From Taiwanofungus camphoratus (Eukaryota > Basidiomycota > Agaricomycetes > Polyporales > Taiwanofungaceae), in contig CP021220.1 in NCBI GenBank assembly GCA_003999685.1, positions 806,001 through 870,000 on the forward strand: DNA of 64,000 bases, in the 5' to 3' direction. This document shows, piece after piece, positions 1 through 64,000 of this stretch (positions are counted from its first letter, which is position 1; each line of letters begins with the position of its first letter). The translations under genes were made by a program, and so were the position numbers. A model generated the notes under the pieces. The model did not search any database. It was not told the origin of the DNA and was given only the letters and a program-made list of their open reading frames with translations.

Positions 1-3000
1 GCTCATACCCTATTTCGAAATCGCCACCGAGGACAGATATATGGTTAGTATATCGTACAGCACCTGTAAGAACTAATATATGAACCCTTTTTACAGGACT
101 TCACCATCCCAACACCATTGGTAAGCACTATTGGACGCGATTCTGTTCGCGATTGACTGTCCATCCAGTTTGGCCGTGAAAAAGAGCTCGAGACGATCCG
201 CAACGTCGTGCGGCACACGTCGACGAGTTACTCGCGCCACATTGGCTCGTCGCGTGGCTCGATCATCGTCGGCTCGTCCGAGAGTGGCACTACCACGACC
301 GGCGGGACATTCGAAGACCACAGCGAGAGCCTGTCGTCGAAGAGCGAAGGCATCAATTCACCAATGTCGATGGAGGGTGGCGACATCGCGAGCCTGAGCC
401 CGAAACTCGCGTCGCTGAGGGCATCAGACAGCTCTACACAGGCGACGAGCATGAGTCCGCCGGTGTCCGTAAGTGATGGCCTCCGCCGGGTCGCGCTGAC
501 GCCGTCGCCGAGTCGTGCGCGGACGCATGCGGTTGTCATCACAGGTCCTCCTGGGTGAGTACGTCCTGGAGTTCGGCCCGGGTGATTTGCTGATTTTGCG
601 TAGAGCAGGAAAGAGCTCCTTAATTCTTTCAAATCAGGCAAAATGGAGATGTGAGTTAGCAAAGTCATTCTGCAGACTGCTTTGAACCCACATGCGTCGT
701 TACAGCTCATGGTCTTTGGGGCCAGGCCAAGTTTTCCAATGTTGAGGCTGCACCATTTGCGTCTCTGGCAAGTAGCTGTGTCGGGTTTACTTCCATATTT
801 TGATTAATCGTAAAATCACAGCTTGCGTGTCTGTCTTCAGTTCTCCGTCAGCTTATCGTATTTCACACGGATTTGCATAGCTTCGTGACTGCGCTGAAAG
901 CACGTCTCGGGCCACAGCTGCAGAACGTACCTCTCCTTTACGAAGGCGCGCCAGAGCTCCGAGATATTCTGGCGCTCTTCGGCATCTCGCTTGACGTTCC
1001 ACAGGAGGTGTTAGAGACTCACGAGCTCCGTGCACGATTCCAGTCGCTGGTGCTGAGCGTGTTCTCCGTGCTCGCGGAGACACGCCTATTTGCTTTGTTT
1101 CTGGACGATCTACACGATGCTAGTGAATCGTGAGTACCTATTGCGGATTCACCCTTGTGGAGAGCTCATGTTTGGTGCAGTTCACTGGACTTCATAAATG
1201 CACTTGTCAACTCACGCACGCGCATAGTATTGTATTCTTTTCCCATCAAAGCATATCCGTTACTGATCAATTGATCACTTTAGCTCGTCTTTGCAAGTGT
1301 GCGCTCAGACAAATCGTGAGACAGACTTCCATTGATTGTCCATACTTTTGCTAAGTGCCTACTCAGATGTAGTGAGACCATGGACAGGATTCGGTCAACG
1401 TTCTCCAGCAAATCAGCCACATGGATCAATCTAGAGCCGCTCAATTATTCTGCCGTCTCCTCTCTCGTCGCACGGACACTTCGGCGATCGAAAGAAGAGA
1501 CAGCCAACCTTTCACGACTTGTTCTCGCAGCTTCTCAGGGCAATGCGTTTGCGGCGAGGAACGTCTTAATGACGTTGCAACGACAGCACCATGTACATTG
1601 TGCTCCACCGTTTTTGTGCAGAATCGCTGATTATTACTGATTTTTCCCTGCTGTAGATCAAATATGGCTGGGACAAAAATTATTGGGAGTACGTAAACTC
1701 TCGTCCTAGCGTTGTTCATTCAGCTGAAGGATTGTGTACTAGATTTGACCTCGAGGCCATCCAGAAAAGCCTTCTCGACAAGAAGATGGTCTCCGATCCG
1801 AGTGACATCTCGTACCTCATCAACCACCTACGAGAGCTACCAGAAGATGCCAGAAAGTATCTTCTTTGGGCATCGTTTTTTGGACCTACGTACGTGTTTT
1901 GACGCTACCTTGCCGCTCTTACTAAAACTTGGTTTTTAATTAGGTTCAAAGTAACAGAGGTAGCTCTGTTAATGGACTGGGAAGACTCTAGTGGTAGTAG
2001 TGGAAGCGACTCAGAACTTGAGGACATGTGGAACGTCTCTAAGGCAGTCACGAACATTCGAGACACGCCAAACGGTAGCGGTAGTCGTGGATCCATGCGC
2101 GGTTTGCAGACCGCCATCGCAGAGGGATGGCTTGTGCAGAGGGCCCGTGATATGTGTAGCTTTGCGCATGATCGATATCGTCAGGCTGCTCAGGCCGAAG
2201 CGGAGCATGTCCCGGAAGGTTCAACATCCAAAATGTCATTCAGGGTATGTCATGGTGATCGCACGCATTGCAGCACATTAACAACTACGCACTTTCAAGA
2301 TAATCTTAATGATGTTACACGATGCAACACCAGACGTCTATCGAATAGCAGAGCATGCTAAGCGGTACGATATCTTCCTTATACATGCAGCAAGGCATCA
2401 CTGACTGCCTCCGCAGCTGTTTGCCCCTTCTCCGCGAACATTCAAAGCGCGACGAGTTGCTGGAGCTCTCCATCAATGCTGGAGATTCTGCTAGAGCTCG
2501 GGGTGCACATGAGGTATACATCAATATTGGTATGAACATCGTGTGATCTTACTTATTTCTGCATCTCAAAGCTGGCACTGCAATCCTATATCAATGCTGA
2601 GTCACTTCTCGACGATAGTTCCTGGTCGAAAGATACCACCCGGACTACTTCATTATATCTCAAACTGGCGGAGTGGGTTATCCACCCCTTTAAATTCAAT
2701 ATCAATTGCTTATCCCTTACGTAGGTTATATACGTGGAAGGGTAGCTTTGATGTGTCTCTCCATTGGCTCATCTGACATCTCTTGCAGGCGAATTCACTA
2801 GGTCGGATAACGTTGTTGAGCAATTCCTTGCCTATGTCCACGATCCCGAGAGCAGGGCTCGGGTGCTGCGCCTTCGATCCAAGAACCATTGGATGCGTGG
2901 GGGTTACAAGGCCTCTCTTTCCGACACGCTGTACGCATTGCGTATTTTAGGCGTTGATGTCAACGCTGCACCTTCCCGACGCGAGGCAGATGTCATGTTT

Positions 3001-6000
3001 GAGCAGGTGAAGAACGAGATTTTGGCTGTCGGGTTTGATGAGATACTAGCGATACCTCGTGCAAGAGACCCTCGCACTGACTTGGCAATTGCACTACTCA
3101 ATGACGCCGGTGAGTTCCTTGTTGTCGTTGTCTTCCTACGTCTTAACATTAGTCCTGCAGGGCATAACGCTTCCTGGAGCACTGGTGAAGGTTTTGCGGA
3201 CGTAATCGGGTTGACGGTGTGTTCAAATTACTACCACATTTTGTACGGGTCGGAACTTATAGATATGGCAGACAGTTCAACTCGCTCTTCGGTAAGCATT
3301 TCAGTTTCATCTATTTGTGTGCCTTGACCTCACTTTTTGTTGTAGATCTGGCATGTGTTCTGGGACTGCGTTGGGCTTCTTCTGGGCTTTAGGAGGTATG
3401 ACAAAATTTGGTCAAGAATTATCAGCTTCTGATGCCCCCCTAGCGGCAGCTGAGAGGAGGGAGTTATACAGGTTTTCTGCTGACCTAGGAAAGCTTGCCT
3501 TGCGGATCGCTGACCATTTTGGAACGAGCTACGAAAAATGGTTCGGTATCCTTTTTTACCTTGAAATTTTATTAACTTGCTGTACCAGTCGCGCTCTTGT
3601 ACTTTTTTCCGCAATGGTCTCTGGATTTGACAACGTCCACATTCGTGCAAATCTAGCTCGGCTAGAAGATGCCAAGAAATATGGGCAGAGTGCAGGAGAC
3701 AAGTAAGTCATTTGGTTATCTAATCTGACCGATGGTTTCATGTCTGTTTTAGGGTATTCACAAGTTTCGCTAGCGTCCATTTAATTCAGACACGGTTATG
3801 GGTTGGCGATCACTGTAAGTCACGAGGTTCCGTTGTTCTGGCTTTCACTTAACAGGAGAGCAGTGAGCGAGCTTGTGGTTGCAGCAGAAGAGGTCGGCAA
3901 GTGTTTCTGCTTACGATATTACTGCGATTGATCATTATTTGACAGTCTGTCAACGATGTTACACTATGGGCTCCTAGTGGCGATATCACAGTGTTAGGAC
4001 AAGGTATATTCACACATTCCTTGAACGGAGTTGTAGTTTTGATTCAGTTTAGGTCTCCTCAACTGTATACGTGCTTTGGGAGGCTACACGTACGCGCAGT
4101 CGGCCGAAACTATCTTCGACACTGATTCATATAAGGAGGATGAGTACATGTCTTATGTTGCAAGGACCTGCGGCAACTATGACGTTGCAATGAATTGGTA
4201 TGTGCTAATGACTAAATGATATTTCAGTTGATTGATCACATTCGTAGGTATGAATCTTACAAGGTGCGACACCTCCTGAGTTAGTGAATACAAGCTAACT
4301 GGATCGCAATGGTCAGGTTGTTGGGCTTTTTTGCCTAGGTTTTGTGGAGGAAGCTGCTTCTCTCGGATTCTCAGTTTATGAGTCTCGAGACAAACATCCG
4401 AAGTAAGCTCGCTTTCATTCACATTGTTTCTAGAATGAATTGATTTTTGTTCTAGTCATAGACATACGCGATATGCACTATTCTTTCATTGCTTAGCAAT
4501 GATCCAGTGTGTCCGGAAGGGCAGCCTGACACACGACAGCCGTAATCGTTTCATGAAGCAGATTGACGTTAATCAAGCCTATATTAGGAAGTTAGTGTAC
4601 AAATCGCTGTCAGTTTTGATAATGGCTAATTTGGCCATAGATGGTTGTCGCCTAGTCCAGTTAACACTAGTGCATGGGTTGCGCTCGTGGTAAGTTGCAA
4701 TCACCGTCATGATCGAGGCTCTCGTTGACAACCTGCTACAGGATGCCGAAATGGCGTCTTTGACGAATAGTCCAGATGCTTTCAAGCTGTACGATGTAGC
4801 AGTGAAGTGTGTAGAGCTCCACTTACCAGGCTTTCTGAATCGTCTCATCCCATGATATAGACTCGCCGTCAACAATGATTGGATTCTTGAAAGCGGTTGG
4901 GCTACGTTTCTGGTATTTGTTGATTACGTTCCCTCGAAAGTTTCGTACTCACCAGCGACTGAAATTTTCAGCAAGGAAGTCACTTCGTGCGATGTGGAGT
5001 AGAAGGTCTCGGCAGTGAACTGCAACGTCGAGGCATTGCGCGTCAAGCACAATGGGGTGCTCGGGGCATAGTGTTCGTGTGAACTTTCGTTGTACCATGA
5101 TCGGTTTACCAAGTGTTTTATAATACCAGGGACCATCTTACATCCCTACTCGACACCCGGTCTCATTTCCCGCTCAAGCGCCATATCTTCTCCTCGGACG
5201 TGGCTGTACAAACTGATAGCGCCGTCATGGCCTTAAGTCCCCAGTTGCCTGGTCATTACGAGCGAGCCAAATCTGACCAGTCAGAGGAAGACGAAATATC
5301 TAGCTTGACCGGAACTGACCTCGCATCCATCCTGAAGTGGAGCAAGGAGATTTCAAGCGACATAAATCTACCCATGGCATTGCAACGGTTGACAGAAATT
5401 GCTACCGGTAAGCTCCGTGCTCCGCAATGCACTTGTGAACGTTCTAACAACTTGATATCGCTTGGCAGAAACCTCTGGCAGTCAAAATACATGTGTTGTG
5501 ATTGCTCGAGAAGCTGGAGACTATATTGTCGCTACGAGTTTGGTCCCACCTGAGGCCTGCCAGGTCCACGAGTGCGCTGGTTTGTGCTGTGATATCGTTC
5601 ACTTATTAAAGAAACAACAGGAATCCATTACCCGTGCGATCTATCGCTGATCCTCTCCGGAGAGCCATAATTCACCACGGTCAGCGCGTAACTCACCGTG
5701 CACATAACGGGACGCTAATACAGCCTCACATGCAGCTCTCAACACCAAGGAACGGATATACTATGAAGATGTGTCTGGGGAACCTCGATTCTCTTCCGAG
5801 GCTCAACAGAGTCCCTATCGTTCTGTTGTGTGCTTGCCAATCTTCAGCAATCGTGGACAGACTTTCGGTGCTGTATATTTGGCTTCGAAATATGCCTTTT
5901 CGCCCAATACGGTAACTGTTTTGACCCTTCTTTGCCAACAAGCGAGCATAGGTATCTCGAATGCTTTATTGTTTCGCTCAGTACAAGCTGGCACTCGAGA

Positions 6001-8595
6001 AAACCTCAAAATGATATCTGCTCAGAGAGATGCTCTTGAAGCTGCACGTAAAAGTCGAGAGGACGCTTTGAAAGCAACAAAGGTCTGTCTAATTCAGATT
6101 ATCATCAACCTAAAAGATCTTCAACATGTTAGCAGATCAAAAGCAACTTCCTTGCCTCTATGAGCCATGAGCTACGTACCCCTTTCAGGTATGCTCGTTT
6201 GCCACAAAAGAGACATGACTCAAACATACTCGGTTTCAGCTCATTCTATGGATTACTAGATATTTTGAGTGGAACGGAGTTGAACCCTGGACAGAGAGAG
6301 ATAGGTGAGTCATCTCCATAAAACTCAGAATCATAGTACTGAGATTTGTACAAGTCCAAACGGCAAAGCAGTCGTGCGAATTACTTCTGAAGGTAAGATA
6401 TTGGTATTGCGACATGGCCCTCTGCTGAGAAGACCCGCTGTCGCCCTAGATAATCGATTCCATTCTGGACTACAGCAAACTAGAAGCCTCAGGCAAGTCT
6501 GTCTGGTGGCTTCGTACTCCACGTGCGCTGACATCTGGTATATGTAGCATTGAAACTCGAGTTTTCTGGCTTCTCGATGGAAAATATGATAGCGGTATGT
6601 GTTGTAGTATGCATGCCAGATAATATACTGAGCGTAACTCTAGGATTGTATGGAACTTCTACTCCCGATGGCCGCGAAGAAATTGGATCTGTCGTACAAC
6701 ATTGAACCTGACGTTCCCTCCTGTAATGCCCCCCTCTCGAGTTTCCCCCTTGCCCCCTCCTGATCATGATTTACACGACAGGGGTGAAATCTGATTATGC
6801 CAGAATACGTCAAGGTAATTTGTTCGTCCATCCGGATATTCTGGTCACTCAACCCAGTCTAGTGTTGATGAATCTCATTGGTAATGCTGTCAAATTTACT
6901 GCCCATGGCCACGTACGCGTGAATTGTTCACTGGACACCAGTGGTCCGTCATCATCCTCGGAAGAGGTGTATCTGAAATTTGTTATTCAGTATGTGTCCT
7001 GTACACCGGTGCGTGACATTTACTGAAGTCTGGCGGAATATAGGGACACGGGCATTGGACTCAGTTCAAGGTAGGACCAATCCTGTTTGAAGCACTAGCA
7101 TCCGCTCAAGTCATTCAATCTTGCAGCGACGTTGATCTTCTCTTCGTTCCATTTCAACAAGCAGACAACTCATCCACTAGGCGTTTCGGAGGTACCGGGC
7201 TGGGCCTGTCCATCTCTCGTCAGTTAGTCAAACTCATGGGCGGTGCCATTGGCGTTCAATCTGAGCTTGGCGTTGGCTCAATGTTCTGGTTCACTATCCC
7301 TGTCAAGATCTTCGACTCAGAGGAATCTCGCCAGGTCAGCTTTCAGACAGACAGATAGCCTAGCTACAGTGTTGATTGCTAATATATGTCCAGGCGCTTG
7401 CGGAGGTTGAACAACTGAAGGCACAGCTGAGCAAGCCCCGTCCTCCGCGGGTCCTCATCTGCTCTACCTCAAGCGCCACACTATCACTTCTGGGCTCAAT
7501 GTTGAGTGGCTTTTACATCACGCCTGTCTCCTCCATTCAAGAGGCTGAAGAACACCTTCGCAACGCTGAGGGTCTGCATCCTCCGTTGGACTTTATCATC
7601 ATGGATGATCAATCGGAGTCACGCGTTGATGATTTTGTGCATCTTCTGCAATCGTTGTCGTTCGAAGTTCTAAAGGACACGAAAGTTATTCACCTGTTCA
7701 CCCCAACAACCGACAATCTCTCTGTAACCCCTATGTTGAGGAGCGATATGGGCACAGGGATTGTTAGGGTAACTAAGCCTCCTCGCCACGCAAGACTGTT
7801 GCAGACACTCGCTGGCTTGAAGAACCTTCATCATTTTCCAGCTACCCCAATTATAAGTGCATCGGATTTGCGAGAAGAGGAGGCACTTGCACGACGGACA
7901 TTGTTTGGCAATGTGCTGGTGGCAGAAGGTCAGCGTCCGTTGCGTAACCTTCATTTTTTCCTGTCCTTAACGACTATCCAGATAATCCTGTCGCGCAGAA
8001 ACTCCTTGTGAAACAGTTAGAACGCTATGACCTCAACGTTGTGGCAACCTCAAACGGGGAAGAGGCCATCGCTGGTGAGCTACTTCACCCAACAATTATT
8101 TTTTTTCCTGACTGATTCGCACTACCAGAATGGGAGTCTCATGAGCCGGGATACTTTAGTGTGGCGTTGTTTGACCATCGTAAGTCTGGCTGCTTCAGCT
8201 ATACCTAGTATTACTGACCCAGCCACCAGATATGCCGATATGCGACGGTGTTGAAGCATGCAAACGAGTCCGAGTGATTGAAAACCGACGCAAAAATCCG
8301 ATTCTCCTCCCAAGTGAGTTGCCAGTGTGTCATTGAGAGATGTTTCATTCGATTCATGTCATTGTGTTAGTTGTCGCCTTGAGCGCTGATTGTCAAGAAT
8401 CCACAAAACAGTTGTGCTTGAGTGCTGGCATGAATGTCTTCCTGAGTAAACCATTAAGGAAGGGTTCGTCCTGTTACCACTTGTCCTTTTCACTTGCCCA
8501 CCTGATTTATCCTACTAACAGGTGATCTCCTATCTCTTCTAACAATGTTTGGGACTCCACCATCAAAACCAGATCCCCCACCTCCAATTTCATGA
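1..8595 (+). CDS. Group X-type hybrid histidine kinase (3' part; start lies outside the window)
   Basis: Large intron-rich sensor kinase whose 5' end is cut off by the window edge. In order I see: an [10 protein letters not shown] segment typical of the AAA_16 module next to the kinase-like half of fungal group X kinases (about 169-230); a Walker A motif GPPGAGKSS created by splicing out 555-603; [12 protein letters not shown] as Walker B (about 1090-1129); a long helical, TPR-like region (about 1.4-5.0 kb); a GAF domain (about 5.4-6.0 kb); the phospho-acceptor box SHELRTP (about 6165); the N-box [10 protein letters not shown] (6869-6898); the glycine boxes DTGIGLSSS and [10 protein letters not shown] (about 7047-7220); then two receiver regions. 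The second receiver keeps the acid pair in VAEDNP, the Asp in ALFDHHMP and the Lys in LSKPLRKG. The first lacks a convincing phospho-Asp. The stop TGA is at 8593-8595. Family knowledge: these proteins act upstream of HPt/response-regulator relays in stress signalling. The N-terminal Ser/Thr-kinase-like domain expected for group X is not in this window. Confidence 0.9.
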
Positions 8596-8853
8596 CATAT
8601 CTATTCAACTATATAATGTCGCTATCTTCCACTGTTATCGATCCGGACCGCATTTGTATCAAACGTACACCCACCTTCCGTATTGAATCTTACTATACAC
8701 ATATTATATCACCTACGGCAACCCTCTTGTGTACTTCACTCAGTGTTTTATATACCCCAAATGTTGTAGTTCGTGTAGCGTCTCACCTATTCCTGTATAC
8801 TCTATCTGACTATCACCGCGTCGCACGTATAATATACGCACATGAAACGCAAA

Positions 8854-11157
8854 TCAGCTCTGCATTGGTGGTTCTTGCGCAAGAGCGCGATTTCCCAACT
8901 GTTTCTTGACACGTCTCATAATGCTAGTGAACAAAGGCTCGTCTCCGAAATAAAATAAGGCAAGACACATCGAAACGACCACCAAAGCCGCGTCAAGCAA
9001 ACATATTGCCATCCATCCCCGCCTGACATGGTCATATATCTATGGTGAGATAAGGCAGACCGATTATGAGCGATCCCGATCATGAGCTAGTCACGAAGTT
9101 GACGTACTTGACCGCCAATGATAGGACCAACTAAATATTCATCACATTCGATTATTATGGCTAACTTAAAGTCTGGCAGGAACTCACGCGCAGAGCCAAG
9201 ACCATATGCAAGATTAAATGCACCGTAGACATGTCCGTCTATGCGAATATATCAAGAATGCTGACGATAAGATTGGGCTGGGTACTCACAACCTACACCA
9301 TCCAGCCCTCTCGTTACAACAGCAAGTTCTGCAGTCAGCGGTGACACTATTCCCGCAGTGAAGAAATCTGTAAAGCGCACGTGAGATCCTCCTCTTGGGA
9401 AGTAGATGAAATCTCGATCTACTGGTCAACGCAAAGACAACGATGAAGAAAGCCAATGATTTCTGAATAATGAGGAGGAGGAACCACGGCAGAGAAAGCA
9501 GGAGACACAAGACTGAAATTGATGCTGCCCCCTTACGATCAACCCACCAACCCGCCAGTGGCGATGCTAGGCGAGAGGATATTAGATGCCGTAGGCGTTT
9601 CGCACAAGCTAGATGCTCAACGTACAGAATAGAGTAGGCACTACGGAGGCGATGTATACGAGGCCGACTTTCGAGGAGTCAAAATTCCAGACAGCCTGCA
9701 AGTGTAGCGGGAGGGTCGGTTCTTGACTGCTGAACAGCACCCTGTTACGATGGTTCAATATAAAAACAGACAGAGAAGGTGCAAGCTAATGTACCCATAG
9801 TTTAGTGTGCCCACGAACACTGACAAAGCTCTTGGGGATCTAAGCAATTTGCTCACTACAGCCAGTAGAGAAAGACGGTCTTCGGCTTCGGCAGACGAGA
9901 TGACACACGGATCTTCCGGCAATTTGGATGGAGACTGAGATGCATCAATCTTTTTCGCTATACTTTCCGCAGAGAATGCGTCTGCACTCTGATGCGCGAC
10001 GGGTTCCCTTGCGAGGTTTACTTCCATTAACTCCGACTGGACTCCAGAGTCGGCTGCTTCTGGTGTCGCAGCATCTGCTTTAGGCACTGCTGCAGGATCG
10101 ACACCCCAAGGTATCGCGTCTTTGCGCTCGATGACGAGTAGACGACCGACCAAGTCGATCATAGTAATGATGACGCCGAAGATGAAAGGCCCCCGGAAGC
10201 CAAATGCGTTATACAAGCCACCTGATACTGGAGGACCCACAAGAAGTCTGTCGAGTCGATCGTCAGATCGGCATCAACTCTGCATAAACGATCGTTCAGT
10301 CATACCCTATGGACAGACCACTCATCGCTATCCCGAGTTGTCCTATACAACCGTTGGATAATTACTTATTTTGCGAAAAAGGCGGTTCCCGAAGAGAGCT
10401 TACTGCCAACGGAGCTTTCAGGAGCAGTGTCACACCTGTTGACCATAAAGATATCGTAACAACATTTGAGAGGAGCATCCCGGCAGGCGTACAGTAGAGC
10501 AAGGCCAACCACCCATACCACGGAGGAGCTGATGCCCTGGATGATCCGTGCCAGCACCATCACCCAGTACTTCGGTGCCTCCATGAGCATGATCTGTGCA
10601 CCAACCAGCGCGACTTGGCCGGCAAGCAGTGGAATTCGGCGAGAGTTGTAGCGCTCTGAAAAGTGCGCGATTGGAGGAGTGACTATGAATTTGAATGCGT
10701 CGGGACAGCTCGTGCTCCAAAGTCTAGAATTGCTCACATGCGACCAGTCCCCCTGACTAGTGTAAGGCTCAGCCCGGGAATCATGTAATACAATGTGATG
10801 GGGAATCGCACATAGGCAAATAGGAGCCATCCCACGAGAGCAGATACCCCGTTGTATCCAAGGTGCTCAAGCTGGAACGGAATGATCGGCACGATGATTG
10901 AATATACAAGCGAGTCTGTGGTGACACCTGCATGTCATTCAGTGATCCCGCTTGTATTTGACTAGTGAGAATATTCGAATGATTCACCAAGAGTGACGAC
11001 TGTCCCAAAGTAAGTGAGTCAGTCTTTATCATAGTGGAATTAATCAAGACGCTCTACCCAAAGTGACAAACCACACCGAGCTCCTCCATCTCAGTCCCCA
11101 AGGTCTACTAGTATCCGTAGCCATCTCCCTCGAGCTAGCACCCAAAAAAGATGCCAT
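8854..11157 (-). CDS. MFS transporter, DHA1/vesicular-transporter-like
   Basis: Complete 12-TM major facilitator in about nine exons. The N-terminus MASFLGASSREMATDTSRPW starts at 11157. It is followed by VWFVTLG (TM1), then TDSLVYSIIVPIIPFQLEHL after an intron. Motif A is seen as HFSERYNSRR, and the next helices as ARIIQGISSSVVWVVGLALL. A GPPVSGGLYNAFGFRGPFIF stretch (10240 downward) matches the TM5 antiporter motif of drug:H+ antiporters. The central loop is long and Glu/Ala/Ser-rich (about 9,900-10,140). The second half includes SSQEPTLPLHLQAVWNF, SVLCLLLSLPWFLLLIIQKS and GHVYGAFNLAYGLGSA. It closes after FYFGDEPLFTS with the tail QEPPMQS and a stop at 8854-8856. It converges on the histidine kinase (258 bp apart) and diverges from the DNA glycosylase. 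Substrate is unknown. Polyamine, amine or drug export is possible from the fold alone. Confidence 0.88.
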
Positions 11158-11416
11158 TTCTCAGGATCAGACTACTGGGTTGTAGCGTTCTCCATGTGTT
11201 CGAGTACAAAGCGAACATCTGACTCGGAGTCACGAAGCGGGCGAATTGTGGCAATCTGGGGTAGATTTCTTTGCCGAGTGCAACTTCCTGTTTTGGGATC
11301 TCAGAAGGCAACGGCCTCGACGACTCAACGCCAACGGATCCTTGAGGATTCCTATGTAGAATCCATCCACCTCACATGATCACAGCTCCAGCCTGAACTG
11401 ATTAACGTGAATAGAC
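11158..11416. promoter_or_regulatory. Shared divergent promoter region (MFS transporter / DNA glycosylase)
   Basis: The two start codons face away from each other across about 259 bp, so this stretch must hold both promoters. I see no convincing TATA box or named operator in it. Confidence 0.45.
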
Positions 11417-13150
11417 ATGCCTGAGCTCCCTGGTGAGCATTAATCCTGCAACAGCCCATGAGAACAAGGCCTGTCAAATATGTGTATACTGATTGTATCG
11501 TCGTATTAGAAGTGGAAAGAGCAGCGAACTTGGTCAGAAAAGTAGCATTGGGAAAGAAAATAGTAAGGGTAGATGTTCTGGAAGACAATATTGTCTTCTC
11601 AGGTGTCTCTCATGATGAGTTTGTGAGTGGCATAGACGACCTGATTCTTCATGAATCCATGACTGAAGAAACTTAGGCCGCAACAATAGTGAACCGCTCA
11701 GTCACTAGTATAGGAAGATACGGTAGGACAATCCTCCATCAAAAGAAAATTTGAGGCATCATTCACTATTCTCAGGTAAAGTCTTCTACATTCAACTTGA
11801 CGGCACAGGCAAGGTGCCCGTTTTACATTTTGGGATGACTGGAATGCTGCAAGTGAGAAACACTCCGGAACATGGACATCTACATTTTGTTCTAAACGTG
11901 GTCTTTGAGGTCAAAGGTCAACTCGCCACTTATTACAAAGAGACACCTAGAAAAGCCTCTAAGGATTGGCCACCAAGATTCATGAAGGTCGGTGATTGTG
12001 ATCACGAAACTGACACTATACCGAGCTTCACTTTAGTTTATTCTGCACGTTCGAGACAATTCGACTGGTTGCATCACGGAGCTTGCCTTCTTGGACGCGC
12101 GTCGCCTCGGTCGCATACGTCTCTGCGCCTCACCCCTCACCGAGCCCCCAATTTCGTCTTTAGGATTTGACCCCATCCTTTCCATGCCTGGTCTCGAACA
12201 TTTCAAGAAAGGCGTGCTCAAGCGGTCATGCCCCATTAAGGCCCTGCTCCTTGATCAATCATTCAGTGCTGGGGTTGGAAATTGGGTTGCAGGTGAGTAC
12301 TGCTCATCTCCGAGTCCGGTCACTTCTCATAGAGACTTACATTCCGTTCACAGATGAAATATTATATCATGCTCGAGTACATCCAGAAGAACGTTGCAAT
12401 GTCCTTACGGAGTCGCAGCTCGAGGCTTTACACAAGCAAACTGCAGAAGTATGCCGGATAGCTGTCGAAGCAAATGCAGATGACTCCAAATTCCCTGAGG
12501 GCTGGCTCTTTAAGCATCGTTGGGTTGGTCGCATTTCCCGTGACGTTCTCGCATGCAACCAAGCGTCCGTGCTGATCAAGGCGTGCATTCTAGGGAAAAG
12601 GCAAGAAGCAGAAGCATTCAATGACTCTGGTACGTGGGGCACTTTGTGCATTCAAGACGGATGGCAAAGTATTAAACATCGCTTGTTGAATATCGCTCGA
12701 TATGCGCAGCCAAATGGAGCTGCTGCGACAATCAAGTGGATCACAGTCGGTGGACGAACCTCAGCTTACGTAGCTGAGCTTCAACAACTATCTAGTCGAG
12801 GCAGTGTCGTAGTCTCTGTAAGCCGTTCCTCTTCTTGAATCAACTGTGAGGCCGTGTCTAATAGTCATTCAGCAGAATCAGCAGGATGCTCATGGCAGTG
12901 AAAGTGATTTGACACCATTGTCCTCAGACGAGGAAGCGAGTCCGAAGAAAACTACTCGGAAGCGAAAGGTAGGCCGACCATCGGTTTATCGACAGGCTAG
13001 TTTCGTCTTAAGATTCAATAGGCAGGAAATTCTAAGGACTTCTCCACCCGCACTGTGAGGAGAAAGACGGTTAAGAAACGGACGAAAGTGGATTCAAGGG
13101 AAGCAGAGGCTACGGAGACACTGCCGACAGGCCACTGCGAACACAATTAA
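11417..13150 (+). CDS. Formamidopyrimidine-DNA glycosylase (Fpg/MutM family)
   Basis: Bifunctional base-excision repair enzyme family that removes oxidised purines and cleaves AP sites. The first exon encodes MPELP and splices (donor about 11432) to EVERAANLVRKVALGKKI, giving the family N-terminus in which Pro2 is the Schiff-base nucleophile and Glu3 the partner. The SIGRYGK segment holds the conserved Lys loop. HFGMTGML, FLDARRLGRIRL and the helix-two-turn-helix LLLDQSFSAGVGNWVADE follow, with the Asn/Gly/Asn of the AP-site binding loop. A spliced WGKGKKQ then leads to IKWITVGGRTSAYVAELQQL. There is no C-terminal zinc finger. As in plant and fungal Fpg proteins, the end is a disordered basic tail (about 12,880-13,147, with RKRK, RRKTVKKRTK) that likely carries a nuclear signal. 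The stop TAA is at 13148-13150. About six or seven introns. The neighbours do not suggest a shared pathway. Confidence 0.92.
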
Positions 13151-13419
13151 GCGTTCACTCGTACATTAATGATTGCGGTATCCTAAATCCAACACACGAT
13201 TATCAAATAGTCCACATGGAGGTGGTACAGTAATGAAGTCTACATCCTATGGCTGGTTTGCACAATACAAATTATATGGGTACAGGGTACACATCGATAT
13301 CGATCATGAGGGCAGGATGGCAGACAAGGCATCAGAAGATGTAAACGATCGCAAACTCACGCATGAAATAAGAGCCAGAGAGTACAAAGGAATATGATCA
13401 TTCCTTCAAGCACATCCTA

Positions 13420-14995
13420 TCACCGTCCGCCTGACGCGTATTGCTGGGGATACTGCATGCCGTAACCCGGAGCCTGAGAGGGAGGCTGAGCTTGAGCTTG
13501 AGCTTGAGCCTGAGCCTGAGCCATAGCCATCGCCTGGGCTTGCGCCTGAGCCTGAGCTTGAGCCTGCGCCTGTGCTTGCGCCTGCGCAAGTCGTGCAGGG
13601 TCTTGCTGGCCCCCATACATTGGCGGCTGCCCATGCATTATCCCGGATGACTGTGCCTGCACGTATGCCGCCTGAGCCTGCGCTTGGGCCTGCTGTTGTT
13701 GCTGTTGCTGAATCTGTTGTTGTTGGTGCGCATGTGGATGCGGATAGTTGTAAGTGGGAGGCGCCATCGAGCCGGGAACGGGAGGAAGGGTATAAGGTAT
13801 GGCAGAGGTAAAGTAGGGATGCGAAAGAGCCTCTGCTGCAGTGATTCGCTTAGAAGGATCAAATTGAAGAAGGCGTTCGAGGAGATCAATAGCTGTGGAA
13901 GGGCATTTAGCACGTATCTAGACAATGGATTAGTTCGCAGCATACCTTGGGGTGTGGCTTTAGGGAGAACTTGCTGAAAGGGGATCTTGGGGTAACGAGG
14001 ATATTGTTTTTGAGAGGTAGGATTTTCGGTTTGCTGTCGCACATATCATCAGTTTCTTAACCAAGTGAACATCAACTTCAGACTCACGCCTTCACTTGCG
14101 ATTTTACGTAGTATACGCTCATCTGGTGTTCCGATTATGCGCATTATATGTAGGAGTTGGTCTTGGTTATCCCTTCCTCGGAAAAGCGGTACTCCAGAGA
14201 TCATCTCAGCAAAGATACATCCGCACGACCAGACATCGATTGAAGTGCTGTAAGTTCGAGAGCCCATAAGGACATCTGGGGCGCGATACCACAACGTAAC
14301 GACCTGTATGCCGTGGTTTGAATCCATATTGGTAGTCAATGAGATTCGGAACTGACCTCGTTTGAGAATGTATTGACAGGAACACCGAAGGCACGTGCAA
14401 GTCCGAAGTCACCCAGCTTCAACTCGCCCTTCCTATTAATGAGCAGATTTTGTGGTTTGAGGTCACGATGTAAAACTCTATTCTCGTGGCAAAAGGCAGT
14501 TCCTTTCAGCAGCTGATACATAAAACTCCGGACTGTGACAGGATCGAGCGCCCCCCTTTCACCATGAACGTCCATGTATCTCTTGAGATCGCGATCGCAA
14601 TACTCAAAGATGAGGACAAGTTTGGTCTCCGTGTGGATGACGTCGTAGAGTCGAACGATGTTCACATGTTTGAGTTCTTTCATTAGAGAGATTTCGCGAA
14701 TCGCAGTGGACGGAGTGCCCTCTTCTGCATCGAGATGAATTTCCTTTAGCGCCACAATCTCATTGGTGGTTCTTGATCGTCCCTGCAAGGAAAATAAATT
14801 ATGGTGTGGTTAGAGATGGTAAATGTCTGGGATACCTTGTATACTGTAGCATATGTTCCCTCTCCTAAACCGAATGTGAGTTCGGACGGTCGTAAATACA
14901 AACCCACCAAATTTACCTAGTTTCTCCAGCTATCATGGGGTTGGTATGTGAGCAGATTTCCAGAGAAAGAAGCCACTTGCCTGAACGTAATTCAT
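13420..14995 (-). CDS. PHO85: Pho85-type cyclin-dependent kinase with long Gln/Ala-rich tail
   Basis: CDK of the Pho85/CDK5 class, a Ser/Thr kinase in nutrient and phosphate signalling and cell-cycle control. The start MNYVQ (14995) splices to [15 protein letters not shown] (glycine loop). The cyclin-binding helix is [20 protein letters not shown], the Pho85 variant of PSTAIRE. The catalytic loop is [30 protein letters not shown] is the activation segment, and [10 protein letters not shown] is the P+1 loop. The kinase fold ends near [21 protein letters not shown]-terminal extension of more than 100 residues follows, dominated by poly-Gln and (Ala-Gln)n repeats and ending QYASGGR. Yeast Pho85 stops soon after the kinase fold. 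The gene is divergent from UTP5 with 365 bp between start codons. Confidence 0.94.
13484..13727 (-). repeat. Gln/Ala dipeptide and poly-Gln coding repeat in the CDK tail
   Basis: On the minus strand this is alternating CAG/CAA and GCN codons giving (AQ)n (about 13484-13590) and a run of Gln codons [12 protein letters not shown] nearer the kinase domain (about 13680-13727). Codons are mixed, so this is a selected or old peptide repeat rather than a pure DNA microsatellite. Confidence 0.85.
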
Positions 14996-15360
14996 TGTCG
15001 GTTCTGAATCAACCACAAGCTGACCCGATTTTTCAACCCGACTTGCCTCGCCAATCGAGTTGTACCAGCCCGTCCTCCTAATTTACAGACCCTTATCGCC
15101 AGGCAGACGTGGCAAGGGTACGGTAGATGGTATCAAGTCGAGATGAAGTGTAGAGATGAGATGAGGGTCTGTACCGCTTTCGCTGGCCTTCTGTCTGAAA
15201 GTGTTTTGCTCACGTGATATGGAGATCACACGCCGCGATTTTCGCGAACGGGCGCGTGAAGATTTTGTTGCTGAATTCTGCAGGACATTGGTCTTTAGCA
15301 GTAGGTGCGTACGACTTTCCATAAAGTTATTGCATATGTGAACCACTCCAAGGCAGATTG
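14996..15360. promoter_or_regulatory. Shared divergent promoter region (CDK / UTP5)
   Basis: 365 bp between two opposing start codons. A CACGTGA sequence (about 15212-15218) is an E-box-like candidate site. No TATA box is obvious, as expected for housekeeping genes. Transcription in both directions is inferred. Confidence 0.45.
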
Positions 15361-17939
15361 ATGGCGTCAAAAGCAAAAAAGCCTCGAACAAAACCACCTC
15401 GCGGGAGGCCTGCAGCAACCTCTGCTATCTCTCAACCCGCGGTCGCGGACACTTCTGCTCTAACTTATCTATCTACATTTTCCCCACGAGGAGATCTCTT
15501 TGCTTTCTTGTCACTCGCTGATGACAAGCACCGCCTACGTGTGTACGATACTGTCACGAGGCAGTCCGTTGCAGAACATGTCGTGGACACAGCCCGTGTA
15601 ACCTCTCTTTGCTGGGCACGATGTAACATGTCGGATGCGCAAAGACAATCTGCTGAGGATGAAACCGACTCTCAACAACCGAAGAAAAAACGGAAAAAGC
15701 GGAACAGTCAGGCTGCTGCATCTGCTGCACAACCTGTACCCCCTCAAGTGGTCGTGCTCGGGCTGTCCGACGGCACACTCTCATTATTTTCTCCGACTCA
15801 CGGACGGATAGTACGAACGTTGTCTCACATTTCTAGTATTGCAGCAATACTCTCTGTCGCCGTGGATGACGCAAGAGACGACGAAACATCCTTAATCTGG
15901 ACCTCCGGTGCCGATGGCACTATCCGTCTCTGGAATGCCTCGAAAAATGATGTCGTGAGCACCTGGCACATCGACGACCGAATACCCTATTCATCATTAG
16001 CTGTCCGACCCTCTGTCGATGAAGAGGGAAGGACGGACATTCTCGTCGCGCATCATGCCATACGCCTGCTATCCGTGACATCGAGCTCTTCAGAGCTACA
16101 TATCTCCGAAAACCAAAAACCAAAGGAGTTGGCCAAGTTCACTGGTCATGCATCTCCTGTCAAAAATCTGCAGTGGAGCAATCCATCACATTTCCTTTCG
16201 ATGGCGGAGGCAGACCGCTTCGTGTACGTTTGGCATGTTCCTGAAGTAGCCTCGACTGAGGGTAAGATAGTCGCCTCCATCCCACTTGACTCAGATACGC
16301 GCTGCTTCTCCCTTTCAACAACTTCTGCCATGCAGTCCGATCAGACATTACTTACGCTCTCCGCATCTGGCAAGATATCTGTCTTTCCATTCACCTCTGA
16401 CTTGACAAATCAGAGTCTCTCAAACTCCAAACAGAAAATTCCTACTCTCGCCCCAAGGTCAAATATTTCTGTCTCCTCGAAGAAGGATACAGGCTCAGCA
16501 GAGGTTGTAGCGGCTTCATTCGTCTCGGGGGAGGAGGGCCGAATACGTGTAGCGAGGTTAGTCAATGGCATCGAGCCCATTTTCGATGTTGTCGTGAGTC
16601 GTTTTACGGTATGGACAAGGGAGGTGTGCGTGACTCACCGTGGTCTTTGCTAGACATATCTCACCGAATCAGGCGACTACATTCAAGACATAACTATCTC
16701 AGGTTCTGAGAGTAGATTGGCGAACGGCACGGAAGGCTTTTCTGTAAGTTCGCTTCTCGGACCTCTGCACGGTTTACTATAGTTACGGTCATCACTAACC
16801 AGAGCCTTAGGGGGCACTAACAAAGCGCTATAATGAGTCATCGTCTCTGGCAGTACGCTCTGGGGTTGAACTCGGCCAACATCCATCAATGGACGACCTC
16901 GCCATGCGTGATATCGATGGAGATCTGGATGTCGACCTTGCAGAACTCAGTCTTGGACAACGACTCACCGCTCTCAACGGCGCGGACGACTTGCCTGGAC
17001 GCACCTCTAGTGACGAGGAGGATGACGCCTCGCCACCATCCGGTTCGCGCCCTCGCACATCTGCAAAACAGCGCAAACGCGAGAATGCGCCAGAAGTTGT
17101 GCCTGCCAGCTCGCTCACGCGCACGCTGATCCAGGCGCTGCACTCCTCTGATGCGCGCCTGCTGGAGACGTGTCTTGCACACTCAGATGCAACATTGATA
17201 CGCAACACCGTGCGGAGACTTCCGCCGCAGCTCGCAGTGCCCTTGATCACGGCATGTGTGGAGCGCCTTGGTCGCGGTGCACGCGTTGGGAACATGAAGG
17301 GCGGCGGCGGCGGTGCAAGTTCGCAGAGAGGTACTGCACTGATCAATTGGGTCAGGGTTGTCCTCGCTGCGCATAGCGGACACCTCATGACGGTGAGTAG
17401 ATTCAATTCCGCTCCCTATCCACTAGACTGATTCGTTTCTAAAGATGCCTGACCTAGTGGCACGTCTGTCAGGCTTGCATGCCACTCTTACGACGCGCCT
17501 CATGCTTCAGGACAGTCTGCTTGCGTTGAGTGGGCGGCTAGATATGGTCATCTCGCAGATCGAAATGCGTTCGTCAGGGCCGCCCGCGCCATTGCCTCTG
17601 CCAAAAGGTAAGGGAAAGCAGCCGGAGAAACGTGAGGCAAGACGATACGTAGAGGGTGAAAGCGAGGCAGAAGAAGAGGAAGAGCGGATGGAGGTAGAAG
17701 TAGAAAGCGGAGATGAAGGTGGGAGCGTGGAGGATGTCGAGCTTGGCGGCGACGACGACGAAGAGGACGACGAAGATAGTGAAGATGATGAAGACGAGGA
17801 CGAGGACGAGGAGGAAGGTGATGAGGACGGCGACGACGCGGATGAGGATGAGGATGAGGACAGTGGTCCGAGGATAAACGGATTCATTGACGATGAGGCA
17901 GAGGAGTTCAGCGACGAGGATGATGATGAGAGCGAGTAG
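15361..17939 (+). CDS. UTP5: U3 snoRNP component UTP5 / WDR43
   Basis: Subunit of the t-UTP/UTP-A subcomplex of the small-subunit processome, acting in the nucleolus in rDNA transcription and 18S rRNA processing. It starts MASKAKKPRTKPPRGRPAAT (basic N-terminus). A WD40 propeller follows, with blade ends such as RLRVYDT, LIWTSGADGTIRLWNAS and DRFVYVWHVPE. After short introns (for example about 16594-16653 and 16744-16808) comes the UTP12 domain SLTRTLIQALHSSDARLLET through INWVRVVLAAHSGHLM and DLVARLSGLHATLTTRLML. A long Glu/Asp-rich tail (about 17660-17936) runs to the stop TAG at 17937-17939. The family order WD40, Utp12, acidic tail fits. A basic KKKRKKRNS insertion (about 15682-15708) lies between early blades. 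Confidence 0.9.
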
Positions 17940-18257
17940 AGTTATTTCTCTGTATAGGGTAAACGTGTTGCTCTTCCTAAGCGTTTTGCAAGTGTGGACT
18001 CTGGCAGGAGCAACTTCTCAATTGCACTGCAATGTTGAGAGTCTCACAGCCTCACATTCGCTGTAATTTCATGCCTCGTGACTTCGACAAATGGCGCGCG
18101 ACAAACTTCGCACCCTGAGCGTTCTTCACGTTTGGAACTTGTCCTACGCCGTAAAACTGTCTTGTCATTACCCCTGTCTATCTCCTTTACTGCAGTCTTA
18201 AACTAAGGGCAGTCCATCTTGGTTTGAAGGCTAGTCAGAGTTTTTGAGTGATCGTCG
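17940..18257. other. Intergenic, nothing recognised
   Basis: Non-coding stretch of about 318 bp after UTP5. It presumably holds the UTP5 3' UTR and the promoter of the next gene. I see no repeat or RNA gene. Confidence 0.4.
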
Positions 18258-20494
18258 ATGGGAAGACCGCTGTTTGGCACATCTTCACGTCAGAATTCAT
18301 TTACATTGCTCTGGACTGATAAGCTGATGTCTGTATATTCAAGACGGCACTGATAATTCTTGGAACCACACAGCTGTACCATCGATTGTGCTACCTGCTT
18401 TGTCTGAGACTGTACGCCAGGACACTGGAGCATTGTCTCCATCCACAACTACAAATACTGCAGCCCGGGGCACTGCATCAACTGCGGTGCTGGAGAGTCT
18501 TCTAAGCTCACAGGCTAGCTTGTTGCGAATATCAGCTGTGTTGGAAGCAGCGTATACTCGGGTACACTCCCTGCGTACAAGTATCGCAAGCAGAATGCCG
18601 CTACATAACTCTCCGACATCGATACCGGCGGCAATGTCAGTCACAAACACGACAATGGGGCCTGGTCATGACGCTATTGTCTTGTCCGAACCTGAATCAC
18701 AAGGCCCTCGCGATGCCTCCGAAGCAATGAACATGATCAGGGAGCTGAGGCAGTCGTCTGATTGGCAGGGTGCCGTCGCTGAAGCGAGGGCCACTGGCTA
18801 CATGCCCGAAACGAGGCGTGAAGGGGGCATAGATCCGGACGAAATCGCGCGAATGTTTGGAGAAATCCGCGAGGCGCGTCGTCCACTAGGAATCGACCCG
18901 CCGTCATCAGACAATGCGAGCGACCGTGACACCGTCGCCCAGCCCGCTCGCCCGTCCACCGCTCATTCATTGAGGTTTGGCCCACGCCCGGAGCCATCAC
19001 ATATGCAGAGCCGGCGATCTGTACTAGAGTCGTACCTACGCTCACGGCGCAGCGACGTCATTTCCGCCGACGCTTCCACGACCCTCGGCAGGCGTGTCGC
19101 CGCGCGAGCATCGGGCGCTCCCTCTCCAGATGCGCGTGAAGTAGACATGTCCTATGACACGGACGACACTGCGCAGCGCATCATAGAGATAGCGAACAAC
19201 CTGCAGCGCGACATCACGATGATCGCCGAGCGCAGACAGGAGATGCTGCGCGTCCGGTCGAGCAGCGTGCCGCCGCTGGTCCCGACGGCGACTGCGAACG
19301 AAAACGGAGATTCGCTGCCTGACAACGCGCTTGAAAGGCAGGGCCCCGCCCCGCGCTCCATCACGCCAGCTGGATGGAGAAGCACCTATTCAGTCCCAGG
19401 CGAGCCGCGGAGACCCTTTCTACCCTCCGCCCCAGAGCGTCGCCCGCGGTTGCCGTTCTTCGATCGACGAGGACCGTCTTCTGGGGCGACCACAAGCCAT
19501 CTAGAAGCCGCCTCCAGGCCGCGCGACGGGGCTCCGCGATCGGCAACTCCGCAGAGCGCCGGGCTCCTCCAGGCCCGCCCCCCCGAAAACGCCTTCGCTG
19601 GCTTCGAGGTCACGGACCACGGAAGCTACCGTGTGCGCCGCAGCGTGAACGCGGACGGGGCCGAGCATGTGCAGAACATCATGCTGGAGGATTCGGACGA
19701 CGAGGACCCCTTCAGCTGGCTCGTGCCGCGCGAGGACCGGCGGCGGGCACAGCGGCTGACTCCGCCAGGGCGAGACGGCGCCGCGACGCCTGCCGGTGTC
19801 TACACCTACTCCAGCACAGACTATGAACGGAGGCGTGAGCGGCTGGCGCAGCTTCAACGGTCGCAGGGCCTAAGTCGAAACGACGACGCCGCGTCCATGA
19901 GCGCGCGCCCACGCAGGCGGGGCTGGGGTGCGTGTGCTTGCAGGCTTCGTGGGGCTGCGCTGATTTGAGCTTCTAGCGCGCCTAGACCCCGACGGGAACG
20001 AGATTCCCACCGATGAAGAGGAGGAGTACGAGCGCGCCCGTGCGCAGATGCGTGCGCGCGCCGTGGCGCTGGCGGGCTCGCAGTCGCCGCGGCGCTTCGG
20101 GCCGACACAGGCGCAGGCGCTTCCTCCCTCGCCGCCGCAGCGGAGGCTATCGTTCGTCCCGACCACCCAGCCGTTCTTTTGGCCGGGGGCCGACGAGTTG
20201 GACGCGCGCGTCCGGCTCAATCCCCTTTTATCGCGCACGGACTCTGCTTCTTACAGCGACGTGGACACGGCTACTGTGTCACGCGCAGGGAGTGATGGCG
20301 AAGACGCTCCCACGTCTGAGCGGTCGGTATCTCCAGTGCCGTTTGGTTCTCCTGCCCCGTTCATACCCAGTCCGCTGCCGCTTCCTCTTGTTGTTCTGTC
20401 TCCGCCTGTCCCGCGGTCGCGACGTCGACTTATGAGGGATAGAAGCCCAATACGTACGATCAAGGCATTCTCGGTGCATTTCGCAGGGCGTTGA
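18258..20494 (+). CDS. Unknown Ser/Pro/Arg-rich, largely disordered protein
   Basis: I do not recognise this protein. Best model: ATG at 18258 (MGRPLFGTSS), a short intron 18289-18343 that joins in frame to HGTDNSWNHTAVPSIVLPAL, a long exon to 19927, an intron 19928-19976, then ARLDPDGNEIPTDEEEEYER to a stop TGA at 20492-20494. The composition is low-complexity: Ser, Pro, Arg and acidic patches. One likely helical stretch, AQRIIEIANNLQRDITMIAE (about 19173-19232), could be a coiled coil. GC content and G/C-ending codons rise steeply in the 3' half (19.2-20.3 kb), which makes open frames appear in all six readings. A scaffold or nuclear disordered role is only a guess. The start is uncertain, but the coding nature of 18355-19927 is well supported by its open frame. 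Confidence 0.6.
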
Positions 20495-21039
20495 TGGGGC
20501 CGTGCACAAAAGAAGTTACCACTGGTATAAGATAGACGAATCTCCCCCATGCCATCTGCAAGTTTTGACTGCTTGGATGATACCTGAACGACTGATAGAT
20601 ACCCTCGGTTGGCTGCCCAAGTCACGAGACTGAGCAACGCTGTACGTGTCTATTTCTACATGAGAGCCCTCCTTTTGCATACGAAGAGCATGCGATACAG
20701 TGCGAGTACATATGGAATCATCGTCGGAATGTTTTTGAAATGATCTTGGAAAATTCAGTGCTTTTCTTCTTGAAAATAATGTTGCGAGTCGGGCAGGGCC
20801 GCGTCCGCTGCGAGAGCAGCCGCGACTCCGAGAGACTCGGGCTGGTCGGGCGGCGGGCTTGGCAGCAGTCATCGGGGATGACGCCAAGGTCACGTGTACG
20901 TTATTCCCGCTGAATCGCCCGATTTTCGGCGGGCCAATGGGAGGGCGCATAGCAACAATTTCTGTCCTTTTCTGCCTGTGCGAACAGCGCCCGTTTCTTT
21001 CTTCACCGCCCAGTGTCCATCCCTGCGACCGAGCAAGCC
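20495..21039. other. Intergenic region upstream of ERG5
   Basis: No gene supported over about 545 bp. It should contain the ERG5 promoter. A TCACGTG-type E-box sits at about 20888-20896 (AAGGTCACGTGTAC). Sterol genes are often controlled by SREBP, but I cannot assign a confident sterol element by eye. Confidence 0.4.
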
Positions 21040-22838
21040 ATGGCGTCCGCGCCCAGAGACCATTCCGTGTCCGCCTCCATGCCTTCCTACACCTATTCCC
21101 CCCTTCATGACATGCGCATCCCATCCTTCCTATCCTCTGCTTCCGGGTCTGCGACCTGGCTGTACACGACCGTCGCCATCATCCTCGCCCTCCTCGCCCT
21201 CGAGCAGTCCGTCTACAGGTACAAGAAGCGCCATCTCCCCGGGGACAACTGGACCATTCCCGTCATTGGCAAGTTCGCCGACTCTCTCAAGCCCAGTCTC
21301 GAGGGGTACATGAGGCAATGGGACTCGGGTGCCCTGAGCGTCGTCAGCGTTTTCAACATGTAAGTTGTCGCGCTGGTCTCTCCTTAATCGGTTGCTCAGG
21401 CGTGCAACATTGATCGACAGCTTCATCGTCATGGCCTCAACCAATGACCTTGCTCGCAAGATCCTCAACTCTCCAAGTCACGCCGAGCCGTGTCTCGTGC
21501 ACTCTGCGAAGCAGATTCTGCGCCCTGACAATTGGTACGAGACTGCTGTTTATGGACCGCGATCACAGTGATGTCTATATATTTCTTTGCAGGGTGTTCC
21601 TTTCAGGGAAGGTCCACGTCGAATACCGTCGGGTCTTGAATACACTCTTCACTCGGAAGGCTCTCGGGTACGTAACGGGAGCCGAGGCCTGATAACGCCC
21701 TGCTTAAAGCTAATCTCTCCACACTTGGCCGTTCTAGCGTGTACATCGGCATCCAAGACGCGATCACGCGCAAGCACTTCAGCAAGTGGCTCGCGGAGGC
21801 CGCGCAGGACCCGGCGCCGAAGCCGATCATGATGCTCGCGCGCGACCTCAACATGGACACGTCCCTCCGCGTCTTCTGCGGCCCGCACATCGGCGACGCG
21901 GCGGCGAGGGAGATCACGGACAAGTACTGGCTGATCACCGTCGCGCTCGAGCTCGTCAACTTCCCGCTCGCGCTCCCGGGCACGAAGGTGTACCGCGCGA
22001 TCCAGGCGCGCAAGGCGGCGCTCGCGCACCTCGAGCGCGCGGCGTGCCTGAGCAAGCGCGCGATGGCCGCGGGCGCGGAGCCGGAGTGCATGCTCGACCA
22101 GTGGGTGAGCGACCTCGCGGACCCGGAGTACAAGGGCCGGCGCGACTTTAGCGACCTCGAGATGGCGATGGTGCTCTTCTCGTTCCTCTTCGCGAGCCAG
22201 GACGCGATGAGCAGCGGGCTCATCTACGGCCTGCAGCACCTCGCGGACCACCCCGCGGTGCTCGCGCGCGTGCGCGAGGAGCAGGAGCGCGTGCGTGGCG
22301 GGGAGTACGGGAAGGCGATCACGCTCGAGATGATGGACGCGATGCCGTACCTGCGCGCGGTGGTGAAGGAGAGCCTGCGGCTGAGGCCGCCGGTGACGAT
22401 GGTGCCGTACAAGACGACGAAGGCGTTCCCGATCTCGGACGACTATACCGTGCCCGTGAACAGCATGATCATCCCGTCGTTCTACAACTCGCTGCACGAC
22501 CCGGATGCGTACCCCGACCCGGATGCGTTCCTGCCCGAGCGCTGGCTCGACCCCGAGAGCAGCGCGAACCAGAACCCGCGCAACTATCTCGTGTTTGGCA
22601 GCGGCCCGCACAAGTGCATCGGTCTGGAGTACGCGGTGATGAACATCGGATTGGTGCTTGCGGATGCTGCTGTTCTGCTGAACTGGGAGCATGTGCTGAC
22701 GGAGAAGAGCAACAAGGTTGCGTGAGTGGTGTTTCTCGTCGCCGAGGATATCGGTATTGATGTTTTGTCTGCCCCAGTATCATTGCTACGCTCTTCCCCC
22801 AGGACGGCTGCTTGGTGAAACTCAGCCCGCGCTGCTAG
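21040..22838 (+). CDS. ERG5: Sterol C-22 desaturase, cytochrome P450 CYP61 (ERG5)
   Basis: P450 that introduces the C22-23 double bond late in ergosterol synthesis, in the ER membrane. It starts [14 protein letters not shown]. An N-terminal membrane anchor ([20 protein letters not shown]) and the hinge [20 protein letters not shown] follow, a pattern typical of CYP61. The I-helix is [16 protein letters not shown], the CYP61 version of the oxygen-binding helix. ExxR is in [18 protein letters not shown] follows, and the haem loop is [10 protein letters not shown] with the Cys ligand in the exon ending near 22723. Introns lie after VVSVFN (about 21361), after PDNW, after RKALG and near the end. 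The last exon encodes [19 protein letters not shown] and ends in TAG at 22836-22838. Total about 520 residues, normal for the family. Exon four is strongly GC3-biased, suggesting high expression. Confidence 0.93.
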
Positions 22839-23048
22839 GCATAAAAGACAATGCATCGTCTTACTTATTTCTCTATCTGATGCATTGATATTCTGTTTCA
22901 TTGTCTCAACGCAGGGTCACGGCGGAATACCATATGCTTTACATCACGTAATCTTCATTAAAATGCAATCCGTCCGTTGTGGAATATCGAGTGTAAGTAT
23001 GCTACAAGGAGAAAGAAGGTGATGCCATGCAGATCGCTCGGAGAACTG

Positions 23049-23613
23049 TTACTTCCGTGCTTCCTTCTGGACGTCTTGTTTGAAGTCGCGTGCACCTTCT
23101 CGGGCGCCGGCGGCGGTCTGCACATGTTCGCCGTGAGATGGGAGTGTCCTTCTGCTCTGATTGCATGGGCCGCCACTCACCTGGTTTGCTTTCTGGCTCG
23201 CCGTGCCAGTTGCCTCCTTTGCCTTCTGGGTTGCTGCGCCAGTCGTCTCCTTCGCTTTCTCTATTGTGGGGCCTATATGCGCGGGCGCGTCAGCGTTGTG
23301 GCTACGCGAGCCTGGGGTCGCGAAAGGCACCCACCCAGCTTCTCCTTTGTGGTCTGCGTGGCCTCCTCGCCCTTCTCGATGGCGTGTGCGAGGCCGCGTC
23401 CTACCGACTTGTTCACCTGCGCGCCGACGCATCAGTCCGTGTGCGCTGGTTGGCGTGTCGCGCAGGCATGCTCACCTTGTCGGCGACCTCGGTGACCTTC
23501 TCCGTCGCGGACTTGCCTGCGGCGGGCGAGGCGTGGAGGGCGCGGGAGCCGGACGCGAGGGCGGTGCGCGCGGCGGGGGCGGTGGACGCGAGTGCGATGC
23601 GGAAGAGGGACAT
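23049..23613 (-). CDS. Small LEA-like amphipathic repeat protein with mitochondrial presequence
   Basis: A four-exon gene on the minus strand, about 125 residues. Exon 1 encodes MSLFRIALASTAPAARTALA then SGSRALHASPAAGKS: Arg/Ala/Ser-rich with no acids, a classic mitochondrial targeting peptide with a likely cut near LHASP. After an intron ending GCGCAG the reading continues VNKSVGRGLAHAIEKGEEAT, and after a second intron PTIEKAKETTGAATQKAKEA. The last exon ends DFKQDVQKEARK with a stop at 23049-23051. The mature part is made of 11-residue-like repeats (KAKETTGAATQ, KAKEATGTASQ). This resembles group 3/4 late-embryogenesis-abundant proteins that form amphipathic helices on drying. The stress role is inferred from family resemblance. 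The position between ERG5 and a gene-poor region gives no further hint. Confidence 0.72.
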
Positions 23614-26014
23614 GATGCAGGTCTGTGATGGGCAGAGATGGAAATTTGGAGAGAGGCGTTGCGCGCTCTGCGTTGAAGTAGCTGGCGGATGGGGGAGACA
23701 TGACGTAGGCCAACGTAGCGCAGCACACCGAGGTGGATGAATACCTCCAGTGCCCATGATGTCACCGATGCTGGCACGTGGTATTCCAAATAAGGCAGTG
23801 CTAGGTAACTGACCGACAGGCATCACGATTTGAAGCCATCGTTTCTGTCAATGCTCTAGATCTCGCCCCAGCATGGACGTCTGCCAATGCCATCAAGGGT
23901 AGCCCGATGTGTCTGCACTCTGATGTGTGTGTTTGTCAAGTTGTCGGTGCACGACAGTGCGCATCTTGACCTAGTGCAGCAACTTGTATCTCTGCATCGG
24001 ATAATTCTCCATTTGAAGGTCTCACTTGTCTGTAACTGATGCTTCTTGCGGTTTGCATTATCCCACCAGTCCGAGAATGAACGGTTGCGACTTCGCCATT
24101 TTCTGGTTGCCAAACCCGCTCTTCTCGGTCGTGTGGTCGAATGTGCTTCTACCGGAGCTTTCTAACAAGCGAGACGCTGCATTCGGGGCGTCGAGTCTCT
24201 TCCTCCTCTGACTGACAAGCATCAGGATCGAAGCCTGGAGCCTCATGACAGCTCACAGCAATCACGGCCGCTACGGTATCTCAGTTGTTATCGACGATGT
24301 GAGGGTACCGTGTAATTCTCACACACATCTTCGTATGAGGAGACTGCCACCGTTTCATTGGCTTGGTATTCTCCAATGTTATCAAGAGAACTCAGTGTCC
24401 AAGCAACGAGCATACTGATCAGGCGTGTCGGTTTCGGTGAACGACAATGCGCCTCTGTTAGGACAAGTTCTATATCAACGTATCGACACAAGCGTATATC
24501 TCACCGGTACCCGGTTGTTCTCATTAAACGATCGTAGTTTGGAAGCAATGTGAGACGATCAGCTTTAAGAGGCACTTGGTGACTCCCGTTTCGAAACATC
24601 GCGGAAACGGAGTAGGATGCCGGCTGAATCCAAGTCTTGGTTCCATCTTCTGAATTCGACGTCCAACGGTACGACTCTGGTCCCAACATCCATATCGTCT
24701 CGGCTGCGCTCAAGGACATTGGTTGGCTGTGGCCTTCTCCCCCACGATCCATTGGACTCTTGCCCTTCACGGACTGATGCAAGGACGGGACACGCACGCG
24801 TGATATTCACCGGAATTCGTCTGATAGTCGTGTGATCTTTTCGATGTTAGACTTACCCCTTGCGTCGGCGCGGTGGAATGCGCCTTCATGGCTATGAAGC
24901 TCTCTGATTGCATGATGAGCGAGCGGTCCATCCAATCTGCCCAACAGCACCGCGTTCCATCCTAATTTTCGCTCGGAACGCTCCTTCGATGTTCCTGAAA
25001 CAGATCCTGCCCCCCTCCCCCAATGACCGACAGAGTGAGCGTGGTGGTAAAGCTGCGACTTTAGCGCCAATCTGGCTGGTCGTACTTATGACAACATCGT
25101 ATGTACAGAGCGGGTCGCCGTTGAACGTTAAAACGTTAATGACCTGTGAATGCTCCTTTAGTGGAGGTATTCGTTCGGCATGCCCTAACGTAGAATAAGC
25201 CGCGGGGAGTGAGCGCCTCTGTCGACGCATTTCAATAGAGCAAAGTTTACATGCTCGGCATCAAACCCGAGATGGGAGAATCCTGGCAAGACAAAAGCGG
25301 GGTCGTCGTATGACGCAGTCGGCCATACTGCGCCTGCTGTGTGGCATGGACTCGTCTGCCATGGAAGAGGCAATACCATGATACGTCTAGGCAAGTAATA
25401 TGAGATCTGCATGTGGTAGCCCTCATCTCATGATGCCGCCGCCCACTCAGGTCGTGATTTGGGTGCCGTCGACAAGCATCCAAAGCTCAATTTCAGCTGG
25501 CTTCCGTTCACGCACATATAATGCGACGGGCTTCCAGGCTAACAAAGGCTAACAATCGCTCCTCAGCAACGATCTGTGAACCGTTGGTCCTTACAGATGG
25601 TCCGCTGTCAGCGTCAGCATTGCAGTAGGGCGCTTGTACAGACGTGATATCAGCGGAGCAGCAAAGTGAGTTGCTTCCTCGACACCGGATTGGTGTCAAG
25701 CTCCCCCTCCCATTCGTAGTGAGCGACTGTTGTATTTCAGCCCGAGGCTGTGAAATAGCAGTGTGATTCCTATACGGATCTGATATGCCAGACATAGTTT
25801 GGACATTGCTTCGTCTTGAGGAAGTAGATGTGCCACGCAGGGTTCTCTGGTGATGGCCATACCTTCGCAACAAATTCGGCTTGGAGGGTTACAGCATGCC
25901 TTCCCCCCTTCCACCCCCTGCACTCACTGTCTGCAACTACAGGCGCGTACCGTCCTTCAAACCCCGCAGGTATTTCTAGTACTGTAGCGGCTCGGGGCGA
26001 GCTGGTCTCGCGCG
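23614..26014. other. Gene-poor region, no confident gene
   Basis: About 2.4 kb in which all open frames are short and unrelated to known families. Minus-strand fragments around 24.5-25.5 kb look partly protein-like (see the separate entry). I see no tRNA, no terminal repeats and no transposase signature. The end of the region must hold the promoter of the membrane-protein gene at 26015. Confidence 0.5.
24807..25483 (-). pseudogene. Possible eroded coding region, family unknown
   Basis: Overlapping minus-strand fragments carry protein-like composition, for example MVLPLPWQTSPCHTAGAVWP, FVLPGFSHLGFDAEHVNFAL and LCTYDVVISTTSQIGAKVAA. They are in different frames and separated by stops, with no clean GT..AG joins that I could make into one product. 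This fits either gene debris or several unrecognised exons. No motif identifies a family, so this is a weak call. Confidence 0.22.
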
Positions 26015-27694
26015 ATGCTTCTGGTCGCGCTCATACTCACCTTCGTCTTCATGTCTCGGCCCCACGCCCTTCTGACGTCGGCAATCCTGGTGAACCACAC
26101 CATCGACGACTACTTTCCTGACAGCATGACTGGGGCACGCTTCGCATACACCCCTGCAGGCGCCTGGAACGCCGGGCGGAGGTACGCTAACTGTACGGCG
26201 TGCCTGGATCCAGCTCAAGTGTTCGATCAAACATGGCATGACTCCACCTTCAACAACCAGACGGAGGTGTTCACTGAACCGGCAACCGCAGAGGTGGACT
26301 TCAACGGTGCGTTGATGTGACAGCGCAGTCTTGTGCCATGGCACTCAATGACCAAGTTGTAGGAACGGCGCTTTACGTGTTTTGTATTCTGGACCAATCG
26401 GGCTTGCGCGGCAGCTCGAACATGGCCTTCATGGTTGACAATGAGGTGGTGGGCGCGTTCGTGCAGGAACCCAATGGAGCCGATACGTTCGACTACCACT
26501 ATCTCGTGTACTCGAACGAGTCCTTGTCGTCAGGGATGCACACATTTGCCCTGCAGAACGGCGGCATGGGGGGCCCATACTCTTTGGCACTCTTTGACTA
26601 CATCATCTACACGTGAGTCCAGTTTCATCCGCGCCAGTTGCTGGGTGTTGAGATACACTGATCGTCGCAAAAGACTCGACGATGGGCAGATGCCTTTCCA
26701 AAAAGGGCCTGATCACAATGCCTCCAGAACTTTCACCCCGCCTTCGTCTACGAGTTCATCAACCCAGCCAAGTTCGAGTTCCGCCAACAAGACTCATGGG
26801 CTCAGCGCGAAAGATACAGCGGCTGTGGTCGCTGTCTCGACCGCAGTCGGCACACTGATGATGACACTCCTCGTTTGGCTGTCCTGTCGGAAGTGTCGGC
26901 GACACAGTCGTTACTACCCGTGTGCGCAAGGTTTTTTCTGTAGCGCACCGTCGCCTCACATCGAAGAAAACCCTCGATCTAGCGGCTGGACACGGGACAC
27001 ATGGAGATGTGATTATAGGCTCTATCAATCTCTGTCCAAACACTGGCATGCTCTAGCTGGTCCACCAAGCCGCGGCAGCATGAGGCATGTCCATACTCCT
27101 TCGGCGGTGTCGAGCGCTGATGGCGCATTACTTGCTAACGAGTCGAAGACTGAAGACCTCCAGGTCGCGACTCTGGAAGCACCTTCTACCAGAGGCGCGC
27201 AAGTGCCCCAGCTCGTCCTGACGATCCCGAGTTGGTCTGGATGCTCTTTAGAAGAGGAGCGCCCTCCGACGCCTCCTCCCAAGCCCCTTCGTACTCCCCG
27301 GACTCCCCCCACTCCTTCAAACAGGCCGGATCCAAGCCGTAAATCCGAGTGCACCTTGGGGGATAGCGGCCGCGATCGAGACGAGACCGCTACTCACACG
27401 AGCACCCTGACGACGCCAACTGCGTACTACCCATCCGGGTGCTTCCTCCCAGCCCCGCGGTCGCCGGATCTCCCCGCGCGCGCTGACAGCGTGACAACGA
27501 TCCCGCTCGTGCCGAACCGACATGCTGATATGGCTGATGCGGGGCCCGCGGTGGTTACTGTTTCCTTGGAAGATGCTGCGGACGTGCGGGCCGCGGGTGG
27601 GGAGGGGCTGGGGAAGGAGGTGTTTGCGCGGATTGGGGCGATGTGGCATGCGAGTCGGCCTCCATCTCTTCACGGATCACCAGCGGACAGGTAG
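26015..27694 (+). CDS. Secreted-head single-pass membrane protein with proline-rich cytoplasmic tail
   Basis: A common agaricomycete architecture without a firm function. It starts MLLVALILTFVFMSRPHALL (signal peptide or anchor). An extracellular part follows with VNHTIDDYFPDSMTGARF, a CTAC pair and FDQTWHDSTF. Intron one joins EVDFNG to TALYVFCILDQSG. Intron two (about 26612-26670) joins FDYIIYT to LDDGQMPF. N-glycosylation sequons (NHT, NCT, NQT) support an outside location. A Ser/Thr-rich stalk then leads to one transmembrane helix (AAVVAVSTAVGTLMMTLLVW) followed by CRKCRRH as stop-transfer. The cytoplasmic tail of about 270 residues contains ERPPTPPPKPLRTPRTPPTP, a strong candidate SH3 ligand, and stops at 27692-27694. 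A cell-surface sensor or adhesion role is inference. Confidence 0.78.
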
Positions 27695-28395
27695 TGCTGA
27701 CGAATGCGACGACGCTAGAGTGTACTATAAGTATTATATTGGGTCTGACTATCCGCGCGCAGAATCCCTTCCTTCATTTAATATATTGTATGTATTTGGC
27801 CCGGCTGCACTCTGTATCTAAGGCTCTGTCACTTCGAATGATCGATTTTTTCCGCCAATGGCTGTCCATGGGATATCATCCCCATGCTCTGTATTCCAGG
27901 GTACAGCCTGCTCACGAAGATCAACATCTATGCTTTCGCGGGCCAACAGTGAGAGAGCTTCACGTGACGTGGGTTTACCAGACCGTATTCACGTTGTGTC
28001 ACAGACATCCCACCTTGTGACTGTGACAACCTCTCCGCGGCCTTGGTCAGTTCCGCGAACAATCATGTAACAGACTCCGAAAGGCCATGCATGTTGTGCC
28101 CAGCTCTGGTACAGTGGTACTCCCTAAGACTATTCTTCGGGATACAGGATATTGTCGTGTCTATACGGATAATAATGCTATTCACAAGAGCTTGTTACTT
28201 AGCCCGCCGCATCTGGCATGGGCGGCCGCGATGGTCAAAGCCTGAATGGTGCAGATGTGAGCCTCTGTCTACGCCATTCAGTTTTTGACCATCGTGCGTG
28301 TACTTGAGAGATGAAACTCTCGTGCTTTATTCTTGGCGTTCTTGCACTCCTACCGCTCCCCGGTACTCTGTCGACCTCCGGCCTTTCACTTCAAG
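27695..28395. promoter_or_regulatory. Intergenic region upstream of the AGC-like kinase, with an overlapping upstream ORF
   Basis: About 700 bp without a full gene. At its 3' end an ATG at 28311 opens a 51-codon frame that ends at 28466, inside the first kinase exon but out of frame with it. The rest shows no repeat or RNA gene. Confidence 0.4.
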
Positions 28396-28466
28396 ATGGG
28401 CTTCAAGAACTTCTTCTGGCGAACGGCCAACCTTCTCGAAAGTGGATCAAGGAGCAACAGCAATAA
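28311..28466 (+). CDS. Possible upstream ORF overlapping the kinase start
   Basis: 51-codon frame MKLSCFILGVLALLPLPGTL continuing to KEQQQ and TAA at 28464-28466. The N-terminus has the form of a signal peptide, but the frame cannot be joined to later kinase exons without a shift. The downstream start at 28396 keeps phase 0 through the next two introns, so the kinase start is preferred. If transcribed from upstream, this ORF would suppress kinase initiation. Confidence 0.3.
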   Translation: MKLSCFILGVLALLPLPGTLSTSGLSLQDGLQELLLANGQPSRKWIKEQQQ

Positions 28467-30510
28467 CAAGCAAGTAAGTGTCGTTCTCGTCATGCTCTGG
28501 ACACGTTTGAAGCTCATACTCTGGATCAGTTCCAGCCTCTCAATTTAGCGACTCCCTCAGAGCAGGACATCTCCTCTTGCGACAACGTATGTGGGCAAGG
28601 ATATTTACGGGATTCCGCTTATTTCTTCTCTCCTAGACTCTGTCCAACCAGTCTGAACAGAAGGGCGCCCTATTGACGCTGCCCTCAGACCAGGAAGTCC
28701 ATGTCCGAATGGTCTTTGACGAGAATGGCGAGATGGTAGGCCCGTCCGCTCCCAATGTGATCGTCGATTGAGCCTATGATGCATAGACGCTCTGCGAGAT
28801 GGAGGCCTTCAAGGGCTTCGACACGTCCATTTCGTCCCAATCGCGCACGCTTTGCCCATCGTCTTCACAAGATCCCAGTAGGTCTCCTTCGCCCCCTCAT
28901 CTCTCGGCGTCTTCCGTTGCAATCCCACAATCTACAACCCCCGCTTCCTCATACAACCTCCCGCCTCGCCGCATCTTCAAAGCCACCGACTTCCATGCCA
29001 TCAAGTTCATAGGAAAAGGTGGCCAGGGTACTGTTGTCCTCGTGAGGGACAAGGTCTCTCGCGCACAACTTGCCATGAAAGTGGTCCGAAAGAAGGACGT
29101 GTTGCTGCGACAGTATCCTGGAATCTTCGAAGAACAAGATATTATGAAGAGATTAGCTGGAAATCCTTGGTTTCTGTCGCTTGAAGCATCTTTTGATGAT
29201 AGCGACCATTTCTTTTTCTTGACGGTGGGTCTTGGGATAGCGGTGGTCGCATCTTAGCGGCTGCTCATGAAAGCCTTAGAAATACTGTCCTAGGGGAAAT
29301 CTCCACCGGGAGATCACACAGCGCAAGAAGCTGCCCGCCCCAGAGGCATTACAATTTGGTGCTGAGCTGGTACGTCCCCATATCAAATCCGCACATTGCC
29401 TACTTGCTGATATGTCTTTCAGATACATGCTCTGGAGATTCTCCATAAGCATCGCATTTTACATCGCGACCTGAAACCAGAGAATATCTTTATTGACGAG
29501 AATGGTCATTTGGTCATTGGGGACTTTGGCCTGTCACGGGCTTTCGGTCGCTCAAAACTCGATCAACCCTGGAAGATGTCCCATCACTGGGATTTTGACG
29601 ATGACGAAGGTGAAGATGACGGCGCGAAAGAGCCGAGGGACGTTACGAAGAAAGGCTGCGGAACTGTCGGATTCATCGCACCGGAGGTATATACTGGAAC
29701 GTATTCTTATGAAGCGGACATATGGTCGGCGGGTGTTTGTTTGTATCAAATGTTGCTGGGCCGAGTAAGTGGACAGATTTTCTTATTGTGGCAATTCTCA
29801 CCGTTTGTTTTGGCCGGAATTCAGTTGCCGTTCGGGTTGAAGCCTTATCAGACCAAGAAAGAGGTGTATGTGAGGTCCGCGAACCTTGAGGTTGATTTCA
29901 ACGAGGATGATGATATAAGTGGGGATGCACGGCGTTTGGTGGAGAGGGTGCGTGTATTTTCTCTCCACATGTTCGTCGTCACTCATGTCGACGTTTAGAT
30001 GCTCGCAAAGGACATGCGGAGGAGACCGAAGATAGCAGATATCAAGAAGCACCCTTTCTTCAAGACGATGTAAGTCCCCTTTGTCCAGATTTGGTTGCGT
30101 CATGCTCATGGAATTGTGCAGTGATTGGGAGAAGATAGCTAGGAGGGAAAGAGCGGAGAGTGTGTATGTGAGTCCCCGTGCAGCGGATAAACAAGAGGTA
30201 CATTTATGCCATTCTCTCATTAATTCATTGTCTTACTCCCTCGTACGTCCCGTAGAAAGGGGCCTGGATCCCTATGGGAAAGCCATTTCCTCCCGAGGAG
30301 GCACCATTCCCGTGGTTCCAGTGGGTTTCTCCTGCTCTGCAGGGGATGTCCGCTGTCATGGTAGCTCTGGAGGATGCGCGCTGCGAAGATTCCATGGTGT
30401 ATTCGGTGGACAGCATGCGCAGCATTGGCAACTCGCACGAAGAGTGGGCGGGTTCCGTGAACATGGTGCGGCGGCTGAAGAACTGGTGGAAACGAAAGGC
30501 GGTCGCCTGA
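28396..30510 (+). CDS. AGC-like serine/threonine protein kinase
   Basis: Spliced kinase of roughly 500 residues in about nine exons. It starts MGFKNFFWRTANLLESGSRS (28396). Exons two to four carry a Ser/Gln-rich linker. The kinase domain begins FKATDFHAIKFIGKGGQGTV (glycine loop), followed by AMKVVRKKD (catalytic Lys), EYCPRGNL-like hinge (read here as KYCPRGNL), HRDLKPENIFIDENGHLVIG (catalytic loop) and DFGLSRAF. An Asp/Glu-rich insert (DDDEGEDDGAKEPRD) sits inside the activation segment before GTVGFIAPEV. The C-lobe holds DIWSAGVCLYQMLLGRLPFG and RRRPKIADIKKHPFF. A tail with IARRERAESVY, KPFPPEEAPFPWF and a basic end WWKRKAVA replaces a typical AGC hydrophobic motif. Stop at 30508-30510. 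The specific subfamily is not clear to me; AGC is inferred from the catalytic-loop wording and the PP-rich tail. Confidence 0.82.
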
Positions 30511-31747
30511 GCGTGGCTGGATGGCCGCGGACAGGATGGATCTAGTTGCTTGAACTGCTTGAATGACTCGATACGTTGTTTACTCTCCCTATTCTTTCTA
30601 CATTTGCTACTTTTATTCTGTTTCCTGTGTTACTCAGCATATCCTTTCTCTCTGCTCGTGTCTCGTTCCTTTAATACGACGTTCACGATCTATACGTCTT
30701 ACCCTAATTGTGTGATTTGCAGTCTCTTAATATACTCTCGCGATGCTCACCCTTGGACCTGAGTCACTTAGTGCGGCCTTTTGCACGTATGTGAAGCATG
30801 TCTCCCTGTGTTGGCCAACATCACAGTATAGCGAAACTTAACGATTCCTCCGCCTAATCCACCTTCGCCAGTCTACTACCCTTTCTCCCGATGTGCCAGC
30901 GGTAATAAAGAAGGCAGATGGATATATTTACGGCACGGTTCCTACAAGGAAACAGGCGGTTCCGTACTACAGCAGCTTGCGTGCCTTAACTATTGCGTAC
31001 GGGCAAAGTCGCCGCTCCTAGGTTCGGTTCGACACTTCCGGAAAAATCCATGCGGCACATGTACACGGCTTACAGGATTAGATGCCCTTCAATAGAGTGT
31101 ATTTGCAGAGACCTAGGTCACGGCCAAAAAGGAAATTTTCTTACGTTTCTGCCACCTGACTGGCTGATAACCAAGACCTATGTCTCTGCAAATACACTCT
31201 AATTACAAGTTGAAATATGAAGCCATGATGATTCTGATTCGTAAAAACGTTTGCTGTCGGAAGTCATTCCTTTGCCGCGTTTACATAAGCATGTATACTT
31301 TTATGCGGTGATGCACTAGCGACACCTTGTATGCCTGACCAATCTTCAAGGCATCACTTTGCCTGTCAAAACTTAAAAGTACACACTTACCGGTCTGCGA
31401 TTGATAACATTGCTGTGTGGGAAGTTACATAGGCTGGCAAACCTTACGGTATGTATAGTTAAGTTTCAAGGCGACTATCCAGTACATTTACCTGCGCCGA
31501 GGAGATCATCTCATTGGTTGCCGATAGTAGCATGCCCGAATTCAATTCGGAACCCAGTCGCTGCGCATGTCGCAAATACATACATGTATATCGCTTACTC
31601 GTGCTGAACGCCTGAGGCGCTCGTACAGAGCCCGGTCAATCTGGTTCCAAATTTTGTTCTTATATAGAGGGTTTGCTCCCGCCATGTGTTCCCTTGACCT
31701 CTGATCTTCACGCGGGCCATATCGACATCTCGATTGCAGACAGGCGC
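30511..31747. other. Intergenic, contains a MITE-like hairpin
   Basis: About 1.2 kb with no supported gene. AT-rich 3' flank of the kinase gene. It contains the foldback element at 31091-31203. Confidence 0.5.
31091..31203. mobile_element. MITE-like foldback element with TA flanks
   Basis: Two arms, 31093-31119 and 31175-31201, are inverted repeats over 27 bp with one mismatch (core GTGTATTTGCAGAGAC). They surround about 55 bp of unrelated sequence. Each outer end begins or ends with TA, as expected for the TA target duplication of Tc1/mariner-type elements. No coding capacity. Only one copy in the window. Confidence 0.65.
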
Positions 31748-32795
31748 ATGATGAATCATAACGGTATGTTCTCCTTCGATATCTGGGAACTAAAGAGCCA
31801 CTGACCAATCTGCAGTATGTCTGCCGTATCGTCGCAACCCGCCATACACCGGCAGAGGGCGCGGTCCGCGGTCCGAGCGTATCTGAATGCGCGCAAGCAA
31901 ATGTTTGATCACACGCTAGGGAGACAGCTTGCCAGTCGGAAGGCCTACCCCGCATTCTGCTTGGTTGCAGAACACAATGAGGCCGCTGTCTTCTCATGGG
32001 CATACTCAAGGACCAATGGCTAGCGACTTGAAGTTTTCGCTTCCCAAATGGGCGTACTGGGGTGCATCCATGTTCCTCTTCGCCCAATGAAGTGGTAAGT
32101 GTGCAGACTGCACAGCCGTTAGACCGGTAATGAGCTTGATTGACGGGCATTGCGGAATGGCCTGTGATCAGCTGCTCATCTAGAGTGGGATGCGCCTAAG
32201 TGGAACCGAAATATGAGGTCTTATGCCCAAGCCGCTTCTGGCCAACGATCAGGTTTACTGACCCTGAGCTCTCCTGATATAAGGTCGAAGGATGTCCAAG
32301 AAAATACAGGCATTGACGTTCCCCACTCCCACCTTCTATTTGCGACGCCAAGTGCTCGCGAGGTTTCCCTTCGAGAACCGATATTCCGCGATGCAGTTTC
32401 CGAAGCTATCCTTGGCTCGAAGCAGTAATGTTGGTGCTGCAATCTCATTTAACAATGTCGATGTTCAGAGGTCTTTCAGTGCTCTACTGCATCAGATCGA
32501 AGCTCTACCTTCGCTTCTGTTGACTCTCTAGGGTCGAGTAAATATGTCCTTCAGTTGGTATGTCAAACCAACATTCTTCCTTTCAAAAGACCGACCATAT
32601 CATCTTGGAGCCGCTTGCTTCAAATACAGCTGCGCAAGCGCTGGGGTCGCAACCATCGAAGGGAGGAATTGTGAGTTGAATGCCGCTCACTTTACAAGGT
32701 TCTCTCTAAGGCTATTGTAGGCTGAAATGTTAGACGAGGACAATCTAGCATGGGATCGCTCTCCAAGCAAGAAAAGCAAACGAAGATCTAACTGA
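31748..32795 (+). CDS. Unknown small protein, multi-exon, basic C-terminus
   Basis: I do not recognise the family, but a continuous spliced reading can be made. Exon one is MMNHN (31748), then VCLPYRRNPPYTGRGRGPRS; an intron from about 31879 leads to CQSEGLPRILL, then GPMASDLKFSLPKWAYW. An intron ending at about 32191 joins to EWDAPKWNRNMRSYAQAASG. The exon continues through DIRSKDVQENTGIDVPHSHL to EPIFRDAV. One join around 32390-32480 remains uncertain in phase. It then reads STASDRSSTFASVDSLGSSK, and after a further intron PLASNTAAQALGSQPSKGGI and AEMLDEDNLAWDRSPSKKSK, ending RRSN and TGA (32793-32795). The basic SKKSKRRS end may be a nuclear signal. Because one junction is unresolved, a decayed gene is also possible. 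Confidence 0.5.
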
Positions 32796-33047
32796 GGTGT
32801 CTCAGAATCAGCTTCACCGACACATGTCAACAGTGCTACCTCACGCGATTACTGTGGCCGAAGTAGAATACTCATCGTTGTATTAATCTAAGTTCCAGCT
32901 TGATGCAGATAACACTTATCCATATGGAAAACTTTCGTGTTGATGCTGTGAGGATATGTCTCATCCAGATCGGACGAGGGGATATACAAAAGATACAGGA
33001 AGTAGTGGACCTACTCATACACACTCAGCACAATACTGCTGGTTCAT

Positions 33048-35046
33048 TCAAAGTTTGGCCTGTTGAAGAATATAGGGAGAGTTCTTCCGCGCCTTGACCT
33101 TCTCGACATCTGCTCTCGTGACCGGCTTGCATTCGTGAGCATGGTTGTAGCCAAGTCTGTATATCTGCTGTCGGCTGCCGTCATCCGAGCTCCGGCCGAA
33201 GCGAGAACTCACCTGTCTCTGCCATCCTTCCCTTCTGCCTTATAGAATTCGGGACGCCGCAGAAGGCTGCAGACCACTGCACCTCCGATCCCAATGTTAT
33301 GCACCAAACCATACTTGCCCCTCTGACCTGGCCCATCAAACAAGCCAGGAGCTTGCATCGGGCCGGCCCCTAAAACACGATCCTATCAGGACTTGTGATT
33401 CAGACGAACGTTTACGCAGCTTACAGTCACGCAGCTGCACTAGAATGTATCGGGTACATTGATAGCTCGTTTAAACGGGAGCATGACGAAGTACGTACTG
33501 GTGATATAGAAATGCATCCCTAATCCGGTAGCGCCTAGTGGATGACCTTTGGCCTCGAGGCCGCCGCTCGGATTGATCACGTATTTGCCGCCATACTGAA
33601 GGGAGTAGCTATCGATGAGTATCGAACAGAGCCATGACCGAAATCTATCACCGTATTATTCCCACGTTCGACCAATTTGTGCGCCTCTCCTTGTGGACAC
33701 AGCCCCAACGCATCATATGTTATAAGCTAGGGTAGAGGTCAGACGACCGTGTATTGCAAATTGAAGAAAAGGAAAGCTTGCCTCGTTGGCTGCAAAACAA
33801 TCATGCAACTCTATGACGCCTACCTGATCTCTACCTTCACCTTCCCTGAATCCGGCCTGTCGAAACACCTGGTTGGCGCAATTTTGGGTCATACCATAGC
33901 CAACAACTTCCATCGCACTTCGACTCTCGAATGTCGATGGCTCATCAGTAGTCAGCGCCTGTGCCACAATCTCGATGGCCTGGTTTTCAAGCTTATGCGC
34001 GTGAACAAAACTTTCAGACGCCACTATGCAGCAAGCAGCGCCGTCCTGGTCATAGTAGATCAGCATTCATCATTAGACACTCATAAAAGTTGGATACCGA
34101 AGTGGGACTACACATAAATTTAGTCAACTGTTTGCATATTACTGGTGAAGCGAGGATTTGCTCCACAGTCCATCCATCGCGAAATTGGGAGTAAGGATTA
34201 TTGACCGAGTGTTGGTGGTTCTTAGAAGCTGTAGGTTTCAAGTACAAAAATCTCAGTTAATGGATACGACAGTACTCTGCGTCCTCACCGATCTGTGCGA
34301 GATGATGTATACTCGCTCCATATTTCTCAAAATACTCCTGGGCACCGTTTGCAAACATCCTTGCCGTGCCAGGGCCAAAATTCGGCCCTGCATTTAGAGT
34401 CTGTTCGAGCTCCTCGGTAGCTTCGCTGAACAGCAGAATCGGTGACGGTCGGTCCGGAAAGTTGGTCCCTAGACTGCCGCGTGCCATTCGTTCGAAACCG
34501 AGTGCGAGAGCACAGTCCGCCAGACCAGATTTGACCATGTTGTTTGCCTGGTAGAGAGCGGTGCTACCAGTAGAACAATTGTTGTTCACGTTTGTAATCG
34601 GTATCCCTGTCATGCCGAGATTGTAAAGAGCCCTCTGCAAACATTGGGTGAGTACAAAAGAATTCATCAAAGGGAAGATACTGACTTGCCCACACGTAGA
34701 ATCACCATACACGTAGCCAACAAAGGCGGTCTCGATAGAGTCGTATGTTATTCCTACGAGTCGGGCTCATCAATTATGAGCTACTGGAGCTCAGTGAAGC
34801 GGTATAACCTGCATCGAGAAGAGCTTTTGTCGCAGCTTCCAGTCCCATCTAACACACACTCATCAGCTACTATACAGGTAGTTTTACATGCCTTCCTTAC
34901 ATCCTCTGTAGTCCTCAACCCTCTTGGCTACCAAATCGACGAGGACATAGATCATGTCTGCTCAACAGTGCTGCGCTAAAGTTTACCTTAATGAAAGCTG
35001 TGCATCCCACTCCTACGATGAAGCTCCTTCGCCCTTGAGATAGCAT
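33048..35046 (-). CDS. Peroxisomal SCPx-type thiolase (3-ketoacyl-CoA thiolase), ends in AKL
   Basis: Thiolase of the sterol-carrier-protein-x group, catalysing the thiolytic step of (branched) fatty acyl-CoA beta-oxidation. The start is [20 protein letters not shown] (35046), then [14 protein letters not shown] and [13 protein letters not shown]. The nucleophile Cys is in [18 protein letters not shown]. Also seen are [54 protein letters not shown] (active-site His), and [19 protein letters not shown] with the second catalytic His. [20 protein letters not shown] and [16 protein letters not shown] follow. The final exon encodes [20 protein letters not shown] and ends QQAKL, a peroxisomal targeting signal type 1, with stop at 33048-33050. 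No SCP2 domain is fused, as in other fungi. About eleven short introns. Divergent from the lipoyltransferase gene. Confidence 0.9.
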
Positions 35047-35411
35047 GCTCTATTGATAGGATAGTAAAAGTCAGGAGTTACGTCAGACAAAGAGCGATAG
35101 ACCTACGGATAAGTATGTAAAATACTTACCTGTGAATAATGTTGCCGCGAGTTGACTCGACTCGTTGCCTGGTACGAGCCAAGTCGAGTTGACCGAGCTG
35201 ATACACGCTTCTTGTCTCCCACGAGCACAAGACCACAGCAGCACATGACCGGAAAAGCACATGACCGAGCTTTGTACATGTTTAGTTTGCATGGACCTCT
35301 ACGGGGATTATTTAATTTTTGGCCATTTACCGCCAAATAAATGGTTACCCGGAGACTCTTGGCGATTCTGTAACAGTTCTCGCATCTGTACATCCACAAG
35401 TCGCCCTCCCA
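35047..35411. promoter_or_regulatory. Shared divergent promoter (thiolase / lipoyltransferase) with hairpin and short direct repeat
   Basis: 365 bp between opposing start codons. It holds an imperfect hairpin at 35151-35193 built on ACTCGACT/AGTCGAGT, and an 11-bp direct repeat GCACATGACCG at 35241-35251 and 35257-35267 (16-bp period). These are candidate binding sites. Their function is inference. Confidence 0.45.
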
Positions 35412-36221
35412 ATGGCGAGCTTACCACCAATATTCTATCATTATTTCACGCACCCCCTTCCCTACGCGAGGACTCTGGCTTTGCAGGAGCAACTCCATAA
35501 CCTCCAGCTCATCCATCGGCGGTCGTCCGGAAACCATAGAGACGTGCTCCTGTTACTGCAACACCGCCCGGTATACACCGCCGGTCGGCGACAACTTTCT
35601 GCTTCACCGGAGGTCGAAGCTGAGGCGAAGCGTCTCCGGGGAATAGGTGCTGACTTTGTGACCACACAGCGGGGAGGACAGACGACGTATCACGGGCCCG
35701 GACAAATTGTCGGATACCCACTCATCGACCTCGGAAGATGGTCACCACCACTCGGTATACGCTCCTATATTTGCAAAATGCAGAAGATGCTTGAGGCGCA
35801 TCTATTGGAGGCGCATGGCGTCAAACATGTCCCGAGCGAGCACACTGGCGTGTTCCTGGACGCGCATACGAAGGTGGCGAGCATCGGAGTGCAGGTCAGG
35901 CACAGGCTAACAACGCATGGGTTCGCCATGAACATCACACGGGAGCCTCTCGCATGGTTTGACAGAGTGATCGCATGTGGACTGGCGGACGTCAAAGCCG
36001 GCTGTGTCGCTGATGCTGCGACGGGAATAAACGGCGCAGCAAAGGTGGACATTGACGTCGATAGCGAGATTGATGGGCTAGTGAATAGATTTGGCAGATC
36101 ATATGAGCGTGACATGGTCAAGTTTGCTATGGATGCTGAGGACGATATGGTGGGGGCTATCCGGACAGTGGAAGAGGACGCGGAACAGGCAGGAGATTGG
36201 TTGAGGGCACCCGTGCAGTGA
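35412..36221 (+). CDS. LIP2: Lipoyl(octanoyl) transferase, LipB/Lip2 family
   Basis: Intronless gene of 269 residues, starting MASLPPIFYHYFTHPLPYAR. The enzyme moves octanoyl groups from acyl carrier protein to lipoyl domains (glycine cleavage H protein, pyruvate and 2-oxoglutarate dehydrogenases) in mitochondria. The signature RGGQTTYHGPGQIVGYPLID (about 35670-35730) is intact. The catalytic Lys lies in KVASIGVQVRHRLTTHGFAM and the catalytic Cys in FDRVIACGLADVKAG, the expected pair for this family. LLQHRPVYTAGRR is the usual early motif. No obvious presequence is visible, and the N-terminus is short, so an unseen upstream exon is possible. Stop TGA at 36219-36221. Confidence 0.92.
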   Translation: MASLPPIFYHYFTHPLPYARTLALQEQLHNLQLIHRRSSGNHRDVLLLLQHRPVYTAGRRQLSASPEVEAEAKRLRGIGADFVTTQRGGQTTYHGPGQIVGYPLIDLGRWSPPLGIRSYICKMQKMLEAHLLEAHGVKHVPSEHTGVFLDAHTKVASIGVQVRHRLTTHGFAMNITREPLAWFDRVIACGLADVKAGCVADAATGINGAAKVDIDVDSEIDGLVNRFGRSYERDMVKFAMDAEDDMVGAIRTVEEDAEQAGDWLRAPVQ

Positions 36222-36455
36222 TTGCCTTCGCCCCCCCTGTGGCAAATGTGCATGGAATCAGTACCGCATTTCCGGTTTCGTGTGTCTCTGCCTCACAAGA
36301 CGTTGAGTTGGCAACCTGCTGGCTTTTGCTGCTATGCTCAATCTGCCTGCCGGCTTTCGCGTAGGGTGTGGCCAATTAGCTGATGCGCTCACGATTCAAG
36401 AACAACATCTCTTTTACGACGACGTTCGAGACCTTTTTTTTGTATCTCGGTGTCG

Positions 36456-36747
36456 ATGCGATCAGATCTTTGGTGTTCCGGCATGGGTTCGGAGGTCGTA
36501 GCGCGTCTGCAGCAGATCAGTGAGATCATCTTCGAACGACGCGCATCTCTACTCTTGACGCAGCAACAGAATCCCATCCCTCATCTATCTCTGGAGTTGT
36601 CCTCATGGAAAGTACCTCCAAGGATATCTGTACGTTTCGAGTGAGTCCTTGGCAGTCGTCATTCTGTAGTTTGCTCAATGAAACAGGGGACTGCGAACGT
36701 TGCTCTCCAGCTTCAACGATTCAACCCCGATGTTTGATATTTACTAA
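36456..36747 (+). CDS. Possible small two-exon gene, unknown
   Basis: A frame MRSDLWCSGMGSEVVARLQQ runs to ISVRFE, where a GTGAGT donor (about 36640) can join across an acceptor ending AACAG (about 36687) to GLRTLLSSFNDSTPMFDIY and a TAA at 36745-36747. The splice keeps phase. Composition is protein-like but short, with no family motif. It may be a fragment of a larger lost gene. Confidence 0.28.
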
Positions 36748-37708
36748 CAGGGCGACATCGTCGAGAGGTCTATGAAGCGATCAATGATAGATATAACCAT
36801 ACGCGCGTATTTGATTGATTGTTTCTTCCAAAACTCGTCGGGGGACGCCAGTGTTCAGGCTGGACCCGTCTGTTGAGGTCACGTCTTGATCGGATCTTAG
36901 TCGCCTTACCAAATTTGGCATTTTTGAGTCTGGTGCACGCAGGCCTGATCTTAGACTTGGCTGGGGGATCTGCACCTCTCTCCGATTTGTCCTCCGTGGA
37001 GTCCTCTGTTATCGTCGCAGCTCTGACCCCGCACGTGTTGCATGGCTCTCAACTTTCCTACTGCTGCGTACTTATCATGGGTTCAATCTGCAGGCGCTGT
37101 CTTCTCTCTGTTTTCTGGTTAGGATCCTGTCTGGATTCACATCTGAGCCGTCACATGCAGTCAGCGCTCCACTACCTTGTGTAGCCGAGTTACTCTCCGA
37201 GGTCCTGCTCCGTCGATGAGGCTGTCATGTCCTTGATCGATCGTTACAACCTTGTAGCTTGTGAAAAAGCAGCCGTTGATTGACCTCCTGATAAACGCGT
37301 TCTCAAGAATGATATATGATCAGAAATGTCAGCAGTTGTAACCACATGGAGGAGGATTGGATGCGGATGACTCGGACTAAAACAGCACCGTGTCATCCGC
37401 CAATGGAAAGGAGCTTGACCGTATACGGACGGTCGGCGCAATGCGAGGGTTTCTGTTTCGGAGGTATGCAATCACACCAGTCATGGGCATCACTGTTAGA
37501 GACCTCGTTTCTTCTACTTCCGGTACTTTCGGCGCTGAATTGTCGCTAACGATGTTCTATCTCGGAACACCCGGCATAATGATATTTTTATACTTACTTG
37601 GGATCTCTAGTGGTCGTCGACACCATATGCACCTGGAGCATATGGTCGGACAGCAACATCTTGTGACGATGTCATTAGGCGAGCATGCGAGGAGGTCCAC
37701 TGTCGCGA

Positions 37709-37716
37709 TATAAAAG
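37709..37716 (+). promoter_or_regulatory. TATA box of the GH16 gene
   Basis: TATAAAAG lies 81 bp upstream of the GH16 ATG, a usual distance for inducible fungal secreted-enzyme genes. A CT-rich leader (CCTCCTGTTCCTGTTCCTC) follows it, common at fungal transcription starts. Confidence 0.6.
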
Positions 37717-37796
37717 AACAGCAGCTCAACACTCATTCTGCCAAGTCGGTTCCTCCTGTTCCTGTTCCTCATCCTCATCCTCCTTCAGTCACAAGT

Positions 37797-39273
37797 ATGT
37801 GGTCTTCACTCGCTTCCTTCATAGCCCTGTCGTCTTTGGCTCTTGATGTCCACGCTGCCACATACAATATGGACGCCAGTTATGTTGGCACGGACTTCCT
37901 CAACTCCTGGACACACGAGACCATATCCGATCCGACTGGTGGAAGAGTGTATGTGTGCTTACTTACTCTGACCTAGCCATTTGTCTCGTATCTGCCATTG
38001 AGGTTCGACGGTCGCATGCTGACAACGCTCTTGTTTTCAGGAATTATGTTGATCAGAGCACCGCAGTTGCCGACAATCTGACCTACGCATCGGGGGACAC
38101 GCTTGTCATGCGCTGCGACGATACCACCACTTTGTCTTCTAGCGGGGCGGGAAGAAATAGCGTTCGCTTAAAAAGCAACGCACAATACACTACTCATGTC
38201 GTCGTGTACGTTCGAGTTTGATACTCCGTGGACAGCACTCGCTCACGAAGGACTGTACAGCTTCGATATCAGGCACATGCCTCAGGGATGTGCTACTTGG
38301 CCAGCTGCTTGGGAAACTGATGATACTAACTGGCCAAGTGCCGGTGAAGTTGACATCGTAAGTACCCAGTATCGACTATCACGTGCAATACACGATACGA
38401 TTCCTATTCGCTCTCTTGCTGCGCTTCTCGTCTATAGTAAGTAGGGTAAACTACCTGTGTGAATGCACCACGTTGACATCAGTTCGTCTCTCAGGGTCGA
38501 AGGTGTCAATAGCCAGAGTCCCAACCTTGTCTCGCTGCATGTTGGCAGCTCGTGCTCGATGCCCTCTTCCCGCTCGGAACTCGGGTGAGTCACGTGATAT
38601 ATATCTCGATGGACAGGAGCTGAAGAGCATGAATGCAATGTAAAATGCAGAACCCCTCAATCCAACGATTGTGATGTCAATACTGACGGAAACTCTGGAT
38701 GTGGCGTCCAGGACCCGTCTTCCAACAGCTTCGGCCCTGACTTCAACAACGAGGGCGGAGGCTGGTATACCATGGAGCGGACGACAAGTTTCGTCAAAGT
38801 GTGGTTCTGGTCACGGAGCGACAGCACCGTCCCCTCTGATGTCTCGAGCGGTGCTGGCTCAGTAGACACTGATAACTGGGTGAGCTCCTTGTCTGTAAGC
38901 AATAAAGCAGATTACTGATGCTGTACTGTAGGGCACTCCGGCTGCATACTTCCCGAACACCGACTGCGACATCAACTCCGTATTCGGTCCCAACAATATT
39001 ATATTCGACTTGACTTTGTGTAAGTATCAAGTCGTAATTTACGCAGACCACTGTTGATTTTAATGGGTGTAGGTGGAGATTGGGCAGGCTCGTCTTCAGT
39101 CTACAGTGACGCTGGCTGTCCCGGCAGTTGCGTTGGTGAGTTTCCTTTGCATTGAGTTCGACGATGTCGTTATTGACCATCGTGTTCTGTTGATGATAGA
39201 CTACGTCAACAACAACCCCAGTGCATTCTCGGACGCATACTGGGACGTTGCAGGCGTTCGCGTGTACACGTAA
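37797..39273 (+). CDS. Glycoside hydrolase family 16 beta-glucanase (laminarinase-like), secreted
   Basis: Secreted endo-beta-1,3(4)-glucanase family of fungi, acting on cell-wall glucans. The signal peptide is MWSSLASFIALSSLALDVHA with a cut before ATYNM. Exon joins give DPTGGRVNYVDQS, NSVRLKSNAQYTTHVVV then FDIRHMPQGCATWPAAWETD, NWPSAGEVDI then VEGVNSQSPNLVSLHV, and later NDCDVNTDGNSGCGVQDP, SFVKVWFWSRSDSTVP, CGDWAGSSSVYSDAGCPG and DAYWDVAGVRVYT. The two catalytic Glu are in GEVDIVEG. Cys residues common in the family are present. The intron inside the catalytic motif has to be removed as a twin intron for the frame to hold (separate entry). All other joins are ordinary, the frame is open to the stop TAA at 39271-39273, and no other lesion is visible. 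About 310 residues. Confidence 0.9.
38358..38495 (+). other. Putative stwintron: intron nested in the acceptor site of another intron
   Basis: The outer donor GTAAGT is at 38358. An inner intron 38437-38494 (58 nt; donor GTAAGT, branch-like TTGAC, acceptor CTCTCAG) sits between the A (38436) and the G (38495) of the outer acceptor. After the inner intron is cut out, TATA joins G to make TATAG, and the outer intron (80 nt, pyrimidine-rich 3' part) can be removed. Exon DNA then reads GAC ATC then GTC GAA, giving GEVDI-VEGVN. One-step removal of 38358-38494 leaves an extra G, shifting the frame and reaching a stop six codons later. Using the AG at 38436-38437 directly gives an immediate TAA. This matches the described acceptor-splitting class of stwintrons. 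RNA proof is lacking. Confidence 0.72.
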
Positions 39274-40367
39274 ACCCCCGTTCAGATTATGCACTGAGCT
39301 TGTATCATCCACTTTTTCCCTGCTCTATTCCCCTTTTTATCTCCGGAGGGGCCCAGTCGCCCTTGTTTCATACTCCGTACTACTCAGCGATACAGTCGTC
39401 CAGTGTTGTATTTTAAAGCTTTCCGCGTGATCGTGTATCAATATACCCCGAGTTACGAGTCAAGTCCGAGGGCAATGAATTCCATGATCCGCAGAATCAT
39501 GACTGAGGTGTAATTGTACCATGAGGGAGCAGAAACTGTTTTCACTCACCCTTCTCAAGATTACATGCAATGAATGGGACCCGTCAGTTATCTTCAATGC
39601 TGTCTACAGATTACAAGACCATCGTCGGACCTCCTACTAGTACAATTGAGAACCTTTGTGAAACATTATCTGACAGATTCCACTCACTGATAATCATCTG
39701 GAAGCCATGGAGGTCCATCAGATATGATAACACAAAGCAGGCAGGTCAGGGAATGTTCGCAGATAGAGCATAACTTGACCTGAGTGAAACTAGTGCGATT
39801 GCATAACAGGTTGTCACAGAAGCGCCAACTTATCAGTAGAGACGTGTGAACTAGCTGGACTTGAAGGTCATATCTCGCCCAAAAACACGGTACCTGTAGA
39901 ACGGTCATATCCAACTCCACTGGGCGCCGTACCACAGGATGAAGAACATGACACACAAACGTACGTGATGAATCTGGGCCATGTGGCCTGCTGCATACTT
40001 AGCACTGGTGATACTGCTTGCACCAAAGTAGCTCAGTCAAACAATGTATGTCGGAGCAAATATTTTAACCAGACTACGACGGACACCACGTGATATAGCT
40101 GAAAATGAGAGTGCAGCAGTTCAAAAGCCCAAATAGGAAATAAATACAAAAGGTACACCAAGGTCGGCCTCAACGACGGCATCAGGAAAAATCAGGGTAG
40201 CTCCCGATGCCACGGCAACTACAATCAAATCTGTAGCACTATGTAGTGCTATAGATTGGGGATGTAGCACATCCAGCTACATAGTTACCTGCATTTTTCC
40301 TGATGGGAGGGTCACCAAGGACACATTATCGCACTTTGAGCCTCCAACACCCCTGATTGGCTAATAC
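39274..40367. other. Intergenic between GH16 and GH5-like genes, with a second foldback element
   Basis: About 1.1 kb between two convergent genes. No gene supported. Contains the element at 40180-40305. Confidence 0.5.
40180..40305. mobile_element. MITE-like foldback element (126 bp)
   Basis: The ends CATCAGGAAAAAT (40180-40192) and ATTTTTCCTGATG (40293-40305) are exact inverted repeats. Similarity continues inward with gaps (CAGGGT versus ACCTG). The centre has a further palindrome TAGCACTATGTAGTGCTA, so the whole unit can fold on itself. No coding capacity. A clear target-site duplication is not visible. Confidence 0.6.
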
Positions 40368-42067
40368 CTAGAGCAGGTACGCCGAGAAATCGAATGCTGC
40401 TTGAGCATTGAGCGCATCCTGAGCAGCCTGTTTCAACGTGTCCCAAGACGCGTCACCAATTCTGATTTCGTAGTCCGTGCTGTACTGTGATGCCCGTCAA
40501 ACTTAGCGAACCTGCTCGGATTGTACGAAAATTATACTTACGTGAGGATCCGCGTTGGGAAGCACCTGCCAGTAAAGCCAGGGCATGCCCGCTGCAGTAA
40601 TCTGCCCAGCCCACTGAGCGATGTTAGAGTTGCGCGTGCTTGAAGAGAGTACCGAGCCGGATGGGCAGTTATTGTTCGAAGTATCATAGTAACATGCACC
40701 CCTGCAATTTCAATGGCATGCGATGGTAAGCATATATGAACGGAATCAAATGAACGTTACAAACGCACCACTCTTCGAAGATCAGCTTCTTGCCAGCCGA
40801 CTGTGCCTGCTGAACGTAGTTCTTGATAGACGACGTCGAGAAGTCACCTGTCCCGTAGGCGTGAATAGAGATGACGTCCAATGCATCGCAGGTCAAGAAG
40901 TCCGGTTGAACAGATTCAGCCATCCAGGATTCACCACCCGTCACAACGAGAATCTGGTAGCAGTGGAAGGGTGCGAGGGGGGTATCGGTCAGTTTCTCCA
41001 TATAAGGTCACAGAGCGTATAATAGTCTCACTCCGCTGTTGTCTCCCAGTTGACCCTTGATGGTTGACGCCCGATCACATTGCCTGTGATCATGCAAAGA
41101 GTCACGGATAATGATAAAAAGTACGTTAGAAGATCTTATTTACCACTGCTGGTGATCCTGGATGTATTGTTGGCCCTAGAGATGATAGGTATCATGATCT
41201 TAAAACCCCAAGGAACAAACCGGTACACCACCTTGCCGATCATTGCCTCGTTTTCAGCCTCAAAAGCAAAAATGTAATCGCTCAATTCCTTCCATGGCTT
41301 ACCCAGCGTGGTGTGAACGTGGTTGACGACGTGCACCAAACGAGCATCAAATGCCTGCTGGGGGTAAGATTCCTCATAGAAGTAGCCTGTACAATATTCT
41401 TTGCCGTACACATCTCCAGCTTCGAGAGCATTGAAACTGTGCATAGAAATGAGGAGCTAACAGAATTGTGACGATACAATCATATCAGTCAGGTGATAAA
41501 ATCAAACATTTACGAAGTCAATCACCTTGACGCCATAGTCATGAGCTGCTACCATAAAGTCGTCAAGACGCTCCAGGACGGTGTCATCGTAGCAGGACTC
41601 GTCTCCGTTGCAGATCTGGTTTGGCTCGAGGTCAGGGAACGGGCTGATATTGGTTCCCTGAACAACAGAAAAGTATCAGAGCTTGAAGTGTCCATGGATG
41701 ACGTTGATCAATGTACACATTACTTTTTGAGACGAAGATTCGCCATCAAGCCAGACGCGCAGGACTTTCATTCCGGCGTCCGAGAGACCTCTGAAAGCAT
41801 GATACAAATCAGTCGTCCGTTTCTCCAGAAAGACCGTGGAAAATGTGACAAATATTCGCAGGGGCGACGTCTCCTGCCCCAACACTCCACTAATGTCAAG
41901 GCATAATTTTACTAAGAAACTCACTGAAGCAAAGTCATCCTGTCATCGTCATAAAGACCTGCAGCGTAGTACAAGTTGGATCCGGCGAATGAGTTCGCTG
42001 CGTAAGCAACTTGCAACCCAAGGGACAAGGCGCACAACAGTGTCGCGAACTTTTGAGACAGGAACAT
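40368..42067 (-). CDS. Secreted GH5-like (clan GH-A) glycoside hydrolase, intact copy
   Basis: The minus-strand gene starts MFLSQKFATLLCALSLGLQV with a signal peptide ending near VAYA-ANSFAGSN. Motifs in order: GLSDAGMKVLRVWLDGESSS (early strand of the barrel), ERLDDFMVAAHDYGVK then LLISMHSFNALEAGD, HVHTTLGKPWKELSDYIFAF, then EAENEAMIG. The last carries the Asn-Glu acid/base pair typical of clan GH-A. VTGGESWMAESVQ, DVISIHAYGTGDFS and KKLIFEEWG follow, the last holding the likely nucleophile Glu. Near the end come GMPWLYWQVLPNADPH, then FDFSAYLL and TAG (40368-40370). About ten exons, no internal stop. The assignment to GH5 rests on the Glu pair and barrel pattern; a related clan GH-A family is possible. 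Substrate (mannan or other beta-glycan) is not decided. A decayed copy lies at 54159-55754. Confidence 0.82.
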
Positions 42068-43673
42068 TTTGCACGTAAAGAAAACACACTAAGAAGAAAG
42101 TAGATGATGGGGAAAGCTTTCGTCAGTCGTCGCTTCTTTTACATGTGAATGTGAATGCGAGTCCATCCACATGAGCGACTGCCGACAACCATGTCTGCCG
42201 CGCATCATCTTGATGTGATGGCTCGAGATTATGTCATGAAAAAAGGCCAAGGAGAACAATTGCCTGGTGGTATAACCATTTGAGGAGCATAACACCGTAG
42301 GACAGAATCTGTCCACCCCGGCAAAGCAGCATGGACAGGAAGTGTCGAGTGCAGCCTAGGCGATGCGGGTGACGTACCATCAAGGGAAATATCACTTGCA
42401 TTATCACGCGACAGAAGAATCTATGTTTCGATATTCACGTTGATATGAGACCTATTGGCTACCAAGCTCAAAAAACTGCATAAACACAATGGTGACTTGG
42501 GGGGCGGATGATGGAATGAGTTCATTCACACTGAGTAGAAGCATATGTATAGAAATGCTACCTGCCAGGCCATGGTTCTCTAGTGGCTGTCTATGGAGGT
42601 CTCACTTCGTAATTCGGCGGGTGATGTCTTTGAATATGTTAGTACGTTGTCGTGTATCGTATCGGCTCAGTCGATAGATTCTGTCACCTGTGATCCCTTC
42701 ACGTGCCATCGATAGATCCAGATTGCACGAACGCTCAAATTGGCGTCAAACCGTGCGATCTCGTTCAGCGATGAGAGTAGTGCAAGTGCAGTGCCACCCA
42801 TCTCGAGTCCATACGAACCTTGATCGGATTTGACCCACAAGACCACAAGGTCGGGAGACTGAAATCCTGCCTGAGCCCGTATGAGACCGCCTTGCGATAA
42901 TACCACTACCTGCCTCAGTCATATTATCATGACCGGTCACCGGCGTCCTCGAGAACTCGGATCGAGACCGAATGGTGTTCCGTTGTCATCACGGATTTCT
43001 GCCTGTCATTCTTCCCGGTGATGGCATATGGGATTGTGCGATGCAAATCATCCTCGCCAACGGCTTTAGATTTCCGACCATCTCGTGCACATGTGCTGCG
43101 CAGTGGGAGGCTTCAATTCGTAGGTCAACATCTCGTGTAAGAGAAGGCGACGTTGTCATTGAAGAACACTTTACATGGTGAGCTCATGTGGCTCCAGAGG
43201 GTTATCCAGACGAGAAATTTACCGAAGAAAGATGCCCAACGAGCTTGTGGAAATGTATACGAAAGAGATGTTTTTGACAGTGATATTCTTGTTGATGCAA
43301 AAACAATCTAGAAAGGTTGAAGAATGGAGAGCTAAAAAAAAAATATTTTCCCTGAAAATGGTGGGGAGTTCAAGCGCGAGAGCTTGCGAGTGAGGAGATA
43401 ACTAAGTATGCGCAATGAACATGCAAACAGACATGGATTATTCAATTGTTGAGGCAGGAAGGCGACAACGGGTATTGCCGAATGATCGAGCACCACGTGC
43501 GCCAGATTTGGGAAACCCATTTAGCGCTCGTTGCATGTTCAGCTGTGAACTTGTTCTGGCCATAACCGCCTTTACACACAGGTAGCCTGGTTGGCTTACT
43601 CTCAGACAGGTCACTGTACGTCTGGTGAAGTTATCGAGACGCCCTTCTTGCCTACGCTGGACCGCAGGCCATC
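42068..43673. other. Intergenic, nothing recognised
   Basis: About 1.6 kb between the divergent GH5-like and ATP11 genes. Only short unrelated open frames, an A-run at 43334-43343, and no repeats longer than about 12 bp that I can see. Promoters for both neighbours must lie here. Confidence 0.5.
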
Positions 43674-44889
43674 ATGCTAGCCAGATCCCGATCCTTTCTG
43701 CTATCCGGTGCCGTCGGGCGACCTGTGCAGAAATGCGCTTTCCGCACATCCTTGAAATCACTACGTGAGCGCGAAGCCGAGACCGCTCGAAGTACGGACT
43801 ACGAGGCAAAGTACTCGGAGAAACTTCAAAAACGTGCGCAGGAGTAAGGTGTCTTATTTCCCATGCGTGTGCAGTGTGGATGAAATACTGATTTGATGTG
43901 TCGGTTCCGTGATTTCCTGTCCTTGATTTAGATATGGAAAGAGCGTAGCGGAGTTACGTATCGAAATCAAAGAGCGGGAGAAGGAGCGGCGGCGACAGCA
44001 ATTGATTCTTGAGTCTCAAAAGAACCAAGGATCAGATGCAACGGAACCTATGGGCGGAGATGCCCCATCATTATCACGCACATCTTCGAATACTCCAGGA
44101 CTTACTGCACGAAAAGACAGCTCACCAGTGAAGGTAGGTGTCATTCCCCGACCCTCCTGGCACAGTCCGTAATCCTGTTCGTGCCCTCAGCCTCTAAATA
44201 GCATTCTCAATCTCGACCGGTTGCTGAAGAGCCCTCACACGCCGGAGCAATTATCGGTACTATGGAGGGTCTATCACTCATCGCGTTCCGGAGGCACAGG
44301 CCGCGGCTTCTTGTCTGCGAGTGTGCCGCTTGACAAGTACAGAAAGATGATAGACGTGGCCATGCGGTACCCGAGCTTTGTGGTCCCCGTCCCAAAGCCT
44401 AACGCGCAGACCGACAACGCGGGGGACAAGCCTGCATACGAATTCTACTTCATGGAGTGGGGTTTCCACGGATCGCCCCCAGAATCATCGACGGGCACCG
44501 ATATCTTCTCCACAAATAAGCCCTCCTCCAACCCCCAGACCTCAACAATTTTATTCACTCCTCTCCAAGAATACAAGCTTCGGAACTCCTTTGCAACACC
44601 GTATCTTGTCCTCACACACTATACGGACCTCTCACAGTCACATGGTGTTGTGCTCCTTCGCGGGGAGATTACACCGTCGGCCACGAACACAGCTGCTGGG
44701 AGTGACGGCGGCGGCGACCACTTCCTGTTGAGTCAACAAGATGCGCAGCTTCTTGCGATAACCGTTCAAAGATTCTATCTATGGAGCGAAGGGGAAAATG
44801 AACGCACGGCGTTGTTGCAGGCGTTTCATGACAACCCCGAGGATTTCAAGTGGGAGGACCTGCTGAAGCATGCGGAATACTCATTGTAG
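43674..44889 (+). CDS. ATP11: ATP11, mitochondrial F1-ATPase assembly factor
   Basis: Chaperone that binds the beta subunit of F1 before the alpha3beta3 hexamer forms, in the mitochondrial matrix. It starts MLARSRSFLLSGAVGRPVQK, an Arg-rich presequence. Exon one holds REREAETARSTDYEAKYSEK. After an intron it reads YGKSVAELRIEIKEREKERR, then after a second intron PLNSILNLDRLLKSPHTPEQ and LSVLWRVYHSSRSGGTGRGF. The conserved core continues RYPSFVVPVPK, YEFYFMEWGFH, TILFTPLQEYKLRNSFATPY, VLTHYTDLSQSHGVVLLRGE and QQDAQLLAITVQRFYLW. It ends EDLLKHAEYSL and TAG at 44887-44889. About 350 residues in three exons, family-like in order and size. Confidence 0.93.
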
Positions 44890-45323
44890 AACCACGATGC
44901 TTATTTATGACGCTCGGTCTTAGACTCTATTTTCCTACACTGACAATTGAAAATTTCTACCTTCATTTCGATATCGCGACGAAGCACCGCTCCGCAAATA
45001 TTCAGTACTTCATACTTGTCCGCGTACGAGACTTCAGGATTTGTTCCTTTTCGTCACGGCGTCACGTCCACCCGTTTGTGACTCCACGTGGCTATCTTCA
45101 CTGAAAGATTTGGGACGATCGACTTGAAGAAACCAACGGTCGCAATCTTCCTGTGTACAGATCCTGGAGTCTCGTACGTTGGATATAACAAAGTCTTACC
45201 TGGTACACAAAACCTGGCCCTTGAATGTGAGAGAATCAGTTCAAACTTGCGGTCTGCCCTGCTTATCCTACTCAATTCTAGCTTGATCCACAAGGTCAGG
45301 TTTCTGTGATCTCAGAGCTGCGG
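44890..45323. other. Intergenic, nothing recognised
   Basis: About 430 bp between two genes on the same strand. It includes a TCCACGTGG palindrome (about 45083-45091), an E-box-like candidate for the downstream gene. No other structure seen. Confidence 0.4.
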
Positions 45324-47870
45324 ATGCAAGCTCGGACTGGTCGCCCTTCTAGAGTTCATCTGCCTCTCATTTCTCTACCCGACAACGAGCTCTTTCGTCA
45401 CGTCCTCAGCCGTTTCCTCTATTCGACCATGGTGCAGTCCTTGCCGAGTCCCACTCACGCAGAAATCGAGCCAAGCTCTTCACCGGGACCACCAGGACTG
45501 AAAAAGATTTCACCATACTGGTATCCCTACACGACTATGGCCAAGGGCCGCTGGCTGGGTCGCGAGATCCTCGAAGTGGTCTCGACCGAATTTCGCGATC
45601 GCTCCATGGAGTACTATGTACGCTAGAAATCGTTCTTCGACTTGTCAATTCGGGTTGATGTGTTGCTTACTTGCTTCCAAGATTAGAGGTATGCGCTCGA
45701 GTCTGGAGTGACGACGGTCAACGGAAAAGTGGCAAAGCCGGATACAATCATCCGGAACGGAGATCGCATTGAGTACGCTTGGACTACAATGTCTTCAGGG
45801 ATACACGTGATGCTCACTACTATATTTTCGTCTAGAAATGTAGTGCATAGGCATGAACCCCCTGTGACGTCTATCCCGGTCCGGATTATTCATCATGACA
45901 GGGACCGAGAGTTTATTGTCATTGACAAGCCTGGATCCATCGTGCGTCTACCTGTTCTAGTCTTGCAAAGAACACTTGTGTATCCTTACCTGTTCATGTT
46001 TTCCTCAGCCTGTGCATGCTTCAGGGAGATATTTCCGGAACAGTCTGGTCGAGATTCTCAAGAACGACTTTGGCTTCGAAAAGGTCTATAGTGAGTCGGG
46101 GTAGCTTCCTTAACCCTTCGCGTCCATTTTATATTGTCCTGAAAGTACCGAGAAGCTCACGACTCTTCCTCATAGCAATAAACAGACTAGACCGATTGAC
46201 TTCCGGGTTGATGATCATTCCGCTATCGGCCACCCGCGCACATGAGCTCTCGCAGGAATTTGCTGCGGGGACAATAAAAAAGGAGTATGTTGCGCGATGC
46301 AGAGGAGAATTTCCAGAGTGAGGATCCAGTGCATGTCACTCAGGCCGAAAAACGGATACTGATATTAATCTGCTCGAAAGGGAAGAAATGACATGTGAAG
46401 AACCTCTTTTGACAATAGACAGGCAGATGGGTCTTAATGTTGTCCATCCAGAGGGCAAGGTAACTCTGCTGTCCTTGTGTCTTATATGATCTCGATAATT
46501 GTCTCAAATGCCACCGAAATCTAGCCCGCTAAGACGATCTTCAAACGTCTTCATTATGATGCGAATACCGGTACGAGTGTCGTGCATTGTGTGTTCAGTT
46601 CCATCTATCTTGTATTAGTGCTTGCATTATCTAAACACACACTTACCCTAGGTCGACCACTTACGGGGCGCTGTATGTTCTTGACTCCATCATTCCCATC
46701 ACGAAACTGACACACAGAGAATTAGCGCATCAGATCCGGGTACATTTGCAATATCTGGGTTATCCTATTGCGAATGATCCGGTTTATTCAGAGACGAAGA
46801 TATGGGTGAGTTCCGCTGCTGATTTTACAAACTGTTGTCATTGTCTCCCACCTGCATAGCCGCTTGCTCGCGTTCACTCTTCCTGATCGTGATGCCGATG
46901 TTCATGAAACCCTCTATAGGGCGAGAAGCTTGGGAAGGGTGGCGTCGACTTGACTCCTAGTGAAGAGCGTGCAGCTCCAGCACCTCCAGAACATTTTCAA
47001 TTTGAAGCGGCCGATAATCCCGAGGCTCTCACACATCCATCAATGTCGGCGGCCATGGTTGTTCAAAATGCCATTTCGCCATTGCAGGTAATTCCACGAA
47101 GAAACCAGAAAGCCTCTGAAGTCAGGAAAGATGATCTCAAGGAGGACGAGCAAAGAGCAGAGCAGGAGAAACTCAGGGAGCAGATGAATCGCCCAAAGCT
47201 GCTACCGCGAGAGACTGGTCATGACATTGGCATGGGCTCACCAGTGCCGCTTTCTGCCGAAATGGTGAGCATCATCACGCGTCTACGTAACATGAAGGTA
47301 AGCCCATAGTGCCTTGAACATGCAATTACTGGAAGTCGCTGTGTGCTTGCTATGATCAATTTGGATGACTAGGACGAGGACGAGGATTGGAGCCGCTGGC
47401 GTGACGTGGTCTTCCGCGCAAAGGGTTCACTATCGCCATACGGAGTTCATGTGCCTCTGCCGCCGCAAAACAGGAGGAAAAGGGGTGGTCCTGTTTTACC
47501 ATCTCCTGTCGAGGATCAGGCTGAGTCGAGCCTACCGGAGATTGAGCCGATCCAGCTCACGCCAGAAGAAGCACTAGCAAAACTTGAAGAATTTAAGTCT
47601 CCCCTGCTGGCCAGCACTTCACAGCCTGTCTCATCCACGCCAACACCTGACCCCGTCCCGCCAGCTTCGGCTGAAGTAGCGTCTTCCACAGTTCAGGCAG
47701 AAGAGCCGCTATATTGCCCGGAATGCTATCTACCTCTTCATCCAGACCCAAAGGCGGAGCGGCTGTACATCTTCCTGCACGCTCTTAGGTACACTACAAG
47801 TCTAGGATCATTTCAGACTGATATGCCACAGTGGGCAGCACCGGGGTGGGTTTGGGAGAGGTGCTCGTAA
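45324..47870 (+). CDS. RluA-family RNA pseudouridine synthase (Rib2/Pus8/Pus9 type)
   Basis: Converts uridine to pseudouridine in tRNA (position 32 in the yeast relatives). The first ATG in frame gives [20 protein letters not shown]; a second at 45429 ([14 protein letters not shown]) is an alternative start. [20 protein letters not shown] leads to an S4-like part ([27 protein letters not shown]) and then [20 protein letters not shown]. Splices give [20 protein letters not shown] and [15 protein letters not shown], which has the catalytic Asp in [15 protein letters not shown] and [20 protein letters not shown] follow, the last being the conserved substrate-binding motif. A long C-terminal extension (about 46930-47867), charged and Pro-rich, contains [13 protein letters not shown], a possible metal site with CxxC. 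Stop at 47868-47870. Whether it also holds a riboflavin deaminase, as in yeast Rib2, is not supported. Confidence 0.88.
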
Positions 47871-50800
47871 CGGCCAGAAGAGGGCGGGCGCGGAGCACAA
47901 ATACGTTAATGTTGTACACGTACGTAATTAGAGAGCTTTGTATAAAGGGCTGAGAATCCATCTTGTTTTAAATGTCCTAGTTGCTGTATTGAACACCCCT
48001 GACTAAAGGTCAGATGCTAAGCACGAGATGAAGTATACGACATCATTACCAAGCTGGAAATCTATAACCTTGGTGGTGTGGGGACCTCGTCTAGGTGACA
48101 TCCGCTTTGCACTTCCGATACTAAATTCAACCTAGACTCTCGTAATATCAATCTATTCCACGTGCTTCCCCAATTCAAAGAACATTGTCTTCAGGTGTTG
48201 AGAGACTGAGAAATGTGCCCGACTAAACGAATCTTTTTCCAGCTGGCTGGTCCCAAGCAGACTGATTATGTATGTATGGATTCTAAAGTTATCAATGCCA
48301 GGAATGCGCTCCGACCACTCTTTGGTAGTAATGGAGGCCTGTTCTCATAAAAGCTAAGGGCCAAGTACGGGCTGATCTAAATTCGCTCATCGTTTCGAAA
48401 CCAAGTCATCCCGCCCGGAACATCGTCCACTCAAGCTCAGTAGTGATTGTTCAAGCATCTAGCCACCTTGAGTATCGGGAGAGCAGAGGTTGGCAATTCA
48501 TAAGCAGAGGACCGTATGATTGGGGTTTTGGCGCCGATTAGTAGCCGAAAAACGCCAACTAAAAATAACGACTACATCCTTCGTGGGGTACCAGATTTTA
48601 CACGCATTTGACAAGCCGAATGACGAAGGTTTGGTACGTTTTGGATTTCCTCATGCGGATGTGCTTCTGCGCAGCTCTGTCATGGCTTATCCCGGTCCTA
48701 TAAAAGGACCATATTCTGCGCTTTGGTCCCTCGACGTCGACCCGTCTAGGTCAGTCAAAGCGTATAAAAAGCTTCCTCAAGCGTGGGCAACTTGTTACCT
48801 TGATACCTGTCCGAGAACCGTTAACATCGACTACCAGCCTAATTGTCCCATACCCTTTATACAATAATGAAACGACTGTCGTCCTTCATCCCATTCGGAA
48901 AACTAAAAGTACGCATGTCCTGTGCCTCGTCAAGAGTCCTTGAATTTAGCGCACCTTGCAGCGTTCCCCAACCAAGGATGATAACCAATATTTGCCGTCG
49001 TTGCCCTGCGGCGATGATATGTCGTATATCATCAGACTAGTGAGTAGAACACCGCTGAAATTTGCAAGAATCCGAGCTGATGGTGGCATCAATAGCCAAC
49101 CAGGCCCTCGTCACTTTCCACTTCCAAATCCGGTGCCCATAACTTGAGGACAGAGAATGTTGTGAGTCCACACCGTGTGAACCAATAAAAAACAGCTCCA
49201 GATGGCTGATAGAGGGATTCCATTAACAGGCGGAGAATCTCGAAGATGATAATACGGCATGGAGCTAAGAGCAAGACGCTGACGTGATGTGCTCGCACTA
49301 TCATGCCATAACGTATGGAACGCCTGTGACGGACATGATGTCAAGTATTGAATGTTAATATCATGGATACCATCGGACATCTGGAGTAGTAGATGACCGT
49401 ACCAATTGAACGAGTTATGATCCTAATGGTCGCGGCAGCTTAACCTCAGAAGCCATCCGATCGTACTCCGACAACACCTTCCCAAATGCAGATCGCGAGA
49501 AGCAGGTACGGAAATTTGGAGGCCGTCAAGCTCTTGAGACGAGAGCAAGAATATCAGTCGCAGGCAGCACAACATATGAAGCGTTATTTCGAATCTGAGA
49601 CTCGGCCACCATTGTTCCTGGATACATACGCTTGACTGACGTTGGCATTAGTGAGAAGCAGGGGTTTGTCAGTTTGTGCATGGTGATTCACGATCGATGG
49701 GAAAATGTATAGCAAACCTGAGACTAAGAAATGCGTAAAAAGGTTTCTAAGGCGACACTTGAGTTGAGTTTTTCCCACTGCCAGTGGCGTCGACGTACAC
49801 CAATTGTACTCCAGTGTTAATAACTTAAAGTAGGTCATGACAGGTCGGTCAAACCTCGGTGACTGACCTTTTTCCAAGACATCAACTGCCTCCTATCCTA
49901 GTCAATGGCTTATCTGAGGGCCAAGCGCTGCATATGATCAGGGACCTGGATGAGATGCGGCGCAGTCCAGATTGGATTCGGATGTACGAGACCGTTCCGA
50001 GTAGTGGACACCGATACTTACACTACTACTTATCCCAGGTAGGAGGATCAAAGTGCGGCTTTATGTCGGTAACCCAGTAATAGAACTGTATAAGAGACAT
50101 TACCTACTGGTACCTGAGCCAGCGGTATACATTCCAGGCGTTAGAGTATGATTACACCGGTAATCATACCGTCATAAAAGGCCAAAGCGAATCTAAGTTG
50201 ACCTGTACCCCAGAGCTACCTGCCAGGACATCACAGCTCTGTAATCCGTTCTTGTCGACCGGCCAGAAGGGATTTCCAAGATGTAGACCTGAACAGCAAC
50301 GCCGAGATGCTTACTGCAGCAGTGACCGGTAGTGAATGCTCGAAAATCACCTGCGGATAACCTCTGGAGCGTTCAGCAGGGCGTAAATATCCCATCTCAG
50401 ATAGCTGCGAACTTCTGAGAATTTGATGGAGACTTCAATGTGAACAAATGCGTTCTTAGATATCAGCACATCACAAGTCTCACTAAGCGTGCCTGAACGG
50501 GGACACTAGAATGGGTCCAGGCTCATTCGAGCAGAGGAATGCTGACCAAAACCAGAAAATCATAGGGGCCTAGAGATCGAAAGAGACCATTCTGGCGACC
50601 TCGGCCAGAGGAAAGGTCGGGTTTTGGACAAGGTCGCGGAAGATGCCAAAGCCATGGTGGGAATGTAGGGTGTCGAAGAGCCTGATCCTGGACTCCACGA
50701 AGGTGGTGCAGCTTGGCCAGCTTTCCAAGACTGAGCATCAATCTCGAGCGCGGCAACTTGAAGTACGGAGAGCGTTGGCATATAGTCGTATTAAAATAGA

Positions 50801-51321
50801 TCAGTGCAGCGTGAGACGCTACCTTTCTCTTCATTACCACGCCCACTGGGAATCCTCCGGATCGCAACGCATTCCTTTTCACGTCGCATTTCCATGACCA
50901 TTATCACGAGGGCGTGATCTGATCAACTATGCTGGACGCTATCGCGGTCTTGAGGTTGTACACACCTGTCTCCAATCGGAGTGAGTGGTCGAATCACAGC
51001 AGAGTTAACGTTCAGCTTCAACACTAGCCGAACATTTGTCCCTACGCACCTCAGTCTGACCGCAAAGCATTACTTTTCAAGTGGCCCGGTCTCGTACATC
51101 TTCTGCAAACCGCACAGACCAAGCACACCTCTTTCCAAAAAGTGAAGATTGCATTTGGATCCAACGACCATAATCGCAACAGCTAGTTAGGGATGAGGTC
51201 ATCGAGAGGTTGAACTGAAAGCATAACAACTCCCATTGTGGTCATCAGGTATAATACTTGGATGATATGGTACAGGCATAGAAACCCAGAAAAGAGATCC
51301 GAAATTGACCGTCTCCAGCAT
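47871..51321. other. Gene-poor region, about 3.4 kb
   Basis: No open frame here forms a recognisable product and no splice model gave a longer one. It contains a perfect 10-bp stem with a 4-nt loop at 50146-50169 and a shorter one at 48694-48710. No transposase, reverse-transcriptase or tRNA signature was seen. It may hold old decayed sequence. Confidence 0.5.
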
Positions 51322-51972
51322 CTAAGGAGAAGAGATGAGGGGCGCCTTCTTGACCCATTCGTTCTTCTCGAGCTCTCCTACAACGAAGGCAGCAAATCCG
51401 GCTCTCGCCAGCGTCGTCTTCGTTTTTCCGTCCCCCACATAGCCGGCAATGACATCCTTTGTGGGTTTGTTGTTCAAGAGAGGCACCCTCACAAGCGTCC
51501 ACTCCAAGTCGCCCCCCTGCGCTCTGATCGTCTCGCCGATAGCCACGATGTCGCTATACGCATTGTGGACGAACAGCTTGATACCACCGACGATGATCGA
51601 GAAGTTCAAGCTGAATCTATCGTGTTCATCCTTTGCGCTCGGGGTCGCGACCAAGATCAGGCGCTTGATATCCCGTTTCTTCAATAAGTCGATGATGGAG
51701 GCGTACGCATGCGCGATTGGGTTCCCAGCGGGGTGAGACCGTTGGGGTCCAAGGGCAGATAGGACTGCATCAACACCCTCCAGTGCCTCGGACAGTTTGT
51801 CCGTCTCGGTAAGCTCCCCTTTGATAATGGTCGCGGAAGGATTCAAAGAAATGGACTCCGGAAGTTTTTGAGGGGACCGTGCATATACGATTACGGTATG
51901 TGAGGCATGCAATGCCTCTTGAATTATTAAGATGCCAGCGGGGCCTGTCCCGCCGAGAACGAGGACGCGCAT
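51322..51972 (-). CDS. NmrA-like/atypical SDR NAD(P)-binding protein, copy A
   Basis: Intronless, 216 residues, starting MRVLVLGGTGPAG (51972), which contains the GxxGxxG dinucleotide-binding loop right at the N-terminus. Next come QEALHASHTVIVYARSPQKL (beta-2 with Arg, suggesting NADP), IKGELTETDKLSEALEGVDA (beta-3/Asp), VLSALGP and RLILVATPSAKDEHDRFSLN. RAQGGDLEWTLVRVPLLNN is the usual ending of the Rossmann part of the NAD(P)H-binding (NAD_binding_10) group. It ends KKAPLISSP. No catalytic YxxxK triad is visible, so it may be a redox sensor or an atypical reductase rather than a classical dehydrogenase. The lack of introns is unusual among its neighbours. A paralogue lies 870 bp upstream on the same strand. 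Confidence 0.85.
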   Translation of the reverse strand: MRVLVLGGTGPAGILIIQEALHASHTVIVYARSPQKLPESISLNPSATIIKGELTETDKLSEALEGVDAVLSALGPQRSHPAGNPIAHAYASIIDLLKKRDIKRLILVATPSAKDEHDRFSLNFSIIVGGIKLFVHNAYSDIVAIGETIRAQGGDLEWTLVRVPLLNNKPTKDVIAGYVGDGKTKTTLARAGFAAFVVGELEKNEWVKKAPLISSP

Positions 51973-52841
51973 CTTCGAATCAGGGTAGCGAGACTTTGAC
52001 GCTTGAGTAACACAGTCAAATTGGGACAATTACTAGTAGTTTGAAGCCTACCCTGACACTAGAGAAGTTTGAGACGGACATCAAAACCAAACCACATTGA
52101 TTACTTACAGCTGACTGCAACGCTGGGAGTCACAATGGGAGTTGAATGACACCACGAGAGCTACCAGTCCAGGCAAGTCGACGTCGTTATAAGTATTCGG
52201 AGGCAGCCTTGAGTTTACGTGTTGCCTATCACGCTATGTGACGTACTTGAGTTACACGGTGCTGCGACATAGCACGCAAGAGGACGTTCGAATTTGCCGG
52301 CGGATGGGATTTGGGTGAACAGACCTGCAGCTGAAACTCGCTAGGTCAAGACCAAGCATTTCTAGCAGTGACGCTTCCTGGAGATTCTCTATGCGCATAT
52401 CTTGATAGACTTCGCCTTACACCTCCAGTCCTAGTCTAAGAAGTAAGCAAAGGGTAGTTAGTGCGCACTGCGCAGAACAGTAAATGCGGTTAGGGAGGAT
52501 TGAACGTGGCCGCCGGCATCCGCAAATTTGCCACGTGCGGTTAATCCTGGTAGGCACATGACTCAAGGAGTGTGTCGGATTGTGTGCGTCGACCTTGTAA
52601 TCTATATTCTGTAGCTCAAATGGCAACTTGCAAATTTATTCTTATTTGGACCGCCAAGGTAATATGCCAAAACTGTGGGAACCGAGTGTTGCCGCTTTTA
52701 TCGATGCAAACTTGGGCAACAAAATACAGGTCAAGTCAAATATGTATGTTACAAAAGTACGGTACGTGTTATCGCTACAAATCTAAGACATACAAGAATG
52801 AAGGGATGTGAATTCAAATGGCTCGCTGGTGAACATGGACG
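51973..52841. other. Intergenic between the two NmrA-like paralogues
   Basis: About 870 bp holding the promoter of copy A and the 3' flank of copy B. Nothing else recognised. Confidence 0.45.
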
Positions 52842-53504
52842 TTAAGTAGAGGATATAAGAGGTGCCTTCCTGCACCACTCATTCTCCTCAAGTTCTCTGA
52901 TGACAAAGGCAGCGAAGCCCACCCTCGCCAACGTCGCCTTCGTCTTTCCGTCACCCACATAGCCCGCGATTACGCTCCTCGAGTCTCCGTCATTCAAAAG
53001 GGGTACCCTCGCAATCGTCCACTCCATGTCGCCTCCCTGCGCTCTAATGACCTCGCCGATAGCCACTACATCCTTGTACGCGTTATAAGCGAAGAGCGCG
53101 ACGCCGCTCACGAGGAAGGAGAATTGTAAGCTGAATCGGTCGTGTTCGTCCTTCATGCTGGGTGTTCCCAACGCGATCAGGCGTGTGACGCCCCGTTCCT
53201 TCATCAGTCCGATGACTGAGGCGTACGCATGTGCAAGTGGAGTATCACCGGGATGAAATGGTCCAGATTTAACAGCGGGACCGAGGGCGGATAGCACCGC
53301 GTGAACGCCATCGATCGCATGGGACAACTTGTCTGCGTCGGTGAGCTCTCCTTCGATGATGGTAACAGAGGAATGGGCGGTGATGGATTCAGGGAGCTTC
53401 TGAGGCGACCGGGCATATACGACCACATAATGTGAAGCGACCAGCGCCTCCTGGATGAGTTGGATGCCAACAGCCCCGGTCCCACCGAGGACGAGGAGAC
53501 GCAT
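52842..53504 (-). CDS. NmrA-like/atypical SDR NAD(P)-binding protein, copy B
   Basis: Intronless, 220 residues, starting MRLLVLGGTGAVG (53504). It is collinear with copy A over the whole length: IQLIQEALVASHYVVVYARS, IEGELTDADKLSHAIDGVHA, IALGTPSMKDEHDRFSLQFS, RAQGGDMEWTIARVPLLNDG and the end RKAPLISST. The differences are mostly conservative, plus a short insertion (PAVKSGPFHPGDTPLAHAYA versus PQRSHPAGNPIAHAYA). Tandem duplication in the same orientation is evident. Both frames are open and keep the GxxGxxG loop, so both are likely functional. Confidence 0.85.
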   Translation of the reverse strand: MRLLVLGGTGAVGIQLIQEALVASHYVVVYARSPQKLPESITAHSSVTIIEGELTDADKLSHAIDGVHAVLSALGPAVKSGPFHPGDTPLAHAYASVIGLMKERGVTRLIALGTPSMKDEHDRFSLQFSFLVSGVALFAYNAYKDVVAIGEVIRAQGGDMEWTIARVPLLNDGDSRSVIAGYVGDGKTKATLARVGFAAFVIRELEENEWCRKAPLISST

Positions 53505-54158
53505 CTTTGATCGGCCACGGCAATGTTTCGACGCTGAAGTTGAGTTGATCAAACCGACTGCGGTGCTACTTTCATAAACGGGCTGCTCCAGCCGGTGTAA
53601 GCGATTACAGCAGCGTCATCACAACCGATCGTATAGCCACGTGGGGATCATCACGCTGATCTTCCTGATTCAAGATTTACGTGTGAGCACTTGCCATTAC
53701 TATTCTTTGGGACATATACTATGCATAACGTTCAATGCTAGACTTTCACCCACGCATCATGGGACGCGGCTGAGTCTGCATCACATCGAATGAGCTTGTG
53801 CTATAGCTTGACGTATAGGCGGCTGCGATAATCGAAACCCTTGATGTTCCTGTATGAGGTACACTGAGATTGATGAGCAATGTCCCAGAGACACAGACTC
53901 TTGATTCTGTGTGTAAGTCCAAGTAGACTCGGCCAAAACCCGCGTCGCGATCCTGTGATCCGCTTGTAACTTCTTCGTCTGTGTACGTTTCACTACATCA
54001 TCCCGACCCACATCGATGCGAAGTATCATTGCCACACAGCACACACATCAGATAAATCTTTTTGTCCCCATTTTTGCGTATAAGAGCATTTGACGACCTG
54101 TTCTTCATTTTGTAGTTATCTCATCCGTCCTTCATTCAATTTTATCAGTGATCGACAG
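53505..54158. other. Intergenic, remnant promoter of the GH5-like pseudogene
   Basis: About 650 bp between divergent units. TATAAGAG at 54079-54086 sits 80 bp before the pseudogene ATG, comparable to the TATA spacing of the GH16 gene. Nothing else recognised. Confidence 0.4.
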
Positions 54159-55754
54159 ATGTTGTCGTGTATCCTCCTCTCTACTCTTGCACTGCCGATT
54201 GCGCATGCAGCAAACTCGTTTCTGGCTCCAACTTGTACTATACTGCAGGACTCTACGAGGATGATCGTACAACCTTACTCCTGTGAGTTGAAGGGTGACA
54301 TCCATGAGTCCTTGTACTCACCCTCCAATCTTAGAGGGCTGCAGAGTGCAGGTATGAAAGTCCTGCGCGTCTGGCTTGATGGTGCGTCTAGCCCTCAAAA
54401 GGAAGGAGCCGCCTTCCGCCTCAGTGATTGTATCCCATTGAGATTGGTGCGTTTCAGGGAACCAACTTCGACGGCTATCCCGCACTTGAGCTTAACGAAA
54501 TTTGCAACGGCGTGCAATCATGCTACAATGACACAGTCCTCGATCGGCTCGATGTCTTTATGGTAGCTGCTCAGTCCTACGGCATCAAGGTAAAGTACTG
54601 CATTAGATCCGACTACTATGTATGCCGCTAAATGGTTCATATTTCTTAACGTGACCGCCCCAGCTCCTCATTGATATGCACAGCTACAACTCCCTTGCCG
54701 CTGGAGATATTTACGGCGCTGAGTATGGCAAGGAAGACTTCTACACCAATGCAACTGCTCAGTCAGCATTCGACGCTCGCCTCGAGCATGTTCTAAACCA
54801 CGTACACACGACGCTAGGCAAGCCGTGGAAGGAGCTCGATGGGTATATATTCGGCTTCGAAGCCGAAAACGAAGCTATGATTGGAAACGTCTGTCTCAGC
54901 TACCTATCATAAGTTTTCCTGCTAACACATCGTCCGATCGACCAGGGGCAGACCTTCATTCAAAACAACCAACAATGGTATCGTGACAAAAGCTGCTTTC
55001 GGCATCTGTAGGATTAATGTTCCATTCTCCAGGCAGTGCGAGCGAGCGACCACCATCAAAAACGTCATCGGGAACAACAGCGGTGTAAGTCACTATTATA
55101 CAGTACAACAGCATCATACAAAGGATTGGGATTTACCACTTCGTGCATCCCCTATCCAGATACTGGTCATGACCGGTGGCGAATCTTAGATGTCTGAGTC
55201 CATACAGCCTGACTTCTTGTCCTGCGGCGCGTTGGATATCATCTCGATCCACGACTACCAAGTGGCGGACTTTGAGACGTAGGCTATCTAACCTTATGTT
55301 CAGCAAGCACAGTCAGCGGGCAAGAAGCTGATCTTCGAGGAGTGGTGCGCTCGTGTTCACTTTGGCCTGATACGTAGAACCTCACCATCGCATGTCATTA
55401 GAATTGTCAGGGGGGCATGTTACTTTGACACCTTGAACAACGACTGCCCGTCCGGCGACCAACTGTCCACAGACACTCGTAATGCCAACATCGCCGCATG
55501 GGCTGGGAACATCACAGCGGCTGGTTTGCCGTGGCTATACTGGCAGGTACTTCCCAACGCTGATCCGCACGTACGCATGTCTTCTGTACACTATGAGTGC
55601 ACGTTTTGGCATGTTAAACTCTTCATCTCCCTTACCGGGCGACACCGACTTCGAGATCGGAATCGGCGACCCCTCTTGGAGCACTCTACAACAGGCTGCG
55701 CAAGCGGCGTCGAATGCCACGGCTGCATTCAATTTCTCCGATTACATACTTTAA
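54159..55754 (+). pseudogene. Decayed second copy of the GH5-like hydrolase
   Basis: Collinear with the intact gene at 40368-42067 but on the other strand. It starts MLSCILLSTLALPIAHAANS (signal peptide). A single base is missing in exon one just after the AANSF codons, so the raw frame leaves the family reading. Later exons are recognisable: RGLQSAGMKVLRVWLDGASS, ERLDVF-like LDRLDVFMVAAQSYGIK, HVHTTLGKPWKELDGYIFGF, EAENEAMIGN, AGKKLIFEEW and GLPWLYWQVLPNADPH, ending AAFNFSDYIL. Nonsense codons break the core: TAG in place of the Trp codon after GGES (about 55187), TAG after ADFET (about 55280) and TAA two codons later (about 55289). The catalytic Glu motifs survive. This is a recent pseudogene: the introns are still in place. 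Confidence 0.85.
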
Positions 55755-56430
55755 TGGAAGAGTAATTATTCTCCGACATTAGACATATTCGCAGTCAACC
55801 AATTACCCTTGTATAGTCTAGCTATGTTCATCAGCAATATGCGACGTTAATACACCGCGTACCGTATTAGACCTTCAGTCGTCTTTCACTTTCCCATTTG
55901 CTAGTCTCAATATTCTATATAAAACTGGCATTGCTGTAGACATGGATTTTGGTATGACATTGCGTGCTCAGAAGAATCGCAAATAGTCTCTACAAATCAT
56001 ACCATGTTCTAATGACACTTGAATGCACCATCGCCGGGGCTCTTGCTCTGAAAAATGGGTATGCACCACAGTATACTGCCATGAAGTGCAACAAATAGGA
56101 TATATGAGAAGTGTTGTGAGACATCAGCCTGTGAACGTGACAAAAGGGTGCCCTGTTTCGAGGCTCGCATATTGCCCTTTTCTTACTTTGGAAAATTCAC
56201 GAGCATGATAGTCAGATAATTCATGGACCGATCAGCCTAATTCTCGGTAAAGTCGAAAGTTACAAGCTCAGGAGAGAAGGTGGCGAGGCACACCCAAGAG
56301 GTCTTGATTATGAGTGTATAGAACGATATATATGCATTGTATACTACATTTGTTGCTGATTTCTACTGCATAAACAAGAGGCCTACCCGGCAGAGTTCTG
56401 GTCTATGCTCACTCGAAAGCATTGCAGGTA
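55755..56430. other. Intergenic, nothing recognised
   Basis: About 680 bp of AT-rich sequence between convergent units. No gene or repeat supported. Confidence 0.5.
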
Positions 56431-59088
56431 TCACAGAGCCCAGATCTTCAAAGCAGAGTCACGCCCACCAGAGACGAGATAGCGGTCCATATATCGAAGC
56501 CTTTCCACAGGCTTGACATGGCCATTGATGGAGAGCGTCGAGTGCTGCATACTCGTACGGTTGTAGACCTGGAAATTAGTAAGCATCTATACAGTCATTT
56601 TCTTTCGCTGCTGCCATACCTTGACTCCGTTATCACCAGTGGCCGCGACGATTTTTCTTGTGTCGAACTGCAGTGCAGTAACGGCATGGTCGTATTTCAG
56701 CGTCTCGAAAATGCCACCCGTACGCAGGTCCCAAATCTACATGATATTCAATGAGAAACGTGGCTACAGCAAAGAATTTGAGCACTGACCCGGACGGACT
56801 TGTCCAGACTGCCGCTGACGACGTGCAGCTCGTCAAACTGCAAACAGCTCACTGGACCAGTATGACCCAACAACGTACGGTGAGGCTGGCCAATCCGCAC
56901 TGCGAGAGATGCATCAGCAGCTATATTGCGGGACCGAAGGATCTGAGCCACTCACTGTCCCACATCCGCACCGCGCCATCACCGCTCCCGCTGACGAGTG
57001 CGTAGCCCCAAAACTGCACCGCGCCAACAAAGTCCTGGTACATCTCCCAGCTGCCATCCGCATATGGCGGGGTGGGCACAGCGAACGTGCCTGCGGCCGC
57101 CGCTGCACCTGGAAAGAGATGGTTTGGCAGCGCGATGCCTGGCACAGCCGTCGGCGGATGCGAGATCGCCCAGAGGATGTCCATGGTCATGACGCACTGC
57201 CCGGTCGCAAGGTCCCACTGGCGCATCGTCTTGTCCGAAGCGCCTGTCACCTGATATACACATCAAGCGCACAAGTCAGACAGTCAATACTAATCCCAGA
57301 GCAATGTCCGCACCAGACATTCGTCCTCAAAGTACAATGTCGACACAGCCTTGGTGTGTCCCTCCAGCACGCGCACACATGGCCCGTCCCGCCCCGCCAC
57401 ACTTGCAGGCTTGCTGGCGCTCGAGCGGATCCCGTTCGTCTTCGCACGCGGTTTGTCCACGTCCTCATCCTCCTCCGCTACGTCGCTGAGGCTCAGCATC
57501 TCACCCTCCCAGTCGTCGTCGTCCTCCACCTGCCGCAGGTCCCATAGCCTAACCGTCCCGTCCTCGCCACCCGTCAGGCACACGTTGTCCTCGACCTGGA
57601 TGCATTTCACCGTGCCTTTGTGGCCGCGTAGCCGGCCGATCTCCTCGCCTGTGAGTAGATCCCACACATGGGGCTGTGGATCTTCTTGTGATGCGCTCAC
57701 GAGGGTACCGTAAGGCTCCGAAAAGTCCAAAGCGGTGATTGGGGTGGAATGGCCACCAAGCGTCTAGAATTACAACTATTGAATGTCTCAGGAGGCAGAA
57801 GATGAAGGGAATACTTTACCATGAAAGCTACGCCAGGTGGAAGTTCGTCATGTTCTGATGGCAGGAATGCAGGACCTACACATATAATGTCAGAGTATCA
57901 TACTACCATGATCATCGTCATGCCAAACCTTTCCGTCTTCGAGAACTCTGCAAGACATGATTCGCATGCGCAGGACTTCGAGTGCGACTTGTAGATTCCT
58001 CCAGTTCTAGCCGTTCCTTCACCCCTTCCACTAGAGATACTCGTAAGGATGAGTGACCATGACATAGAAGTATGCGGACTCACGCTCGTCGTGGAGTTCG
58101 AGTTCGTCCTCTTGTAACCTCAAAAGATCCTGCTCGAGTTTGGCGCGCATGGCATCTAGAGCGTCGATCTTGTTAGAGATCTCCGCGATCTCATTGTTGA
58201 TGAGAGTCTGGACAACATTAGTTATGTCCAGAGCGAAACGTGCAAGGGAAAGGGCGACATACTCTACGGACGTGAAGATTCTCCTTATCCCGCTCGATCT
58301 CGTGTGTCTGCCGCATGAGCTCATCCCTCCCAAACGTCTTACCCGCACTCAAACTCTGCCTCCCTCTCCGCTTCGCCTTGCCCTTGCGGCCCCTCGTCTC
58401 CGTACTCGTCACAACTACGACATCATCCTCGCTCGCGACGCTCTCGCCTTCATGCTCCTCCTCGTCTGTCAACAGCCCACGCGCACTCATCCCCAGCTTC
58501 TTCAGCCCGAGCCGCGGCGCCTCGACGTTGCGCGTCTGCCGCCGCCGTATGCGGCTCTTCTCTGCGCTCGGGATCGTCGCGTTGAACCCGCGCAGCAGAC
58601 TGACGTCCTGCGCAATGCCCTCCGGCTCCGGCACGTCCTCACCGAGCAGCTCGTCCGTCGCCTCGACGATTTGCAGGTCACGCGATGTGACCCGCCGCCC
58701 GCCGAGGCTAAAGCGCAGCGGCGCGCGGCCGAGCGTCGCGAAGTCGAGCTGGCGCGACCCGCTTGCGCTGCCGACCGAGCCGCGTGACCTGCCAGAGACA
58801 GTCGCAGCATTCACCATGCGTGGAGTCATGATGACGGGGGCCACTGGGGGTATTTACCGATCTGTTTCGTTGGCTACACAGTATAACAAGAATAAGACAC
58901 ATACAGTCGGTTAGGATCTTGGTAGAGTCATGCTTTCGGTGCGAGAACGGTGCGAGAATCGCCTTGGACACGACGTCCAGCCTGCTGCCTGTGCTGGCGG
59001 TGGAACTTGACGAGCTCTCTGCTGGAGGGTCGAGGGGCAGCAAAGGTGCGCGTTTCTTGTCTTTGCGCGTTTTGCTGGGTTGTGCCAT
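56431..59088 (-). CDS. MDV1: Mitochondrial fission adaptor, Mdv1/Caf4-like WD40 protein
   Basis: Adaptor that links the outer-membrane protein Fis1 to the dynamin Dnm1. It starts [20 protein letters not shown]. The N-terminal half includes [20 protein letters not shown] and [20 protein letters not shown] coiled coil follows, [20 protein letters not shown] then [21 protein letters not shown] seven-blade WD40 propeller makes the rest: [129 protein letters not shown], and [13 protein letters not shown] at the end (stop 56431-56433). An acidic insert ([12 protein letters not shown]) lies between blades, as in other Mdv1 proteins. Introns are short. The order coiled coil then WD40, and the charged inter-blade insert, support Mdv1 over a generic WD protein. 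Confidence 0.85.
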
Positions 59089-59430
59089 GTGTATTCAAGC
59101 CGTTGAGCTTGACGGCGCAAGCTTTGTGCTCTTCAGTAGTGCGTTAAACGTTTGCGGCCAAGTCGCGTCGGCCGCTAGCTCGGAGAGAACCGTCCTTAGC
59201 ACGTGCTAACGCGGCGCGCGAATTTGACCAGTCGCGGTTCCGCTCAACACTGCCATTACCGTCTGGTGCATCCGATCTTTGCTTGAAAAGTAAAAGTATT
59301 CCATCCAAACGCATATCAATCCGTGGTGCTACACTATTAGTACAAGTATCCTACACTACTTTGTATCTAAACACGACGTGTGAAGCCCCAATTCCAGATG
59401 ATAATATTAAGATTAATGATGCCACCGCCT
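59089..59430. other. Promoter region of the Mdv1-like gene
   Basis: About 340 bp upstream of the Mdv1-like start and downstream of the next minus-strand gene. No specific site identified. No gene supported. Confidence 0.4.
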
Positions 59431-60400
59431 TCAGGAGGCAGATGGGGTCCAGCCAAAGTCGACTATCAATGCGAAGCCGTAGGGATGCAGATCGTACTCC
59501 TTGCGAAGCAGAGGGAGCTTTTGAGACGCTGTGGGCCCGGGCAGCGATGATGACACGTATGAAGTATTCGCTCCGTCCAGGTCTGAGGAAGAATGCTCAG
59601 AAGGATCCTGCGGAGGTGAAAGCGTGTGGTTGATCGGTAACCCAATATGTGATAATGTTGGTGACGATGACGACGCATTCTGGCGGGAATCTAGCTTGCG
59701 GGAGAAGGGCCAGAACAGATTCCATATGCCTGTCCTGACTTCAGTAGTGCTCTCACCGACAGTCTTGTCTAATCCGGCTGCAGAAGTTTTCTCCTGTGCC
59801 TGGCTGGCAACCCCGATCTCTGCGCCGCCATCCTGGGACCCTGCTTCTGCTTCTGCCTCCTGGTTCTTTGTTTGCATCTTCTTCTCCAAGTCCTCCTTCA
59901 GACGTAAGACACTATTCACTTCCCACCGAGTTACGTTAAACGGCTCGAAGAGCCCCTTGGTTGTTATCTCGCACCAACAGCGGTCCACGATGGGGATGTC
60001 AGCTGGCTTCAGCTCCCCCGGCAGATCTGGTAGGACCGAAAGGAGCGCATCGGCAAAGGTCGTGACATTTTCTGACCATGGCACTGCCAGCGCGCTTTCG
60101 AGCGGGACCGGAGGCCAGTAGCAGAAGGACATGAACATGGCCGAGAGCAGGATTATACAATAGAAGCTGTCCTCGTGTCAATCAGGATTTACATTACATT
60201 TGCATGAGTAACCGAGTTGATCGGCGTACCATGGTCGTGCGTGTAATGTTGTCGAAAACACAAACAGTAAGAGGAAGAATGGCGGTGCTGTAGGGAACGG
60301 CAGCAGCACGAGCGGCAGATACCACCGAGTACACCTGTAGGAAGAGTTGCAGACGTTCAAAGGACGCTCAACTCAGCTAGCAACGGGACACTCACCACAT
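59431..60400 (-). CDS. Unknown protein with two N-terminal transmembrane helices
   Basis: I do not recognise the family. Spliced start MW (60398-60400, donor GTGAGT) joins to CTRWYLPLVLLPFPTAPPFF and LLLFVFSTTLHA, a first hydrophobic helix. A second intron (about 60184-60229) joins to FYCIILLSAMFMSFCYWPPV, a second helix. The rest is hydrophilic: LPDLPGELKPADIPIVDRCW, FEPFNVTRWEVNSVLRLKED, an Ala/Glu-rich stretch, then a Ser-rich part and LRKEYDLHPYGFALIVDFGW, ending TPSAS (stop 59431-59433). Total about 280 residues. The conserved-looking WCEITTKGLFEPFNVTRWEV suggests a fungal membrane protein with a globular part. The gene shares a short divergent promoter with the p23 gene. Confidence 0.62.
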
Positions 60401-60631
60401 CACTGGCTTTTGCTAACTAGTGCTGCAAGCAGTGCACGAAGGCCAAAGCATCGTCAAGCGTCTGTCCCGCCTGCCCTAAGTACAAGAATCACGTGGCGCG
60501 TTCCCATCTACACGCGCGTCTCCATTTGGGGCAACACATCTTCTCCTGGATTCTGGAGGTTTCCAACACTGCCCTTTATTTTTTGGCGCTGACCACCATT
60601 TGAACACCCACCTCTATCCATATCGACCACC
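60401..60631. promoter_or_regulatory. Divergent promoter with a candidate heat-shock element ahead of p23
   Basis: 231 bp between opposing starts. TTCTGGAGGTTTC at 60551-60563 fits the inverted-triplet form TTCnnGAAnnTTC with one mismatch (GAG). Another TTC at 60541 lies one turn upstream. The site is about 70-80 bp before the p23 ATG. A CACGTG lies at 60491-60496. Binding by Hsf1 is inferred from the motif and from p23 being a chaperone gene. Confidence 0.45.
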
Positions 60632-61547
60632 ATGCCTACACATCCTGAAGTTTTATGGGCCCAGCGCAGCTCGGAGGTGGACGACAAGAAGGTGAGTTGC
60701 CCGCGCCTGTGAGGCATACGCGTCGTGCTCACTTGGCGCGATCGGATACTTAACGCGTACCTTGTATCACGTAGAATATCCTCTACATCACCATCAACCT
60801 CCCAGACATCCAGCCAGAGACTCTCGAGTACAGTCTAACGGCGACATCAATATCCGTCAAGGCGAAGGCTGGCAAGTACGTGTTTTTATGTAATAAATGC
60901 CACCTTTTTTTCATGCGCTAAAATGCGAGTCTGTAGCAAGGACAAGGGTCTTGAAGAGAAGGACTATGCGTTCAGCCTCGACTTCTACAGCGAGGTGACT
61001 CCCGAGGTACGCCGATCGCCGCTACGCCGCGCCATAATTCGTCCTGACATTTTGGCTCCCGCAGGAATCACTCAAAAACCTGACGAGCCGTTCTCTTAAT
61101 CTCGTCCTGCGCAAGAAGGAGAAAAAGGCCGAGTACTGGCCGCGCTTGACCAAGGAGAAGATCAAGACGCCGTTCGTGAAGACCGACTTCAGCAAGTGGG
61201 TGGACGAGGACGAGCAGGATGGCGAGGCGCCTGCTGTGGATGAGGACTTTGACATGGGAGGCATGGGTGGCATGGGAGGTATGGGTGGAATGGGAGGTAT
61301 GGGTGGCATGGGAGGTATGGGTGGCATGCCGGGAGGCATGCCCGGCGGCATGGACTTCGAGGCGGTAAGTCCGCGATCCACGAGGTGTTTATGCTAGACA
61401 CTCATGCATGTTCTCCAGATGATGAAGTCGATGGGTGGCGACGGCGGCGCGGGGCTTGATGCGGGGCCTTCAGGTGCGGACATTGAGTCTGACGATTCGG
61501 ACGATGACGGCCCGCCGCCATTGGAGGAGGCGGAGCCCAAGGCATGA
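60632..61547 (+). CDS. SBA1: Hsp90 co-chaperone p23 / Sba1
   Basis: CS-domain protein that binds the ATP-bound, closed Hsp90 dimer and slows its ATPase. It starts MPTHPEVLWAQRSSEVDDKK, with the VLWAQRS motif of p23. It then reads NILYITINLPDIQPETLEYS, LTATSISVKAKAG, KDKGLEEKDYAFSLDFYSEV and NLVLRKKEKKAEYWPRLTKE. The last is the conserved WPRLTKEK segment, followed by KTPFVKTDFSKWVDEDEQDG, also diagnostic. A Gly-Gly-Met repeat and an acidic tail (DIESDDSDDDGPPPLEEAEP) follow, as in yeast Sba1. Stop TGA at 61545-61547. About 220 residues in about five exons. Converges with THR1, 185 bp apart. Confidence 0.95.
61254..61353 (+). repeat. Gly-Gly-Met coding repeat in p23
   Basis: Nine-base units of the type ATGGGTGGC or ATGGGAGGT repeat about eight times, then continue as imperfect PGGM units. 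Third positions vary in a regular alternation, showing duplication of an 18-bp double unit. Confidence 0.85.
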
Positions 61548-61732
61548 AAACGCGCGTGAGGAAAGTCTCGAGCCGAGGATGTACTTTGGAGCCATCTGTC
61601 GAAGAATGTCATTGTTTTTTGCTATCATTCAAGATACCTGACTATTTGATGAGAGGCTTCGCCGCTGCGTTTCTTTTTGAGTTTCTTGCATGAGCGAACG
61701 ATCGGGCCCAGCAAATTAACCCAAATGTATTG

Positions 61733-62914
61733 CTATGTAATTTGTTGTACGACACTACCGCCTACAACTGTCAGGAGCTTCCAATCCACTTCTACACCCT
61801 TTTCTCGGAAGATGGCTCGTGCATCCTCGGCAATCGCGTCAAATCCTGTCGTGGCAAGAGCAAGAATTGTGGGCCCCGCTCCTGAGAGGCAAATGCCTAG
61901 CAATCCTGGATGACTAGAGGGTGTAATCCTAGAGGTGACCTCTGGAAGACCAGGGATCTAAGATGTATTTGTGAACGTCCCTTAGCGCACACGACAGCCT
62001 GTAGACTCACGAGGGCTTTTCGGTATGGCTGATGTACTCGATCCTTCATCGCCTCATATATTAGCTCGGGATCAGGGGGGTTCTGGGCGAGGGCAGTAGT
62101 CAACACGGCTAATCGTTGCAGATTAAACACCTGCGAAAGTTGTCAAACCGCGATACACGGACAGTGCCAATCTAAGATGACCTACGAGGTCTTTGCGCGA
62201 ATAACTCGACGGCAGCACCTCCCTCGCCCTGGCAGTGCTCAGCTCGAACCTCGGAATGATTGCCACGGCCTTGATGCTCTCCGACCATCCGAACCGCACA
62301 TAGTGCCCGATGCCCAGCGGGGGGAGCGGCGGGTCCATGCCCCAGTCCTCCCCCGCGTCCGGCGGGTACTCGGGCAGCACCTCGCTCAGGGGCACGCTCG
62401 CCGCCTCCGTCGCGGCCTGGTCCAGCTCGCGCAGGTACGACCCGACGAAGCCGCCGATGAGCGCCGCGGTGACGTTGTCCGGGTGGCGCTCGACCATGAG
62501 CGCAAAGTCGAGCACGCGCGCGCGCCCGAGGCGCAGCGCGCCGAGCTCGCTGCCGAGCAGCACGCCCGCGATAACCGCGGCACCCGACGAGCCGAGCCCG
62601 CGCCCGAAGGGGATCTCGTTGTGTGCGCGGATGGCGAGGCCCGCGGGGAAGGCGGGGATCCCGTGGCAGCGCAGGACGTAGAGCGCGACGCGGGTCGTCA
62701 GGTTTTTGTACGCATCGAGGGGCACCTCGTCCGCGCCTTCGCCGGTGTAGTGGATTTCGGGCGCGGAGGCGGGGGATTTTGCGGACGGAAGGGTGATGGT
62801 CACGGTGAGGGTCAGGTAGAGCGAGAGTGAGAGCCCGACCACATCAAACCCAGGGCCAATATTTGCGGAGGTCGCGGGGACGCGGATAGTGAAGGATCTT
62901 GCAGCTGAGGACAT
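61733..62914 (-). CDS. THR1: Homoserine kinase
   Basis: GHMP-family kinase that phosphorylates L-homoserine, the step leading to threonine. It starts MSSAARSFTIRVPATSANIG; VPATSANIGPGFDVVGLSL is the N-terminal family motif. The ATP-binding motif is IPFGRGLGSSGAAVIAGV. VERHPDNVTAALIGGFVGSY follows, then AVAIIPRFELSTARAREVLP. An intron near 62120-62180 joins to VFNLQRLAVLTTALAQNP. A second joins AYRKAL-like PYRKAL to IPGLPEVTS, then SSHPGLLGICLSGAGPTILA, the third GHMP motif. It ends VVGGSVVQQIT with a stop TAG at 61733-61735. About 370 residues, in line with the family. Exon one is very GC-rich with G/C at third positions. Confidence 0.95.
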
Positions 62915-63344
62915 TTAGATATCTTCAAACGTTTCGCGCGTTCAGAAAAATGTGTTTGGACGCTTGTTGCAGCGCTGCAAACTGTTCGTCCGCGATGAGT
63001 CGGAAGCACCTCATCGTGACTCACATCCTCGCTTTTGCTGGGCTTCGTCTCTCCCTTCCGAAATGAAAGATCGAGGATGAAGATAGTATAGAAGACCGTG
63101 GTACTGTGGAAATTACCGCATATACGTATAGAAGGACAGTAAGGGTCCAAGATTCGTGGTTACTGCATCAAGTTGAGTTTGGTGATTGCGCCGAGGATCA
63201 CACGATCACAAGTGGCTAAGACTGGGATGGCTTGCAGAGCCAGTATAATACAATGAATCTCGAAATAATGGAAGCTACACCAGAGCTTAGAGCTATAAAA
63301 TTAACAATGGCCAATTGCCCTTTCTAACATTTATTAAGCATCGT
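62915..63344. other. Intergenic, promoter of THR1
   Basis: 430 bp between THR1 and the stop of the next minus-strand gene. No repeat or RNA gene seen. Confidence 0.4.
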
Positions 63345-64000
63345 CTATTCTACAGTGAAGCTGCAGAGACCACAACCGTCAACCACATGCCCTCTTCAAG
63401 TAAAGATGCTGGCAACACTCACTAGATCATGTCGTCAAGAGAACCATGCTGTGCGACAGCGACGAGGACGGGCTGGTGGTTCGCAGCGGTGTTGATGGAC
63501 GCCAGGCGGTACGCGCCCGCGGGCAGCCCGCCCGAGACCTCTGCGGTGAGCGTGCCGTTCTGCGCGGGCGAGTTGAGGCCCTTGAAGAACGCGAACGTGG
63601 TCGGGTCCGTCGGCGTCGTCTGGTTGAGCGACGTCAGCTTCTCGATCACGACGTGCGAGTGGCCTTGGATGTCGCCCGTCGTGGTGTTCACGACCTGCGG
63701 CGCGGCGAAGTAGTTGCTGTCCGCGTTCACGAAGAAGCCCGCGTCGAGGTGCGATATAGCCATCGTGATCGTGAAGTTGGTGTTCGCCTTGACACGGCCG
63801 AAGTTCTGCGGGGACACGAACTTGGCACTCGGCATGTTCGTCGTCGCCGCGATGACGCCCATCGGAGCGGGGTTGCACGAGCCGTTCTTGATCTGCTGCC
63901 CGTTCGTGAGCGACAGCTGCGGCACCGTCGCGCAGAAATTGATGAAGTTGTTCGAGGACGTCGCGGACGCGACTTGGCCTGCGGCGGGCCTGGAAGGAGA
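63345..64000 (-). CDS. Conserved secreted basidiomycete protein (5' part outside the window)
   Basis: Belongs to a widespread agaricomycete family of small secreted proteins of unknown role, recognised by the wording ATSSNNFINFCATVPQLSLT, NGSCNPAPMGVIAATTNMPS, NFTITMAISHLDAGFFVNAD, GHSHVVIEKLTSLNQTTPTD, TFAFFKGLNSPAQNGTLTAE and NTAANHQPVLVAVAQHGSLD. The start codon and signal peptide would lie beyond 64000. The raw frame meets TAG at 63422-63424, but a GTGAGT donor overlaps that TAG. Splicing to the acceptor CTCTGCAG (63361) gives DDMIYFTVE and TAG at 63345-63347, a better match to the usual end of the family. Several N-glycosylation sequons are present. Function is unknown. Confidence 0.8.

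Follow-up and report, generated by a model that had tools for sequence, protein, structure and literature searches.

Analysis of a 64,000-nucleotide stretch of Taiwanofungus camphoratus DNA (the window) indicated that the 138-nt intervening sequence at 38358-38495, located in a Lam16A-type GH16 gene, is probably an acceptor-disrupted spliceosomal twin intron, that is, an [A2,3] stwintron. We show the anatomy of this sequence, the arithmetic of its reading frames and a frame anomaly that recurs at this junction in numerous related proteins. From these data we infer that two excisions would occur in the RNA and that the same solution would restore the frame in the relatives.

The GH16 gene and the sequence interrupting its catalytic motif

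The features of the gene and of its intervening sequence are the following.

37797..39273, + strand: GH16 Lam16A-type glucanase gene, 8 exons, 318 aa
37797-37948, 38041-38205, 38261-38357, 38496-38584, 38651-38879, 38932-39019, 39073-39135 and 39200-39273, + strand: exons of the GH16 gene (conceptual translation)
38343..38357, + strand: GEVDI codons, first half of the catalytic motif
38358..38495, + strand: entire complex intervening sequence of 138 nt, phase 0, at the GEVDI / VEGVN boundary
38358..38436, + strand: 5' part of the outer (external) intron, with donor GTAAGT, pyrimidine tract and 3' end ...TATA
38437..38494, + strand: inner (internal) intron, 58 nt, with donor GTAAGT and branch site GTTGAC 14 nt before CAG
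38495..38495, + strand: G that would complete the outer acceptor (A38436+G38495) after removal of the inner intron
38496..38510, + strand: VEGVN codons, second half of the catalytic motif

Conceptual translation of the eight exons of gene 37797-39273 contained zero internal stops, and the encoded 318-aa protein is secreted-looking and of the Lam16A type, being homologous to Lam16A and carrying an intact ExDxxE motif in its conceptually spliced form. Family and catalytic motif are the same as in Lam16A, the GH16 laminarinase of P. chrysosporium (PDB 2CL2, 2W39), a likeness that covers the enzyme only. Homologue P0002 matched PDB 2cl2 with an E value of 7.5e-141, and the closest full-length homologue among the matches listed, from Rhodonia placenta, shared 77% identity with the window's protein. 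Identity was 67% both to the PDB chain entry P0018 and to the P. chrysosporium laminarinase P0014, which we take to be cDNA derived. A Pfam scan of the window's GH16 protein and of the published T. camphoratus protein P0007 gave zero family matches, although PF26113 is listed as precomputed for homologues. When three protein templates were aligned with splicing allowed, all six ordinary introns of the gene were found again.

Elsewhere in the window, the neighbouring similar ORFs 51322-52029 (MRVLVLGGTG...) and 52842-53615 (MRLLVLGGTG...), both on the minus strand, look like a tandem duplication of an NAD(P)-binding oxidoreductase gene, a function assigned by eye. A 376-aa open frame on the minus strand (21649-22779) runs antisense to a cytochrome P450-like ORF (21676-22725, plus strand) over nearly its whole length and is probably a composition effect, and the exons of a CDK-like kinase with a long Gln/Ala-rich C-terminal tail were located at 13420-14809 on the minus strand.

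Exon 3 ends with GGT GAA GTT GAC ATC at 38357 and is followed by GTAAGT at 38358. Downstream, the last G of TATAG (38433-38437) is at the same time the first base of the inner donor GTAAGT at 38437, and CAG (38492-38494) is followed by a single G at 38495 and then by GTC GAA GGT (V E G) from 38496. Since the last AG upstream of exon 4 is that at 38493-38494 and exon 4 must start at 38496, a canonical intron running up to 38494 leaves an extra G and meets an early stop: excision of 38358-38494 yields GEVDI-GRRCQ-stop with one surplus G, the stop being the sixth codon, and excision to 38437 yields GEVDI-stop. A sequence-only reading of this DNA had placed the outer donor GTAAGT at 38358 and the inner intron 38437-38494 between the A and the G of the outer acceptor, and had foreseen an extra base with a stop six codons on after one-step excision to 38494 and an immediate TAA after use of the AG at 38436-38437; all these coordinates were correct on re-reading and both products were obtained as described.

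According to the proposed mechanism, the inner intron 38437-38494, with its complete signals, would be removed first, and its ligation would join A38436 to G38495 and so create, as ...TATA-G, the outer acceptor AG. A second reaction from donor 38358 would then join 38357 to 38496 and restore GEVDI-VEGVN. Only this order would serve: the G of the AG at 38436-38437 is also the first base of the inner donor, and the reverse order leads to TAA. One-step removal of 38358-38494, or use of the AG at 38436-38437, would give early stops and probably message decay.

The claim of the sequence-only reading that only two consecutive excisions restore GEVDI-VEGVN was borne out by enumeration of the splicing solutions. 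Contiguous removal yielded the full protein only for 38358-38495 or one of its three shifted equivalents, and all four lack GT-AG borders. Of 52 single GT/GC-AG introns that keep the frame, none gave DIVEG, while two of 376 frame-keeping nested pairs did so, both by splitting the outer acceptor, with inner introns 38437-38494 (GTAAGT) or 38441-38494 (GTAGGG). Side-by-side intron pairs keeping GEVD and EGVNSQ numbered six, and all six added residues. We consequently rejected single introns (GC-AG introns included), pairs of introns around a microexon, nesting with a split donor and ends other than AG, none of which gave the exact motif with standard sites. Acceptor-split nesting is thus the only standard GT-AG arrangement found that restores the catalytic motif. 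As in the definition of an [A2,3] stwintron, a complete internal GT-AG intron lies between the A and the G of the external acceptor; by sequence and enumeration the external intron is excisable only after the internal one and the one-step product is wrong. A [D1,2] stwintron was rejected, the 5' end being ATC|GTAAGT instead of GG(T) and none of 15 donor-split solutions giving DIVEG, and so was recursive splicing at a ratchet point, the upstream-first junction being ATC|TAAGT, a stop without a donor.

Splice signals and chance controls

A yardstick of 43 canonical introns was assembled from seven GH16 paralogues of the same genome (37 introns) and the six ordinary introns of the GH16 gene. For the paralogues, homologous proteins were aligned with a small spliced aligner and introns were kept if found with at least two of three templates; the alignments behind some of them, notably those of L045, were weak. 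The canonical introns measured 43-199 nt, only one of 43 exceeding 137 nt, and the inner 58 nt and the outer 80 nt are ordinary lengths. The best RYTRAY matches of these 43 canonical introns had zero, one or two mismatches in 16, 24 and three introns, respectively.

The donors and acceptors of both introns fit the U2 consensus. Both donors are GTAAGT and the outer intron has a strong pyrimidine tract (judged by eye), as the sequence-only reading had claimed; what it had missed is that the outer intron is without a good branch point. The branch site of the inner intron, GTTGAC, is a perfect match, while the best candidate of the outer intron within 45 nt carries two mismatches and lies 41 nt from the acceptor. 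As a conjecture, the second step may be slow from so weak a branch site.

Dinucleotide shuffling placed AGTAAGT in the allowed slot by chance in 58 of 20000 trials, YAGTRWGY in 446/20000 and the loosest motif, HAGTRNGY, in 1143/20000. By chance alone such an inner donor is improbable, though not extremely so.

The same junction in paralogues and relatives

GH16 paralogues from the window's own genome were rejected as orthologues, and three of them carry the motif uninterrupted. Of 34 matches listed, eight are the window's GH16 gene itself. In the C5 copy a canonical phase 1 intron sits one codon later, and a donor right after the motif was found once in the genome with the pattern searched.

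Two protein searches supplied the homologues (the best 120 of 713 and the best 120 of 1516 matches, 160 distinct), and 30 of these 160 listed proteins were without the normal ExDIxEGVN motif, P0106 being counted normal. Indels within three residues of the twin-intron junction were present in 28 of the 160, while the six other intron junctions of the GH16 gene had 2, 1, 1, 0, 1 and 3. Residues 123-128 and 277-283 also showed indels in at least 25 of the 160 listed homologues; no intron of the gene comes within three residues of either region, although the second is near intron 6, and with their single-residue gaps at 127 and 280-281 they look like natural length variation.

The T. camphoratus protein P0007 (AcV7_000274, a cluster of three member sequences) was 100% identical to the window's protein over 226 columns, junction excluded. 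Its model runs from GEVDI to SPNLV, the form that results from excision of 38358-38516, and skips VEGVNSQ with one catalytic Glu; it is also without the first 74 residues, signal peptide included. The reading GEVDIVS-VN occurs in six models, those of Fomitopsis serialis, F. betulina and Daedalea quercina among them. When the spliced aligner was limited to canonical sites it recovered the six other introns and chose 38362-38502 here, giving VS-VN, the equivalent of the error in several published models; with frameshifts allowed it placed one extra base at 38495 with all three templates. Two models of Steccherinum ochraceum (P0127 and P0128), counted among the 30, differ from the rest of the aberrant set in having GEVDIE... 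at the junction, and may represent a different anomaly, possibly a further intron arrangement.

By record names among the matches listed, the 30 aberrant models belong to 20 species, 19 of which we take to be Polyporales (as confirmed for T. camphoratus), while Cristinia sonorae is placed in Agaricales by NCBI. The sequence-only reading had spoken of a basidiomycete case. Its proposal of a twin intron in a basidiomycete hydrolase is supported, while the frame anomaly proved common to many Polyporales.

Two published models of Rhodofomes roseus allowed the extra base to be decoded. P0010 is in frame downstream (IEGVNSV...) and P0058 reads DRRCQF...; if P0058 was spliced at the usual donor and acceptor, both can be encoded by one DNA over 30 consecutive residues with exactly one G before the Ile codon. 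With A, C, T or any two-base lead the decoding extended over zero residues, and 2000 shuffled controls (first 12 residues) reached a maximum of five. The Phanerochaete sordida model P0144 translates the last part of exon 3 two bases out of frame and is back in frame at IEGVN, which requires one extra base whose identity is not fixed by the model. Since the Rhodofomes and P. sordida models each need an extra base, the frame problem extends to the Fomitopsis group as well as to the Phanerochaete group. In insertion-type models the residue before [IVL]EG is always codable by NNG, a weak sign, since only Met (P0010, P0022) forces the G.

Twenty-five of the listed homologues, which come from short contigs and whose only source tags are jgi, lgn or ena, were labelled transcript-like, and three were labelled cDNA or PDB derived; these labels are our own deduction, and all 28 read the normal motif. 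In a tree of 106 rows, built with the junction columns excluded, P0007 replaced by the query and 54 further normal rows left out, a branch with an SH-aLRT of 90 set 46 rows, all the aberrant ones among them, apart from 60 rows without any. The 46-row side held 30 aberrant rows including the window's gene, five normal models, eight transcript-like proteins and three from cDNA or PDB; 29 of its 34 published models were thus aberrant, versus 11/11 transcript-like, cDNA or PDB proteins that were normal and in frame. Its normal models were four of the antrodia group and one of Phlebia (P0002, P0005, P0009, P0017 and P0161); either the feature was lost there or these models were corrected. In both trees of 161 rows, the smallest side with all aberrant rows comprised 67 rows, including 23 normal models. 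Within it, one group of 29 rows (SH-aLRT 96) held 19 aberrant rows, one normal model and nine transcript-like, cDNA or PDB proteins, another of 15 rows (SH-aLRT 100) held nine aberrant, four normal and two transcript-like rows, and three more aberrant rows (P0015, P0031 and P0102) lay outside both groups. The trees therefore disagree on depth, the aberrant rows forming one side of a branch with 106 rows but not with 161. A single origin of the frame anomaly is possible, and we infer that it may be as old as the Polyporales.

If 38358-38495 were a single intron removed in one go, its 3' end would be non-canonical and lie one base beyond CAG, but the right protein would result, the donor and the branch site (14 nt before CAG) would both be perfect, and an outer branch point would be unnecessary. 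We nevertheless regard such a removal as unlikely: it requires a GG 3' end and leaves unexplained both the A-preceded inner donor (58/20000 shuffles) and the identity of the extra base as G in Rhodofomes, and its variant with a shifted 5' end (38357-38494) would produce DMVEG, while the eight transcript-like and the cDNA sequences of the 46-row side have DI or DV before [IVL]EG. DIVEG is also restored by a twin intron whose inner intron runs from 38441 to 38494 with donor GTAGGG and whose outer acceptor is A38440+G38495. GTAGGG is, however, a far poorer donor than GTAAGT, which overlaps it and starts four bases upstream, and the outer acceptor would be AAG, which makes these borders very improbable.

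If GGG at 38494-38496 were an assembly error for GG, one base fewer would leave a standard intron, 38358-38494, which keeps the frame and has a good branch site. A one-base sequencing error at the junction is unlikely, because the anomaly recurs in relatives (30 of 160 listed homologues), the Rhodofomes models decode with exactly one extra G, and the published P0007 with its three member sequences avoids the canonical junction too. T. camphoratus assemblies made with PacBio and Illumina have a stated error rate of at most 8.68e-6 (PMC8865532), although the total length of the present assembly equals none of the four given there; we give an error at GGG hardly any weight. Slightly more credible, but still improbable, is that the published splicing 38358-38516, with which P0007 is annotated, or a frameshifted product is real, the gene decaying or its product being catalytically dead. 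Against this, the remainder of the gene is intact, the spliced aligner makes the same dodge simply because no canonical site fits, and the motif is intact in 11/11 members of the clade that are transcript-like or derived from cDNA or PDB. The acceptor-split stwintron with inner intron 38437-38494 remains the reading we prefer.

Comparison with known twin introns

The twin introns described in the literature searched are ascomycete features and almost all are donor-split (PMC12403724); one summary counts 'an [A2,3] stwintron' (PMC7138796). The sequence-only reading had likewise stated that stwintrons are known mainly from Ascomycota. In the literature searched, most subscription papers being outside its scope, we recognised no basidiomycete stwintrons or nested introns. 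What is new here is an anomaly common to many Polyporales, with an extra G in Rhodofomes, and it fits an old [A2,3] stwintron in Basidiomycota without a [D1,2] alternative. On balance we favour the wider reading that the active-site codons of the Lam16A lineage acquired a stand-alone [A2,3] stwintron early in the history of Polyporales and kept it through speciation and gene duplication in about 20 sampled species; it would be the first basidiomycete and the first old acceptor-split stwintron in the literature searched, hidden because automatic annotation deletes or garbles a catalytic residue.

If this is true, the acceptor-split type can arise and persist in basidiomycetes without a donor-split alternative, apparently across an order, and the gene is a natural setting in which to ask if, and by what means, a 3' splice site created by a preceding splicing reaction is used by the spliceosome. 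The 30 published GH16 models from 20 species that are aberrant at the catalytic site affect CAZyme annotation and cloning.

The closest known systems are the [D1,2]/[A2,3] stwintrons of the alternative oxidase gene of Helminthosporium solani and of a drug-pump gene in some Pezizomycotina (PMC5639578), in which, as proposed here, an external acceptor split A/G by a complete internal intron is restored in two consecutive U2 reactions. In that paper, the [A2,3] form is an alternative to a [D1,2] form, which requires a 5' GG, whereas the window has C|GTAAGT and zero donor-split solutions restoring the motif; the genes concerned are ascomycete, whereas the window's gene is from a basidiomycete. One-step splicing leaves one G here, as does one-step missplicing of [D1,2] stwintrons (PMC12403724). 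The [D2,3] stwintron of bioDA and the [D5,6] stwintron of rtnA are described as conserved over whole classes (PMC5639578, PMC6616335); these are nested introns kept over large taxonomic distances, as the window's putative twin intron would be, and in both cases canonical excision in one step disrupts the reading frame or the protein. They are, however, donor-split, ascomycete and reported as experimentally verified, whereas the putative one of the window is acceptor-split, basidiomycete and known from sequence. Ratchet-point recursive splicing (PMC8605326) likewise juxtaposes an acceptor and a donor and removes an intron in several steps; the acceptor and donor of the window's intervening sequence, in contrast, share one G, so that upstream-first splicing destroys the donor and sets TAA next to the exon.
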